A stretch of DNA of 58,775 nucleotides from Candidatus Aenigmatarchaeota archaeon (GTDB lineage Archaea; Aenigmatarchaeota; Aenigmatarchaeia; CG10238-14; SCSR01). The stretch is taken from the NCBI GenBank assembly GCA_018304615.1, contig JAGVVV010000011.1, forward strand, positions 1-58,775. Direction: 5' to 3'. The notes beneath the pieces were generated by a model, which saw nothing but the letters and a program-made list of their open reading frames with translations, searched no databases and was not told the origin of the DNA. The stretch's first letter is position 1. Each line of letters opens with the position of its first letter. This document shows positions 1 through 58,775 of this stretch, in pieces. Position numbers and translations under genes: made by a program.

Positions 1-291
1 TTCACCTTGTGGTTTCAATTCCCCTTCGACTTCACCTACATACAGGTCAAATTCCAATTCAACATTTTTGTCAATGCTCGAAGGACCGAAAAATTTTCCA
101 ACATATTTCAGAGTCTCTTTTTTGAGTTCGACGCCGAGTTCTTCTTTAAGCTTACTTCGCAAGAATTCCTCATCAGTTTTTTTATCTTCAGCGGTTCCTC
201 CTGGAAAATGTAAAAATCCATCATTATGTTTAAGCAAGAGAAGTTTGTCGTCTTTGATTATCGCTAATCCTATATTGTGATGCCTTTTCAT
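1..291 (-). CDS. NUDIX-family hydrolase-like protein (3' end runs off the window)
   Basis: Minus-strand ATG at 291; translation MKRHHNIGLAIIKDDKLLLLKHNDGFLHFPGGTAEDKKTDEEFLRSKLKEELGVEL resembles a NUDIX box (GG..E...REE..EELG), partly degenerate. Confidence 0.7.
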   Translation of the reverse strand, partial: MKRHHNIGLAIIKDDKLLLLKHNDGFLHFPGGTAEDKKTDEEFLRSKLKEELGVELKKETLKYVGKFFGPSSIDKNVELEFDLYVGEVEGELKPQGE

Positions 292-302
292 CTAATCACT
301 TA

Positions 303-417
303 TGCTGGGAGTGGGATTTGAACCCACGACTCCGGCGTTTCTTATCTCATCTTTTATCGAAGCTCATGAGTTTGATACTATGAGCGCCGTGTTCTAGCCA
401 GGCTAAACTATCCCAGC
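303..417 (-). tRNA. tRNA-Met(CAT) with 40-nt intron at 37/38
   Basis: Acceptor GCTGGGA/TCCCAGC, T-loop TTCAAAT, anticodon stem CGGCG/CGCCG; removing 40 nt after CTCATA restores a 7-nt loop with anticodon CAT. tRNA-Ile2(CAT) cannot be excluded. Confidence 0.85.
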
Positions 418-470
418 CCATCTAAATAAATATGCTTGCAAACAATTTTATTTAAAACAAGGGTGTCGTT

Positions 471-1154
471 TTGAGACTTGTAATATTCGGACCTCCAGGG
501 TCGGGGAAGGGGACATATTCTACTAGAATCGCTCCTGTATTGAAGATTGCCCGAATAGCAACGGGAGACATGTTCAGGGAAGAAGTGAAGAATAATACTC
601 AGTTGGGAAAATTGGCCGCAATGTACATGAACAAGGGCGAGTTCGTTCCTGACGACGTGACGATGAAGATGTTCAAAGAACGATTGAAGAAGCCTGACAC
701 AAAGAACGGCTTCATTCTGGATGGTTTTCCAAGGACAATTTTCCAGGCGAAAGAACTGGACAAAATCACAAAAATAGAAGTGATAATCAACCTAATCGTC
801 CCTGATGAAATTCTTATTGAGAAGATGTCTGCCAGGAGAATGTGTAAAAACTGCGGAGACATCTACAACATTGCAGACATCAAGAAAAATATTGATGGAG
901 TCGAATATCTTCTTCCTCCTATGCTTCCCAAGAAAAAGAACGTTTGCGACAAATGTGGCGGACCGCTTTATCAGAGAGATGACGACAAGCCTGAGGTGAT
1001 CAAAGAGAGGTTAGAAGTTTATAAAAACCAAGCAGCTCCTGTGATTGAACATTACACAGGTAAGATTCCTTTCCTAGACATCCATGTCACGCGCGGTCCT
1101 GAAATAATGGTCGGCAAGATTCTTGATGAAATCAAAAAATTTAATTTGAAATGA
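471..1154 (+). CDS. adk: Adenylate kinase with Cys4 zinc lid
   Basis: GPPGSGKGT P-loop, DGFPRT motif, CKNCGDIYN...CDKCGGPLYQRDDD lid; TTG start. Confidence 0.95.
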   Translation: MRLVIFGPPGSGKGTYSTRIAPVLKIARIATGDMFREEVKNNTQLGKLAAMYMNKGEFVPDDVTMKMFKERLKKPDTKNGFILDGFPRTIFQAKELDKITKIEVIINLIVPDEILIEKMSARRMCKNCGDIYNIADIKKNIDGVEYLLPPMLPKKKNVCDKCGGPLYQRDDDKPEVIKERLEVYKNQAAPVIEHYTGKIPFLDIHVTRGPEIMVGKILDEIKKFNLK

Positions 1155-2078
1155 TCAGATTCGTTCCTGCAGCGATGCTAAAATGATCGGCAAGGCCACG
1201 GTTGCATCTTCTTCAATGGAAACAAAATCAGCTTTCTCGTTTATCTTTCCCCATGACACGGCTTCGTGTGGTTTAGCTCCAGAAAGGCTTCCGTCGTATT
1301 CAACTGCAGTAGAAATGTAAACAGCATAATCCAATCCATCCTTGAACTGGTTCCACCAAATCACATGATGTTTAGAAATTCCTCCACCAATTATCAATGC
1401 CCCTGATTTCTTCGCCTTCCAAACTTTGTCATTAAGGAACTGCTCATCTTTCAGCAAATTGATTTTGAAATCATGATCTTGAGAGAACATCCAGATCTGG
1501 TATCCTACTGCCCCATCCGTTATCCCTGGGACAATAATCGGGATTTTGTTCACATAGGCCCAATGCAAAATCGAACTCTTGTTTTCAATCCTCTTCCCCA
1601 GCTCCCAGCACAACTCACAAGTGGAAAGTTCCTTCTTACCTTCCTTCCACAACTCGTCCAGTATCTCTCTCATCTTCTTTTCTATAATTATTCCATAAGA
1701 ATCGTTCGGGACCAAAACATTTCCCAGTCTGTTGATGCCTTTCTTGTGAAGATCTCTGTCGTCCATGTTGAAATCCCCATGGAAATAATCTTTGAAACTC
1801 CTAGCCAGATCGTGATCTAATGTTCCGCAGGTTGTGATTAAAATATGGAATAGTTTTTTCTCGACAAGAGACTTGATTACCCCCCTTGTTCCTGTTGCGA
1901 TGATGTCTGCCGGAAAAGACAGGAAATTCAGCGAATCCTTGTCCTTGATCATCTTCTCGACAATTTCTATTCCAACTGCCAATTTCTTGGAAGTAAACCC
2001 TCCGCTTTCGCTCATCTGTTTCACCAATTCGTCAACAGATGTTTTTTTATCGATTTTGAAATCCTTTACGATTTTCAT
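1155..2078 (-). CDS. dys: Deoxyhypusine synthase
   Basis: GGGISKHHVIWWNQFKDGLDYAVYISTA and SGAKPHEAVSWGK motifs. Confidence 0.93.
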   Translation of the reverse strand: MKIVKDFKIDKKTSVDELVKQMSESGGFTSKKLAVGIEIVEKMIKDKDSLNFLSFPADIIATGTRGVIKSLVEKKLFHILITTCGTLDHDLARSFKDYFHGDFNMDDRDLHKKGINRLGNVLVPNDSYGIIIEKKMREILDELWKEGKKELSTCELCWELGKRIENKSSILHWAYVNKIPIIVPGITDGAVGYQIWMFSQDHDFKINLLKDEQFLNDKVWKAKKSGALIIGGGISKHHVIWWNQFKDGLDYAVYISTAVEYDGSLSGAKPHEAVSWGKINEKADFVSIEEDATVALPIILASLQERI

Positions 2079-2125
2079 ACTAACACTCTACTTTTATAGT
2101 ATTAATTATTTGTTCTAAAAACCAT

Positions 2126-3814
2126 TTGATTATAATGATGAAAGAGGAGATTCTGAAACTTCTGAAATCTTCTGGGATAGAAACTACCGAAGAAAATATT
2201 GAAGTTCCTCCAAGTTCTGAGATGGGAGACTATGCATTCCCTTGTTTCGAACTCGCCAAAGTTCTAAAAAAGAATCCAAACCAGATAGCAGAAGAAACAG
2301 TGAACAAGTTGAAGGTATGGGAGACTTCTCTGATCGAAAGAGTAGAGTCCAAAGGCGCTTACATAAACTTTTTTTTGAACTGGGAAAAGATTTCCGAAAA
2401 GTTGTTGAAGGAAATTATTTCTGACAAAAAATACGGCGCTTCCGACTTTGGCAAAAGGAAGAAGGTGATGATCGAGCACACGCAGCCAAACACCAACAAG
2501 CCTCAGCACATAGGTCATGGAAGGAATTCAGTCCTTGGAGACAGCCTTGTGAGGATTATGAGATATGCTGGTTACAAAGTTTTCTCGGTGACTTATTGGG
2601 GCGACATCGGAAGTCAGCAGGCTAAAGCTATCCTCGGATACAAGATGTGGGGTCAAGATAAAAAACCTGATATAAAACCAGACCACTTCATTGGGAAATT
2701 TTATGTCATGTACAATGAAAAATATCCAGAAGATAAGGAACAACCGAAGGTAAGAGAATTCTTACAAAACTGGGAGAAGGGGGACAAAAAAACTCTTGAG
2801 CTTTGGAAAAAAGTTACTTCATGGGTTCTTGAAGGATTTCATGAGACTATCGACAGGCTCGGAGTAAAACTTGACATAGAACTGGCAGAAAGCCAGTTTG
2901 AAAAAGATTCCAAAAAAATTATTGATGTACTTTTGAAGAAAAAAATAGCATTCAAGAGTCCTGAAGGCGCAGTTGTCGTCGATTTAGAAAAATATGGTTT
3001 GCCATCTTACATCGTACTGAGATCCGACGAAACAGTCCTCTATTCGACAAAAGATCTCAGCCTTGCAGTTCACAAGATTCAAAAATACAAGTTAGACAAA
3101 TCAATTTATGTGGTTGGTGCTGAGCAGAAACTTTATTTCGAACAGGTCTTCAAAACCTTAGAACTTTTAGGAGAAAAGGGAGGCTTCTGTCATCTTGTGT
3201 ACGGTTTGGTGAATCTCCCTGAAGGTAAGATGAGCTCAAGATTAGGAAAAGTGGTTTTGCTCGATGACGTGATAGACAAGGTGGTAGATCTTGCGGCTAA
3301 AGAAATTGAAAAAAGAAACTCAGGAATGAAGGAGAAAGAAAAGAAATCTACCGCCGAAAAAATAGGAATCGGAGCGATGAAGTATGCACTGCTCAAAGTG
3401 TCTCCTGAAAAAGACATTGTCTTTGACTGGGACAAGATACTTGATTTCGAAGGCGACACAGGTCCTTACATACAATATGCATACACACGTTGCAACAGCA
3501 TCTTGAAAAAAGCCAAAAAGACAAAATCAAAAATAAAATCAATAAGATTGACAGAGCATGAGAGGAATTTATTGAAAGTTTTATCAAGATTCCCAGAAGT
3601 AGTTGTGAATTCAGCAAAAGATATGAGGCCGCATAACATATGCAACTATGCCAACGAGGTTGCGACCAAATTCAATAATTTCTATCAATTCTGCCCTGTT
3701 CTAAAATCCGAAGGCAATGAGAAAAAATTTAGATTGGCTCTTGTACAAGCGACTAAAAATGTTTTGGAAAATTCATTGGATTTAATAGGGATTAGAGTTC
3801 CTGAGAAAATGTGA
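2126..3814 (+). CDS. argS: Arginyl-tRNA synthetase
   Basis: HTQPNTNKPQHIGHGRN (HIGH region), C-terminal DALR-type anticodon domain. Confidence 0.96.
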   Translation: MIIMMKEEILKLLKSSGIETTEENIEVPPSSEMGDYAFPCFELAKVLKKNPNQIAEETVNKLKVWETSLIERVESKGAYINFFLNWEKISEKLLKEIISDKKYGASDFGKRKKVMIEHTQPNTNKPQHIGHGRNSVLGDSLVRIMRYAGYKVFSVTYWGDIGSQQAKAILGYKMWGQDKKPDIKPDHFIGKFYVMYNEKYPEDKEQPKVREFLQNWEKGDKKTLELWKKVTSWVLEGFHETIDRLGVKLDIELAESQFEKDSKKIIDVLLKKKIAFKSPEGAVVVDLEKYGLPSYIVLRSDETVLYSTKDLSLAVHKIQKYKLDKSIYVVGAEQKLYFEQVFKTLELLGEKGGFCHLVYGLVNLPEGKMSSRLGKVVLLDDVIDKVVDLAAKEIEKRNSGMKEKEKKSTAEKIGIGAMKYALLKVSPEKDIVFDWDKILDFEGDTGPYIQYAYTRCNSILKKAKKTKSKIKSIRLTEHERNLLKVLSRFPEVVVNSAKDMRPHNICNYANEVATKFNNFYQFCPVLKSEGNEKKFRLALVQATKNVLENSLDLIGIRVPEKM

Positions 3815-4477
3815 CTAGTTATCGCCTAGATTCCCAGGTGAAACTATGTCCTTCCACCCTCCTCTGAGTGGGTAAACTTTCAAATCGACACCACTTTTTA
3901 TCATCATTGTTATAGTGTCAGTAATTTCATATTCACCTCTTGGACTGAGAGGAGTTTTTTCAATCATTTGGAAAATCCCTTTTGGAAAAACATATATTCC
4001 GGCATTTATCAATCCCGATTTTTTCTCTTTCGTCTTTTCTTTTATGTCAACAAGTTTGCCTCCTTTAATCAACAGTTTTCCAAATCTCGAAGTGTCATCA
4101 ATTTTGTAGCTTGCGATAACTGGCGGTTTCATTTTTGTAAGATTTTCGAGGGAATCATCAACTACAATGTCACCGTTCATCACGAGAAAATAAGTATCCT
4201 TGACAAAATCCTTCGCAGCAGCCACGGCATCCGCTGTTCCCATCTGCTTTTTTTGATGATAGTATTTGAAAGAAGGACCCAAAATTTCCTTTATCAATTC
4301 TCCTTTATGTCCTATTACAATTGCTATGTCTTCGATTCCTACCTCTTTTAATTTCTCTATGTTTCTTTCAAGCAGTGTTTTTCCTTCATATTTCAATAAA
4401 ACTTTAGGCATTTGCTTTCCAACTTCGCCCATTCTTTTCCCTAAACCTCCAGCCAAAATTACTGCCTGTCTTATCAT
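3815..4477 (-). CDS. Sugar-phosphate nucleotidyltransferase
   Basis: QAVILAGGLGKRMGEVGKQMPKVLLKYEGKTLLE signature. Confidence 0.9.
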   Translation of the reverse strand: MIRQAVILAGGLGKRMGEVGKQMPKVLLKYEGKTLLERNIEKLKEVGIEDIAIVIGHKGELIKEILGPSFKYYHQKKQMGTADAVAAAKDFVKDTYFLVMNGDIVVDDSLENLTKMKPPVIASYKIDDTSRFGKLLIKGGKLVDIKEKTKEKKSGLINAGIYVFPKGIFQMIEKTPLSPRGEYEITDTITMMIKSGVDLKVYPLRGGWKDIVSPGNLGDN

Positions 4478-4481
4478 AAAA

Positions 4482-5021
4482 TCACTTAAAGTACTTGCTC
4501 ATTCTCTCCATAGTCTCTTCGGGATTTTCATCTACTATTCTTGTTCCAGCGGTGGTCTCCATAAATCCAGTTTCGCTTGAAAATCTAGGCACCAGATGTA
4601 TGTGAAAATGTTCAACGCTCTGCCCAGCTGTTTTTCCATAATTTATTCCAATGTTGAATCCAACAACCATTGGATATTCTTTTTCAAGCGAAGTTTGTAT
4701 TTTAGTAATTAGTTCCTTGAAAATTTCATCCATTTCTCCATCATTCAATTCTTTCATTCCCTGTATGTGCCTGTGAGTAACGAGTTGCAATTGTCCCCTT
4801 GGTACATATGGATATGGATTAACTACCAAAAAACAATTTTTGAAATTTGCAATGACGAATACTTTCGTGAATCCAAGATCTAAAATTAATGGCGGAGATT
4901 CTTTTTTTAATTTTTCAGACGTCGAGCAAAAAAGACATTTTTCTTCTCTAAACATTTTCTTATCTTTAAAATAGCTTCTTCGTGGAGCAGATAAATAGTT
5001 TTGAAATATTTTTTCAACCAT
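4482..5021 (-). CDS. HIT-superfamily / GalT-like nucleotide-sugar phosphorylase
   Basis: CLFC zinc-like motif, SVEHFHIHLVPRF (HxHxH) motif; start taken at MVEKIFQN. Confidence 0.8.
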   Translation of the reverse strand: MVEKIFQNYLSAPRRSYFKDKKMFREEKCLFCSTSEKLKKESPPLILDLGFTKVFVIANFKNCFLVVNPYPYVPRGQLQLVTHRHIQGMKELNDGEMDEIFKELITKIQTSLEKEYPMVVGFNIGINYGKTAGQSVEHFHIHLVPRFSSETGFMETTAGTRIVDENPEETMERMSKYFK

Positions 5022-5697
5022 GGTTGTCACCATTAATCGCAAGCTTTAACGTGTCCTTGCTTCCCACATCATACCAGCTACCATCGATTTCATGAACTCT
5101 ATGAGCCCTTTCTTCATTAAGAGACATTATCGCGTCTGTTAAAAATATTTCTCCATCGTTTGGTTTCACTCTTTTGATATGATCGAATATTTCCGGCGGC
5201 TCTTTCATCGCTCCGACAAGGGCGTGACCTGATCCGGTAATCTTCTTCTCTACTATATCTTGTAGATACCCATCTTTACTCAAAACCGCTCCATATCTTG
5301 ACAAATCAGCCACGCTTCTTACAGCAACTATGGGTTCTTCTTTTTCTCTCCACGAAGTCAAAGGATCTGTGAAATAATTGTCACCATAAAAAACATACCC
5401 CCATGACCAATTTCTACCCACTGCATCTTCAGTTGAAAGGAGGCCAGTTCCCGTTCCACCTTTGACGTTCATTGTCGGCAATTGATTTACTTTCGGATGA
5501 TATCTCCTCAAAAAATTTCTTGCATCATCTGCTCTGTAACCGACAACCACATGAATATTATTTTCTTCAACTCCGAGTGATGTTGCTCTATCTATATGGT
5601 GCCCCAAAAGAGGGATTCCATTTACGGGGAACATGCACTTCTGGACGTACTGACTAATTTCTGATAATCTTGTACCCATTCCTCCTGCTAAAATCAC
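5014..5697 (-). CDS. Sugar-phosphate nucleotidyltransferase
   Basis: MILAGGMGTRLSEISQYVQKCMFPVNGIPLLGH; GTG start. Confidence 0.9.
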   Translation of the reverse strand: MILAGGMGTRLSEISQYVQKCMFPVNGIPLLGHHIDRATSLGVEENNIHVVVGYRADDARNFLRRYHPKVNQLPTMNVKGGTGTGLLSTEDAVGRNWSWGYVFYGDNYFTDPLTSWREKEEPIVAVRSVADLSRYGAVLSKDGYLQDIVEKKITGSGHALVGAMKEPPEIFDHIKRVKPNDGEIFLTDAIMSLNEERAHRVHEIDGSWYDVGSKDTLKLAINGDNHG

Positions 5698-5722
5698 TGC
5701 TATGTCTGTAATAATAATCGCC

Positions 5723-6154
5723 TTATTTCTGGTTCATTGTTATCATGGGTGCAGTTTCAAAATGTTTTTCTTGATTAATGTCTGGCGATATTTCAGGAGT
5801 TACTATTGGTGGAGATGAGGGAATCGCATGTGGAGATTTCAAGTTTATTTCGATTCCATACTTTGACGCGGCATAATTGAGCAAATCACTAGTTTTGCCT
5901 ATTCCTTCTGGGAGTTCCCATCCTCCTTTCCATTCAAGAATTTCTCCATCATGAATTATGTAAGAATTGCCTGTACCTTCTACTTTGGCGTTCCTTGCAA
6001 CAAGATATGTCAATTTTGATCTTTCAGCTCCAATCATAGGATGTTTGACCTCATCTACTGAAAATTCAAAAATCCCTCCATCATCATACAGGCATGCAAC
6101 TTGCCAATGTCCGAATCGGTGAGCAACTGATAAAAGTGGTATTGTGTCGTTCAT
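5723..6154 (-). CDS. Hypothetical protein
   Basis: Open reading frame of 143 aa, no recognised motif. Confidence 0.6.
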   Translation of the reverse strand: MNDTIPLLSVAHRFGHWQVACLYDDGGIFEFSVDEVKHPMIGAERSKLTYLVARNAKVEGTGNSYIIHDGEILEWKGGWELPEGIGKTSDLLNYAASKYGIEINLKSPHAIPSSPPIVTPEISPDINQEKHFETAPMITMNQK

Positions 6155-6158
6155 CGCA

Positions 6159-6272
6159 TCACCCGAGAGAAATAGTGCTGGTCAAGAATGTTCGGCCAAA
6201 ATTTTTATTGTTCAAATCCTTGTTGGGGTTAGCCTCTTCCATCATCCCAGCTGGTGTCGATATTGCATCCAT
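6159..6272 (-). CDS. Possible 37-aa leader ORF upstream of the 5723-6154 gene
   Basis: ATG...TGA ORF (MDAISTPAGMMEEANPNKDLNNKNFGRTFLTSTISLG) ending 4 nt before the next ATG. Confidence 0.25.
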   Translation of the reverse strand: MDAISTPAGMMEEANPNKDLNNKNFGRTFLTSTISLG

Positions 6273-6414
6273 AGAATCTTCTTTGTCCAGAATCCAGTAT
6301 AAAAGGAATCTAAAAGAGTTTCCTTAGTAGGGATGTCAAAAACACAAAAAGAAGGCTTTAAATGGTTTAACCACTAAAAGAAGACTTATAAGGTTATAGT
6401 TTTATTAATAAGAT

Positions 6415-7335
6415 ATGCCTTATTTGATCGAAGAAAGCAAGGAAGGGCAAGTCGCTCACAAAACACTTATAGTCAAACCAAAAAAATTCAGCGTCCTCAA
6501 TTCAGAGCTGTCCTTGAAAATTCTAAACGAACTGTCTAAACAACCTTCCTGTGCCATGGATATAGCAAGGAGATTGAAACAGCACGAACAGAAGATATAC
6601 TACCATATCAGGAGACTGGAGCAAGCAGGAATTATCACATTGGACAGGACTGAAGAAAGAGTTGGCGCTATAACAAAAATCTATTCTGTTTCCTATCCGT
6701 TTATTTCAGTAAAATTGTTCGATGGCGAGCCTTTGGTTGACAAAAAGACGAAAGTGATGGAACTAGATTTCCTCAAACCGTTCATTGATTCAGGAAATCT
6801 GAATTCTCTGATAATAATCGGTTCTCCTGATTCACACGGACGATATGGAGTTCAGGCTTCGGACGGGAATGTGGCAATTGATTTAGGATTATTTCTAGGA
6901 TCTTTTTTGAACAAGCATACAGAACCAAATTATAAGTTGGACACAGAAGTCAGGGACAAGGATCTTAAGAACAATTTGATTTTGATCGGAGGACCCAAAG
7001 CAAACATCTACATAGAAAAATTAAATAAAGATCTTCCAATCTATTTCGATCCGAATCACGAGTTTGATTTAGTTTCTTCATTCTCAAAAACTATCTACAG
7101 TGCCGACGACATAGGGATAGTGATAAAAACCAAGAACCCATTCGCAAAAGATAAGGAAGTTTTGATAATTGCAGGAAAAAGATTCAAAGGAACTCGTGCT
7201 GCTACAGTTGCACTGATAAAACATTTGAAAGAAATCGACAAAGGAAACAAGCACAACGGTGAAATCGCCAGAGTAGTAAGGGGAATCGACAGGGATTCTG
7301 ACGGAAGAATTGATGATGTGGAATTCTTAGAATAA
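6415..7335 (+). CDS. N-terminal HTH regulator fused to S-layer-like domain, C-terminal EF-hand-like segment
   Basis: ILNELSKQPSCAMDIARRLKQHEQKIYYHIRRLEQAGII (ArsR-like wHTH); C-terminal DRDSDGRIDDVEFLE. Confidence 0.75.
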   Translation: MPYLIEESKEGQVAHKTLIVKPKKFSVLNSELSLKILNELSKQPSCAMDIARRLKQHEQKIYYHIRRLEQAGIITLDRTEERVGAITKIYSVSYPFISVKLFDGEPLVDKKTKVMELDFLKPFIDSGNLNSLIIIGSPDSHGRYGVQASDGNVAIDLGLFLGSFLNKHTEPNYKLDTEVRDKDLKNNLILIGGPKANIYIEKLNKDLPIYFDPNHEFDLVSSFSKTIYSADDIGIVIKTKNPFAKDKEVLIIAGKRFKGTRAATVALIKHLKEIDKGNKHNGEIARVVRGIDRDSDGRIDDVEFLE

Positions 7336-7361
7336 GGTTAAAGATAAAACCTTCAAGTGTT

Positions 7362-8183
7362 TTGTATAAATTGAATCACATGATGCCGTCGCACTTGAGA
7401 GTATCGGATTTAGTAGAATATACTTTAGCAGAAAAAGGGGATAGGAGTTTTTTAAGGCTTTATGAAAAATTGATGTCGCGTCATGTACCAAAATTTTATG
7501 GTGCTCGAAAAAAGAGCTTACTTTACGGAATAGTTCTTCATGAAGTATCAACTTTTTTATGGAAACTCGAGGGAGAGACAGTTGCTAAAATGTACGATAG
7601 AAGAAAACGTTCTGGTTTCGAATATTTTCAGAGTTATAAAAGCCCAATTGAGGATTTAATTTACGGGAAAACTCGTCTTGAAGAATTGGCTAAAGCTAGG
7701 AGTGACTTGATTTCTTTGAATATCCCAGAGACGGACATAAATGCCAGAATTCGATATTATGCCGAAAGTTTTTTGGATCTCAGATTCGAAGAAGTAAGAA
7801 AACTATTGAGACACAGACAACTTCCAAATCTTGTGTATACAAAAGTTGATATCAGTAGTACTGTTCTAGGTCCTTTAGTCGCTGGAAAAATGGACATTGA
7901 AGAACATACTGCTGATGGAATCAATATTAGAGAATTGAAGACTTCGCCTAACGTTTTCGCTGATACACTTCAAGTAAGTATATACGGTATTCTGAAATCA
8001 GCAGAGTTCAAAAGTAAGCATCCAGTAATAAAAACATTCTTAGATTACGTTGACCATGGGCCTATGGGAATTGAAGTTTTTCATGAAAAGGGAAAGGAAG
8101 AGGCTCGAAGATTGGCAAGTAGTTTAATAGAAATGCTTAAAAAAAGTAAAGACGATGTAAAGAAAATGGATGTGAAAAAATGA
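7362..8183 (+). CDS. PD-(D/E)XK (RecB/Cas4-like) nuclease without Fe-S cysteines
   Basis: GIVLHEV (motif I His), GKMDIEE, IRELKTS, TLQVSIYGIL in the order H...D...ExK...QxxxY; no Cys in the ORF. Confidence 0.65.
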   Translation: MYKLNHMMPSHLRVSDLVEYTLAEKGDRSFLRLYEKLMSRHVPKFYGARKKSLLYGIVLHEVSTFLWKLEGETVAKMYDRRKRSGFEYFQSYKSPIEDLIYGKTRLEELAKARSDLISLNIPETDINARIRYYAESFLDLRFEEVRKLLRHRQLPNLVYTKVDISSTVLGPLVAGKMDIEEHTADGINIRELKTSPNVFADTLQVSIYGILKSAEFKSKHPVIKTFLDYVDHGPMGIEVFHEKGKEEARRLASSLIEMLKKSKDDVKKMDVKK

Positions 8184-9073
8184 GTGAACAAGAATTGATT
8201 AGAAAATACGTTTTGCAATTACTCAAAACTGGGGACATGACCTTCGGAGAATTTATGCAATCTTTTAATCAAGAGAAGGTAAGCACTCATGATTTAAGTG
8301 AAGTTCTCCAGGGAGTAACAGATGAGGGACAAATAATTCAAGAAGTCTATGGCAAAAAACTCATTTATCATCAGACAAGTTCATTGGAAGAAAGAATCAG
8401 AGCACGAACTCAATTAAAAATTAGGGACTTGTTGGACAAGTTGAATAGATCAGAATGGGCAGAAGTAGATTCTCCACCTCCTTTTACAGCAGATTTAGAC
8501 GCCAATTCGATGTCTGTTTATCTTGCTCATTGCGTTTTTCAAAGAAGAAAATCTTGGAGAGAAGAAGTCTACGATCCGTGGAGATTGTTGCAAGGAAGAT
8601 TGACTAGAAAGGATAAAGAAGTCTCACTTACTTTTCTCTTAACGAACAATGACATCGATCATTTTGAGCTTGGAGGAATATTTAGAAGGCACAAGGGCGA
8701 ATCTATGGCCATACCTAAACCTGCTCAAGAACCATATGTTGAGACGGTCTTTTTAAAAATGCTCTATATCGCTAGAACTACTCAAATCCAGAATTCTTTC
8801 TCAACAAATATAACTACTCTCGCAAAAGGAAGGACTGAAGTGGCGAATAAATTGTTGTCATATGTTGAGGGTTTGGACATAAGGCCCGTTCCGCCAGCTT
8901 ACCGTGCTGTAGTTTCTCCCATGTTAAGGTACTTTGAAGCAGACAGGCAGAGGAAAAGGATAGGAAGAGAAAGCTATATGAAGAGGCATCACGAAGAACA
9001 TTTGCCTTATATGAGACACAGAGTTAGTGATCTGATGTCAAGGGGTATTCCAAATCAGATTTCCCCTTCGTGA
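8180..9073 (+). CDS. Hypothetical protein, translationally coupled to the RecB-like gene; possible N-terminal winged helix
   Basis: ATGA overlap at 8180-8183; N-terminus MSEQELIRKYVLQLLKTGDMTFGEF...LSEVLQGVTDEGQIIQ looks wHTH-like. Confidence 0.7.
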   Translation: MSEQELIRKYVLQLLKTGDMTFGEFMQSFNQEKVSTHDLSEVLQGVTDEGQIIQEVYGKKLIYHQTSSLEERIRARTQLKIRDLLDKLNRSEWAEVDSPPPFTADLDANSMSVYLAHCVFQRRKSWREEVYDPWRLLQGRLTRKDKEVSLTFLLTNNDIDHFELGGIFRRHKGESMAIPKPAQEPYVETVFLKMLYIARTTQIQNSFSTNITTLAKGRTEVANKLLSYVEGLDIRPVPPAYRAVVSPMLRYFEADRQRKRIGRESYMKRHHEEHLPYMRHRVSDLMSRGIPNQISPS

Positions 9074-9312
9074 ACTTTCATCCAATTGTCGATTCCCTTC
9101 TTCACATCGACGATAATTTTTTCCCCGCTAGGGAGTTTTCTTTTTATCGTGATTGGGATAACCTTATTTTTGAATTCTTCCTTGGCCAGATCGATAGAAG
9201 AAGTCAATTCAGATTTAATCAGAATGGGAGCCCCCAACGCAATCTGAAGCGCTCTCGCACCGACGAGTCGGGCTACTTCAAATCTTGTCAAATGATCTTT
9301 AGGCCAATTCAT
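9055..9312 (-). CDS. rpoK: DNA-directed RNA polymerase subunit K (Rpb6 family)
   Basis: LTRFEVARLVGARALQIALGAPILI motif. Confidence 0.95.
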   Translation of the reverse strand: MNWPKDHLTRFEVARLVGARALQIALGAPILIKSELTSSIDLAKEEFKNKVIPITIKRKLPSGEKIIVDVKKGIDNWMKVHEGEI

Positions 9313-9316
9313 TCAA

Positions 9317-9511
9317 TCACGGTTTAAACTGAGAAACATCCTTCAACAAATCTACATGCCCCATAAATAATTGTCTGCAGCAGTATCTCTTCAATCCCAG
9401 ATCATTCAAGACCTTCTCCCCATTCTCTCCTGACTTAACCCTCTTTTTATAATCCTCGAACAAATGACCTACTACCTTTCCACATGTGAAACATCTCACC
9501 GGAATTATCAT
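9317..9511 (-). CDS. rpoN: DNA-directed RNA polymerase subunit N (Rpb10 family)
   Basis: MIIPVRCFTCGKVVG...LKRYCCRQLFMGHVDLL. Confidence 0.97.
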   Translation of the reverse strand: MIIPVRCFTCGKVVGHLFEDYKKRVKSGENGEKVLNDLGLKRYCCRQLFMGHVDLLKDVSQFKP

Positions 9512-9605
9512 AAATACTCCCTAATCTGATGAATTATCTGTACCCTAATCGACACCGAGTGTATTTAATTTAATTATTGGATTTATATCCTTATCTTTTT
9601 AATAG

Positions 9606-9625
9606 TGCTCCCACCGGGATTTGAA
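9606..9625 (-). other. tRNA 3'-end remnant (T-loop plus acceptor strand)
   Basis: Minus strand TTCAAATCCCGGTGGGAGCA reads as the 3' end of a tRNA, but no 5' T-stem or body precedes it. Confidence 0.45.
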
Positions 9626-9667
9626 TTTCGGAATAGTTTTTCCAGTGATTAATTTTAAGAAAAAATT

Positions 9668-10087
9668 TTATCTCTTGGATCTCTGTTTATGGCGTCGAGC
9701 CCCACGCTTGCTTGCTCCAGGTTTGTGCGGCTCGTTCCTTCTAGAATCGAATACTAATAGATTACGGTCGTACTGGGTATATATTTCTTTCAAATTTCTA
9801 TCCTTGCTAAAATCAACTAATCCCCTTGCAATTGCCATTCTTATCGAATCAGTCTGGCCTGTCATTCCGCCACTCCTGACGTTCACGTATATGTTTACTT
9901 TCTTAACCAGATCTCCAGCGAGCATCAGCGGTTCTTTCAGTCTCATCCTCAGAAACTCAGTTCCCCACAATTCAAAAGGCTCAGAGTTGATTAAGATTTT
10001 TCCTGTGCCTGGAATTATTTTCGCTCTCGCAATCGAATTTTTTCTTTTTCCTGTGGTGACGATTGTCTTATCTTCCTTCTTTACCAT
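9668..10087 (-). CDS. rps9: Ribosomal protein uS9
   Basis: GKRKNSIARAKIIPGTGKILIN...; C-terminal ARRHKQRSKR. Confidence 0.97.
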   Translation of the reverse strand: MVKKEDKTIVTTGKRKNSIARAKIIPGTGKILINSEPFELWGTEFLRMRLKEPLMLAGDLVKKVNIYVNVRSGGMTGQTDSIRMAIARGLVDFSKDRNLKEIYTQYDRNLLVFDSRRNEPHKPGASKRGARRHKQRSKR

Positions 10088-10509
10088 CTTTTCTTGGCTC
10101 CAAGCGCGATTGAAATCTCCCCGAGAGAGACAGTCTTGCCTCTCAACCTGTCAGCATCTGCTTCCTTGAGTTTCTCAAACTGCATCGATTTCATTTCATC
10201 CGGAACGCCGATGAAAACTTTCAGGTTCTTGTATGCTATTCTTCCTTTCGTCCTGTCCCAAGGAAGCATTCCTCTAACAGTTCTTTTCAGCATCCTGTCA
10301 GGCTGCTTCGGGAAGAAAGGCCCTTTGAAAACATCCCCTTTTTTGTACTTCTTTTTGTAATGTTCTAGTAAAAATTCTCTGCTTGCAGATAGAACAGCCT
10401 TCTCCGCATTAATAATGAAAACTTTCTCTCCTTTCAACAGCTGTTTGGCAATAATCGAAGACATCCTTCCCAGGATTTGGTTTTCAGCATCGTACACTTT
10501 CATGTTCAC
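10081..10509 (-). CDS. rpl13: Ribosomal protein uL13
   Basis: MKVYDAENQILGRMSSIIAKQLLKGEKVFIINAEKA; VRGMLPWDRTKGR. Confidence 0.97.
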   Translation of the reverse strand: MNMKVYDAENQILGRMSSIIAKQLLKGEKVFIINAEKAVLSASREFLLEHYKKKYKKGDVFKGPFFPKQPDRMLKRTVRGMLPWDRTKGRIAYKNLKVFIGVPDEMKSMQFEKLKEADADRLRGKTVSLGEISIALGAKKRW

Positions 10510-10868
10510 ACCAGAATTTTTACCCCGGTTCCCTTCGGATTTTCTTTTACCAGTTCCTCAATCGTCATGATCTTCCCTTTGGACTTTTTAATTTTCTCTT
10601 TCGCCGCTTCTGAGAACTTCCAGGCAGCTACATTGACAGATTTTGTCAGATCTCCAGAACTGAGGACGCTTCCAGGGATAACAACAAAATCGTTTTTATC
10701 AGAATTCCTTTCAATGTCAGAAAGATTAACCTCAACCTTCTTCCTTGTCGGCTTTTCCAACCTCTCAGCTACCGCTAACCATATGTGTGAATTCTCCTTG
10801 AAAGATCTCTCCCTCAAGCTTGAAATCAATTCCTTCAGGTAGGGGTTGGTTGGGCCAGTTCTCTTCAT
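10506..10868 (-). CDS. rpl18e: Ribosomal protein eL18
   Basis: TGPTNPYLKELISSLRERSFKENSHIWLAVAERL; VVIPGSVLSSGDL. Confidence 0.96.
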   Translation of the reverse strand: MKRTGPTNPYLKELISSLRERSFKENSHIWLAVAERLEKPTRKKVEVNLSDIERNSDKNDFVVIPGSVLSSGDLTKSVNVAAWKFSEAAKEKIKKSKGKIMTIEELVKENPKGTGVKILV

Positions 10869-10944
10869 TTCGACACCTTAGACTAACAATTATCTTCTTT
10901 TTTAATGTTTATAAGAATTTAAAATTAAACTCAATAAACATCTT

Positions 10945-12789
10945 ATGGGAGTTTTCTATGTGCTTGAATTTGGAGGTCAGCATACAGACTTGATCGGAAA
11001 TAGACTAACAGGATTAGGACACCAAGTGAAGTACGCCAAAAGCAATATCCCAGTCCGCCAAATGAGCGATGCTGACGGAATCATTCTTTCTGGGGGGCCT
11101 AAAAGCGTCTATCAGCCTGATTCCTATCCTTATCATCCCTCAATCTTCACCTCTAGTAAACCTGTTTTGGGCATATGTTACGGAATGCATGTCATTGCTC
11201 ATAGGCATGGGGGTGAAGTATTTGGTGGAAGGGGTGAATATGGCTGGACAAGAATGACTCTTACAAAACCTCATCAACTTTTCGATGGCGTTCCCCCAGA
11301 ATCAATAGTTTGGATGAACCATGGAGATTCTGTTTCTGGAATAGACGAATCGAATGTCTTTGCTAAATCAGACAAAAATATGGTGTCAATAGGATTTGGA
11401 AATCAAGTCGCAGTCCAATTTCATCCAGAACTTACTCACACAGAATACGGAAATACCATCCTGAGAAATTTCGCCGAAAAAATCTGCGGTGCAATACCTA
11501 ACCAGGTTAAGTTGGAAGATTTTAACGAAAGAGAATATGTAGCCAGAGAAAGAGCTGAAATTAGAAAAATAGTAGGTAAAAAGAAAGGTTTGATTTTTTT
11601 AAGTGGAGGCGTTGATTCTACTGTTGCTTACAGCCTAGCCATCCGCTCTGGAATTTCGCTGATAGGTGTCCACCTCGATATGGGAATTGAACGAAAGGGC
11701 GAGGCAAAAACAGTCAAAAATTACCTACAAGAAATATCAGGCAAAGAGGTCCACATTTTAGACTATTCAGAGAGACTTTTCACTGCTCTTTCAGGTCTCA
11801 CAGATCCTGAAGATAAGAGGAAAACATTCCAAAGACTGTATGACCAGAGTGTTCTAGAAGTTCTAGAAAAATTCGATTTAGATAAAGAGGATGTTGTTTT
11901 CATTGATGGCACTCTTGCAACTGATCGTAGAGAAAGCGGAAAGGAGGCAGCAAAAAAAACTTCGAAAGACGCTGGAACTGTTGCTAGAATAAAAACCCAC
12001 CACAATGTTCGAGGTGAGGATTCGTACAGGAAAGACATCAAATCAGTTGAGCCCTTAAGATTTCTAAGCAAAGATGGAGCTAGACGTCTAGCTCGGCATC
12101 TCAATCTCCCCGATTATATTATTAACAGACCTCCATTCCCAGGGCCGGGCCTTGTAGTCAGACTGATAACAGGGGTTCATTCATACCCAGACGAGTTAGA
12201 ATCACGTGTGTCAGAAATTGCTGCAGGGCACTATTTACGCGGATATCCGTTGCCAATAAAAACCGTAGGCCTTAAAGGAGACAACAGGACATTTGAGAAC
12301 CTTGCTCTAGTCACCGGATATAGAAATTGGGATTCGATAAACTTGACCCAAAAACACATGGCAGAAGAACTTGCAATAAATAGAACTGTGTACTGGGATC
12401 GTAAGTGGGGAAGAAACGGTTTTGATCCTACTCAGCTTACTGACATAAAAAAAGGTATAGAATTCAACAGATCTAACATTTCCCTTCTTAAAGAGGCCAC
12501 AGAAATTACTGAAAATTTATTTTCAGAATACGGTGTGAAATACGATCAGCTTCCAGTAATCGCTTTTCCTTCGAATGATGATGCTGTTGTAATTGCTGTG
12601 AGAGATGTAAATTCTGTAGATTTCAGGAGTGTCAGACCGCTGAGAAAACCAGATGAAATGTCTTGGACATTATGTGATAAAATTGCTTCAAGAATTCTTT
12701 CTCATCCTAATGTTGCAAAATTCGGAGAAGTCGATGCTGTAGTCTTCGATGCCTCTACCAAACCAGCAGCAACCACAGAATGGGAGTAA
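10945..12789 (+). CDS. guaA: GMP synthase, glutaminase and ATP-pyrophosphatase domains in one polypeptide
   Basis: GICYGMHVIAHRHGG, VQFHPELTHTE, FLSGGVDSTVAYSLA, RPPFPGPGLVVR. Confidence 0.96.
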   Translation: MGVFYVLEFGGQHTDLIGNRLTGLGHQVKYAKSNIPVRQMSDADGIILSGGPKSVYQPDSYPYHPSIFTSSKPVLGICYGMHVIAHRHGGEVFGGRGEYGWTRMTLTKPHQLFDGVPPESIVWMNHGDSVSGIDESNVFAKSDKNMVSIGFGNQVAVQFHPELTHTEYGNTILRNFAEKICGAIPNQVKLEDFNEREYVARERAEIRKIVGKKKGLIFLSGGVDSTVAYSLAIRSGISLIGVHLDMGIERKGEAKTVKNYLQEISGKEVHILDYSERLFTALSGLTDPEDKRKTFQRLYDQSVLEVLEKFDLDKEDVVFIDGTLATDRRESGKEAAKKTSKDAGTVARIKTHHNVRGEDSYRKDIKSVEPLRFLSKDGARRLARHLNLPDYIINRPPFPGPGLVVRLITGVHSYPDELESRVSEIAAGHYLRGYPLPIKTVGLKGDNRTFENLALVTGYRNWDSINLTQKHMAEELAINRTVYWDRKWGRNGFDPTQLTDIKKGIEFNRSNISLLKEATEITENLFSEYGVKYDQLPVIAFPSNDDAVVIAVRDVNSVDFRSVRPLRKPDEMSWTLCDKIASRILSHPNVAKFGEVDAVVFDASTKPAATTEWE

Positions 12790-12796
12790 GATTTTG

Positions 12797-12896
12797 TGCG
12801 CCAGGCGGGATTTGAACCCACGCAACGAGCTATATCCTAAATATTGGGAAGCTCGTGTCCTTTCCCGTTTGCTATACCAGGCTAGACTACTGGCGC
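12797..12896 (-). tRNA. tRNA-Gly(CCC) with 13-nt anticodon-loop intron and 14-nt D-loop insertion
   Basis: Acceptor GCGCCAG/CTGGCGC, T-arm GTGGG-TTCAAAT-CCCGC, anticodon stem CGAGC/GCTCG, loop TTCCCA[ATATTTAGGATAT]A; D-arm GTCT-AGCCTGGTA[TAGCAAACGGGAAA]-GGAC. Mature length 73 nt after removing both. Confidence 0.85.
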
Positions 12897-12905
12897 TTTC
12901 GATTT

Positions 12906-12932
12906 GTATCTTAGCCACTGGATCACAGCCGC
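12906..12932 (-). other. tRNA 5'-end fragment (acceptor 5' strand plus D-arm), Gly(TCC)-like
   Basis: GCGGCTGTGATCCAGTGGCTAAGAT matches 21 of 25 nt of the tRNA-Gly(TCC) 5' end at 21866; no anticodon arm follows. Confidence 0.6.
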
Positions 12933-12995
12933 GTTAAATCTATATTATCTATAGTAATTAGAAAAAGACAAGAAATTAAAAAAATCTTAACTTTT

Positions 12996-13151
12996 CTATT
13001 TCTTACCGGCCATTGCCCATGCCACTAGGAAGGCAACTACACCAGCGATAACCCAATTCAATCCTCCCCATGAAGGATACAATTGAGTTAAGAGTCCTAC
13101 GACGATGAAAGCTGTCGTGACAGCCCATGCGCCGCCTGATTGCATTTTCAT
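12996..13151 (-). CDS. Small two-helix membrane protein (51 aa)
   Basis: MKMQSGGAWAVTTAFIVVGLLTQLYPSWGGLNWVIAGVVAFLVAWAMAGKK, preceded by GTAGGTGAATGA (SD-like). Confidence 0.7.
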   Translation of the reverse strand: MKMQSGGAWAVTTAFIVVGLLTQLYPSWGGLNWVIAGVVAFLVAWAMAGKK

Positions 13152-13246
13152 TCATTCACCTACATAGAATTTCGTAAAGACCCCATATAAACCTTTTTGA
13201 CAGTCTTTTACAGGTTTAGTAAATCGATTTTAGAAGGAAAAGAAAG

Positions 13247-13398
13247 CGCCGAGGCAGGGATTTGAACCCTGATGGGCTTGCGCCCGCCAGCTTACTATCT
13301 TTCTCAATTCACCTCCGACTCATCATTAATCAGAGTCAAGCCATGTTTTCATCGAAAAGACTCAAGGCTGGTGCACTACCGGGTTATGCGACCTCGGC
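13247..13398 (-). tRNA. tRNA-Ser(TGA) with 68-nt intron at 37/38
   Basis: Acceptor GCCGAGG/CCTCGGC, class II variable arm GGGC-GCAA-GCCC, T-arm CAGGG-TTCAAAT-CCCTG, anticodon stem CCAGC/GCTGG with CTTGAG at loop 5' side. Confidence 0.88.
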
Positions 13399-13508
13399 TA
13401 TGGTAGCTGCTCATCATCTTGGTATCAGACCTTGAGTCTACACTACAATTATAAACGCATTTTAAATATCTTATTGCTGATTAATCGACTATTCAGAAAG
13501 AGAGTAGT

Positions 13509-13820
13509 CTATCCGAGAACTTCCAATTTCCCTGATTTTGGTATGTTCAGCTGGAGCTTGTCCCTGAATTCAGTCACATATGCGCCAGACACACTGATCG
13601 AATTTCCAGCAGTGACAGCATTTATCTGATTCTCCCAAAGAGAAAGTCCAATCTGTCCTGTGTCATCTTCTATAGTGGCATCAGCCACGTTTTTCTTCCC
13701 GTATCTTGTCTGGACTTGTCTTGACTCTGACACGTCTACTACTTTCCCTTCTACGGTGATGTTGCTCATGCCCCTTTTGATTTCTCCAATTTTCATAATA
13801 TCACTATAATCGTAAGTCAT
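13509..13820 (-). CDS. OB-fold (RPA/SSB-like) nucleic-acid-binding protein
   Basis: ITVEGKVVDVSESRQVQTRYGKKNVADATIEDDTGQIGLSLW pattern; likely start at MKIGEIKRG. Confidence 0.8.
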   Translation of the reverse strand: MTYDYSDIMKIGEIKRGMSNITVEGKVVDVSESRQVQTRYGKKNVADATIEDDTGQIGLSLWENQINAVTAGNSISVSGAYVTEFRDKLQLNIPKSGKLEVLG

Positions 13821-14007
13821 GCTTAAATTTATGCTTCTTCGCTTCCTCCAATTTCCACGAGTCTTCTATTACCATGTCAGGAACGTCCTCTAAGACAGGA
13901 AAAGCCAGTCTGCAATTACCGCACACTAAAAACATTCCCTCTTCTTTTACATCCCCCTTGCACTGAGGGCATGCGAGAATCTTCATCAATTTCTTGTCTA
14001 CTCCCAT
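13804..14007 (-). CDS. Trm112-like zinc-ribbon protein
   Basis: LMKILACPQCKGDVKEEGMFLVCGNCRLAFPVLEDVPDMV. Confidence 0.85.
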   Translation of the reverse strand: MGVDKKLMKILACPQCKGDVKEEGMFLVCGNCRLAFPVLEDVPDMVIEDSWKLEEAKKHKFKHDLRL

Positions 14008-14008
14008 A

Positions 14009-14962
14009 TCAATCCTTTGAATAATTTGGATAAATTCCTTTTTCCATTATCACTCTATCTGTTCTGATTGTTATTCCTTTCTTTCTCTTCATCATCTCGT
14101 CGCTTGACATCTTGGCTATACCGATAGATATCAACTCATCTTTCAAGCTGAATATCCCGATCAATTCTCCTGCTTCTATCCCTTCTTGAATCCTGGTGAT
14201 TCCATTTGGATAAATCGGAGCGCCATTCACGATTGTTGAAATCGCAGAATCCTTGACAAATATTTTTTTATCCTTTTCAATTGCGTTCTCTACGGGAATC
14301 AAAATTTTCTTGATAGGTTTTTCATCCCCTTCCTTCCAAAACTCAAACGCATCCTTTATTGAAACAAGTGAATGAGATTTTTTTTCAGTGAATTCTCCTA
14401 CTTCTACTCTTCTCAGTTCAGCCATGTGAGCTCCAGTTCCAAGTGCCTGGCCGAGGTCATGGATTAGTTTTCTTATGTAAGTCCCTGCTTCGCAACCGAC
14501 TTTGAACAAAACATTCTTCCCATCTATCTCAACTATATCAAAAAAATGAATTTCCCTTTCCCTCTCTCTCCTTGCTACTGCTGATTTTACTGGAGGAAGT
14601 TGTTTTATCTTTCCGATGAAGTGAGATACTTTTTCTTTAAGGAAATTTTCTTCGACACCTTGATGGATGTGCATCATCCCAACATAGGTCTTGTCCAGTC
14701 CGACCAACATCGGCATTATCTTAGTCGCATTTTCCAGAGCGATGGGTAAAACCCCAGTCACACCAGGGTCAAGGGTTCCAGAATGGCCAGCTTTCTTCAA
14801 TTCAAACATCTTTTTTATCCAGTCTGTTATTTGATGGGAAGTCGGACCTTGATGTTTGTCCACAATCACAACAGAAGACTTGATTAATTCCTCTACACTT
14901 CTATCTTCAGGTTTTTTCCCAAATCTCTCATCAGTTTTTTCTTCAGATTTAACGAGCCACAT
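14009..14962 (-). CDS. cbf5: tRNA/rRNA pseudouridine synthase Cbf5/TruB family with PUA domain
   Basis: KHQGPTSHQITDWIKKMFELKKAGHSGTLDPGVTGVLPIALENATK. Confidence 0.95.
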   Translation of the reverse strand: MWLVKSEEKTDERFGKKPEDRSVEELIKSSVVIVDKHQGPTSHQITDWIKKMFELKKAGHSGTLDPGVTGVLPIALENATKIMPMLVGLDKTYVGMMHIHQGVEENFLKEKVSHFIGKIKQLPPVKSAVARREREREIHFFDIVEIDGKNVLFKVGCEAGTYIRKLIHDLGQALGTGAHMAELRRVEVGEFTEKKSHSLVSIKDAFEFWKEGDEKPIKKILIPVENAIEKDKKIFVKDSAISTIVNGAPIYPNGITRIQEGIEAGELIGIFSLKDELISIGIAKMSSDEMMKRKKGITIRTDRVIMEKGIYPNYSKD

Positions 14963-15010
14963 GATTTCTTATAATTTTGCAACGCTAATAAGTATGATTC
15001 CGGCCATCAA

Positions 15011-15397
15011 TTATTTCTTCTTGGCTTTTTTATCTTTAGTTTCCTTTTCTTCTTTCTTCTCTTTAGGCTTTTCGACTTTTGCTTCTTTTGGCGGTTTTGC
15101 CTTTTCAGTTTTGACCTGGGCGGCCGACGGTCTTTTCAATCCGAATTTTGTAATCAATCCTGCTTTCTCAAGTGCCTGAAGCACCTCGTCATCTTGAGAC
15201 CCTTCCTTTATCTCAACAGTGAAAGGCAGCGGTTCCAGATGATCCACATTCGCCCTCCTTCTCTTCACTCCAGTTAGCATTCTAGGACCTGTTACCTCTA
15301 CAAAAGCATCATTAACCTTTTTCAAAACAACACAATACTTTCCAGTTTCTCTTCCAGCAATCTTCATGCACACCCTTCCGATTTCAAATGATGCCAT
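15011..15397 (-). CDS. rpl14e: Ribosomal protein eL14
   Basis: FEIGRVCMKIAGRETGKYCVVLKKVNDAFVEVTGP..GVKRRRANVDHLEP; Lys/Glu-rich C-terminal tail. Confidence 0.93.
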   Translation of the reverse strand: MASFEIGRVCMKIAGRETGKYCVVLKKVNDAFVEVTGPRMLTGVKRRRANVDHLEPLPFTVEIKEGSQDDEVLQALEKAGLITKFGLKRPSAAQVKTEKAKPPKEAKVEKPKEKKEEKETKDKKAKKK

Positions 15398-15405
15398 CTT
15401 CTCAC

Positions 15406-15651
15406 CTAACTAAATTGTTTTCTTGCTCTATCCTTAAATAGCTCTCTCGTGCATTCACCGCACAAATATCCACCATAAGGTCTTGTAGGCCTTCTCTCGC
15501 TCTTAGAAAGCTTCCTTATCTGACTAGCAGTGAGCTTTTTCATTCCATGGAGTTCTCTTCCGCAGTTCGCACACCTGTGAATTCCAGTCTTCTCTCTCTT
15601 GTAAACAAGTTTCGTCCTGCTTCCAGGTACTCTTCTCTTCATCTTACGCAT
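15406..15651 (-). CDS. rpl34e: Ribosomal protein eL34
   Basis: RKMKRRVPGSRTKLVYKREKTGIHRCANCGREL...RPYGGYLCGECTRE. Confidence 0.95.
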   Translation of the reverse strand: MRKMKRRVPGSRTKLVYKREKTGIHRCANCGRELHGMKKLTASQIRKLSKSERRPTRPYGGYLCGECTRELFKDRARKQFS

Positions 15652-16150
15652 AGTCGATCTCCATCAATTTTCTTATGACCCATCCCACTGTCAGTGATGC
15701 AAATATGTACCAGTACAGCCAGTTCACGCTGTCTCCGAGGAACGGAAGGCTGAACGGCAGTTTTGCAACCGGAACTCCCTTGTAAGTCTCTTCATAGGTG
15801 TGTCTGAGCCATGGCAAAAACAAACTGATTATTACAATAGAAATTATCAAAGTCTTAAACGTTACTTTCATATACTGGCTGTTCGCTTTCATCATCTCGC
15901 TCAGATGTTTGTTCGCATCTTCAGTCCTGTTCTCCTTCTGAGCAGCAGTGAGAAGTTCTCTCGTCTCCTCCATCTTATTTTTAATTTCCCTGACAAGATT
16001 TCTGTTCACAGTGAGCCTGTTTATAAAAAGCATCAAAACTGTCAGGAAACTAGAAATTATCAACAAAGATATATGAGGTTGGAAAGCAAAGAGTGGGAAG
16101 AATATTGCATCGAAAATTCCGATCAGTTCTTCAAACACCATTTCATTCAC
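15644..16150 (-). CDS. DUF106/EMC3-like (Oxa1 superfamily) membrane protein
   Basis: Position next to secY and TM organisation with REIKNKMEETRELLTAAQKENRTEDANKHLSEMMKANSQYMKVTFKTLI. Confidence 0.88.
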   Translation of the reverse strand: MNEMVFEELIGIFDAIFFPLFAFQPHISLLIISSFLTVLMLFINRLTVNRNLVREIKNKMEETRELLTAAQKENRTEDANKHLSEMMKANSQYMKVTFKTLIISIVIISLFLPWLRHTYEETYKGVPVAKLPFSLPFLGDSVNWLYWYIFASLTVGWVIRKLMEIDYA

Positions 16151-17609
16151 CTAAAATCTTTCTTACCGCCGGATGAGCTTCGTCCAATCTCTGGTTGCTC
16201 AATTCCTCATAATAGTTATAGAGAATCATAACAGTCAAAAGTATTCCTGTTCCAGTCCCGATTGCTCCGGTGAAGTCTGCCAGTGCTGCTAACAAACCTA
16301 CTGTCAATCCTCCTAAAACTGACAGAGGGGATATGTATTTCGCCAGAACTTGCTCCATGGTTTTTTTGTCGTTCCTGTACCCTGGGATATGCATGCCCGC
16401 CCCTTCAATCTGCTTAGCAACAGATCCTGCATCCATACCTGCAGTGCTGACCCAGAAAATCGAAAACAACATGGCTGCGCCTGTAAGAAACAGGAGATAA
16501 GTGATAGCTCTGATTATTTCTGACTGAGTCAAGATCCCTGTCACTATTTCTCCCAAGAGATTGTTCGGAGCACTCAGGTAGTATACTATATTGAATCCAC
16601 TTGGGCCTAAGACGATTTGCCCTGAAGAATCGTAGCACGCGAACTGGCCGCATGTGAGGCCGTTCCCTGTCGGCACTGCTCCAATCCTTCCAACGAGCTG
16701 CATGTTTGCTAACAGAGCTGCAGCAAGGATTACAGGAATGTTGCTTGTGTAAAGAAGCTTAAGTGACCAAGTTCTCCCGAATCCCCTCATCTTCGACATC
16801 GACAGCGGCACGTCAATTCTTATTCCTTGGATGTAGATGACGATGCAGAAAACAACCAACGTAGCGATCATCGGTAGCAACGGCAACAGGACAGTTGTAA
16901 ATGGGGCACCAGTGAACAAGTCAGTGAAGAAAGTCCATAACAGTCCTGCCGGCGGATTTCCTGTACGAGGCAAGCAAGAGCTCAAGTCCCCTGGCTGGCA
17001 TGCAGACGACAGAGGAGATATCGTTCTCACGAGTATCTGGCTTCCGACTCCTGCGGCTATGAACAAACTGATCCCTGAACCGAATCCCCATTTGCTTACA
17101 ACTTCATCAAGCAATATTGCAATTACTCCACCCATGGCCAACTGCAGCGTAACAACTATCAGCATTGGCAATCCTGGAGCAACAGGCACAGCACCTGCGA
17201 TTACATATGCGAAACCTTCTACAAATGCAAGAATTATGGCCAGGAATTTATCCCATGTCTGGAATTTAGCCCTGCTCTCAGGTTTTGTCATGTCCCAGTT
17301 TATTATTTTAGATCCTACAAGAAGTTGCAAGAGGATTCCTGCTGTAACTATCGGTCCAATACCTAATGTCATCAAACTTCCGAATCTAGAACCAAGAACG
17401 ATTTCCAAAAAAGTCAACTGAGGATTCTCGCTCCTCTGGACTCCGAACGCAGTGATGTTAGAGAGCAGAAGATATGCGACAAGCGCGATACCAGTCCAGA
17501 TTAACCTTGTGTTGAAGCTCTGCTTGTATGTCGGTTTTTCCACCGAAGGCAGGAACTTTGCAATCTTATCTATAATTTCCTTCTTCTCTTCTTCTGGTTG
17601 CTCATCCAA
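16143..17609 (-). CDS. secY: Preprotein translocase subunit SecY
   Basis: Ten-TM-like sequence, WGFGSGISLFIAAGV, YIQGIRIDVPLSMSKMRGFGRTWSLKLLYTSNIPVILAAAL. Confidence 0.97.
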   Translation of the reverse strand: MDEQPEEEKKEIIDKIAKFLPSVEKPTYKQSFNTRLIWTGIALVAYLLLSNITAFGVQRSENPQLTFLEIVLGSRFGSLMTLGIGPIVTAGILLQLLVGSKIINWDMTKPESRAKFQTWDKFLAIILAFVEGFAYVIAGAVPVAPGLPMLIVVTLQLAMGGVIAILLDEVVSKWGFGSGISLFIAAGVGSQILVRTISPLSSACQPGDLSSCLPRTGNPPAGLLWTFFTDLFTGAPFTTVLLPLLPMIATLVVFCIVIYIQGIRIDVPLSMSKMRGFGRTWSLKLLYTSNIPVILAAALLANMQLVGRIGAVPTGNGLTCGQFACYDSSGQIVLGPSGFNIVYYLSAPNNLLGEIVTGILTQSEIIRAITYLLFLTGAAMLFSIFWVSTAGMDAGSVAKQIEGAGMHIPGYRNDKKTMEQVLAKYISPLSVLGGLTVGLLAALADFTGAIGTGTGILLTVMILYNYYEELSNQRLDEAHPAVRKILGE

Positions 17610-18045
17610 TTTTGATCGCCTTTCCGCCAGCTTTCTCTAATTTTTTTATTGCCGACTTGGAAAATAACTTCGCTTCTACGACAAGTGGTTGGGAAATTTT
17701 TCCGCCTCCCAAAACCTTTTCAAATCCTAATTTCAAAACATTAATTTTTATTTTGTCGTCTTCTTTAATTGCAAGTTTTTCCTTCAGTAATCTCTCTGCT
17801 TGTGCGTCCAACATTTTCAGATTAACAGTCGGAATATCTTTCACGGTCCCCTGAGGTCTCTTGAATCCATGCTTTCCGAAAAATTTTTCTTCGCTCTGGA
17901 CGGTAAGACTCCACTTGTATTTATGAAGACCCGCCTTCCCTCTTCCGCCTCTGTTACCAGCACCTCTCGCCTTCTTGTGACTTCCAGTTCCATAAGTCCT
18001 GTGTCCTCTAAACTTTCTAACTTTCTTTCCTCTTCTGACTGTCAT
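17602..18045 (-). CDS. rpl15: Ribosomal protein uL15
   Basis: RRGKKVRKFRGHRTYGTGSHKKARGAGNRGGRGKAG. Confidence 0.97.
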   Translation of the reverse strand: MTVRRGKKVRKFRGHRTYGTGSHKKARGAGNRGGRGKAGLHKYKWSLTVQSEEKFFGKHGFKRPQGTVKDIPTVNLKMLDAQAERLLKEKLAIKEDDKIKINVLKLGFEKVLGGGKISQPLVVEAKLFSKSAIKKLEKAGGKAIKIG

Positions 18046-18504
18046 CTACATCATCCTCTCCAACAGTTTGTTTATCTCTTTCCCTCTGTAGCTCAAATCT
18101 CCACGAGGAAAACCTTCTCTTGTCGACTTGAAACCTTTTGATGGCGGAGTCAGCCTTAAAACTGGTTTCAATTTTTTAAAATCTTTCAACTTCTTCCCTT
18201 TCATCAACTCATCAGCTAATTTCTCAAAAGAATCGAATCCTGTAACTTCTTTTAATGATTTCTTTTCGATTTTCTTATTCCCCATCAACCTCAATCTTTT
18301 TTCCAAAAGGTTCACTAGAGTCTCCTTTTCAACTTCTCCCCATGTTATGAAATCTTTTACATGTCCAAGCATCCCTTTGAAACTCGCATCTTCAGGAACT
18401 AACACGCAGTTGTTCGGTGCTTCTAGCCTCAGCATTTTAAGCGTGTCTTCAACGTCTCTGCTCGCATTTACTGTTCCGCTAATCCTAATCACTGCGAACA
18501 TCAC
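18046..18504 (-). CDS. rpl30: Ribosomal protein uL30
   Basis: FAVIRISGTVNASRDVEDTLKMLRLEAPNNCVLV. Confidence 0.95.
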   Translation of the reverse strand: MMFAVIRISGTVNASRDVEDTLKMLRLEAPNNCVLVPEDASFKGMLGHVKDFITWGEVEKETLVNLLEKRLRLMGNKKIEKKSLKEVTGFDSFEKLADELMKGKKLKDFKKLKPVLRLTPPSKGFKSTREGFPRGDLSYRGKEINKLLERMM

Positions 18505-19214
18505 TCTTCACTCCTTTCATAAATGTAAAGTTTCTTCATCGCATCGAAAATTGCTGAAATCAAATTGATTCTGGCCGAAGTATTTCCAAAAGTTTTGACC
18601 CAGACATCCTTGATTCCTGCCAGCCTGAATATCTTCTTAGATGAGTTGTCTGCAACAAGGCCGACTCCTTTCGGTGCAGGAAACAACAGAACTCTCACAG
18701 ATCCAGAATGCCCTTCTGTCTTGAATGGAATCGTGTGAGGCTCTCCGCAGCTGCATTCCCAGTGACCACAGCCTCTTTTTATCCTCATAATTTTGGTTTT
18801 CGCTTTTTTTACTGCCTTTTCTATAGAATCTCTTGATTCGACTGCCGATCCTTTTGCAATCCCAACTATCCCGTCTTCGTTCCCCACAACTACAAAAGCA
18901 TTCGTTGTGAATCTCCTACCCGACTTGTGCATGGTCGCAGTTATTTTCACAGGGATTCTTTGGATCCCCCCACCTTTCCCAGCCCTTCCACCTATAAGGA
19001 TCAATTCATTTTTCAAATTCGGAACTAGTTGGTCTACAATCTCAGATTCTTTGATTGGAACTCCAGATTTCAAAATCTCGTCAATGTCAGTTATTTTTTT
19101 CTCGAAAACTTCTCTCCCTAGTCTGGTCTTCGGAACCCATCTTGCCAGAGCCTGTTCTCTTTTGACTCTCTCCATTTCTTCCAAACTTGGTCTGTCTCTG
19201 AAATCTGCCATCAA
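18501..19214 (-). CDS. rps5: Ribosomal protein uS5
   Basis: WVPKTRLGREV...GRRFTTNAFVVVGNEDGIVGIAKGSAVESRDSIEKAV. Confidence 0.97.
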   Translation of the reverse strand: MMADFRDRPSLEEMERVKREQALARWVPKTRLGREVFEKKITDIDEILKSGVPIKESEIVDQLVPNLKNELILIGGRAGKGGGIQRIPVKITATMHKSGRRFTTNAFVVVGNEDGIVGIAKGSAVESRDSIEKAVKKAKTKIMRIKRGCGHWECSCGEPHTIPFKTEGHSGSVRVLLFPAPKGVGLVADNSSKKIFRLAGIKDVWVKTFGNTSARINLISAIFDAMKKLYIYERSEE

Positions 19215-19720
19215 ATCTTCCCCTTGATTTTTTCAAACTCGTCAGGAAGCTGCTTGAACTTTTCCTGATTCTTTGATATGTGAGTTCCTTTTATCCTGTC
19301 TTCAGTCGGGAGTATCTCTTCGTTGATAGGGATATTCAATCCTCCATCAATCGCTCCTTTGACAACAGCATAGATCCTGTTTCCTTTGGTCGAGGCATAA
19401 AGTCCGGAGTCGAGAATTGCTTCTTTGATGCCTTTTTTCCCAGCCTTCTTCGCAACTATCATCCCGGTCAGATAAGAAGCAGGAAGATTGTCTGTAGAAA
19501 ATTTCCATCCCATCTTCTTCAATTCCTTCGAGCTCGCAGACACCAAAGTCTTGTCGCCAATCAACTCAAAATTGATTATTTGTGCTGTTATGTAGTTTGA
19601 ACTTCTCCTCACCACAAGTCTTGGTTTCTTCGAAGAAAGTAATTTCAACCTGTTAGTGTAATCAGTCTTTCCAAGCCTTCTCCTCTTGAACGGCATAGTG
19701 TAGGTTGGCGAGTGTTTCAT
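19211..19720 (-). CDS. rpl18: Ribosomal protein uL18
   Basis: KRRRLGKTDYTNRLKLLSSKKPRLVVRRSSNYITAQIINF. Confidence 0.96.
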   Translation of the reverse strand: MKHSPTYTMPFKRRRLGKTDYTNRLKLLSSKKPRLVVRRSSNYITAQIINFELIGDKTLVSASSKELKKMGWKFSTDNLPASYLTGMIVAKKAGKKGIKEAILDSGLYASTKGNRIYAVVKGAIDGGLNIPINEEILPTEDRIKGTHISKNQEKFKQLPDEFEKIKGKI

Positions 19721-20142
19721 TTTTTCTTCACCAATCCATGTTGCTCAAGGTAAATTCTCATGTGGCTTCTGCTTCTGAAAGTCCCACCTTTCACGAGCAT
19801 GTACAATTTTCTATAAGTTTGATTGTCTATTTCTTTGGAACTTCTCAATTCCTTCAACATCCTTCTCAGCGGCCTGACAGTCGAAATCCATTTCCTCTTT
19901 GCAGTGACTATCGAGTGCTTTCCTCCCTTCCTGCTTCCGCTCCCTTTTTTCTTCTTGCCAGCTTTTCTTGGCATTTTGATTTTTTCCCTCGCGACTTTGA
20001 TATGGCCTTTCATGATAAGTTTTCTGATGTCAGCTTTTGTTATTGCGCTCTCAATATCTTTTGCCTTACTAGGATCTAGCCAAACTTTCGACTCCCCTAC
20101 TTTCAAGATAACAGCTGCCATCCTTTTTTGCAAACTGCTCAT
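19717..20142 (-). CDS. rpl19e: Ribosomal protein eL19
   Basis: MSSLQKRMAAVILKVGESKVWLDPSKAKDIESAITKADIRKLI. Confidence 0.96.
   Translation of the reverse strand: MSSLQKRMAAVILKVGESKVWLDPSKAKDIESAITKADIRKLIMKGHIKVAREKIKMPRKAGKKKKGSGSRKGGKHSIVTAKRKWISTVRPLRRMLKELRSSKEIDNQTYRKLYMLVKGGTFRSRSHMRIYLEQHGLVKKK
20115..20142. repeat. 28-bp direct repeat, copy 1 (eL19 start)
   Basis: ctgccatccttttttgcaaactgctcat; 26/28 identical to 20432-20459. Confidence 0.9.
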
Positions 20143-20459
20143 AAAATCAAATCTCCTCCAATTGTACTATGACAGTCAGGACAACTCAACAGGTAATAAT
20201 CATCTATAGTACCTGCAGATGGTTCGCTACTTATAAAAGTCCTGGACGGCCTTTTCACATTATTACAATATGAACACCAATAGCCCAGTTTATGTCCTTC
20301 AACATCATTCAATTCATACCTTGGATGTTCTGAAGATTTAGGACAATAAAGGCTTATGGAAACTTGATTTATTGCTTCCTTGTCCTGCAAGACAACAACT
20401 ACAGGTTTCACTTGTCCATGCATATCACATTCTGCCATCCTTTTCTGTAAACTGCTCAT
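20139..20459 (-). CDS. Unknown zinc-ribbon-like protein inserted between eL32 and eL19
   Basis: MSSLQKRMAECDMHGQ...YWCSYCNN...LSCPDCHSTIGG; ATGA overlaps with both neighbours. Confidence 0.8.
   Translation of the reverse strand: MSSLQKRMAECDMHGQVKPVVVVLQDKEAINQVSISLYCPKSSEHPRYELNDVEGHKLGYWCSYCNNVKRPSRTFISSEPSAGTIDDYYLLSCPDCHSTIGGDLIL
20432..20459. repeat. 28-bp direct repeat, copy 2 (start of inserted ORF)
   Basis: ctgccatccttttctgtaaactgctcat; two synonymous differences from copy 1. Confidence 0.9.
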
Positions 20460-20794
20460 TTGTTCAACACCCTTATTTTCATTTCATCTGCCTTCTTCAA
20501 AATTAGCAACCTTTTTTTATTCCCTACGGTGTGCGAGATTTTTACAGCTTGCTTTTGCGAATTTATTTTCTCCAGCTGTTTCAAATTCGAAACTAGAATT
20601 TCCTCGAATCCAGATGGGTGCAATCCTCTCAATGATTTTGGTGCGCCCCAGCCTACATTTGGATGGAATCCTTTTCCTTTCTCTTTTCTCCTCAATTTCG
20701 AATGAACCCCTCTGGGTTTTCTCCATTTCATTCCTATCCTCTTGTACGCGTGCGCGGATGACCTCAAAAATTTCGGTTTCTTTCTCGGATTCAT
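20456..20794 (-). CDS. rpl32e: Ribosomal protein eL32
   Basis: KPKFLRSSAHAYKRIGMKWRKPRGVHSKLRRKEKGKGFHPNVGWGAPKSLRGLHPSGF. Confidence 0.97.
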   Translation of the reverse strand: MNPRKKPKFLRSSAHAYKRIGMKWRKPRGVHSKLRRKEKGKGFHPNVGWGAPKSLRGLHPSGFEEILVSNLKQLEKINSQKQAVKISHTVGNKKRLLILKKADEMKIRVLNK

Positions 20795-21331
20795 TTACCC
20801 ACCTTTCTGCGTGATGTATATTCCATCTTGGAAAACCTTCTTGTCAAAACCGACAATCCTTGTTGCCTGCTCTATGTTAGCAGCCGTCTGAGAGACTTCT
20901 TCCAATTCCGTTCCTGTCACAGAAACCTCCTGCCCTTCAATCTTGACTTGGGTCTCTCCAATAATCTTCGCAATTCTTGAAGTCCTCTCGCCCAAAAAAT
21001 TCTGTATCATCACCTTGTCCTTTTCCACTTTCACTGTTATCGGGAAATGAGAATAAATGACTTTCAACTTGTAGACGAACCCTTTCGTCACTCCGTCAAT
21101 CATGTTCTGGACATGTGCAATGGAAGTTCCTATCTTCGCTTTCACTTTTCTCTCTTCATTTTCTGAAGAGATCTTCAGTTTGTTTTCTGTTTTCTCAACA
21201 TTCGTCCCTTTCTCGAGCTCCAATGTCTTTTGCTGGCTGCCCTTCGGGCCGGAAACCATGACTGTATACTTAGAAATCTCGACATCAACACCCTCTGGAA
21301 TCACAAGTTCTTGGAAGTACATAAGAATCAC
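20795..21331 (-). CDS. rpl6: Ribosomal protein uL6
   Basis: IPEGVDVEISKYTVMVSGPKGSQQKTLE...GIYITQKGG. Confidence 0.95.
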   Translation of the reverse strand: MILMYFQELVIPEGVDVEISKYTVMVSGPKGSQQKTLELEKGTNVEKTENKLKISSENEERKVKAKIGTSIAHVQNMIDGVTKGFVYKLKVIYSHFPITVKVEKDKVMIQNFLGERTSRIAKIIGETQVKIEGQEVSVTGTELEEVSQTAANIEQATRIVGFDKKVFQDGIYITQKGG

Positions 21332-21718
21332 TCAGTATACAAACGCAACAAGTTTTCCTCCGGTGTGCATTTCCTTCGCTTTCTTGTGGTCTATAATTCC
21401 CTTCGGGGTTGTAAGAATCAGTAAACCGAATTCTCTTGCAGGGAGAAACCTCTTCTCCCACTTCTCGAATTCGTCCACCCGTGTGGAATATCTGGGTTTC
21501 ACGACATTCGTGTTGATTATCTTGCCTTTTAGCTCGATTTTGAACTTACCAGACCTTCCATCATCCACGAACTCAAAAGGACCAATGTACCCGTTATTCT
21601 GGAGTAGTGTGAGTACCTCTCTGATCTCCTTAGAGGCACGAGTAACGCATTCCCTCTTCCCTACCTTCTCGGCATTTTTGATGACTGCAAGTGCATCAGC
21701 GAGCGTATCCTGTAGCAT
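21332..21718 (-). CDS. rps8: Ribosomal protein uS8
   Basis: DTLADALAVIKNAEKVGKRECVTRASKEIREVLTLLQNNGYIG; LLILTTPKGIIDHKKA. Confidence 0.96.
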   Translation of the reverse strand: MLQDTLADALAVIKNAEKVGKRECVTRASKEIREVLTLLQNNGYIGPFEFVDDGRSGKFKIELKGKIINTNVVKPRYSTRVDEFEKWEKRFLPAREFGLLILTTPKGIIDHKKAKEMHTGGKLVAFVY

Positions 21719-21794
21719 TTCGACACCTAATAGTAAAGGATTATTTTGATTTAAAAAGCTTAAAAGGATTCACTTTTTGTTTTTTGAAAAATGG

Positions 21795-21866
21795 TGCGGC
21801 CGCCGGGATTCGAACCCGGGTCACAAGCTTGGAAGGCTCGCATCTTAACCACTGGACTACGGCCGC
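21795..21866 (-). tRNA. tRNA-Gly(TCC)
   Basis: GCGGCCG/CGGCCGC acceptor, anticodon loop CTTCCAA, T-arm CCGGG-TTCGAAT-CCCGG; no intron. Confidence 0.95.
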
Positions 21867-21902
21867 TTACCCTTTTAATAGTTTAGTGCAAGTATAAAAA
21901 AT

Positions 21903-22574
21903 ATGCCAAGTCGAAGACGACCAGATTATAGATTGAGGGCTCTAGCTTCAGATGTCAATGACACAGTGGTAAAAGTACCATTTCTACTGAGAGTTTATAC
22001 TAAATTTGGAGGTAGCGCATATCTTGAAGCTGAGAGAGCATATAGGAAAAGCGGTAAAAACAAAAGCGATATGATAACCTTTGGCTATCGTATTGTAGAT
22101 TCCATGAAGGGTACTTCATTGAACCGCATAGAAGGATATGTTTCTAGAAACATTGAAAAGGGTCTAATTCCTGGTTCCAGGGAAGCTCTTGCAAAACTTA
22201 AAGATAAAGTGACACTTGCATTGATAACAAACCAGATACCGCCAATCGCCAAACCAATTGCAGAAGCTCTTGGTATTGATCATGTATATTCTAGCACTTC
22301 CGTTGAAAAAGATGGAAAACTTACCGGTTCTTGGATGCCATTGAACAAGTGTTTAGCTGCATCGTCATTTGCAGAATCCTTAGGAATTTCACTTGACGAA
22401 ATAGGATATCTTTCCGACGAGACTGAATTAAGAGGACATGTAGGATTCAATTTTTTGATTAATGCCGAACCTCACGAAGATAAAAAAGTGGACGGCAAGA
22501 CCGTATTTTCGGTAAAAGATTTTTCTGAACTTTTGGATGTTGTGAATACGCTAGTGCCAGAAAATCATAATTGA
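21903..22574 (+). CDS. HAD-like hydrolase with altered motif I
   Basis: LASDVNDTVV instead of DxDxT; LALITN motif II; GYLSDETELRG motif IV region. Confidence 0.65.
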   Translation: MPSRRRPDYRLRALASDVNDTVVKVPFLLRVYTKFGGSAYLEAERAYRKSGKNKSDMITFGYRIVDSMKGTSLNRIEGYVSRNIEKGLIPGSREALAKLKDKVTLALITNQIPPIAKPIAEALGIDHVYSSTSVEKDGKLTGSWMPLNKCLAASSFAESLGISLDEIGYLSDETELRGHVGFNFLINAEPHEDKKVDGKTVFSVKDFSELLDVVNTLVPENHN

Positions 22575-22807
22575 GAAGACTTATGAATTTGATTGTTCTA
22601 AATGAAATAATGAAATTTGAACATGAATTGCCAGACATCAGACCAGGGCAAGATGCCAGGGCACACAACCCTTACAAACATTCGCCAGGAAATGAATCTG
22701 TCATTGATCCTCAATACGGAACATTGGTTTTTAGAACAGAATATACTTTGATTAATGAGTTGGAATGCCCTCCTCAATATAAGCATTCACCTTTTGTAAT
22801 AGCTTAG
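22571..22807 (+). CDS. Small hypothetical protein
   Basis: 78-aa ORF immediately after the HAD-like gene; weak support. Confidence 0.35.
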   Translation: MRRLMNLIVLNEIMKFEHELPDIRPGQDARAHNPYKHSPGNESVIDPQYGTLVFRTEYTLINELECPPQYKHSPFVIA

Positions 22808-22840
22808 ACCACAGAATCTTCCGACTCTTTCTTCAAGAAT

Positions 22841-23032
22841 ATGGATTTTTATGCAGAAGCTGGTCAACACGAAACTATTCATCATGACGAACGTGTGAAA
22901 TCTATCGGTCATCATGACCTTGAGGAGCATGCCACTAGAATGTTGGACCGTGAGCTACGAGATATGGGATATGATCGTCGTTCTGTTTCTTACACATCAG
23001 TCAGGAGAATTACCCCTAATTATATCATCTAG
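22841..23032 (+). CDS. Small His-rich hypothetical protein
   Basis: MDFYAEAGQHETIHHDERVKSIGHHDLEEHATRM. Confidence 0.4.
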   Translation: MDFYAEAGQHETIHHDERVKSIGHHDLEEHATRMLDRELRDMGYDRRSVSYTSVRRITPNYII

Positions 23033-23565
23033 GCCTTCTCAATCTCCCTTTTGATGAAACTTACTTCCTTCTTGCTCCTTCTTTTAACCTTCGGTTTTGG
23101 CAGTTCAGACTTTTCTTCCCGTGGAAATTCAGGTTCTCCTGCAGGAACGTTTGCAGATATAGAATCTCTCAGCTTGTTCATCTCCTCCTCGCTTTCATAC
23201 TTTAGGTGCCTCCAGCTGCCTATCTGAAGATCGTCTCCTGTGAATCGAGGTATCACGTGCAGATGCAGGTGAGGGATTGCTTGTCCAGCCGCTTTGCTAT
23301 TATTCAGGACGATGTTGAACCCTTCTGCTTTTGTTCCCCTCAGAACGCCTTCTGCAATCCTCTTTACAGCAGCCATGAAAGGTTTGAGCTCATGTTCAGG
23401 AATCTCCACCAAGTCCGAGAAATGATTTTTTGGGATGACCAGCACATGACCCTTGTTTGAAGGATTGATGTCTAGAAAAGCCAGGACATTCGAATCTTGA
23501 TAAACAACTTTTGCTGGAATCTTGCCAAGTCCTATCTGGCAGAATACACAGTCCTTGACTTCCAT
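23029..23565 (-). CDS. HIT-family protein
   Basis: CVFCQIGLGKIPAKVVYQD...GQAIPHLHLHVIPRF. Confidence 0.93.
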   Translation of the reverse strand: MEVKDCVFCQIGLGKIPAKVVYQDSNVLAFLDINPSNKGHVLVIPKNHFSDLVEIPEHELKPFMAAVKRIAEGVLRGTKAEGFNIVLNNSKAAGQAIPHLHLHVIPRFTGDDLQIGSWRHLKYESEEEMNKLRDSISANVPAGEPEFPREEKSELPKPKVKRRSKKEVSFIKREIEKA

Positions 23566-23690
23566 AGCATTAATTTAAAGTCGGAGAATTTAATACTGTC
23601 TCTGAGATACTTTTTTAAACCGAAGAATGTCAAGGATTTAAAGCTTTTTATCTGTTTGCACCATAAATAATATTTCAACAAGGTGTCGGA

Positions 23691-24665
23691 ATGGTAAAGG
23701 ATTATCATCCTGGTAGAGGATCACATGCATTTTGGCCTAAAAAGAGAGCAAAGAGGATTTACCCAGTCGTATCTGCATATCCCGAATCCGAAAAGGCGAA
23801 GATAATGGGTTTCGCAGGATACAAGACCGCGATGACCCATGCGATTCTTGTTGACAACAGAAAAACTTCCCTGACTTCCGGCCAAGAAATCTCAGTCCCT
23901 GTTACAATTTTGGAATGCCCTCCGATAAAAATCGTCGGATTCCGTGCCTACAAGAACACTACAGCTGGTTTGAAGATTTTGGGTGAAGTTTGGTCGAAAG
24001 ATCTGCCTAAAGACTTGGAAAGAAAAGTGAAAATCAAAACAGTCAAGACAGAAGAGCAGATGAAAAAGATTGAACCAGAAATAAACAAGATAGAAAAACT
24101 GAGAGCGATTGCTGTAACTCAACCAAGACTTTCAGGGTTCGGAAAGAAAACCCCGGAAATTTTCGAGATTGAGATTGGCGGAAAAGATCCGAAAGAAAAA
24201 TTCGATTTTGCAAAAAATATTCTTGGAAAAGAGATCAAGGCAGCAGAAATTTTCAAGGAAGGGGAGTTTGTTGATGTCAGTTCTGTTTCTAAAGGAAAGG
24301 GGACAGCAGGTGTGGTACAGAGATTCGGAATCAGAATCCAGGACAGGCATGCGAGAAAGAAGTTGAGGCACATAGGAACACTCGGACCTCAGACACCAAG
24401 AAAAGTCAGACACACTGTTCCACAAGCAGGCCAGTTGGGTTTTCAGACGAGGACAGAATTGAACAAGAGAGTGATAAAAATTGGAGATGACGGGAAGAAA
24501 ATCACACCTTCATCCGGTTTCCACAAGTACGGAGTCATCAAAAGCGATTACATAGTTTTGGAAGGGTCGGTTCCAGGACCGAAGAAGAGACTCATAAGGT
24601 TGAGGCCGACAATAAGAACAGGCAAAGTGAAGTTCCTTGTTCCGGAATTGAAGGAGATTGTCTGA
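23691..24665 (+). CDS. rpl3: Ribosomal protein uL3
   Basis: GSHAFWPKKRAKRIYP...; VVQRFGIRIQDRHARKKLRHIGTLGPQTPRKVRHTVPQAGQLGFQTRTELNKRV. Confidence 0.97.
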   Translation: MVKDYHPGRGSHAFWPKKRAKRIYPVVSAYPESEKAKIMGFAGYKTAMTHAILVDNRKTSLTSGQEISVPVTILECPPIKIVGFRAYKNTTAGLKILGEVWSKDLPKDLERKVKIKTVKTEEQMKKIEPEINKIEKLRAIAVTQPRLSGFGKKTPEIFEIEIGGKDPKEKFDFAKNILGKEIKAAEIFKEGEFVDVSSVSKGKGTAGVVQRFGIRIQDRHARKKLRHIGTLGPQTPRKVRHTVPQAGQLGFQTRTELNKRVIKIGDDGKKITPSSGFHKYGVIKSDYIVLEGSVPGPKKRLIRLRPTIRTGKVKFLVPELKEIV

Positions 24666-24666
24666 T

Positions 24667-25461
24667 ATGAAAGTCGATGTTTTTGATTTGAGCGGGAAAT
24701 CAGTTGAGAAGATAGAATTGCCGAAAGTTTTTTCAAATGAAGTGAGAGAAGACTTGATCAGAAGAGCAGTTCTTGCTTCACTTAGCAAACGAAGACAGCC
24801 TTACGGGACAGATCCGGAAGCAGGTCAGAGATCCGCAGCTGGTTATCATGGATACAGAAGGCACAGGTACACGATGATGAACAAGGAGCTGGCGAGGATG
24901 CCGAGAATTCACGGAAAATCAGTTCCATTTTTGTTATGGAGGCCGAGAATCGTTCCTCAGGCAGTGAAAGGAAGACAGGCTCATCCACCGAAGGTAGAGA
25001 AGATTTGGGATTTGAAGATAAACGACAAAGAAAGGAAGAAAGCAATCAGATCTGCCATCGCTGCAACCGCTGTCAAAGAAATAGTTGCAAAGAGAGGCCA
25101 TCATTTTTCCGGAGAATTGCCCATTGTCGTCGAAGACAAGATCCAAGGGCTGAAGAAATCTAAGGACGTGGTTAACTTTCTTGTGAAAGTTGGTTTGGTG
25201 AAAGAACTTGAGAGAATAAAGCAGAGAAAGATCAGACCTGGGAAGGGCGGAATGAGAGGAAGGAAGTACAAGAAGAAGACCGGGCCGTTGATTGTCGTAG
25301 CAGAAGACAAGGGGATTTCCAAGGCTGTAAAGAATCTTTCTGGAATTCACACATGCAGAGTAGACAATTTGTCCGCATCGTATCTCGCTCCAGGAACCCA
25401 TCCTGGAAGATTGACAATTTTCACAAAGTCCGCGATTGAAAAGCTGAGGAAAGGTGAGTGA
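24667..25461 (+). CDS. rpl4: Ribosomal protein uL4
   Basis: RQPYGTDPEAGQRSAAGYHGYRRHRYTMMNKELARMPRIHG. Confidence 0.96.
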   Translation: MKVDVFDLSGKSVEKIELPKVFSNEVREDLIRRAVLASLSKRRQPYGTDPEAGQRSAAGYHGYRRHRYTMMNKELARMPRIHGKSVPFLLWRPRIVPQAVKGRQAHPPKVEKIWDLKINDKERKKAIRSAIAATAVKEIVAKRGHHFSGELPIVVEDKIQGLKKSKDVVNFLVKVGLVKELERIKQRKIRPGKGGMRGRKYKKKTGPLIVVAEDKGISKAVKNLSGIHTCRVDNLSASYLAPGTHPGRLTIFTKSAIEKLRKGE

Positions 25462-25462
25462 G

Positions 25463-25723
25463 ATGGACCCGTGGAAAATTCTAAAATACCCTTATCTCAC
25501 TGAACGATCGATTTCTCTTGTAGAGAACGAGAACAAGATTGTTTTTGTCGTTGAGAGAAAGGCGAACAAACAGCAAATCAGAGAAGCGTTCGAGAAAGTA
25601 TTTCAGGTGAAAGTGGACAAGGTGAACACAGAAACTCTCTTGAGTGGAGAGAAGAAAGCATTTATCAAGTTGAAACCTGAATTCAAGGCAGGAGACGTGG
25701 CTGTCAAGTTAGGGATAATATGA
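25463..25723 (+). CDS. rpl23: Ribosomal protein uL23
   Basis: ILKYPYLTERSISLVENENKIVFVVERKANKQQIREAFEKVFQVKVDKVNT. Confidence 0.96.
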   Translation: MDPWKILKYPYLTERSISLVENENKIVFVVERKANKQQIREAFEKVFQVKVDKVNTETLLSGEKKAFIKLKPEFKAGDVAVKLGII

Positions 25724-25735
25724 ATGGTGTGAAAA

Positions 25736-26437
25736 ATGGGTAAAAGAATAATTCCAAGAGCAAGAGGAAAAGGAGGACCTAGATATGTCTCTCCAAGCCA
25801 CAGATTCTTGGGTAGTGTAGGCTATTATTCTGCACCAGGAAAAGGGAATGTAGTTGACATAGTTCATGATCCAGGAAGATCTGCACCGGTCGCGATAATC
25901 AAGTTCGAGGACGGGAAAGAAATCCTTCATGTCGCTCCAGAGGGAATTAGCCAAGGTCAATGGATTACATACGAAGGCGAGCCTATAACTGGAAATGTTC
26001 TTTCATTATCAAAGATCCCAGAGGGAACAAAGATTTTTGGAGTCGAGACTTCCCCTGGCAGCGGGCCGAAAATCTGCAGGAGCAGCGGAGTCTTTGCGAC
26101 TGTTGTGAGCAGAATCGGAGAAAAAGTAACTGTTTTATTTTCATCCGGAAAGTCAAAAATTTTCGACGGAAGATGCAGAGCCACGATTGGAATTCCTGCA
26201 GCAGGCGGAAGAGTCGATAAGCCATGGGTCAAAGGAAGCAAGCACGGGTTCCAGATGTGGTCAAGAGGAAAAATATTCCCAAGGTCAAAGGGTGTTGCAA
26301 TGACACCGGCAGACCACCCATACGGTGGAAGAAGCAAGAGGCCGAGACCTTCCAGAAGCGTCAGCAGGGATGCTCCGCCAGGTGCAAAGGTGGGGTCTAT
26401 CTCATCTAGAAGAACAGGAAAAAGGAAGGGAAGATAA
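25736..26437 (+). CDS. rpl2: Ribosomal protein uL2
   Basis: GKRIIPRARGKGGPRYVSPSHRF...; GVAMTPADHPYGGRSKRPRPSRSVSRDAPPG. Confidence 0.97.
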   Translation: MGKRIIPRARGKGGPRYVSPSHRFLGSVGYYSAPGKGNVVDIVHDPGRSAPVAIIKFEDGKEILHVAPEGISQGQWITYEGEPITGNVLSLSKIPEGTKIFGVETSPGSGPKICRSSGVFATVVSRIGEKVTVLFSSGKSKIFDGRCRATIGIPAAGGRVDKPWVKGSKHGFQMWSRGKIFPRSKGVAMTPADHPYGGRSKRPRPSRSVSRDAPPGAKVGSISSRRTGKRKGR

Positions 26438-26881
26438 ATGGTCGGATTTAATTCGGATATTGATGTCAGGTATGTTGGTCCTATTGAGAACTTGGATACA
26501 TTAGCAGAGACATTTTTACCAATCATCACGGGACCATTTCCAGAACTTGCTGGTTCTAGCGGCAGAGGTTTGATGTCTTATTTGCGACAAAATCCTTGCT
26601 ACGGTTTGAACGAATTAACCTTTTTGCACGGAGTCAAAACTTATGTCCAGTCGAGTAAAATCAGTAACAAGATCGAGATTCTGGCTTCGGTTGAGTTCCT
26701 TGAAGATGGAGTAAAAGCAAACATGGAAACATATGGTACAAATAAAAATGACACTTCGCATGTACAAAGAGTTTTTGAAAGAAAAATTATCAGTGGTGCT
26801 ATGATAGATCCTGAAATTGTGCAAGGTTCAGGAATAAGAAGAAACAAAATGACGTACAATTGGGGAGAGAAGTATGCCTAA
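26438..26881 (+). CDS. Unknown 147-aa protein inserted between uL2 and uS19
   Basis: Starts directly after the uL2 stop, ends 8 nt into uS19; no recognised motif. Confidence 0.75.
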   Translation: MVGFNSDIDVRYVGPIENLDTLAETFLPIITGPFPELAGSSGRGLMSYLRQNPCYGLNELTFLHGVKTYVQSSKISNKIEILASVEFLEDGVKANMETYGTNKNDTSHVQRVFERKIISGAMIDPEIVQGSGIRRNKMTYNWGEKYA

Positions 26882-27257
26882 AATATTCACATACAGAGGA
26901 AAATCGGTCGAACAGCTCAAGCAGATGAGCATTGAAGAATTCTCCAGACTGCTCACTTCAAGAGACAGGCGCGCAATCAAGAGAGGATTGACCCTTCCTC
27001 AGAAAAAACTTTTGGAGGACATCAAGAAAAATCCAAGCGACTTCCACAAGACCCACGTGAGAGAGATGATAATTTTACCGCAGATGATTGGTTCTAAGAT
27101 CGGAGTCTACACAGGGAAGGATTGGGTGCAGCTGAACGTCACAGCCGACATGATGGGATTCAGGTTAGGGGACTTTGCTCCTGTGAACAAGAGAGTCAAG
27201 CACTCATCACCAGGTGTTGGGGCAACAAGAGGAAGCAAGCACATTCCGTTGAAGTGA
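26874..27257 (+). CDS. rps19: Ribosomal protein uS19
   Basis: KTHVREMIILPQMIGSKIGVYTGKDWVQLNVTADMMGFRLGDFAPVNKRVKHSSPGVGATRGSKHIPLK. Confidence 0.97.
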   Translation: MPKIFTYRGKSVEQLKQMSIEEFSRLLTSRDRRAIKRGLTLPQKKLLEDIKKNPSDFHKTHVREMIILPQMIGSKIGVYTGKDWVQLNVTADMMGFRLGDFAPVNKRVKHSSPGVGATRGSKHIPLK

Positions 27258-27261
27258 TGAC

Positions 27262-27621
27262 ATGAAGATTGCCTCAGCCAAAGTCAACGAAGCGCGAGTC
27301 TCGATGAAACATTCCATGATTCTTTGCAGGGAAATCAAGGGGAAGAGACTTGAGAAAGCCAAGAAATTGCTGGAAGATCTTGTAGAAGGAAAGAGAAGTT
27401 TAGACAGAAAATACTACACAAGGACAGCAAAAATAATTTTGTCGATTTTGAAATCTGCAGAGTCGAATGCGAAACAGAAAAACTACAATCCAGAAAAACT
27501 TTTTGTCAAAAGAGCACATGTCAACCAATCGAGACCTTTCAGGAGACCGAGGAGCAAGCACAGGTTGAGGGGTCAAACACTTAAATCCGCGCATGTTCTG
27601 ATTGAGGTAGAGGAAAGATAA
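27262..27621 (+). CDS. rpl22: Ribosomal protein uL22
   Basis: EARVSMKHSMILCREIKGKRLEKAKKLLEDLVEGKRSL...RPFRRPRSKHRLRGQTLKSAHVLIEV. Confidence 0.96.
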   Translation: MKIASAKVNEARVSMKHSMILCREIKGKRLEKAKKLLEDLVEGKRSLDRKYYTRTAKIILSILKSAESNAKQKNYNPEKLFVKRAHVNQSRPFRRPRSKHRLRGQTLKSAHVLIEVEER

Positions 27622-28256
27622 TGGCCATAGAAAAGACCTTTGTAAAGGAAGGAATAAAAGAGGCAGAGGTAGAGGAGTTCTTCGCTCAGAGATTCGACAA
27701 GGCAGGATATTCGCACACAGAAATTCAAAGAACACCTCTCGGGACTAGAATAATCGTTTATGCGCACAAGCCAGGTCTGGTAGTCGGAAGATCTGGAAGA
27801 AGGATCCACGAGATAAGCGACGAGGTGAAACAGAAATTCGGGTTTGAGAATCCTTTGGTCGATGTGAAGGAAGTTGAAAACCCATTTTTGGATTCGAATA
27901 TAGTCGCTCAGAGAATTGCAAAGGCTCTCGAGAAGGGAATAAACTACAAGAAAGTCGCCAATTATTATCTGGAGAAAGTTCTGGAAGCTGGGGCAGTCGG
28001 AATCCAAATCCAGATCGGAGGAAAACTCGGTGGAGAAAAATCAAGATTCCAAAAGTTCCAGAGAGGTTTCGTCGCCCATTCTGGCGATTATGCACAAACA
28101 CTCGTTCAGAGAGGAATGACACAGGGTTTAATGAAAGCTGGCATCATAGGGATCCAGGTCAAGATTATGAGAGAATCGCCGAAGGAAGTTACTTACATTC
28201 AAGCTGTCGAAGAGAAGAAGCCCGAAGAAACCAAACCTGAAGAACCTAAAGCTTAA
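27621..28256 (+). CDS. rps3: Ribosomal protein uS3
   Basis: KH domain HKPGLVVGRSGRRIHEISDEVKQKFGFENP. Confidence 0.97.
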   Translation: MAIEKTFVKEGIKEAEVEEFFAQRFDKAGYSHTEIQRTPLGTRIIVYAHKPGLVVGRSGRRIHEISDEVKQKFGFENPLVDVKEVENPFLDSNIVAQRIAKALEKGINYKKVANYYLEKVLEAGAVGIQIQIGGKLGGEKSRFQKFQRGFVAHSGDYAQTLVQRGMTQGLMKAGIIGIQVKIMRESPKEVTYIQAVEEKKPEETKPEEPKA

Positions 28257-28316
28257 AAGACTCCCACTTCATAAAATATATAAAGGCAAAGAGCCTCTAA
28301 ATATCAGGGAAAAAAT

Positions 28317-28532
28317 TTGGCAATATTAAGAGTTAAGCAAATCAGGGAAATGAAGCCCGAAGAGATTTCTAAGAAGATTTATGACATCAAACTCGAGCTG
28401 ATGAAAGAATTCGGTAATGTCAGGATGGGTCGTCCGATCAAGAACTCTGGGAAGATAAGAGAGATGAGAAGGACGCTTGCCAGGTTGGAGACTTTGAAAA
28501 GACAAAAAGGTGCAGCCAAGAAAAATGGTTGA
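28317..28532 (+). CDS. rpl29: Ribosomal protein uL29
   Basis: AILRVKQIREMKPEEISKKIYDIKLELMKEFGNVRMGRPIKNSGKIREMRRTLARL; TTG start. Confidence 0.94.
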   Translation: MAILRVKQIREMKPEEISKKIYDIKLELMKEFGNVRMGRPIKNSGKIREMRRTLARLETLKRQKGAAKKNG

Positions 28533-28857
28533 AATCTGCAAATGCGGGGCCAACTTAACGGGGAACGTCTGTTCTACTTGCGGACTGCCTGCGGATTTGT
28601 GCGCATGCATGTCTATCAATCGAGAGGCGCAGAAGATTCGTGTTTTCGTCGAAAGAAGAAAGTTCAACAAGCCTGTCACGATTGTAGAAGGGATTACAGA
28701 AAATACTAAGAGTGTAGCTTCGCAGATTAAGGCAAAATTGGCATGCGGTGGGACTGTGAAACACAATCATATTGAGCTTCAAGGAGACCACACGAAGAGA
28801 TTGAGGGACATCCTGATGAAACTCGGTTACGATTCTGGCCAGATTGAGATAAGTTGA
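28525..28857 (+). CDS. Translation initiation factor aIF1/SUI1 with N-terminal Cys cluster
   Basis: VEICKCGANLTGNVCSTCGLPADLCACMS; KLACGGTVKHNHIELQGDHTKRLRDILMKLGY. Confidence 0.93.
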   Translation: MVEICKCGANLTGNVCSTCGLPADLCACMSINREAQKIRVFVERRKFNKPVTIVEGITENTKSVASQIKAKLACGGTVKHNHIELQGDHTKRLRDILMKLGYDSGQIEIS

Positions 28858-28861
28858 TTAT

Positions 28862-29143
28862 ATGCCTATCACTCCTGAGAACCTTGTCCGCCATGAATTG
28901 ATTGGATTAAAAGTGAAAGTTAAAGATTCTCCTGACAGAACTGTAAAAGGAATTTCTGGAAAAATCATAGATGAGTCCTACAACACTTTCAAGATTGAGA
29001 CTTCGAAAAAAGAGAAAATTGTTGTGAAAGGAATCAATACTTTTATTTTTACTTTGCCCGACAAAACGAAAGTTCAGGTTGATGGCAAACTTCTTATTTC
29101 AAGACCAGAGGACAGGATTAAGAAAAAAATACCGAGATGGTAA
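28862..29143 (+). CDS. rnp1: Ribonuclease P protein component 1 (Rpp29)
   Basis: NLVRHELIGLKVKVKDSPDRTVKGISGKIIDESYNTFKIE. Confidence 0.93.
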   Translation: MPITPENLVRHELIGLKVKVKDSPDRTVKGISGKIIDESYNTFKIETSKKEKIVVKGINTFIFTLPDKTKVQVDGKLLISRPEDRIKKKIPRW

Positions 29144-29180
29144 TTCAAGTTAAATAGTTGCACATTTTAATTTCTGATTC

Positions 29181-29852
29181 ATGAGGGTAAGACAAAAGGA
29201 ACGTCAGAAAATAGAATTTGTCAGAAAGGCATATTTAGATTATAAAAAAGGCATTCCTATTTCTCGAATTACAAACGATTCTCAAGATCAAAAAGAATTG
29301 AGTACACTATTCTCAAGATTCGAAGTGGCATTATCCTTCTACAATACATTTGGTTATTCTGCTACCTTTAACATAACTAGAGGTGGTGGGTCTTCCATTT
29401 TCAGTTATTTCCTACCTACTGAATTCAGAAGAATGGCTAATGTCAAACCTATTTTCGGATATGAAGCAGTTTTGAAAGGAAGTTCACTCACGCAGGAAGA
29501 TAGAGAAGCACGGAAATTAGCAATGCTTGATTACATAAAAGAACATCATGATGTCACTCGTAAGGGTATTGTAAAAGCTGGTTTTTCTGTTCCTTTCAGA
29601 GATTTTTACAATAGGAGAATTAATGATGCGAGAAGAGATGCAGGTATCCCGCCCGTACCAGGTCTCAAAAAACTTTCAGATTCGGAGTGGGAACTTAGAA
29701 GACAAAAACTTTTAGATTTCTACAGAGAACATCCTACAGCATCTTATGACAACTTTGTTAATGCAGGTCTTCGTATGCCTTTAGTTAAATTTTATGGAGA
29801 TTCTATAAGAAAATTCAGACAAAAAGGAAGCAAAACATTAGATTCGTGCTGA
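29181..29852 (+). CDS. Unknown protein with two internal repeats, inserted between Rpp29 and uS17
   Basis: Repeat units DYIKEHHDVTRKGIVKAGFSVPFRDFYNRRINDARRDAG and DFYREHPTASYDNFVNAGLRMPLVKFYGDSIRKFRQKG. Confidence 0.75.
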   Translation: MRVRQKERQKIEFVRKAYLDYKKGIPISRITNDSQDQKELSTLFSRFEVALSFYNTFGYSATFNITRGGGSSIFSYFLPTEFRRMANVKPIFGYEAVLKGSSLTQEDREARKLAMLDYIKEHHDVTRKGIVKAGFSVPFRDFYNRRINDARRDAGIPPVPGLKKLSDSEWELRRQKLLDFYREHPTASYDNFVNAGLRMPLVKFYGDSIRKFRQKGSKTLDSC

Positions 29853-29910
29853 AGATTTGAACATTTTTAAAGTAGATACTTACTATATTTAATAACCGAT
29901 AACGATAGAC

Positions 29911-30246
29911 ATGAAAAAGAAAACAAAACATAGGGACATAGGAATTGACGCAAAACCTCCTAAGGAGACTTGTGAAGATTTGAAATGTCCTTGGCACGGA
30001 CAGCTACCGGTCAGAGGCAAGATCATCCAAGGAAATGTAGTCTCTTCCAGAGCTCAGAAGACTGCTGTCATAGAAAAAACTTACTTCCACTACATCCCAA
30101 AATTCGAGAGGTACGAGAGGAGACATTCCAGAATCTCAGCCTACAACCCAGTCTGCATAGCCGCTAAGGAGGGTGACGTAGTCAGAATAGCCGAATGCAG
30201 GCCGATAAGCAAGACCAAACATTTTGTAGTGATTGAAAAGGTCTGA
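29911..30246 (+). CDS. rps17: Ribosomal protein uS17
   Basis: CPWHGQLPVRGKIIQGNVVSSRAQKTAVIEKTYFHYIPKFERYERRHSRISAYNP. Confidence 0.96.
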   Translation: MKKKTKHRDIGIDAKPPKETCEDLKCPWHGQLPVRGKIIQGNVVSSRAQKTAVIEKTYFHYIPKFERYERRHSRISAYNPVCIAAKEGDVVRIAECRPISKTKHFVVIEKV

Positions 30247-30312
30247 TTCTTTTTCTTGGAAAAGCTATTTAAATTGAACAGCAGTATTAAATAATCTAAA
30301 GAGGGATAGAAC

Positions 30313-30711
30313 TTGAAAGCCGTTAGAGCAAGTATAACAAAAAGCTTGAACCAGTCCAGTTATCTCACTTGCGCAGACAACACTGGAGCAAAGATAGTCC
30401 AGATTATCTCGGTTGGAGGCTACAAGGGAGTTAGAAGAAGGATGCCGAAAGCAGGTGTCGGGAATTTGATCAGGGTTGCTGTGAAGCAAGGAGACGTGAA
30501 GATAAGGCACCAAATCTCCCACGCAGTGATAATCAGGCAGAAAGCCGAGTACAGGAGAAAGGACGGGATGCATGTTAGTTTTGAAGACAATGCTGCTATT
30601 CTTGTTGATGACAGAGGCGAACCGAAGGGGACAGAAGTGAAGGGTCCTGTAGCAAAGGAAGCTGTCGAGAGGTTCTCCACAATTGGAAAAATTTCGAGCA
30701 TAGTGGTTTGA
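30313..30711 (+). CDS. rpl14: Ribosomal protein uL14
   Basis: LTCADNTGAKIVQIISVGGYKGVRRRMPKAGVG; TTG start. Confidence 0.97.
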   Translation: MKAVRASITKSLNQSSYLTCADNTGAKIVQIISVGGYKGVRRRMPKAGVGNLIRVAVKQGDVKIRHQISHAVIIRQKAEYRRKDGMHVSFEDNAAILVDDRGEPKGTEVKGPVAKEAVERFSTIGKISSIVV

Positions 30712-31086
30712 ATGATAAAATCTTCTTTACCAAGAAAGCAGAGAAAATTCTTGTACAATGCCCCGTTGCATGTGAGAAGAAAGATGATTTCTGGTCACAT
30801 GTCTAAAGAATTGAAGCAGAAATATCACCTTAGAAGTTTTCCTCTCAGAAAGGGCGACGAAGTAGAGATAATGAGAGGCGAGCACACAAAGAAGAAAGGG
30901 AAGATAACCAGAGTGGACACGAAGAAGTATAAAGTGTATGTGGAAGGCGTGACGATAAAGAAAACAGAAGGAACTGAAAGGCAAATTGCAATCCATGCTT
31001 CTAATTTGAGAATTTTGAATCTGAACTTGGAAGACAAGAAAAGAATCAAGTCTTTCGAGAGGAAGCACAAGAAAAAGGTAATTTGA
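30712..31086 (+). CDS. rpl24: Ribosomal protein uL24
   Basis: HLRSFPLRKGDEVEIMRGEHTKKKGKITRVDTKKYKVYVEGV. Confidence 0.96.
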   Translation: MIKSSLPRKQRKFLYNAPLHVRRKMISGHMSKELKQKYHLRSFPLRKGDEVEIMRGEHTKKKGKITRVDTKKYKVYVEGVTIKKTEGTERQIAIHASNLRILNLNLEDKKRIKSFERKHKKKVI

Positions 31087-31087
31087 A

Positions 31088-31792
31088 ATGAGATTGAAAA
31101 GATTGTTAGTTCCAAAGTTCTGGAAGACTCCGAAGAAATCTTCCAAATGGGTAGTCTCTCCTTCGCCAGGAGCGCACAAAAAGTTCGAAAGTATTCCACT
31201 TGTCATAGTTTTGAGAGATATTTTGAAAGTCGCGGAGACAGCCAGCGAGGCGAAGACAGTAGTGAAAAACCACGAAGTTCTTGTAGACGGAAAATACGTC
31301 TCTCATTCAAGATTTTCTATAGGCCTCCTCGATACCTTATCTATCCCTAAGATTGGAAAATACTACAGGGTCGTGCCTTCGGTGAAAGGTCTCCATTTGC
31401 TTGAAATTTCTGAAAAAGAATCAAAAGAAAAACTTGCATCTGTCAAAGAAAAAACAATCGTGAAAGGCAAGAAGATCCAGCTCAACCTCCATGACGGGAA
31501 AAACATAATTGTGGACAAGGATTCTTACAAGACAGGAGATTCTCTTCTTTTGGAATTGCCTTCGAACAAAATAATCGACCATGTGAAGATGGAGGCCGGA
31601 AGTCTCGGTCTGATCATTCACGGAAAGAATTCCGGGAAACTTGCCAAAATCAAAAAGATTGTAGTTTCAAGAAGCAGGGAGCCAAACAAGGCTATTTGTG
31701 AGGCTGATGGAAATGAATTCGAAGTCATGAAGGCGTACGTCATCGTCGTAGGAAAAACAAAACCACTCATAAAAGTCGGTGAGCAAGAATGA
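31088..31792 (+). CDS. rps4e: Ribosomal protein eS4
   Basis: LKRLLVPKFWKTPKKSSKWVVSPSPGAHKKFESIPL. Confidence 0.97.
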   Translation: MRLKRLLVPKFWKTPKKSSKWVVSPSPGAHKKFESIPLVIVLRDILKVAETASEAKTVVKNHEVLVDGKYVSHSRFSIGLLDTLSIPKIGKYYRVVPSVKGLHLLEISEKESKEKLASVKEKTIVKGKKIQLNLHDGKNIIVDKDSYKTGDSLLLELPSNKIIDHVKMEAGSLGLIIHGKNSGKLAKIKKIVVSRSREPNKAICEADGNEFEVMKAYVIVVGKTKPLIKVGEQE

Positions 31793-32295
31793 GTTCAATG
31801 AGTGAGATTAAGGTAGAAAAGATAACCTTGAACATAGGGTGCGGGGATGACAAGGTCAAGATAGAAAAATCGAAGAAACTTCTCGAGATGCTGACCGGAA
31901 AAAAGTCGGTTATTACCCGTTCTAAGAAAAGAAGCACGTTCGGAGTCCCGAAAGGAAAACCATTAGGGGTCATGGTGACATTGAGAAAACAAGACGCATT
32001 GGAATTCTTGAAGAAATCTCTTGCCGGTGTAGAAAACAAGTTAAATAAAAATAAATTCGACTCTTCTGGAAATTTCAGTTTTGGAATGAGAGAATACATA
32101 GACATGCCGGGAGTGAAATATTCTCACGACGTCGGCATGATGGGATTTGAAGTTGCAGTCACACTCAAAAGGGCTGGCTTCAGAATAAAATCGAGAAGGA
32201 TACAGCAGAAACAAATACCTACAAAGCACAAAATTAATATGGAAGAATCTTCAGAATGGGTGAAGAAAACATTTGGAGTCGATTTAGTTGAATGA
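31789..32295 (+). CDS. rpl5: Ribosomal protein uL5
   Basis: KVEKITLNIGCGDDKVKIEKSKKLLEMLTGKKSVITRSKKRSTFGVPKGKPLG. Confidence 0.96.
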   Translation: MSSMSEIKVEKITLNIGCGDDKVKIEKSKKLLEMLTGKKSVITRSKKRSTFGVPKGKPLGVMVTLRKQDALEFLKKSLAGVENKLNKNKFDSSGNFSFGMREYIDMPGVKYSHDVGMMGFEVAVTLKRAGFRIKSRRIQQKQIPTKHKINMEESSEWVKKTFGVDLVE

Positions 32296-32479
32296 CCATT
32301 TTCACAGTCATTTCGGATTAATTGAGGTTACCACGAAGCTTGGCGGCGTGATTCTGAGAAAAGCCGAGCTTGAAGCAGACTTCGAAAAAGTTTATACAAA
32401 GGTCTTTGAGAAGATGGCCGAATTCGAATTCATGGGCAGCGAGGATTTCCTGGAAATTTTTGGCGAAGTCGGTGGATAG
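32288..32479 (+). CDS. Possible small acidic protein between uL5 and uS14 (start uncertain)
   Basis: Open frame ending in TAG abutting the uS14 ATG; ...LGGVILRKAELEADFEKVYTKVFEKMAEFEFMGSEDFLEIFGEVGG. Confidence 0.5.
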   Translation: MNDHFHSHFGLIEVTTKLGGVILRKAELEADFEKVYTKVFEKMAEFEFMGSEDFLEIFGEVGG

Positions 32480-32623
32480 ATGCCTACGAAGTTTGGTAGA
32501 GGTTCTAGGAAGTGTAGAAAGTGTGGAAGGCACGATGGCTTAATCAGGAAATATGGGTTGTTATATTGCAGGCAGTGTTTCAGAGAAGAAGCACAGAACA
32601 TAGGTTTCAAGAAATACTCCTAA
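32480..32623 (+). CDS. rps14: Ribosomal protein uS14 (zinc-binding, below ORF-track length cut-off)
   Basis: [47 protein letters not shown]. Confidence 0.95.
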
Positions 32624-32651
32624 ATTAAATATCAAAATATTAATTCTATAT

Positions 32652-33518
32652 ATGGTCTTCGAGCTCCTGTCTCTTGCTATCGCTTTCATTGGTTCTATCG
32701 CTGCAGGGATTTGGGATTTGAAGACGACTGACATTCCAGACAAGATTCCTCATCTTATGATCGTAGCAGGAGTGGCAATCGCAGTCGCGGAATCTGTACT
32801 TCAGTCGAATTACTGGATTTTATTTTCTAGTCTTATTTCTGGTGGCAGTTTATTTGCAATCGGATTTCTGATGTACTACTTCGGTCAATGGGGTGGCGGC
32901 GATGCGAAGATACTTTCCGCCATTGGATTCCTGATTCCTTCAATTCCATCTCAGTTTCCTGGAAAGACTTTGCTTCCTTTTCCCGTGAGTTTTCTTTTCA
33001 ATGTTTTTCTCATCGGAACTGTTTACATGATTTCTTACGCGATCATATACGCTCTCAAGAACAGGAAACTTCTTGGAATATTTTTACAGGATGTCAAAGG
33101 AAATCAGAAAGTTATTTATCTCGGTTCTGTTGCAATCTTCGCATCTTTTCTGATGCTGAATTATTTTCTTTCAGCCTATTTGCTCGATTACTTCGACATT
33201 CAGATAGCACTGACTAACTCAGTTCTACTTTTGATTGGAACTATCGGGATTTACATCATCTTCAAGTTTGCAAAGATAGTCCAAGACCACGGCTTCACAA
33301 AGAAGATTCCTATCTCCAAGTTGAAAGTCGGAGACGTTCTTTTGGAAAATAAATTGTTCGAAGGGATAACACAGAAAGAAATCAAGAAATTGAAAAGTTC
33401 TGGCAAGAGATTCGTTTATGTGAAAGAGGGAGTAAGATTCGGAATGGCATTTCCTCTGGCTTTGCTATTCACGATTTACTTCGGAGACGCTTTCTTACTT
33501 TTTATCAGACTTCTTTAA
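32652..33518 (+). CDS. Type IV prepilin / preflagellin peptidase (A24 family)
   Basis: IWDLKTTDIPD and WGGGDAKILSAIGFL aspartate motifs, multi-TM. Confidence 0.88.
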   Translation: MVFELLSLAIAFIGSIAAGIWDLKTTDIPDKIPHLMIVAGVAIAVAESVLQSNYWILFSSLISGGSLFAIGFLMYYFGQWGGGDAKILSAIGFLIPSIPSQFPGKTLLPFPVSFLFNVFLIGTVYMISYAIIYALKNRKLLGIFLQDVKGNQKVIYLGSVAIFASFLMLNYFLSAYLLDYFDIQIALTNSVLLLIGTIGIYIIFKFAKIVQDHGFTKKIPISKLKVGDVLLENKLFEGITQKEIKKLKSSGKRFVYVKEGVRFGMAFPLALLFTIYFGDAFLLFIRLL

Positions 33519-34784
33519 GACATCAAATCCAGTATAAGGAACTAATGCTTTGGGAATCTTCACGCTTCCATCTTTCTGCTGGAACTGCTCTAGGATTGCG
33601 AGCATCGTCCTACTTGTCGCTAAGGCAGTGTTGTTCAGCGTGTGAACAAAACCGGCAGCAGGCTTTCCTTCTCCTTCCTTGTATTTGATGTTCAACCTTC
33701 TCGCTTGGTAATCAGTGCAATTGGTCGCCGACCCGATCTCCCTGAACTTTCCGTCTGCCATCCAAACTTCAGTATCATAAGACCTGTTTTTCAGAATGCT
33801 CAGGTCTCCGCTGCACAACTCAAGAACCCTGTAGTGTAATCCAAGGGCTTGGTACAACTCCTCAGCATTCTTCTCGATTTCCTCCAACATCTTTTCCGAC
33901 TGTTCGGGCAGGCAGAAAACGAACTGCTCTATCTTGTTGAACTGATGCATCCTGAACAGACCTTTGGTATACTTCCCATGGGCTCCCACCTCTTTCCTGA
34001 AACAAGGGCTGATTCCCCCCAATTTCATGGGCAAATCTTTTTTGTCCATGACTTCGTCCATGAACATGGCTCCCACAGCATGTTCCGAAGTCGCAATCAA
34101 ATACAAATCCTCGTTTTCAATTTTGTACATCACGTTTTCGAAATCAGTTAAATCGACCACTCCTTCGTATGGCTTCCTTTTTATCATGAACGGGGGTTCG
34201 ATTATTATGAAACCTCTTTTATTCAAGAATTCCAGAGCGAAACGTTGGATTGCTAAATCGAGCAAGACCAAATCCTTTTTCAAATAAAAGAAGCCGTGGC
34301 CTGAAACCTTTGCAGCCCTTTCTTCGTCGACCAATCCAAGCCCTTGTAAAAGTTCCATGTGGTTCTTGGGTTGGAAGTTGAATTTGGCTTCCCTCCCCCC
34401 TCTCCTTATCTCGACATTCTCGCTCTCATCTTTTCCTATGGGAACTTTGTCGTGAATTATGTTTGGAATTTTCAAAAGCAGCAACCTGTTCTTTTCTTCT
34501 AGCTGTTTAGTCTCTTCCTCAATTTTCTTTAGCCTTTCAGGAATCTCTTCGGCCTCTCTCAAAAGTTTGCTTGCATCCTTCTTCTCTTTCTTCATTTTGG
34601 CGATCTCAAGACTAATCTTATTCCTTTCAGCTCTCAGAACATTGACTTCTGATAAAAGCTTTCTCCACTTCTCATCAGATTTTATCATCTCGTCTAGATA
34701 TTCCAGATATTCATGATGTTGCCTTTTCTTTATGTTCTGCCTTACAAAATCAGGCCTTTCTCTGATTATTTTAATGTCTAGCAT
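33495..34784 (-). CDS. serS: Seryl-tRNA synthetase
   Basis: Coiled-coil N-terminus; FRKEVGAHGKYTKGLFRMHQFNKIEQFVF; NNTALATSRTMLAILEQFQ. Confidence 0.97.
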   Translation of the reverse strand: MLDIKIIRERPDFVRQNIKKRQHHEYLEYLDEMIKSDEKWRKLLSEVNVLRAERNKISLEIAKMKKEKKDASKLLREAEEIPERLKKIEEETKQLEEKNRLLLLKIPNIIHDKVPIGKDESENVEIRRGGREAKFNFQPKNHMELLQGLGLVDEERAAKVSGHGFFYLKKDLVLLDLAIQRFALEFLNKRGFIIIEPPFMIKRKPYEGVVDLTDFENVMYKIENEDLYLIATSEHAVGAMFMDEVMDKKDLPMKLGGISPCFRKEVGAHGKYTKGLFRMHQFNKIEQFVFCLPEQSEKMLEEIEKNAEELYQALGLHYRVLELCSGDLSILKNRSYDTEVWMADGKFREIGSATNCTDYQARRLNIKYKEGEGKPAAGFVHTLNNTALATSRTMLAILEQFQQKDGSVKIPKALVPYTGFDVLKKSDKK

Positions 34785-34921
34785 TCAACACCCTCTCTGT
34801 AGAATTTGAAATTTTCAGATATTAAAGTCTGGAAAAGAATCAGTTCATTCACATTGCAGATTGGCGGCAGACCACTTCAATCTCCTTTGCTTTAATTAAA
34901 AACCAAAGTTTAAATATATTT

Positions 34922-36217
34922 ATGCGGGAACGATTGAGAAGGACTCTGACAATCTTCGAGATAATCTTCTTCTCCGTGAGCATAATCGTCGGAGCTGGGA
35001 TATACTCTTTAATCGGAAAGGCGGCAGGATATGCAGGCAACGGAGTCTGGATCTCAGTCGTTCTGGCAGGAGCAATAACCATTCTCACTGGGTTGAGTTT
35101 CGCAGAGATGAGCAGCATGTTCCCGAAGACCACCGGATACTACATGTTATTAAGAGAAGCCTTCAGGGAATTCGAAGGGAAGGTCTGGGGTTTTGTTGTC
35201 GAATGGATGATTATTGTCGCAAGTGTCTTCGCAATCGCAACCATATCAATTGCATTTAGCGAATATCTGTCCAGCGTCTTCCAGATAGACACTGTCCTAG
35301 TCTCGATCCTGTTAATTCTAATCACCGGATTAGTCAGCTACATAGGAATCAAGGAATCCGTCAGGATCGCCTTACTCATGGCTCTGGTGGAGGTATTCGG
35401 ACTTGTAGTGGTGATAGTACTCGGGGTCTTCCTTACTAACACAGACGTCTCCAAGTTCACGGATTTCAGTTCCTTCAAGGGGGTCTTTTTAGGAGCAACT
35501 TTGATCTTCTTCGCATACACTGGTTTTGAACTTATTCCGGCCCAAGCCGAGGAAACCCTCTCATCCAGAAAGAACGTCCCCAAGGCGATAGTGGCATCCA
35601 TAGGGATCTCAATGATAATCTATGTCCTAGTCTCAATCTCGATAATGAACATGGCAGATCCCAAATCTCTGGGAGATTCTCACGCTCCTCTTGCCGACAT
35701 ACTGAGAGAGAAGTTCGGGGACATTCCGGTGAAGATTGTCTGGATATCGGCCTTATTCGCAACTGCCAGCACAGTTCTTGGAGTGATGATTACCTCTTCA
35801 AGACTGATATTCGGACTTGCACGAGAGAAGATGCTTCCTCGTTCACTTTCATCAATAGAGCACAGGTACAAAACCCCCTACATAGCTATTCTGATAACCA
35901 TAATCGCAGCCTCTGCCATAGTCTATGTGTTCAGAGACCTCATGCGCGTAGCAGAACTTGCAAACCTGATGAACCTGGTCGCTTTCCTCCTTGTGAATGT
36001 GTCGATAGTCATACTGAGATTCTACAGGCCTCATCTTGAAAGAGATTACAAAGTCCCATTGTCCATAAGAAACATCCCAATACTTCCTATTCTGGCCACA
36101 ATCACCATTGGCTTCCTGATTTACCAGTATCCATCCAACGTTCTCCTGTACGGGACAGCAATCATAATCATCGGGACAATAGTCTACGGATTAGTGAAGA
36201 ATCACATCATCGATTGA
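34922..36217 (+). CDS. APC-family amino-acid permease
   Basis: Multi-TM, IIVGAGIYSLIGKAAGYAGNGVWISVVLAG. Confidence 0.92.
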   Translation: MRERLRRTLTIFEIIFFSVSIIVGAGIYSLIGKAAGYAGNGVWISVVLAGAITILTGLSFAEMSSMFPKTTGYYMLLREAFREFEGKVWGFVVEWMIIVASVFAIATISIAFSEYLSSVFQIDTVLVSILLILITGLVSYIGIKESVRIALLMALVEVFGLVVVIVLGVFLTNTDVSKFTDFSSFKGVFLGATLIFFAYTGFELIPAQAEETLSSRKNVPKAIVASIGISMIIYVLVSISIMNMADPKSLGDSHAPLADILREKFGDIPVKIVWISALFATASTVLGVMITSSRLIFGLAREKMLPRSLSSIEHRYKTPYIAILITIIAASAIVYVFRDLMRVAELANLMNLVAFLLVNVSIVILRFYRPHLERDYKVPLSIRNIPILPILATITIGFLIYQYPSNVLLYGTAIIIIGTIVYGLVKNHIID

Positions 36218-36221
36218 TTTC

Positions 36222-36529
36222 TTATTTAGAATGTTTTTCCTTGATTAGCTCTCTCCCAAGTGCTGTGACCCTTTCTCGATATTCTTGAGAAACATACCCC
36301 TCAAGTGCTCTTGCAGCATTTAACCCAGAATCAGTTGCTAGGATATTTCCTTCTTTCACCGACAAATTTCCTTGTTGCTTCAAAACATCAAACCATTTAG
36401 ATTCGGACACATCAAAACCAAGTCTATTGTATATTATAGGCAGTTGATCCACATGCGGGGGGGGGGTCCATCACGTGTGAGAACTGCAAAAGCGTACAAC
36501 ATCTTCATCAAAGGAGCTACATCAGTCAT
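36222..36529 (-). pseudogene. Small wHTH-like ORF interrupted at a C10 tract (frame restored with 8 or 11 C)
   Basis: ATG at 36529 gives MTDVAPLMKMLYAFAVLTRDGPPP then frame loss; downstream frame HVDQLPIIYNRLGFDVSESKWFDVLKQ... continues to 36222. Confidence 0.6.
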
Positions 36530-36559
36530 AAATTTTTACTCGTGCTAAAAGATTTAAGC

Positions 36560-37648
36560 CTATCTTGTAATCTCTGTTTCCTTGAAAACTTGCAACAATT
36601 TTTTATTTTGTGCTTTATCAAAATGTTTTCTTACAGGTTTGATTATTTCTGCAAGTGCAACTCCTACTCCGATCTTCAAATCTTGAGGATGTAATTTTCC
36701 AATCGAGTACTCTCTCTCTAGTTGAGGATAAGAATGGAAGAGAATACTTCCACCAAATTTCTTCTGCCTTTCAATTTCAAAAATTTTCTTTTCTCTGAAG
36801 ATTATACTTCTGCAAATATCCAAAACAGGATTATTTTCGACAACTTTCTCAGGGCACCAGGCCTTGCTCACTTTATCCTTAATTTCAGAATCTGAATCAT
36901 GAATGTAGATTGCGGTCCAAGGTTTGGATTTGCTCATCTTCGAGGAAATCTTCTTGTCCAATTCAGGATTCTCGTCAAAACCTGCCAGTTCTGGTTCTCC
37001 CAACCCGCTTAAAAGGTGAGTGTGAATCATCACAGGTTTCTTCAACTTCAATTTGTCAGCAACTTCCCTATAGAGAACATGTACTTTTCTTTGGTCCATT
37101 CCTGCATGTGCAATATCCACATCCAGTTCCCAAATATCTGATGCTTGAAGAGATGGATACAAATACTGTCCAAACTCTAAAGTCTCGTTTTCTTTCCTTC
37201 CTGCTATAGTCAAACATCTTGTTACTCTTGCTAATGTGATTGCCTTGGAAATTTTGACGAATTTATTCCAGTATCCATCATTGTCATGATAGAGATCACT
37301 CCCAAGAATTATTTTCAACTTCTTGTTGTTCCCAAGGAAAAATTTAAATCCTTCTTCAAAATATTTTGCAGCCATTCTTATTTTTTCCAAATCTCCATTG
37401 AACTTGTTGTTTATCCAAGAATGCCAATCAGCTAAAAGAATAGTACATTCGCATCCTGCTTCTAGAAGATCCCTGATTTTGTATCCGGTGACAAACAGAC
37501 TTCCCAAGTGGAGATAACCAGAAATCTCAAAACCTATGTAGTGTTTAGGGTGAGCGTTAGTTTGGAATAGATGATGAAGTTCTTGTTCAGTTATGATTTC
37601 TTCGGCAGGAAATTGCTTTGCTAAATGAACCCGTGTCTCTAAATCCAT
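36560..37648 (-). CDS. tyrS: Tyrosyl-tRNA synthetase
   Basis: GFEISGYLHLGSLFVTGYKI; KMSKSKPWTAIYI. Confidence 0.95.
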   Translation of the reverse strand: MDLETRVHLAKQFPAEEIITEQELHHLFQTNAHPKHYIGFEISGYLHLGSLFVTGYKIRDLLEAGCECTILLADWHSWINNKFNGDLEKIRMAAKYFEEGFKFFLGNNKKLKIILGSDLYHDNDGYWNKFVKISKAITLARVTRCLTIAGRKENETLEFGQYLYPSLQASDIWELDVDIAHAGMDQRKVHVLYREVADKLKLKKPVMIHTHLLSGLGEPELAGFDENPELDKKISSKMSKSKPWTAIYIHDSDSEIKDKVSKAWCPEKVVENNPVLDICRSIIFREKKIFEIERQKKFGGSILFHSYPQLEREYSIGKLHPQDLKIGVGVALAEIIKPVRKHFDKAQNKKLLQVFKETEITR

Positions 37649-37679
37649 ATAATCAATTTCTTACTAGTCTTTTAAATGC

Positions 37680-37940
37680 CTATGTTTGTTCATGAATTGT
37701 ACATTCTTTCTCCGATATTTTTAATTCATATAATCTAACCAAAGAATCACGAAGCTCACGGTTAATATCACCTCTATTTCCCAGTTCAGCTATTGTTTGT
37801 TTTGCTCTTTCAAAATTTGAGTAAGTAGGATGAGCCATAGCTTCTCCAATTATCGGGACAGCACTAATAATATGAGTTAGTGCTTCTTGGGATGCAAATT
37901 CTCCATTTCTTTTATACTGCTGATTTAACATATCGATCAT
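37680..37940 (-). CDS. Hypothetical protein, coupled to the wHTH-like gene
   Basis: 86-aa ORF with ATGA overlap at 37937-37940. Confidence 0.55.
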   Translation of the reverse strand: MIDMLNQQYKRNGEFASQEALTHIISAVPIIGEAMAHPTYSNFERAKQTIAELGNRGDINRELRDSLVRLYELKISEKECTIHEQT

Positions 37941-38182
37941 TTTTTAAAGTAATATACCCACCCTTCTTCTTCTTTTCTTGCTAAACCTTCTCTTTCCAAG
38001 TGTAAACTCACTTGGCCGACAGTTTCTGGGCTCAGTGGCGGAACTCCTGAATATCTACTAGCTGCATATGCGACTTCAGATGCAGTTAACGGGTTTTCCT
38101 GATGATTTGTTTGCCAAAGAAATATTACCCCATATCTTACGTACTCAACAAGTTGTTCAATGGGTATGTGTGTTGGTCTCAT
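37937..38182 (-). CDS. Winged-helix-like small protein
   Basis: LTASEVAYAASRYSGVPPLSPETVGQVSLHLEREGLARKEEEGWVYYFKK. Confidence 0.6.
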   Translation of the reverse strand: MRPTHIPIEQLVEYVRYGVIFLWQTNHQENPLTASEVAYAASRYSGVPPLSPETVGQVSLHLEREGLARKEEEGWVYYFKK

Positions 38183-38430
38183 TTTGGTAACCTCCTTTTA
38201 GTTGGGTTGAAGAATCAGAGGTTTAGCCTAATAGCTAAACTTAGTAAAGAAATAGTATCCATATCTTTGAGATACGAGTCTAAGTTTCATTTTTATCTTC
38301 AATTAATTTATAACAATAACCATTTAAACCTATTGTCACTCGAGTTTGTCATCAATTTTATGCTGGTCTTTTAAATGCCTATCATTCTTCTGATATTTCA
38401 AGTTTATTGTCCTAATAATTTAAGAGAAAG

Positions 38431-39435
38431 ATGGAGAAAGGACCGGAAATCTGGTTTAATGGAAGATTTTATGAAGGCGATCCTCCTGTTGGCGGCCTCT
38501 TTTATCATGGTTTACATTACGGAACAGCTGCTTGGGAAGGAATAAGAAGAATTGGAAATAATCTTTTGAAGTTGAGTAATCATGTTGCCAGACTTAATTT
38601 TGGATCTGATTCTCTAGGAATCGGATGGCCCTTTAAGGAAGATGATTTTTCCCAAGTTATTCTTGAAACTGCAAGAAGAAATCCGGAATGCGATTATTTG
38701 AGACCTGTAGTAGGATGGGGACCTGGTAGGGACATTTACAGGAGTGTTGGAGTTCTTCCAAAAGAGTCAGTTCCATTTTTCGCTGTCCTACCACAAAAGT
38801 TTGGAAGTTATTTGGGCGAGGAAGCCGAGGCTTTGGGTGTTGATGTTTTTGTCTCTTCATATAAAAGTGTACCTCCGTCTTCTCTTCCAAATGAACGCAA
38901 ATTGGCCGGTGGTTATTTAAACAGATTTCTTGCTAAGATGGAAGCGCATAGGGGAGGTTATAGGGAAGCCCTCATGTTGTGTGACTTGCCAGATGGCAGA
39001 GAGGTTGTTTCTGAAGGTACAGGTGAAAACATATTCATGGAACAGGAAGACGGAGTCCTTTTCACTCCAACAAAAGATGCAGGAATTCTTCCTGGGATTA
39101 CCAGAGAGACAATTATAAAAGAATTAGCTCCTGATTTGGGAATTAAGATAGAAGAAAGAGATTTCACATTAAACGAATTGAAGAAAGCGAAAGGCGCTTT
39201 TTTCACCGGAACAGCAGTTGGAGTGGGACCTATTCGTTCTGTCAACTATCGGTTTCTTGGTTCAGTAAACGAGGCTATCTTTTGGAAAGGTCCCAAAACC
39301 GAGACCATTAGGAAAGTCAAAAATACTTACGAAGATGCTTGTGCTGGAAAAATTCCGAAGTACGAACATTGGCTAACTGCCATACCTTCTGAAGAAGTTG
39401 AAGAATTAGAACAACTCGCTCAAGTTCTTAATTAA
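38431..39435 (+). CDS. ilvE: Branched-chain amino-acid aminotransferase (class IV)
   Basis: GLHYGTAAWEGIRRI; EALMLCDLPDGREVVSEGTGENIFM; TPTKDAGILPGITRETII. Confidence 0.95.
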   Translation: MEKGPEIWFNGRFYEGDPPVGGLFYHGLHYGTAAWEGIRRIGNNLLKLSNHVARLNFGSDSLGIGWPFKEDDFSQVILETARRNPECDYLRPVVGWGPGRDIYRSVGVLPKESVPFFAVLPQKFGSYLGEEAEALGVDVFVSSYKSVPPSSLPNERKLAGGYLNRFLAKMEAHRGGYREALMLCDLPDGREVVSEGTGENIFMEQEDGVLFTPTKDAGILPGITRETIIKELAPDLGIKIEERDFTLNELKKAKGAFFTGTAVGVGPIRSVNYRFLGSVNEAIFWKGPKTETIRKVKNTYEDACAGKIPKYEHWLTAIPSEEVEELEQLAQVLN

Positions 39436-39443
39436 ATTATCCA

Positions 39444-39530
39444 TCATCCATCTTTCATGATTATTTTTCCATCAACTTTCACAGTCGGTTTCTGGATAAT
39501 TCTATCAATATGGTTGGCAGAATGTTTCAT
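39444..39530 (-). pseudogene. Possible C-terminal remnant of an M29-type aminopeptidase
   Basis: Minus-strand MKHSANHIDRIIQKPTVKVDGKIIMKDG* resembles the extreme C-terminus of aminopeptidase T-like proteins. Confidence 0.3.
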
Positions 39531-39622
39531 ATTCTTAATTTCATATTATCTTATAATAATCTATTCTTCGGGGCTATATACGAAAAATTAAGTTTATATC
39601 TATAATTTTACAATAAATTTAA

Positions 39623-40489
39623 ATGCCCAATTCAAAAAATTCATGGAAATTTACAGAAAGAGAAAAAAGTAAAATTATAAAATTATGGAAATCTGGTTTA
39701 TCCACTATATCTATCTCGAAAATTTATTCATGCGATGACGAAACAATAAGACAAATAATCAAGAAAAGAGTAACCGAAAAAGAATATAAAAAAATTGTCA
39801 ATAAACACATGAAAAAATTTAACAAATTAAGAGAGTTGCATCAAATAAGAAAACCTAAATTAAGTAAACATTTAGCTTGGTGGGTAGGAGTTTTGAAAGG
39901 AGATGGTCATATTCATGAAGCAAAAAACTCAAGATATGTCAAATTGGAAGTTAAAGACAAAGATTTTCGTGATAGATGGGCTAAAATAGGTTTTCAATTA
40001 TTCAAAATTATTCCGAAGTTAAAACAAAGTATAAGAAATCCTGGTATTTACTACATCGCAATGTTTAATTCGAAGCTTCTCGTTTCTTTTCTTAAAGAAA
40101 AATTCGGTTCTTTTGGAAAATATAAATGGGATGTACCAAAAATTATTAAGAAATCATCAGCAAAAGTTAAATTAGGCTTTTTATCTGGCCTTTTTGACGC
40201 AGAAGGCAGTTTCAAGACTAATTTGTCATTGACATTTGTTTCCGTTAATAAGATAGCAATTAACGAGGTAAAACAATTGCTTGACGAATCGGGAATAGAA
40301 TCTCGAATTAGAATTGAAAAACCACGAAACAGACCAAACAGCTACGGAATAATTAGTATTACGCATTTTAGAAATCTCTCTTTATTCGCTGAAAAAGTTA
40401 ATTTCACTATAGAAAGAAAAAGAAGAACATTGATTAATTATATAACGAAAATGGATATGAGTGGTTTTAATGTTCCAGCTTATTTGTAA
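39623..40489 (+). mobile_element. LAGLIDADG homing endonuclease, free-standing, N-terminal HTH
   Basis: Two motifs LAWWVGVLKGDGHIHEAK and LGFLSGLFDAEGSFKT. Confidence 0.88.
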
Positions 40490-41735
40490 TGGAGCCTTAA
40501 TGGAAGTGGGGAGATCCGCTTTCTTAGTCGATACTGGCGTCGAAAAAATTGTAATGGATTATGGAACTAAAGTAAGAACTACCCCTCCCCAGTTTCCAAT
40601 TCCTATCCAAGGAAAACCCGATGTGATTCTTTTATCTCATGCACATCTTGATCATTCGGGAGGATTGCCTATCTTTTATGCGAACGAGCATTCGGTCCCA
40701 ATCTATGGAATTGAAATCACAAAAGCGCTTTCAGAACTTCTTTTGCGCGATTCGATAAAAATAAGCACTGAGGAAGGAGTCCATCTCCCATTTGATGTCG
40801 GAGATCTGAACGAGACGTTGAAGAACTTCATTCCAATTAATTTCAGGAAACCTTTCAAATTGAAAAAAACTCAGGTGACTGCATTCGACGCCGGCCACAT
40901 ACCAGGTTCGGCCATGTTCCTTTTGGAATTCGGCGGGAAAAAACTTCTGTACACAGGTGATTACAACACTGATGACACTAGACTGATAAAAAAGAACGAT
41001 GACAAGATTCCGGAAGTCGATTACCTAATCACAGAAAGCACTTATGCTGAAAGAGATCATCTGAACAGGAAAGAGCAGGAAAAAGAGATGAACGAGATCG
41101 CAAATGACACTATCAAATCTGGCGGTGTGTGCGTGATTTCCGGCTTTGCTGTCGGAAGATTGCAGGAAGTCCTTTTGATTCTAAACAAACTCGGGATTGA
41201 TTTTCCAGTTTACATGGATGGGATGGCAAAATCCGCAACCACGATCATGAACAAGTGGAAAAGCCTGATGAGAAATCCTGACGAACTTGATGAAGCGCTT
41301 TCTAAAGTCCAGTATGTCAACTCGGACAACATGAGGAAAAAAATCGTGAAGAAGCCTTGCGTGATTCTAACTACAAGTGGAATGCTCACCGGAGGAGCTG
41401 TCGTCCAATACATCAAGAGACTTTACGATGACAGGAAATCAAGTTTGCTTTTGACTGGTTATCAGCTTGAGGATACTCCGGGAAAAATGCTTCTAGAGAC
41501 AGGTAGATACATCTCGAAAGGCATGAACCTTGAACTGAAGATGTTCGTGAAGAGGTTGGACTTCTCAGCCCACGTCGGCAAGACAGGGCTATATGATTTC
41601 ATCAAAAAGGTCAATCCACAAAAAATATTCTGCATCCATGGAGATCATACAGACGAATTCGCAGGAGCTTTGAAGGAGAAAGAAGGCTATGATGCAGTTG
41701 CTCCAGCAGCTAACAACAGGATTTTCGAGTTGTGA
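40470..41735 (+). CDS. Metallo-beta-lactamase / beta-CASP ribonuclease (mRNA 3'-end processing factor-like)
   Basis: LSHAHLDHSGGLP; GDYNTDDTRL; LTTSGMLTGG; DFSAHVGKTGL. Start at MFQLICNGALMEVGRS. Confidence 0.92.
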   Translation: MFQLICNGALMEVGRSAFLVDTGVEKIVMDYGTKVRTTPPQFPIPIQGKPDVILLSHAHLDHSGGLPIFYANEHSVPIYGIEITKALSELLLRDSIKISTEEGVHLPFDVGDLNETLKNFIPINFRKPFKLKKTQVTAFDAGHIPGSAMFLLEFGGKKLLYTGDYNTDDTRLIKKNDDKIPEVDYLITESTYAERDHLNRKEQEKEMNEIANDTIKSGGVCVISGFAVGRLQEVLLILNKLGIDFPVYMDGMAKSATTIMNKWKSLMRNPDELDEALSKVQYVNSDNMRKKIVKKPCVILTTSGMLTGGAVVQYIKRLYDDRKSSLLLTGYQLEDTPGKMLLETGRYISKGMNLELKMFVKRLDFSAHVGKTGLYDFIKKVNPQKIFCIHGDHTDEFAGALKEKEGYDAVAPAANNRIFEL

Positions 41736-41762
41736 ATTTTAATCCGCCAAACGCTTGACCGA

Positions 41763-42116
41763 TTAGTTTTTGTGTTTTTCGTTTTCTTTCAGACGCTGTA
41801 AAATTTCCTCTTCATCAACAGACTTGTCAATCATGTCTGTCACAACAATTCGAGGAGGGATTAGACCCTGTTCATATGCGATTAAAGATTCTCCCAAATC
41901 TCTGTATTCTACCCGTGATAAAGGAATTCCATGCATCATATAAGCCAGTTTTCCAGGTTGTTTAGATGGAACCCTTCTAAGTAGTCCTGATTTAATTGCA
42001 AGTCGAGTTTCATCTAAATCTGCACCCTCTGTTAGGAGCAAGTATCTGTTCGATTTTGTCGGTTCAAAACCTTGTCTAGAGAGTTTTATATTTATATGAT
42101 ATTCAGCTCTCTCCAA
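41763..42116 (-). CDS. Hypothetical protein
   Basis: 117-aa ORF. Confidence 0.6.
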   Translation of the reverse strand: MERAEYHINIKLSRQGFEPTKSNRYLLLTEGADLDETRLAIKSGLLRRVPSKQPGKLAYMMHGIPLSRVEYRDLGESLIAYEQGLIPPRIVVTDMIDKSVDEEEILQRLKENEKHKN

Positions 42117-42209
42117 ACCAGTTTTTGGTTTTACGAATTCTGGAATGTAAATTTATACCACCTACAACCTTGATGAATAGAGGTACAAGTTCTTTATAAA
42201 CATTTCGCT

Positions 42210-42252
42210 ACTGAAGAATAGTAAAGCTTATATATACTTACCACTATTCAGT
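42210..42252 (+). promoter_or_regulatory. TATA-box promoter flanked by inverted repeat
   Basis: ACTGAAgaATAGT - TAAAGCTTATATATACTTACC - ACTATTCAGT; TATA core about 18-30 nt upstream of ATG 42258. Confidence 0.55.
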
Positions 42253-42257
42253 GACAT

Positions 42258-42533
42258 ATGTCTCTAGAGGACCAAATAGGCATGTGCTCACAGCACTACC
42301 AGAAATGGAAGGAAATGGCTCTTACGGCAAAGGACCAGATGGAGACTAGAAAATTCACGGAGAGGGCATTCTTCTGGCTTGAGCTTCAGACTGCTTTCAT
42401 AACTCTTTGGTCGATAGAACAGGCCAAGGGGAAGGATCCTGAAGTGAAGAAAAGGATTCTTGTTGCGAAAAAGAATTTAACTTCTAAACTAGCTCAGTAT
42501 ATAGACCAGACTTTGAAAGAACTGGAGTTGTAA
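42258..42533 (+). CDS. Small conserved-looking hypothetical protein
   Basis: 91-aa ORF behind a strong TATA element. Confidence 0.7.
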   Translation: MSLEDQIGMCSQHYQKWKEMALTAKDQMETRKFTERAFFWLELQTAFITLWSIEQAKGKDPEVKKRILVAKKNLTSKLAQYIDQTLKELEL

Positions 42534-42535
42534 AA

Positions 42536-43114
42536 ATGACCCAATTGAAGTTCCCATCACAGGAAGCCAAGGATTCGCTTACGGTAACTAATCCGCAACT
42601 CGGATTTTTAATAACCATTCAATCTAAGGATGATTCTAATGTCGTTTATGGCTCCAATCTAGTTAAAACTACAGGCGGATATTCCAGAGAGTTTGGAAGA
42701 AACCTTAGAGAGGTCCTGACAGAAAATTTCTTTGAGGCAGGTCACGGCTCCAATGGTGGCAGTTATGTTACTCTTCCGCATGTTTTGCACATAAAACCAC
42801 TTGCTTACATAGGAAATCCATCGATGCCTCAAAAAAGAGATATCTGGGATGCTTACTTGAGATCTTTAGACGCTTTTCATATGATTCACAGATATGACGG
42901 TGTTCCTGTTGTTACAGCAACAAATGCCATGGTTTATGCATGCGATTTGGAACCAACTAAGGATGTCTGGAATGCAGAACTTGTGGAAGTTGAAACAGAT
43001 AGAGAAAAGCCAGTCCTTCAAAGAGTTGCTTCTCAAGCAAGGCTCGTCAATGCCGTCTTGAAAGAAAAGCAATTAGATCCAAAAGACCTTTTTGATATTA
43101 ACTTGAAGCAATAA
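42536..43114 (+). CDS. Hypothetical protein
   Basis: 192-aa ORF in apparent operon with 42258-42533. Confidence 0.7.
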   Translation: MTQLKFPSQEAKDSLTVTNPQLGFLITIQSKDDSNVVYGSNLVKTTGGYSREFGRNLREVLTENFFEAGHGSNGGSYVTLPHVLHIKPLAYIGNPSMPQKRDIWDAYLRSLDAFHMIHRYDGVPVVTATNAMVYACDLEPTKDVWNAELVEVETDREKPVLQRVASQARLVNAVLKEKQLDPKDLFDINLKQ

Positions 43115-44386
43115 ATGAAATTTTCAATTTTATCTTCTAAGAAACACAATTCTATTTTAATGCCCAAAAAGAAGCCCAAACCTCGTTCTGTTTCTAGACG
43201 ACACAAAAAAGTGGTTTTCATCGTTATTGACGGCATGGCCGATTTACCGATAAACAACAAGACACCACTCTCCGAGGCGAACAAACCCAATTTTGATTGG
43301 TTCACCAAGAACGGAGTCTCTGGAGAACTGATTACTGTGGAAAAGTCAATCTGGCAGAGGGAAGTGGTAGTCGGAAGCCACATGGCAGCAATCAGCCTTC
43401 TAGGAGGGGAAGTGAAGAACAACTACATAAAAAGAGGTCCTATAGAAGCCGTTGGCGCAGATCAGACTTACCATGATGGCCAGCTAGCAATCAGGTGCAA
43501 TTTCGCCACAGTCGACAAAGAGATGACAGTTTTGGATAGGAGAGCCGGTAGAAACTCATTTGGACTGGACGAGATTTCCAGATATATCAACGAACATCTG
43601 CTCCTGGAAGCGCCGTTTATTTTCAGAAGATCCTTCGGCCATCGCGCAGTTTTAATTTTCAGGGAAAAGTTGAGCGATCAAATTACTTCTAACGACCCTC
43701 ACAACGTTGGTGAAAAGGTCAAAAAAATAGAGCCTCTTTCAAGGGAAGCTGAAACTTCTGCAAAGTTAGTTCAGGAATTCGTCGACAAGTCCAGATCATT
43801 GATTGAATATCATCCATCCAATGAGGCGAGAATCAGAAATGGAATTCGCCCCGCCAATTATTTAATCGCAAGGCAGGCAGGAAACAAACTTCCAAAGGTC
43901 CCTCAGTTTCTGAAGAAGCACAAACTCGAGAGAGGGGTTGTAATAGCCGAAAACGGTGTGATGAAAGGTGTCGGAATGCTAGCAGGATTGGATTCTATAA
44001 CTGTTCCGGAGATGAAATTCGAATCTTACCTGAAATTTATTTTTGACAATATTGAGGATGCTCTTGCAGAGTACGATTTTATTTTTGCTCATATTTTAGG
44101 TCCGGATGAGCCTGCGCATGATGGGAATTTCCACCTCAAGAGAGAGATGATTGAGAGGATTGACAAACTGATGGAAATGTTCAAAGATTTTGATGGAATC
44201 CTAGTTGTCACTGCAGATCACATCACTGCTACAAAACTCAGAAGGCATGCAGAGGGTCCGACACCCGTTCTTGTGTTTGGGAAGGGAAAGGACAAAAACA
44301 AGAAGTTCGACGAGTTCTCGGTCAAGAAAGGCAAATTAAAACTAATAACACCAATTAAGCTTTGGAAATATGTCTTCGGAAAATAA
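43115..44386 (+). CDS. apgM: 2,3-bisphosphoglycerate-independent phosphoglycerate mutase (archaeal type)
   Basis: VVFIVIDGMADLPINNKTPLSEANKPNFDWFTKNG; GPDEPAHDGNFHLKREMIERID; start may be 43163. Confidence 0.94.
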   Translation: MKFSILSSKKHNSILMPKKKPKPRSVSRRHKKVVFIVIDGMADLPINNKTPLSEANKPNFDWFTKNGVSGELITVEKSIWQREVVVGSHMAAISLLGGEVKNNYIKRGPIEAVGADQTYHDGQLAIRCNFATVDKEMTVLDRRAGRNSFGLDEISRYINEHLLLEAPFIFRRSFGHRAVLIFREKLSDQITSNDPHNVGEKVKKIEPLSREAETSAKLVQEFVDKSRSLIEYHPSNEARIRNGIRPANYLIARQAGNKLPKVPQFLKKHKLERGVVIAENGVMKGVGMLAGLDSITVPEMKFESYLKFIFDNIEDALAEYDFIFAHILGPDEPAHDGNFHLKREMIERIDKLMEMFKDFDGILVVTADHITATKLRRHAEGPTPVLVFGKGKDKNKKFDEFSVKKGKLKLITPIKLWKYVFGK

Positions 44387-45242
44387 AAATAGGTTTCTCG
44401 TAGTAGGGAATATAGACAAAACAATTAATAAAACTTTAGCAGGAGAAGAAGAAACGTTCGGTGGTTCAACCTACTGTGGTATTGTAGCAAACGAATTGGG
44501 CTGGGACACCACTATTTTGACAAGAGGAAATGAAGAACTTAGCGAATGGGTAACTGAACTTGAAGATTTAGATATTAGAGTTTTTCTTCAACAGGACGAA
44601 GCAACTTTGAAAGTAATAAATGATTATACTACTGGCGTATGGGCTCAGAAACTTTTGAGTAATACAAGAAAAATTGTCTTCAACATAGATGAGAAATTCG
44701 ATGTAATTCACATCAATCCTTTACATCATGAAGTGGATATTGAATTGATACGAAAAGCCAGAGAAAAATGTAAATTACTTTCTTTAGATGTGCAGGGGCT
44801 TGTTAGAGAAGAGAAAAATGGAATTGTCGGAGGAAAATTTTTAGAGAACAGGGAAGAATGGTTCAAAAATTTGGATATATTGAAGGTTGGTGAAGACGAA
44901 ATTAAATATATCTCTAAGGAGCAGGATTCTGAGAAAATTTGTAAGGATTTGAAATCTTTTGGTCCTAAAATTGTAGTTTTAACTTTTGGTAAAAGAGGTT
45001 CGGTCGTTTTAGGTAAAGAATTTCTGAATATTCCTGCTCTTGCAGTTAAGGAAATCGATCCTGCAGGTGCAGGTGATTCTTATGCAACAGCATTCGCTAT
45101 AAAATATTTTGAAACCAACGATGAAAGAGAAGCAGGATTTTTCGGCGCAGCGACCGCTTCTTTCGTAGTAGAAGACTTCGGAGCTAGGAATATTCAGCCA
45201 AGAGAGAAAGTCGAGGAAAGGTTTAAACTTCTGATGAAATAG
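44370..45242 (+). CDS. PfkB-family sugar/nucleoside kinase
   Basis: DPAGAGDSYATAFAIKY signature. Confidence 0.9.
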   Translation: MSSENKNRFLVVGNIDKTINKTLAGEEETFGGSTYCGIVANELGWDTTILTRGNEELSEWVTELEDLDIRVFLQQDEATLKVINDYTTGVWAQKLLSNTRKIVFNIDEKFDVIHINPLHHEVDIELIRKAREKCKLLSLDVQGLVREEKNGIVGGKFLENREEWFKNLDILKVGEDEIKYISKEQDSEKICKDLKSFGPKIVVLTFGKRGSVVLGKEFLNIPALAVKEIDPAGAGDSYATAFAIKYFETNDEREAGFFGAATASFVVEDFGARNIQPREKVEERFKLLMK

Positions 45243-45250
45243 GTAAGATT

Positions 45251-45823
45251 ATGGATGGAATAATTGAAGCTGCAGAAAAATTGGCATTGAAGGAAATAGA
45301 GACATACAACTTCCCTAGTTTGATTAGTTTTGAAATATCTAATAAAAAGGGATTGGAACTAGCAAAGAAATTGAATGCAGACATTTTCATCGTTCAACTA
45401 GGGACAAGACTGATGGATTTGAAATTGGGGCAGGCGATAAGTGAGAAAAGATCCAAAGAGCACGTGAAAATGAGTTCAGATTCAGCAAAAGAGTTTCTTT
45501 CCAAATACGACATTGATGAAAACATGAAAATCAAGATTATAAATTGTATAGAAGCTCATCATAAGGATGTTCCATTCATCTGCAAAGAGGCAGAGATTGT
45601 TGCAAATGCAGATTGCTATAGGTTTCTCACCCCAAAGGGGTTTCTCTCTTCTTTAGTAGGTTATGTAAAAAATGGAAAAACTTTTGAGGAAGCATTAAAT
45701 CAAGCTGAATCGAAAGTTGATGAAAAAGCCGCAATAGTTTCTTTAGAAATTGTGAAAAAAGAATTAGATTCTCATTGCATTCAAATTAAGAAATTCATAA
45801 AAGAAGCAAAAGAATTGGTTTAA
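45251..45823 (+). CDS. HD-domain-like protein
   Basis: IEAHHKDVPFICKEAEIVANADCYRFL; first HD motif appears altered. Confidence 0.55.
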   Translation: MDGIIEAAEKLALKEIETYNFPSLISFEISNKKGLELAKKLNADIFIVQLGTRLMDLKLGQAISEKRSKEHVKMSSDSAKEFLSKYDIDENMKIKIINCIEAHHKDVPFICKEAEIVANADCYRFLTPKGFLSSLVGYVKNGKTFEEALNQAESKVDEKAAIVSLEIVKKELDSHCIQIKKFIKEAKELV

Positions 45824-45850
45824 TATGTGGCTAAAATAAATTAGAATTAA

Positions 45851-47074
45851 ATGAGAATCCGAGACATGAGAATCCGTGAAATACTTGCCACGGACAGTCA
45901 CAAGACAATCGAGATAGAGATTGATACTTCCAAAGGAACAGTGAGAAGTTCTGTTCCAATCGGGACTAGTAAAGGCAAGTACGAAGTGAAGTATCTTCCT
46001 ACGCAGGATGCGATTTTCAAATTCAATCAACTGAAAAGGCACTTCACGAATGACGATTTTGAAAATCAAGAAGACGTAGATTCTCTTATCAGAATCATCG
46101 ACAAGAGCGAGGACTTGCATGAGCTTGGTGGGAATCTGGCCATTGGAATATCTTCCGCTTTTCTAAAGGCCTTCGCTCAGGAAGCCGGGATGGAAGTCTA
46201 CGAATATCTTTTAGCGAAACAAAAGATCAAACCTGTCATTCCGAGACCTATCTGCAACATCATCGGAGGGGGGAAGCATGCCGGAAGGATAGACATCCAG
46301 GAATTCCATTTCATCCCAGTACACCAAAGAACTTTCGCCGAATCGGTAATGAAGATTGCAAATGCTTACAGAACAGAAGGAAAAAAACTCAAGAAGGACG
46401 ATCCGACTTTCACTTTTGCCAAGAACGTCGAGGCAGCTTGGACTTCCAACTTGACTTTCGAGGAGATTCTTAACCTGATGGCAAAAGTCGCGAACGAGAA
46501 TCTCCTGAAGATGGGATTGGATTTCGCAGCTTCTTCTCTCTGGGACGGGAACCGGTATTATGTTTACAGATATGCGAATGACATGCTGAACACACACGAC
46601 CAACTTGATATGATAAAAGAGCTGATGAGGAATTATCCTGTCATCTATGTCGAGGATCCGTTCCATGAAGACGACTTCGAATCTTTTAGTGTTCTAAGTC
46701 ATGAGGTCACAGGAAGGCTAATCTGCGGGGACGATCTCTACACAACAAACATCAAGAGATTGGATGTCGGTAAGAGTTACGCTTCCACAAACGCAGCCAT
46801 CGTAAAGCCCAACCAGGTCGGAACAATCACAGACACGATAAAATTTGTCGAGGCAGCTAAACACAGCAAGATGATCACGGTCATGTCCCACAGATCGTCT
46901 GATACGGAAGACACATTGATTTCACATCTTGCAGTCGGACTGGGCTGCGACTACATAAAACTTGGAATCAGCGGCGACAGGACTGCAAAAATAAATGAGA
47001 TGATCCGTATCGAGGAAAAAATATTAAGCTCCTCGAGACTAAATCTTAATAGTGAAATTAGAATTAGACGATAG
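45851..47074 (+). CDS. eno: Enolase
   Basis: GGGKHAGRIDIQEFHFIP; VKPNQVGTITDT; MSHRSSDTEDTLISHLAVG. Confidence 0.94.
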   Translation: MRIRDMRIREILATDSHKTIEIEIDTSKGTVRSSVPIGTSKGKYEVKYLPTQDAIFKFNQLKRHFTNDDFENQEDVDSLIRIIDKSEDLHELGGNLAIGISSAFLKAFAQEAGMEVYEYLLAKQKIKPVIPRPICNIIGGGKHAGRIDIQEFHFIPVHQRTFAESVMKIANAYRTEGKKLKKDDPTFTFAKNVEAAWTSNLTFEEILNLMAKVANENLLKMGLDFAASSLWDGNRYYVYRYANDMLNTHDQLDMIKELMRNYPVIYVEDPFHEDDFESFSVLSHEVTGRLICGDDLYTTNIKRLDVGKSYASTNAAIVKPNQVGTITDTIKFVEAAKHSKMITVMSHRSSDTEDTLISHLAVGLGCDYIKLGISGDRTAKINEMIRIEEKILSSSRLNLNSEIRIRR

Positions 47075-47205
47075 CCGAATAAATAAAAATAATACTATTT
47101 CTCTAAACTGGAAATTGTCAATTTCAAGGAAAAGAAATTTAACATTATTCAACAAGTTGATAAACTTCTCTATTAAAACTAAAAAAAGAAAGTTAAAAAA
47201 TATAA

Positions 47206-48258
47206 TTGAAAGCTATGAATGAAAAGACACCAATATTGATAGATGGAGCAGAAGGATATGGTCAAGTATTGAGAACTGCAATAGGATTATCTACACTCAC
47301 TTCTAAACCAATAAAAATTATAAACATAAGGAAAGGACGTAGCAGACCAGGCCTGTTTCCGCAGCACCTCACTGGCGTGAAGACAGCAGCTGAATTCTGC
47401 AACGCAGACACTCTCGGAGCGGTTTACGGTTCAATGGAGCTTGTATATTCGCCAAAAAAATTACTAGTGAAAGATAAGACAATAGACATCGGAACTTCAG
47501 GAAGCATACCTCTTCTCATTCAGACTTTAACACCACTTTTGATCTACGGATCTCAAAGGAAGAAAATCGAAATAATTGGTGGAACCGCAGGACTTGGTTC
47601 TCCAACTATGGAGTATGTAAAACATGTTACTTTCCCAATTTTAAACAAGCTCGGACTCTACATTCCAGAGATTACAATTGAAAGACAGGGGTTTTATCCG
47701 AAAGGCGGGGGGAGAGTTTCCATTTTATTTGAGCCGATTAGAAAACTCCACAGAACTATTCTCACCGAACAGGGTGAATTGAAAATCATCAGGGGCATAT
47801 CTGTAGTTGGAAGCCTCCCTGAATCTATTGCCGAAAGGCAAGCCGAAGCCGCAAAGAGATTCCTAAACGAAAAGGGATTCAAGAAAGTTCTTATAGAAAC
47901 TGAAGTGACGAATACATTTTCTCAAGGGACTAGCCTGACTCTCTGGGCAGAAACTGAAAACACTGTTCTTGGTTCTGATGTCATCGGAGCAAGAGGAATC
48001 CGGGCTGAAGACGTCGGAAGAAAAGCAGCAGAAGAACTAGTCAAATCAATAAAGTCAGGAGCAGTCCTGGACAAATATATGTCCGACCAAATAATTCCAT
48101 TCCTTGCTCTCGCTGAAGGGGAATCGACTGTCAAAGTTGAAGAAATGACCCAGCACGTTCTTACGAACATTGAAGTTTCGGAAAAATTTTTGGATGTCAA
48201 ATTCGAAATTCAGAATAATTTAATAAAAATTAGGGGGAAAGGATTTTCTCTAACTTGA
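47206..48258 (+). CDS. rtcA: RNA 3'-terminal phosphate cyclase
   Basis: IDGAEGYGQVLRTAIGLSTLT...RPGLFPQHLTGVKTA; YPKGGGRV. Confidence 0.94.
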   Translation: MKAMNEKTPILIDGAEGYGQVLRTAIGLSTLTSKPIKIINIRKGRSRPGLFPQHLTGVKTAAEFCNADTLGAVYGSMELVYSPKKLLVKDKTIDIGTSGSIPLLIQTLTPLLIYGSQRKKIEIIGGTAGLGSPTMEYVKHVTFPILNKLGLYIPEITIERQGFYPKGGGRVSILFEPIRKLHRTILTEQGELKIIRGISVVGSLPESIAERQAEAAKRFLNEKGFKKVLIETEVTNTFSQGTSLTLWAETENTVLGSDVIGARGIRAEDVGRKAAEELVKSIKSGAVLDKYMSDQIIPFLALAEGESTVKVEEMTQHVLTNIEVSEKFLDVKFEIQNNLIKIRGKGFSLT

Positions 48259-48270
48259 TTTATTTTTAAA

Positions 48271-48462
48271 CTAGCTGAGCTCTTCGAGAACTTTTCCTTT
48301 TATGAAGGCCTCACCACCTGTAGGAATAGCAAGTTCTTCCCCACAGTTATTGCACTTCACCAAAGTCGCTGGCTTGTTGTAGATTACCTGATCGGTCTTA
48401 CATTTCTTGCACATTACTCTGAGGAATTTGCTCTTCGGCATCTCAACAAGATTCTTTCCCAT
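48271..48462 (-). CDS. rps27e: Ribosomal protein eS27
   Basis: PKSKFLRVMCKKCKTDQVIYNKPATLVKCNNCGEELAIPTGGEA. Confidence 0.95.
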   Translation of the reverse strand: MGKNLVEMPKSKFLRVMCKKCKTDQVIYNKPATLVKCNNCGEELAIPTGGEAFIKGKVLEELS

Positions 48463-48524
48463 CAGATCACTTACAATTAATAGACACCAATACTCTTAAA
48501 TCTTTGACTAGTTTCTAATGTCGT

Positions 48525-48938
48525 ATGAATTGGGAAGAGAAATTAACCAAGCATATTAATGAACTTGGGAACGATAAGAATGTTTTTGGATTCAGAAGAA
48601 TTGGAACTTATAGTCCTGGTCTAATGGAAAGACGGAGAGATGCATCCGGGTTTGGAGAATTCGTTGACATGGTTTCTTCTTACAACCCTGCTAATGATTT
48701 TAGTGTTTTTGTTTACATCAGACCGCCCAGTCAATCAACCACAGATCTCGTCCTCGTTCAAATTTACAAAGGACTATCAGAAGTCTATTCCGTGACGTTG
48801 GATTCAGGCGGCAAGGTTGTGCAGAAAAGATACGGCGAGAAAAACATGGAGATACCTTCAAAAGCGCCAGACACATTTTTAGAAGCAGTGCAAAAGAAAC
48901 TTTCAGAAAATGAGAAATTTTTGAAACTCAAACCTTAA
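48525..48938 (+). CDS. Hypothetical protein
   Basis: 137-aa ORF. Confidence 0.6.
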   Translation: MNWEEKLTKHINELGNDKNVFGFRRIGTYSPGLMERRRDASGFGEFVDMVSSYNPANDFSVFVYIRPPSQSTTDLVLVQIYKGLSEVYSVTLDSGGKVVQKRYGEKNMEIPSKAPDTFLEAVQKKLSENEKFLKLKP

Positions 48939-49212
48939 TTAGCTCGAACTTCTTGGCTCTCCAGCCCTTCCCGATAGTCTGCTTCTTTCCACAGACCGTG
49001 CATTTGTATCTGACGTCCAACTTTCTGGTCGACTTCTCTCTCCCCTTTGGATTCTCCTTTGGGAATGATCCATACCCTCTCATTTTTCTCAGGAATCTCC
49101 TCTGCCCCTGCTTCATAGAACCTCTTGTCTTCTTCTTCGCCAACTCTACTATCTGCAAAGTATGTTTTTTGCATGTGGGGCAGAATGTCCTGATTTCTTT
49201 CGGGAACTTCAT
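48928..49212 (-). CDS. rpl44e: Ribosomal protein eL42 (L44e)
   Basis: MKFPKEIRTFCPTCKKHTLQIVELAKKKTRGSMKQGQRRF..YKCTVCGK. Confidence 0.95.
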   Translation of the reverse strand: MKFPKEIRTFCPTCKKHTLQIVELAKKKTRGSMKQGQRRFLRKMRGYGSFPKENPKGREKSTRKLDVRYKCTVCGKKQTIGKGWRAKKFELIKV

Positions 49213-49262
49213 TTTCTCACTTCAATAACTTGTATTCTTCGCAGGTATACTTAAATCTTTTT

Positions 49263-49799
49263 TCACTGAATGGTTTTCAGTTCCTCTATTACCCCTCTCT
49301 CAAGGAGTAGTTTCTTGTTCTCATCAGGAATTCGAGCTATATCCCCCTGCTTGAACGGTCCGTATGTCTTCATGTCAGTGCCGATGAACTCTGAGAAATC
49401 TTCCTTGAACATGATCATCGTTCCTGCTTCCGCGGTTTCGGCTTCCATCATTATGAAAAGAATTTCCTGCCTCCTATCCTTCATCTGGCCTGTTATCTTA
49501 TCGAATAAAATCTTCTCCTCTTCTGTCATGTTTTCTGACACGATTCCAGTCCTGACAAAAATAATTGTATTGTTCAGGATTTTCCTCTCTCTCCTGTTGA
49601 ATATGTCCTCCGCCAGCCTTTCGATATTCTTGATTTCTACTCCGCCCTTCATGTCCCCTTGAGCGAGCTTTCTCTTCTGGTTGATGTATCTGGAAACGTT
49701 CACGTAGAAATTCTCAGGGAGTTTTGTCAGTTTCGGAAGCCTTGCTTCCTCCATCTGTATCTTTCTTATCAGATCAAAGGTTATCGTTTCCTCAGCCAT
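49263..49799 (-). CDS. GINS complex subunit
   Basis: FDLIRKIQMEEARLPKLTKLPENFYVNVSRYI; position beside the primase gene and eL42/eS27. Confidence 0.85.
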   Translation of the reverse strand: MAEETITFDLIRKIQMEEARLPKLTKLPENFYVNVSRYINQKRKLAQGDMKGGVEIKNIERLAEDIFNRRERKILNNTIIFVRTGIVSENMTEEEKILFDKITGQMKDRRQEILFIMMEAETAEAGTMIMFKEDFSEFIGTDMKTYGPFKQGDIARIPDENKKLLLERGVIEELKTIQ

Positions 49800-49845
49800 A
49801 CAGTTAATAATACGATGAAAAAGGTAAAAGCCTTATCCTCCTTCA

Positions 49846-50436
49846 TTAGGAAAGAGGGACATTTTTCTTAAACCTTCCGAAAATCATGGCGTGAACTTTC
49901 TGCGAAATCTCAATCAATTTGGAGAATTTCTTCTGCCATCTCAGAACCAGATAACTTAAGATCACAGCAAGCAATCCTCCGGCTACCACATCCAGCGGGA
50001 AATGTCCGCCCACATAGATCAGACTGAATCCTACAATCAACGACAGTAGAAACCAAAATATTGTATAACCCATCGAGTAACTTCCGACTGTCGCTACTGT
50101 GAATATTCTGTTCGTGTGGCCAGAAGGAAATGCCCACTGTTCAATACCCAGCGGGGGTTCATAACCTAAATTAATGACCCCTGACAGCTGTTGGCCAGGC
50201 CTGGGTCTCATGATAATCTCTTTCAATCCGTATACGGCAACTTGGTTGATTATTAGGCAAATTACAAGCAGTGCCCCGACCTTTGGATTCTTTATCCACA
50301 AAACAGCCATGATGACAATGGTAAAGTAAATGGAACCAATGAATGAAAACAATGGCATGATTACATTCAGAGCAGGATTCTGGATGTGATTAATTGCTAA
50401 AAAAAGATTCTGGTCAAAAGAAATATTTTCTAACAT
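49846..50436 (-). CDS. PAP2-family phosphatase
   Basis: KEIIMRPRP, FPSGHT, GGHFPLDVVAGG motifs. Confidence 0.92.
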   Translation of the reverse strand: MLENISFDQNLFLAINHIQNPALNVIMPLFSFIGSIYFTIVIMAVLWIKNPKVGALLVICLIINQVAVYGLKEIIMRPRPGQQLSGVINLGYEPPLGIEQWAFPSGHTNRIFTVATVGSYSMGYTIFWFLLSLIVGFSLIYVGGHFPLDVVAGGLLAVILSYLVLRWQKKFSKLIEISQKVHAMIFGRFKKNVPLS

Positions 50437-51735
50437 TCATTTCCTCTTTCTCTTGTATAATTCCCTGCTCATCTTCCTGAACGGGAAGTTCACAGGATTT
50501 TTTATCCCTTGATGTTGGTGAGCTTTCTGACATATATCATACAGGCCCATCTGCTTATAGAAGTTTTCATTCTCGCAGTTCGGAGGAAGAAGATTCCTCT
50601 CCTGCCTGAAATGCCATCTCAGCTGTGTCCTTATGTAATTCGTCCTTAGAGGAGGGTAATTTTTCTCGTTCCACAGCAACAATCTTTCCTCTATCTTTTC
50701 CAAACTCCATCCCATGTTCCTCAGGAAATTCACCAATATGAAAACACTTCTCTTCCTTCCGTCCTGGACGCCTTGCAGAATAAACTGGATACAAGGTGGG
50801 AAATAATCTTCTGGTATGTATTTCATCTTTCTTATTACAACAGGCTTCTCGATTTCCTTTTCTAATTCTTTCAGATTTTTCGATGCCCAGTCAAGAGCTT
50901 CAATGATAAGAGCCTCAGCCTCATGAGAAATATTCTTAGGAATAAGAAACTTCTCCTCGACTTTCACTTTCTCCGGCAGCGCATTCTCCTTTTCAAACCT
51001 GTCGATAGATTCAGCTCTGATAGGCAAACTAACCAACATCGTCTTCTCGTGCAGACTGTAAGGGAGTCTGAACAAATGTCTTGAAGAAAAGACATCCATG
51101 GAAACGACCTTGAACGGGTCGAACTTATCTTCTGACAGCACGTGTTCAACTGGTTTCTTGATTTTCTGGGCAATCTCAGCTGGCGACGCGGTGGCAAGTA
51201 TCTCCTCTCTCAGCTGGTCTTTCATATACCATTTCAGATACTGGATTACCTTCTGCAAAATCTCAGGATACTGAGCTGAAGTAGGATTCAGATTTATTTT
51301 TTCAGGAAGGGATTCGAAAGGAACTCCTATATGGAAACTGTCCCCGCCAGTGAACTTCACGCTGACCGAAGTTATCCCATGGTCCCTGAAAGCTTCAATG
51401 ATTTGTTTCGCAGTCACCTTCGCAATCTCAAAATCATCAACGTCCGGATCTATGAAAATATCCCATCCGCTCCTCATCTGATCCAAGTTCTGTTTTGTCA
51501 GTCCGACGTCCAACTGCATGGGTTGGTTCCATCTTTCTACAGAACCGTGAAAAGAAACAGTCCCCTCAGCGACTGCGTGAATGATGTCTTGTGGATACTG
51601 GAGAACGTCAGGCCTTTTTCCAAACCTTCCGTCGCGGAATACAGAAACTACTTCCCTGTTCTTGGCTACCTCGACGATAGCCCTCAAAATCGATTCCCTT
51701 GAGTAGTAATTCCACACTCTCTGAAAGTCAATCAT
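50437..51735 (-). CDS. priS: Archaeal/eukaryotic-type primase, PriS fused to PriL C-terminal-like domain
   Basis: WDIFIDPDVDDFEIAK (catalytic Asp motif), VKFTGGDSFHIG; C-terminal YFPPCIQFILQGVQDGRKRSVFILVNFLRNMG...LLPPNCENENFYKQMGLYDIC is PriL Fe-S-domain-like. Confidence 0.88.
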   Translation of the reverse strand: MIDFQRVWNYYSRESILRAIVEVAKNREVVSVFRDGRFGKRPDVLQYPQDIIHAVAEGTVSFHGSVERWNQPMQLDVGLTKQNLDQMRSGWDIFIDPDVDDFEIAKVTAKQIIEAFRDHGITSVSVKFTGGDSFHIGVPFESLPEKINLNPTSAQYPEILQKVIQYLKWYMKDQLREEILATASPAEIAQKIKKPVEHVLSEDKFDPFKVVSMDVFSSRHLFRLPYSLHEKTMLVSLPIRAESIDRFEKENALPEKVKVEEKFLIPKNISHEAEALIIEALDWASKNLKELEKEIEKPVVIRKMKYIPEDYFPPCIQFILQGVQDGRKRSVFILVNFLRNMGWSLEKIEERLLLWNEKNYPPLRTNYIRTQLRWHFRQERNLLPPNCENENFYKQMGLYDICQKAHQHQGIKNPVNFPFRKMSRELYKRKRK

Positions 51736-51919
51736 ATCCGATCATGAAGAGCAGGCGCTCCTCAAAACAATATATATTCCACAAGAATTTAAATCAAATA
51801 TTCTTTCATTCACGAAACTAATCTACTACTGAAATGAATAAAAACTAATATCATTAATAAGAATTACTGTTCAGTTGCATCATACCTATTAAAATAGTTT
51901 CTTTTCCTTTCTTGGTCAT

Positions 51920-52321
51920 ATGAAATTGAAAAAGTTAATGTTTATTTTACTAGGTTTATCCTTATTCGTCGTTCCAGTAGTAGCAATGCATAACAGTTGG
52001 TTATATTCTTTAATTGATCAAAAAACTTTTACTTGTCCTGAAGGAAATACCAAATGTTATATTGAATTATGGAAAGACGGCCATTTAGCAGGAAGAAAGT
52101 TAGTAAAACCTGGTGAATCAGTTGATGCGAAGTTTTTTGCCGGCAATCGTACTAACACCACTGAAACAAACACAACCTCTCCTGTACACAACAAAACAGA
52201 GGTTAATTGTACCTCAGTTGGAGGATCTTGTATTCCAAAAGCTTCATTATTCAGATGTAGCACAGAATATTTCAAGACAGAAGATTGCAAGTCAAGCGAG
52301 AAATGTTGTATTGTAATTTAG
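51920..52321 (+). CDS. Secreted small Cys-rich protein with sequon-rich linker
   Basis: Signal peptide MKLKKLMFILLGLSLFVVPVVA; NRTNTTETNTTSPVHNKTEVNCTS; C-X6-C-X8-C-X9-C-X5-CC. Confidence 0.75.
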   Translation: MKLKKLMFILLGLSLFVVPVVAMHNSWLYSLIDQKTFTCPEGNTKCYIELWKDGHLAGRKLVKPGESVDAKFFAGNRTNTTETNTTSPVHNKTEVNCTSVGGSCIPKASLFRCSTEYFKTEDCKSSEKCCIVI

Positions 52322-52325
52322 GGTT

Positions 52326-53282
52326 CTAAGAGAAGTCAGTGAGCAGTTTTTGCTGCCTGTGAGTGAGAGTCGAAGCCTGAATCTTCAACCTTCTTCTGAT
52401 TTCTTTCGCCAGAACATTCTCATACCCATGCACGCAGTAGACTCTTTTGGGATTCACAGCTTCCACGAATTCCATCAGTTCTCTGAAATCCGCGTGATCC
52501 GACAGCGCGAATCCCTGGCATCCGTAATCTCTAGATACTGCCCAGCCTGTAAGGACGCAGTTGACAAAATCGCTCTTCGTCTGAGGAATCACATGCATGG
52601 GCTTTATGAAAACCTCCCCATCTTCATCCTTTTCAAGAAAGTCCAGCTTGATCCCGAATTTCCTGTAAGATTCAGAGAATTTTCTGACCATGTCCGAAAC
52701 CTGAGGAACTATCTTCGCGTCGTTCAAGATTTTAATTGCCTCCTGAGCTTTTCCCAGCGAATAGGCTCCGACATTAATCTTCTTGTTCTTCTTCAACTGC
52801 TCCTCTACCCATTTGACGAATTCTCTCCTCACAATCTCTGAATCAGGGATCTGGTAAGCTGGATATCCATATGTCGCTTCAGTGATGAGAACATCTGCAT
52901 GCTGGATGTCAATTTTCTTGCAAGTGAGATTCTCCCTTACCTTGAAATCCCCGGTGTAAAGTATAGATTTGCCATCAGCTTCTATCACAGTCTGGGTAGA
53001 TCCGAGGATGTGGCCAGCGCTGATCAGTTTCACTGAGAATCCATCGAACTTCATTGATTTTCCTTCTTTCATGACGTGAGAATGGAAAGAAGGGTTCCTG
53101 ATGTTCGCAAACTCGGCAGTCTCCTCTGTGCAGTACGGTTTTTTAATTATCTCTTCAGGACAATGGTCTGAATGGGCATGAGAAACAATCGAGGTGAAAT
53201 CGGAAAAATTTGGATCGAGCAGAATCGTCTGGTTCTTGTATTTGACTGCGATTCCATTTCCATGAGAAACAGTAAAACTCAT
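52326..53282 (-). CDS. Metallo-beta-lactamase-fold exonuclease
   Basis: SHAHSDHCPEE; SAGHILGSTQTVIE; LYTGDFKVRE; ALSDHADFRELMEFV. Confidence 0.9.
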   Translation of the reverse strand: MSFTVSHGNGIAVKYKNQTILLDPNFSDFTSIVSHAHSDHCPEEIIKKPYCTEETAEFANIRNPSFHSHVMKEGKSMKFDGFSVKLISAGHILGSTQTVIEADGKSILYTGDFKVRENLTCKKIDIQHADVLITEATYGYPAYQIPDSEIVRREFVKWVEEQLKKNKKINVGAYSLGKAQEAIKILNDAKIVPQVSDMVRKFSESYRKFGIKLDFLEKDEDGEVFIKPMHVIPQTKSDFVNCVLTGWAVSRDYGCQGFALSDHADFRELMEFVEAVNPKRVYCVHGYENVLAKEIRRRLKIQASTLTHRQQKLLTDFS

Positions 53283-53332
53283 ATATTATTCATCACTCTT
53301 TAAAATAATACATTTTAGCGACAAGTGGTAAT

Positions 53333-54043
53333 ATGCCGTTGCAGAGATATCTGACTACAGTTTCTGAAAATATCCAGAAGACTCCGACAGTGAAAGCTCT
53401 CAGGCTGAAGTTCGACGGCCCAGTCCCGTTCAATTTCACAGCTGGCCAGTATATGTTCATCCATCTGCAAAAGAACAACTCGCCGTTTTTGAAACCATAT
53501 TCTATAGCTTCAACCCCCTCACAGAAGGATTATACTGAATTCATAATCAAGCATGTGGAGAATGGATATGTCTCTGGATTCATGACGTCAAGGAAACCCG
53601 GTGACAAGATTGAAGTGAGCGGACCCATAGGAAGATTCGTGTTGAGGGAACCTATTCTAAATGACCTGGTTTTTGTTGCGGCTGGATCCGGACTTTCATC
53701 CCTATGGTCAATGCTGCAAAGAGTTTTTGAGACAGGAACAGACAAAAAAATTACGCTGATTTTTGGTAACAGAACCGAAGACGAGATAATCTACAGGGAA
53801 GTGATAGAGGAATGGGTGAAAAAATATCCTAATTTCACTTTCACTCCTGTCCTCAGCCAACCTTCAAAAGAATGGAAAGGCGAAGTCGGATATGTTCAGG
53901 AGGTCATGAAGAAATACATCAAGGATCCTCAAAGCAAGGAAATCTACATCTGCGGCCTTTTCAAGATGGTTGAAGACGTTAGGATTCTTACAGCACAGAT
54001 GGGCTTCGATCCTAACAGAATTTACTTTGAAAAATATGTTTAG
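53333..54043 (+). CDS. Ferredoxin-NADP reductase-like flavoprotein
   Basis: PFLKPYSIASTP FAD motif; VFVAAGSGLSSLWSMLQ NAD-binding; IYICGLFKMVEDV. Confidence 0.9.
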   Translation: MPLQRYLTTVSENIQKTPTVKALRLKFDGPVPFNFTAGQYMFIHLQKNNSPFLKPYSIASTPSQKDYTEFIIKHVENGYVSGFMTSRKPGDKIEVSGPIGRFVLREPILNDLVFVAAGSGLSSLWSMLQRVFETGTDKKITLIFGNRTEDEIIYREVIEEWVKKYPNFTFTPVLSQPSKEWKGEVGYVQEVMKKYIKDPQSKEIYICGLFKMVEDVRILTAQMGFDPNRIYFEKYV

Positions 54044-54303
54044 GCTTTCTCTTTTTTCTTTACTTCTTTCTTCAGCTTCAGCATCTTGAATGAATAACTA
54101 CATTTATTGCATTTGATGTTGAACTTCTGTTTAGTCCCTTCGCCTTCAACAAAAGGACTGGTCCAGTTCTCTTTCCTCTTCTCAGAAGATCCGCATTCAG
54201 GACAAGTCAATTCCATCATCGCTTGTGAATCTTCTTTCATCTTTGCAATTCTGATTTTCCCGTTGTTTTCCAAATCCCTTGTTGTTATATATTCAAGTGG
54301 CAT
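54040..54303 (-). CDS. Zinc-ribbon protein
   Basis: LTCPECGSSEKRKENWTSPFVEGEGTKQKFNIKCNKCSYSF. Confidence 0.8.
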   Translation of the reverse strand: MPLEYITTRDLENNGKIRIAKMKEDSQAMMELTCPECGSSEKRKENWTSPFVEGEGTKQKFNIKCNKCSYSFKMLKLKKEVKKKEKA

Positions 54304-55291
54304 TTACACCAATTCCGTATAATCTACAAATTTCTTTCAAGACTTTTAATATATTACTTTGATAAGCTGAAAAATCATCATCTGATAAATTTGGAATCGC
54401 AACTACTCTATCAGGAATTAACTTTGAATCTTCTTTGGAAATCTGCCAAAGATGGGTATTGGTTCTTTGAATTCCATTTTTGTTGATGGAACTTATCAGA
54501 TATACTGTGTCATTTGCTGGAATCCATAAATCAAATATGGCGCGACCATATCTACGATATTCTTCCGATCTAGGATTTTTTATATATCCAAGTTTTTTTA
54601 CTGCTTCAACGAATTTCTCAACTCCGACATCCAGAATAATAGGACTAATTTTCTTAAATAAGATTTCATTTATATCTTGATAAAACGATTGGACTGCTTT
54701 ACTCCTAATTCTGTAAATGTGATGGTAATGCCATTTCATAGTCTTTGAGCGTTTCATAATGATCTCTTTTTCTGTCTCGCCTGTCACTAGTCTCATCGGC
54801 CTACTCACCTCTTCGTGAATCTCAGATGGCAAGATATTGGGAATTTTAGGAACTTCAACCGCTTCCATCTTTGGCATTAGATTTTCATCAGGAACAATCG
54901 AGTATGATAAATGTTGTTTGAGTACATCCCTCCTGGTCGAAGATACAAGTTGCCCTTCAGATATCATCATTAAAAAATTCCAAAATCCACTATCTTCCCC
55001 TTTGACTGATTCAAGTACGCTATCTCCTTCAGCGCTTATTTCATACATTTCCTTTCCATATTCAACTTCAGAAGATGGTACCCTCATAATACAACCTCTT
55101 AAATTTAGTCTGCCTAAACTAGCTGTGATATCGGTGAATTTCATTTTGACGATGAACAACTGATTTACAAAATATTCAATATAGCTGACCTGTAGTGGTT
55201 TCCTTTTCAATAGGCCTAAAACCACTCTGTCCAAAGTATATAGTGATCCAGATGGTGTTGTGCTCTGCATAGAATTAAGCTTACACTTCAA
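54293..55291 (-). CDS. Hypothetical protein
   Basis: 332-aa ORF (start may be MQSTTPSG near 55270); no recognised motif. Confidence 0.65.
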   Translation of the reverse strand: MKCKLNSMQSTTPSGSLYTLDRVVLGLLKRKPLQVSYIEYFVNQLFIVKMKFTDITASLGRLNLRGCIMRVPSSEVEYGKEMYEISAEGDSVLESVKGEDSGFWNFLMMISEGQLVSSTRRDVLKQHLSYSIVPDENLMPKMEAVEVPKIPNILPSEIHEEVSRPMRLVTGETEKEIIMKRSKTMKWHYHHIYRIRSKAVQSFYQDINEILFKKISPIILDVGVEKFVEAVKKLGYIKNPRSEEYRRYGRAIFDLWIPANDTVYLISSINKNGIQRTNTHLWQISKEDSKLIPDRVVAIPNLSDDDFSAYQSNILKVLKEICRLYGIGVNAT

Positions 55292-55295
55292 TTAT

Positions 55296-56372
55296 TTAAA
55301 TCGATCTCTTTTGGTCTTGATTTATTGTATCCCATTTGTATTTTATTAAATTATATGCTTTTTCTGGTTCTTTTTTAATTAATCCTAATTTTTCTAGTTT
55401 ATTTAAATGATCAATAACTGTCGACCAATCTTTATGTAACACTTCCTTAATTCCATCTGAATATTGGAAACCACCTTTTACTAGCTGTAAAACAGCATAT
55501 AACGTCCTACTTTTCATTTTCATTATCAATTTCAATTTTTTATCTGGATGAGTAAATCCTATAATTTCATAGAATTTCAGAACATTGGCAAATGTCTTGA
55601 CTCTATCAAACATGCCTAAAGTAAGTGTATGTTGGATATGTTTGTGACTTTCGTATTTTCGTGGTGCTTTTCTGATTCTCGAATAAATATCAAATTTACT
55701 TTTAAGAAGTAATTGAACATCTTTGAGTAAATTAAGATTTGGTGTTGTTATTTCTGGATTACAAACAAGGGTGCCGTCAGTGTCAAAAAGTCCTCTGACA
55801 AAACATGCTACAAAATCATTGGGTAACGAGAACAACAAAGTAGGAACGCGAGCATTTACAGATTTCCCTTTTCTACCAAAGAATGATTCTAAAACTATTA
55901 AAACAGGTTTGGGTATGATATAATCTATTGATCTATTTGGCTCTTTTTTAATTTCTACATTAAAATGATTTTTAACTGTGGAATTAACTTGCTCAACTAA
56001 TTTCTCATTTATATTATAAAATCTACAAACATTAATCGTGTTGCCATCACCAACTAAAAATCCATATAACCAACATAATTCGGGTGTTAGCTGGATATTA
56101 AAAGTACTTTCAATACATTTAGAACACCCTGCTCGTAATTTAATTTTTTTTAATATTTGTTCTAATACTAATTTACTGTCGTCTGACATTACTGTATATG
56201 CTTGATTCAACCTTTTTGTTTGGATTGATAATCGTGAAATCGGCAATTTTATTTTTTCATTAGAAAGAAGATTTTGTAGTTCTTTCTTCTGTCCTTTTGA
56301 TAAAAATAATGCTGTTGATGAATCTTTTAAATCAAGAATACTAATTTTCATGTTATCTCTATCTTTTTTCAA
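55296..56372 (-). mobile_element. LAGLIDADG homing endonuclease, free-standing, C-terminal wHTH-like region
   Basis: LCWLYGFLVGDGNT and ACFVRGLFDTDGTL motifs. Confidence 0.88.
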
Positions 56373-56415
56373 CTTAAATTTATTATAGAACCGATTAAAG
56401 TGGTAAAAACACTGC

Positions 56416-56586
56416 TTATAATGGACGGCGTTTGGGACGAAGTTGCTTGGAGCCGCATCTCCTGCACTTTATTTTTCTTAATTTCACTTTTATCGGGTCA
56501 GCCTTCCTTTTCGTCTTGCAGACTCTACAAACGTAAACTCTCAAGTACAGTCTGGCCATCGCCTCAGGGTAAGTTTTCTTTCCCAT
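56416..56586 (-). CDS. rpl40e: Ribosomal protein eL40 (not in ORF track)
   Basis: MGKKTYPEAMARLYLRVYVCRVCKTKRKADPIKVKLRKIKCRRCGSKQLRPKRRPL. Confidence 0.92.
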   Translation of the reverse strand: MGKKTYPEAMARLYLRVYVCRVCKTKRKADPIKVKLRKIKCRRCGSKQLRPKRRPL

Positions 56587-56655
56587 TAAACCACTTCTTA
56601 ACTTTTAACTTAGGTAAATTTAAATACTACACAGGTTATCTATTCTTGAAATTCA

Positions 56656-57234
56656 ATGTTAAAATCTGAGATAAGAATCCTCGGATTTGATGATGGGGCT
56701 TTTGAACGAACAGACAATCAAGTTCTTGTTATCGGGGTAATTTTCAGAGGTGGGAAATTTTTGGACGGGGCATTGAAGACCGAGGTAACTGTTGACGGGA
56801 ACGACGCCACCGACAAAATAGTTAAACTTATTAACTCTACCAGACATAAACAACAGTTAAAAATAATCATGTTCGACGGCATCACATTAGGCGGTTTCAA
56901 CATCGTAGACATAAAAAAAATCCACGAGGAGACAAGGATTCCGGTTCTTGTCATCAACAGGAAGCACCCTGATGTGAAGAAAGTCAGGAAAGCCCTGAAG
57001 ATGTTCGAGGATTACAAGGAAAGATGGAAGATGATAAAGAACGCAGGAAGAATAAAGAGATTTAAGGTCAGAGATTCAAAAGATATTTTCTATCAGTCGG
57101 CCGGGATAGATGATAAATTGGCAAAGGAAGTCATAACATTGAGCACGACTCGAAGTTACATTCCAGAACCATTGAGAGCTGCACACTTGATCGCGACCGC
57201 AGTAGTGAAGGGAGAGAGTTATGGCAGGGCTTAG
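56656..57234 (+). CDS. DUF99 family protein
   Basis: EIRILGFDDGAF...; IIMFDGITLGGFNIVDIKKIHEETRIPVLVINRKHPD. Confidence 0.92.
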   Translation: MLKSEIRILGFDDGAFERTDNQVLVIGVIFRGGKFLDGALKTEVTVDGNDATDKIVKLINSTRHKQQLKIIMFDGITLGGFNIVDIKKIHEETRIPVLVINRKHPDVKKVRKALKMFEDYKERWKMIKNAGRIKRFKVRDSKDIFYQSAGIDDKLAKEVITLSTTRSYIPEPLRAAHLIATAVVKGESYGRA

Positions 57235-57760
57235 AAAATCTTGGGACAGGTTGACCGGCGGACCTTTCGGATATGTGGTTTACGCTGTTTTGGGAATTCT
57301 GATTGCATTCATTGCAAACCAAGCCCTCGCATTCGCACTTGAAACTGATTTGCCTGTTGTCGCAGTTGTGAGTAATTCGATGACGCATGATTCTACCACT
57401 CCTCAAGTCCATTACCAGTGGCTTCAGAGCAACATGAATTACAACAAGAGTTACATAGATTCATGGCCAGTGAAAGACGGATTTCTGATCGGAGATCTTC
57501 CGATAATCGAAGGATCATCTGAATACAATGTCGGCGATGTTATTGTCTATTCGATACAAGACCAGCCTGTACCGATTATTCACAGAATCATTTCAATCAA
57601 TCCCGATGGAAGCTTCATGACAAAGGGAGACCACAACAGCGGTCTGCTTTCATTCGAGCACAGCGTCAAACCCTCGCAAGTCCATGGAAAGGTAATCTTT
57701 ATAGTCCCTAAACTCGGTTACTTTAAGGTTATAGTTTCAAGGTTGACAGGCGGAATTTGA
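57221..57760 (+). CDS. Signal peptidase I (S26B-like)
   Basis: VVAVVSNSMTHD, IIHRIISINPDGSFMTKGDHN, single N-terminal TM. Confidence 0.88.
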   Translation: MAGLRKSWDRLTGGPFGYVVYAVLGILIAFIANQALAFALETDLPVVAVVSNSMTHDSTTPQVHYQWLQSNMNYNKSYIDSWPVKDGFLIGDLPIIEGSSEYNVGDVIVYSIQDQPVPIIHRIISINPDGSFMTKGDHNSGLLSFEHSVKPSQVHGKVIFIVPKLGYFKVIVSRLTGGI

Positions 57761-58125
57761 ATGAAATTTTGCGAAAAATGTGGAAGCCTTCTCGTCGTCG
57801 AGAAGAGGACGAAGAACATTTACCTAGTGTGTAGAAAATGCGGTAGAGAAACTAAAGGCAAGAACGAGAAGGTAGAAATTACTGAGGTCATCCAGAGTGC
57901 CAAGAGGGGGATAGTCGTCATGGGAAAGGACGAGGGTCTCGGAGAATTGCCGAAATGGGAAAGGACGAGGGTCTCGGAGAATTGCCGAAAACTCACATCG
58001 TCTGTCCTAACTGCGAGCATGGGGAAGCTGCATGGTGGATGCAGCAGACGCGTTCTGCAGACGAACCTCCGACTTTGTTCTACAAGTGCATCAAATGCGG
58101 ATACGGCTGGAGAAGCTACGGGTAG
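57761..58125 (+). pseudogene. tfs: Transcription factor S (RpoM/TFS), frameshifted by a 35-bp tandem duplication
   Basis: MKFCEKCGSLLVVEK... N-terminal ribbon; removing one 35-bp copy restores ELPKTHIVCPNCEHGEAAWWMQQTRSADEPPTLFYKCIKCGYGWRSYG*. Confidence 0.93.
57920..57989. repeat. Perfect 35-bp tandem duplication (2 copies)
   Basis: atgggaaaggacgagggtctcggagaattgccgaa x2 at 57920-57954 and 57955-57989. Confidence 0.98.
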
Positions 58126-58165
58126 AATTTTATATTCCTTTTACAATTAATTTAATGGTAATTTG

Positions 58166-58492
58166 ATGGGAAACTCTAATTCTCAACTGGTAAGAGAAGT
58201 AACTGTAGAACGACCTTATGTCGAAGTTTTAATGAATAATGGTTTGAAGGATGAATTGGATAATCTTGCTGATCCAAGTTGTTCATGGATAAATTATGAA
58301 CCTTCTAAGGATACTTTGCTTAAGAATCGTTCTGATGTTCCAACCGTGCGTGCATATTTAAAATCTGAACGATATGTAGATGAACATCCTCAAGAAGATT
58401 TTAAACTTTCCGATGAAGAACTTCTTTTTTTAGCTAGAGCTGACGGTTCTTTAGAGTTTCTTGAAGACATCAGAAATATTCCAGCCATGTGA
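58166..58492 (+). CDS. Hypothetical protein
   Basis: 108-aa ORF. Confidence 0.55.
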   Translation: MGNSNSQLVREVTVERPYVEVLMNNGLKDELDNLADPSCSWINYEPSKDTLLKNRSDVPTVRAYLKSERYVDEHPQEDFKLSDEELLFLARADGSLEFLEDIRNIPAM

Positions 58493-58629
58493 AAATATTT
58501 TCGAGGTATAGTTGAAAAACTTTTGAAAAACTTTATCCAAAAATGACTGAAGCCGACTGGACTTTCATAGACGAACATGCATTTCCAAAAAAATCTCAAG
58601 TATAAGAATTTTTAATTCCAGTTCTAATT

Positions 58630-58775
58630 GTGTACGAATACTATCTGCCGAAAAAGATTTCCGAACTCGATCTGAAGAGAGACAGGATGGTTTCTATTCT
58701 CGGTAAAGTTCTAGAACTTAAGGAGAATGGATTCATTCTTTTAGATGATTCAGGAAAAGTTGAAGTGATTTCAGA
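58630..58775 (+). CDS. OB-fold-like protein, truncated by window end
   Basis: MYEYYLPKKISELDLKRDRMVSILGKVLELKENGFILLDDSGKVEVIS; GTG start. Confidence 0.55.
   Translation, partial: MYEYYLPKKISELDLKRDRMVSILGKVLELKENGFILLDDSGKVEVIS

What the first reader, a model, noticed from the sequence alone, without database searches (positions are those of the whole stretch)
51920..52321. Secreted protein with beta-defensin-like cysteine spacing and sequon-rich linker
Signal peptide, a linker with five N-X-S/T sequons (NRT, NTT, NTT, NKT, NCT), then C-X6-C-X8-C-X9-C-X5-CC, close to the beta-defensin spacing C-X6-C-X4-C-X9-C-X6-CC. In an otherwise housekeeping window this could be a host-interaction or antimicrobial effector.
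Basis: partly seen in the sequence, partly recalled or inferred. Interest (0 to 1): 0.65.

Follow-up and report, generated by a model that had tools for sequence, protein, structure and literature searches.

The report
Beta-defensin-fold domain in DPANN archaea
A small exported protein of a tiny-genome archaeon ends in a six-cysteine module that belongs to a family spread through DPANN archaea and is predicted to share the fold of animal beta-defensins, a fold the literature I could search describes as animal-only.

Summary
The ORF is real: 133 aa, Sec signal peptide, a small N-terminal C..C domain, a sequon-rich linker and a C-terminal C-x6-C-x8-C-x9-C-x5-CC domain. The cysteines are conserved. 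The same module occurs in two other proteins of this genome, elsewhere in its class, in 32 of 281 sampled Woese-/Pacearchaeota-class genomes, and rarely in CPR bacteria. In 67 collected copies all six cysteines line up (consensus C-x3-GG-x-C-[KR]-x2-C-x2-G-E...C...CC). Several copies exceed the Pfam Defensin_beta cut-off and one exceeds the tick carboxypeptidase inhibitor cut-off. A profile of the family matches only trans-defensin-fold peptides in the PDB (23 of 23 hits). AlphaFold gives a three-stranded sheet (pLDDT 92 for a canonical copy, 75 for the window copy), and Foldseek matches are dominated by beta-defensins and relatives. Best reading: an extracellular disulfide-locked binding or inhibitor module at the archaeal cell surface. 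Common ancestry with animal beta-defensins, disulfide pairing and function are not shown.

The parts
51887..51896 (+). TATA-box-like TATTAAAATA 24-33 nt before the ATG (suggests a leaderless archaeal transcript)
   Evidence: read from sequence; inference only
51920..52321 (+). whole gene, 133 aa exported protein
   Evidence: no NCBIfam model
51920..51985 (+). Sec-type signal peptide MKLKKLMFILLGLSLFVVPVVA (aa 1-22)
   Evidence: read from sequence: K-rich start, hydrophobic core, V-V-A before the likely cut; not run through a predictor
51986..52144 (+). N-terminal domain aa 23-75 with C39 and C46; shared with an exported protein of another genus (G029:C55, L002) that carries a different C-terminal domain
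52145..52207 (+). N/T-rich linker aa 76-96 with five N-X-S/T sequons; the genome encodes an STT3/AglB oligosaccharyltransferase
52208..52309 (+). six-cysteine trans-defensin-like domain aa 97-130
52310..52321 (+). C-terminal tail IVI and stop, directly after the CC

Best explanation
The gene encodes an exported, probably N-glycosylated protein of an archaeon with a small genome. It displays a C-terminal six-cysteine domain of the trans-defensin (beta-defensin) fold on a glycosylated linker behind a small N-terminal domain. The domain is one member of a mobile module family that DPANN archaea attach to pilin-like membrane proteins, to large cysteine-rich surface proteins and to short exported proteins. 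Most likely it works as a disulfide-locked, protease-resistant binding or inhibitor head in the extracellular space, where variable loops on a fixed core recognise a partner such as another cell's surface, an enzyme or a glycan. It probably does not lyse membranes. Shown by computation: the ORF, family conservation, a defensin-type sequence profile and the predicted fold. Inferred: secretion, glycosylation, disulfide formation and pairing, and binding as the function.
For: Same module in two other proteins of the own genome (864 aa on C10 with three canonical copies; 121 aa on C17) and in G041, G045 and G092. 32/281 genomes in a Woese-/Pacearchaeota class at E<=1e-4 versus 3/233 in a CPR class. 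67 copies with six aligned Cys. Leave-one-out: the window domain scores 22.5 bits and 0 of 1000 Cys-fixed shuffles reach it. Pfam: several copies above the PF00711 cut-off, one above Inhibitor_I68, 28/67 hit Defensin_beta_2 at E<0.1, 0/10 Cys-fixed shuffles hit any model, 0/14 control genomes match PF00711. Family profile against the PDB: 23/23 hits are trans-defensin-fold, best E 4e-4; a Cys-fixed shuffled control gives only 4 hits, best E 0.28. AF2 and Foldseek: window copy matches only tick carboxypeptidase inhibitor, platypus DLP-1 and crotamine; canonical copy pLDDT 92, best hits CpoBD13 (prob 0.99, TM 0.71) and hBD-2 (0.97). STT3 in the genome. Charge neutral to acidic. Tandem pilin-like arrays.
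Against: No Foldseek hit is below E=0.001 (37-40 residues are too short for strong statistics). The window copy itself is below every Pfam cut-off and its model is only medium confidence (pLDDT 75, pTM 0.44). Its C2-C3 loop (x8) is outside the animal range. Pilin-like N-termini were judged by eye and no Pfam pilin model hit. No direct functional evidence.
Confidence: 0.6

Rival explanations
1. Antimicrobial effector: the domain is released and kills or inhibits competing or host cells, as animal beta-defensins do.
For: Beta-defensin fold and consensus; small exported protein; tandem, fast-diverging paralogue arrays in related archaea.
Against: Net charge about 0 here, median -2 and maximum +2 across 67 copies; the domain is covalently attached to other domains or membrane anchors, and no cleavage site for release was seen.
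Confidence: 0.12
2. Enzyme inhibitor: the domain blocks an extracellular hydrolase (for example a metallocarboxypeptidase), like the beta-defensin-fold tick carboxypeptidase inhibitor or the amylase inhibitor helianthamide.
For: Best Foldseek hit of the window copy is tick carboxypeptidase inhibitor (prob 0.93, TM 0.66). A related copy (41% identical to the window domain, L117) exceeds the Inhibitor_I68 cut-off. The chain ends in a short hydrophobic tail right after CC.
Against: The window copy itself does not hit Inhibitor_I68; the tick inhibitor has two domains and a longer tail; no target enzyme is known.
Confidence: 0.18
3. Purely structural disulfide cap: the domain stabilises surface proteins or pili in a harsh outside world and has no partner, and the defensin resemblance is convergence on a simple fold.
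For: Wide use in many architectures; low sequence conservation outside Cys, GG and E; small disulfide folds evolve convergently (discussed in PMC12284004).
Against: Non-Cys positions (GG, K/R, E) match animal beta-defensins well beyond the Cys framework alone. Convergence is not excluded.
Confidence: 0.25
4. A different six-cysteine fold (knottin, cis-defensin/CS-alpha-beta, WAP) or chance cysteines.
For: Model of the window copy is only pLDDT 75; C2-x3-C3 in relatives resembles the CxxxC of cis-defensins.
Against: No CxC at the end and no helix of 4 or more residues in either model; all 23 PDB profile hits with the 67-copy profile are trans-defensin-fold; only 3 plant cis-defensins appear with the smaller profile, E 0.19-0.29; cysteines aligned throughout.
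Confidence: 0.08

Closest known systems
Vertebrate beta-defensins (Pfam PF00711, PF13841)
   Same: Six Cys ending in CC, C-x6-C, GG before Cys2, K/R after Cys2, E after Cys3, predicted three-stranded antiparallel sheet; some archaeal copies pass the Pfam cut-off
   Different: Archaeal, not cationic, fused to linkers, pilin-like membrane segments or multidomain surface proteins; window copy has an x8 second loop and is below the Pfam cut-offs
Tick carboxypeptidase inhibitor (Inhibitor_I68, PF10468)
   Same: Beta-defensin fold; best structural match of the window copy; one sister copy passes the Pfam cut-off
   Different: Two domains in tick; no inhibitor activity known here
Big defensins of invertebrates (PF14862)
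   Same: [quoted passage not shown] 3/67 copies weakly hit the Pfam model
   Different: The N-terminal domain here has no detectable similarity to theirs; no significant Pfam hit for it
Bacterial defensins (actifensin, xanthusin; cis-defensins)
   Same: Small exported disulfide-rich prokaryotic peptides
   Different: CS-alpha-beta fold with a helix and CxC; described as cis-defensins (PMC11561630)

Membership tests
trans-/beta-defensin fold | six cysteines, last two adjacent (CC), C1-x6-C2, G before C2 | tested here: met
   window copy and 67-row alignment
trans-/beta-defensin fold | typical spacing x3-5 / x9-13 / x4-7 in the other loops | tested here: inconclusive
   met by most relatives (45/67 have x3 in the second loop); window copy has x8 there
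trans-/beta-defensin fold | three antiparallel beta-strands | tested here: met
   AF2 strands 9-13, 22-25, 34-38 in the window copy; 9-11, 18-20, 32-36 at pLDDT 92 in the canonical copy; Foldseek; predicted, not solved
trans-/beta-defensin fold | disulfide pairing 1-5, 2-4, 3-6 | not testable with these tools
   no coordinates or mass-spectrometry data available
Pfam PF00711 / PF13841 (beta-defensin) | score above curated cut-off | tested here: not met
   window copy has no hit; relatives do pass: 24.9, 22.2 and 26.8 bits vs 21, 4/281 genomes
beta-defensin (antimicrobial peptide) | cationic | tested here: not met
   net charge about 0 here; family median -2, maximum +2
beta-defensin (antimicrobial peptide) | antimicrobial activity | not testable with these tools
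   needs refolded peptide
Inhibitor_I68 (tick carboxypeptidase inhibitor) | score above curated cut-off | tested here: not met
   window copy no hit; sister copy in L117 26.2-28.2 bits vs 25
cis-defensin / CS-alpha-beta | helix with CxxxC and terminal CxC | tested here: not met
   terminal CC; no helix of 4 or more residues in either model

The most novel reading that the evidence does not exclude
DPANN archaea carry true homologues of the trans-defensin superfamily, diversified in tandem pilin-like arrays and surface proteins as recognition or inhibitor heads at the contact with host cells. The beta-defensin fold would then predate animals or have been exchanged between archaea and animals.
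Probability: 0.3. Interest if true: 0.88.

Novelty: new variant of a known kind. Interest (0 to 1): 0.7.

Why it matters
[quoted passage not shown] A conserved archaeal domain family with trans-defensin sequence and predicted fold would contradict that statement, make the origin of beta-defensins testable, and give a concrete handle on the almost unknown surface proteins with which DPANN archaea touch other cells. Its non-cationic nature would also show the scaffold serving something other than membrane killing.

Tried and rejected
Three-finger toxin matches of the N-terminal domain (PDB phmmer E 0.07-0.25) were treated as chance: only C39/C46 and about 25 residues align. First profile searches with 3 rows gave mostly partial, stop-containing chance hits. 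Family PF13841 alone is noisy (8 of 14 control genomes ring at E<=1), so PF00711 and the archaeal profile were used instead. Most bacterial hits of the genome contigs pattern scan were out of frame or fell in improbable frames. Viral contigs: three pattern hits, none with the domain in an ORF; BFVD fold search empty of meaningful matches. NCBIfam gave nothing for the window ORF. The whole genome was not available as a file. Literature searches for archaeal defensins found nothing relevant.

Full report
What is there. The ORF at 51920-52321 (+) is 133 aa. By reading: signal peptide aa 1-22, domain aa 23-75 with C39 and C46, N/T-rich linker aa 76-96 with five sequons, and a C-terminal six-cysteine domain aa 97-130 ending IVI. 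It lies alone between two minus-strand housekeeping genes: a primase with both PriS- and PriL-type Pfam matches (50437-51735) and an RNA-processing beta-lactamase-type nuclease (52326-53282). The stretch is AT-richer (31-37% GC) than its neighbours (about 44%).

Homologues. The whole protein has one clear relative, in another genus of the order (G029, E 1.6e-10). It shares the signal-N-domain-linker part but ends in an unrelated C-terminal domain; no further convincing member of the N-domain was found in 156 genomes. So the protein is modular. The C-terminal module has many relatives: in the same genome an 864-aa protein with three canonical copies (C10) just downstream of a gene with a pilin-like N-terminus, and a 121-aa T-rich protein (C17); in the class, G041 (1107 aa, two copies), G045 and G092. 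A degenerate DNA pattern scanned over GTDB genomes gave 51 hits. Those in long, sensible frames with the full motif were from Woesearchaeota, Pacearchaeota, Nanoarchaeota and Nanoarchaeia, plus one CPR bacterium (Roizmanbacteria). A profile search found 32/281 genomes of the Woese-/Pacearchaeota class at E<=1e-4 and 3/233 of the CPR class. A non-DPANN archaeal control could not be run with the archaeal profile.

The family. 67 copies align with all six cysteines: C1-x6-C2 in 61, x3 in the second loop in 45, x9-12 in most third loops, x4-6 before CC in 60. Most copies were picked with a six-Cys pattern, so the invariance is partly by selection; the leave-one-out and shuffle tests are the independent evidence. 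Consensus: C-x3-G-G-x-C-[K/R]-x2-C-x2-G-E-x(5-9)-C-x(4-6)-CC. The window copy is divergent (x8 second loop, no GE), yet a model built without it scores it at 22.5 bits and none of 1000 Cys-fixed shuffles reaches that (maximum 19.0). Carriers are (i) 85-125 aa proteins with a membrane segment near the N-terminus that looks like a type IV pilin signal, often two or three in tandem (L117, L136, L189, L194, L197, L198); (ii) about 600-aa proteins with several Cys domains, at least one with a C-terminal membrane segment (L148); (iii) large multidomain proteins; (iv) short exported proteins like ours. The pilin assignment is by eye; Pfam did not confirm it.

Link to beta-defensins. Single copies exceed the curated Pfam Defensin_beta cut-off of 21 bits (24.9, 22.2, 26.8), and another copy exceeds Inhibitor_I68, the tick carboxypeptidase inhibitor (26.2 vs 25). 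In the same 281 genomes PF00711 is exceeded in 4, with 0/14 control genomes. Ten Cys-fixed shuffles of two of these copies hit no Pfam model. The 67-copy profile against all PDB sequences returns 23 entries up to E=10, every one a trans-defensin-fold peptide (beta-defensins, CpoBD13, helianthamide, tick inhibitor, DLP-1, big defensins), best E 4e-4. A control profile from Cys-fixed shuffles of 45 copies returns only four, again trans-defensin-fold, best E 0.28. Thus the cysteine spacing alone points to this fold and the other residues add to it. AlphaFold: canonical Woesearchaeota copy pLDDT 92, three strands, PDB matches led by crocodile CpoBD13 (prob 0.99, TM 0.71) and human beta-defensin 2 (0.97); window copy pLDDT 75, three strands, whose only PDB matches are tick carboxypeptidase inhibitor (prob 0.93), platypus DLP-1 and crotamine, all beta-defensin folds (from general knowledge). 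Foldseek E-values are weak, as expected for 40 residues.

What it does. The domain is not cationic and is tethered, so a membrane-lytic peptide is unlikely. A glycosylated linker is plausible: five sequons, and an STT3/AglB homologue in the genome. The most likely role is an extracellular binding or inhibitor head. The tick-inhibitor similarity makes enzyme inhibition a serious rival. These are inferences; no partner is known.

Known or new. PMC7203481 states trans-defensins evolved exclusively in animals; PMC11561630 reports only cis-defensins from bacteria. I found no paper on archaeal defensins, within an open-access library only. I therefore call it a new variant of a known kind: a known fold in a new domain of life, with different chemistry and architecture. 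Homology versus convergence is open; PMC12284004 discusses why this is hard for such small peptides.

Noticed in passing
window 50437-51735 (-): A 432-aa protein with Pfam matches to both the small and the large DNA primase subunit: apparently a fused PriS-PriL primase.
   Followed up: partly
G000:C10:88200-92500 (L211): An 864-aa exported protein with three canonical defensin-like copies plus several other repeated Cys motifs, preceded on the same strand by a cysteine-rich protein with a pilin-like N-terminus (MSLEMIIGLLILLVVAF...).
   Followed up: partly
L117, L136, L189, L194, L197, L198: Tandem arrays of two or three small pilin-like genes, each with one or two divergent six-Cys domains: looks like a diversifying surface locus of Woesearchaeota and relatives.
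   Followed up: partly
L148, L176, L177 and similar: A recurrent family of about 600-aa proteins in the Woese-/Pacearchaeota class with two or three Cys domains; in L148 behind an N-terminal region with a weak squalene-cyclase-like hit and before a C-terminal membrane segment.
   Followed up: no
window 55296-56372 and 54293-55291 (-): Neighbouring ORFs, the first with LAGLIDADG-endonuclease-like motifs (GFLVGDGN, GLFDTDGT); possibly a homing endonuclease or intein-derived gene.
   Followed up: no
L002 (G029:C55): Relative with the same N-terminal C..C domain but a T-rich linker and an unrelated 120-aa C-terminal domain: domain swapping behind a common exported N-domain.
   Followed up: partly
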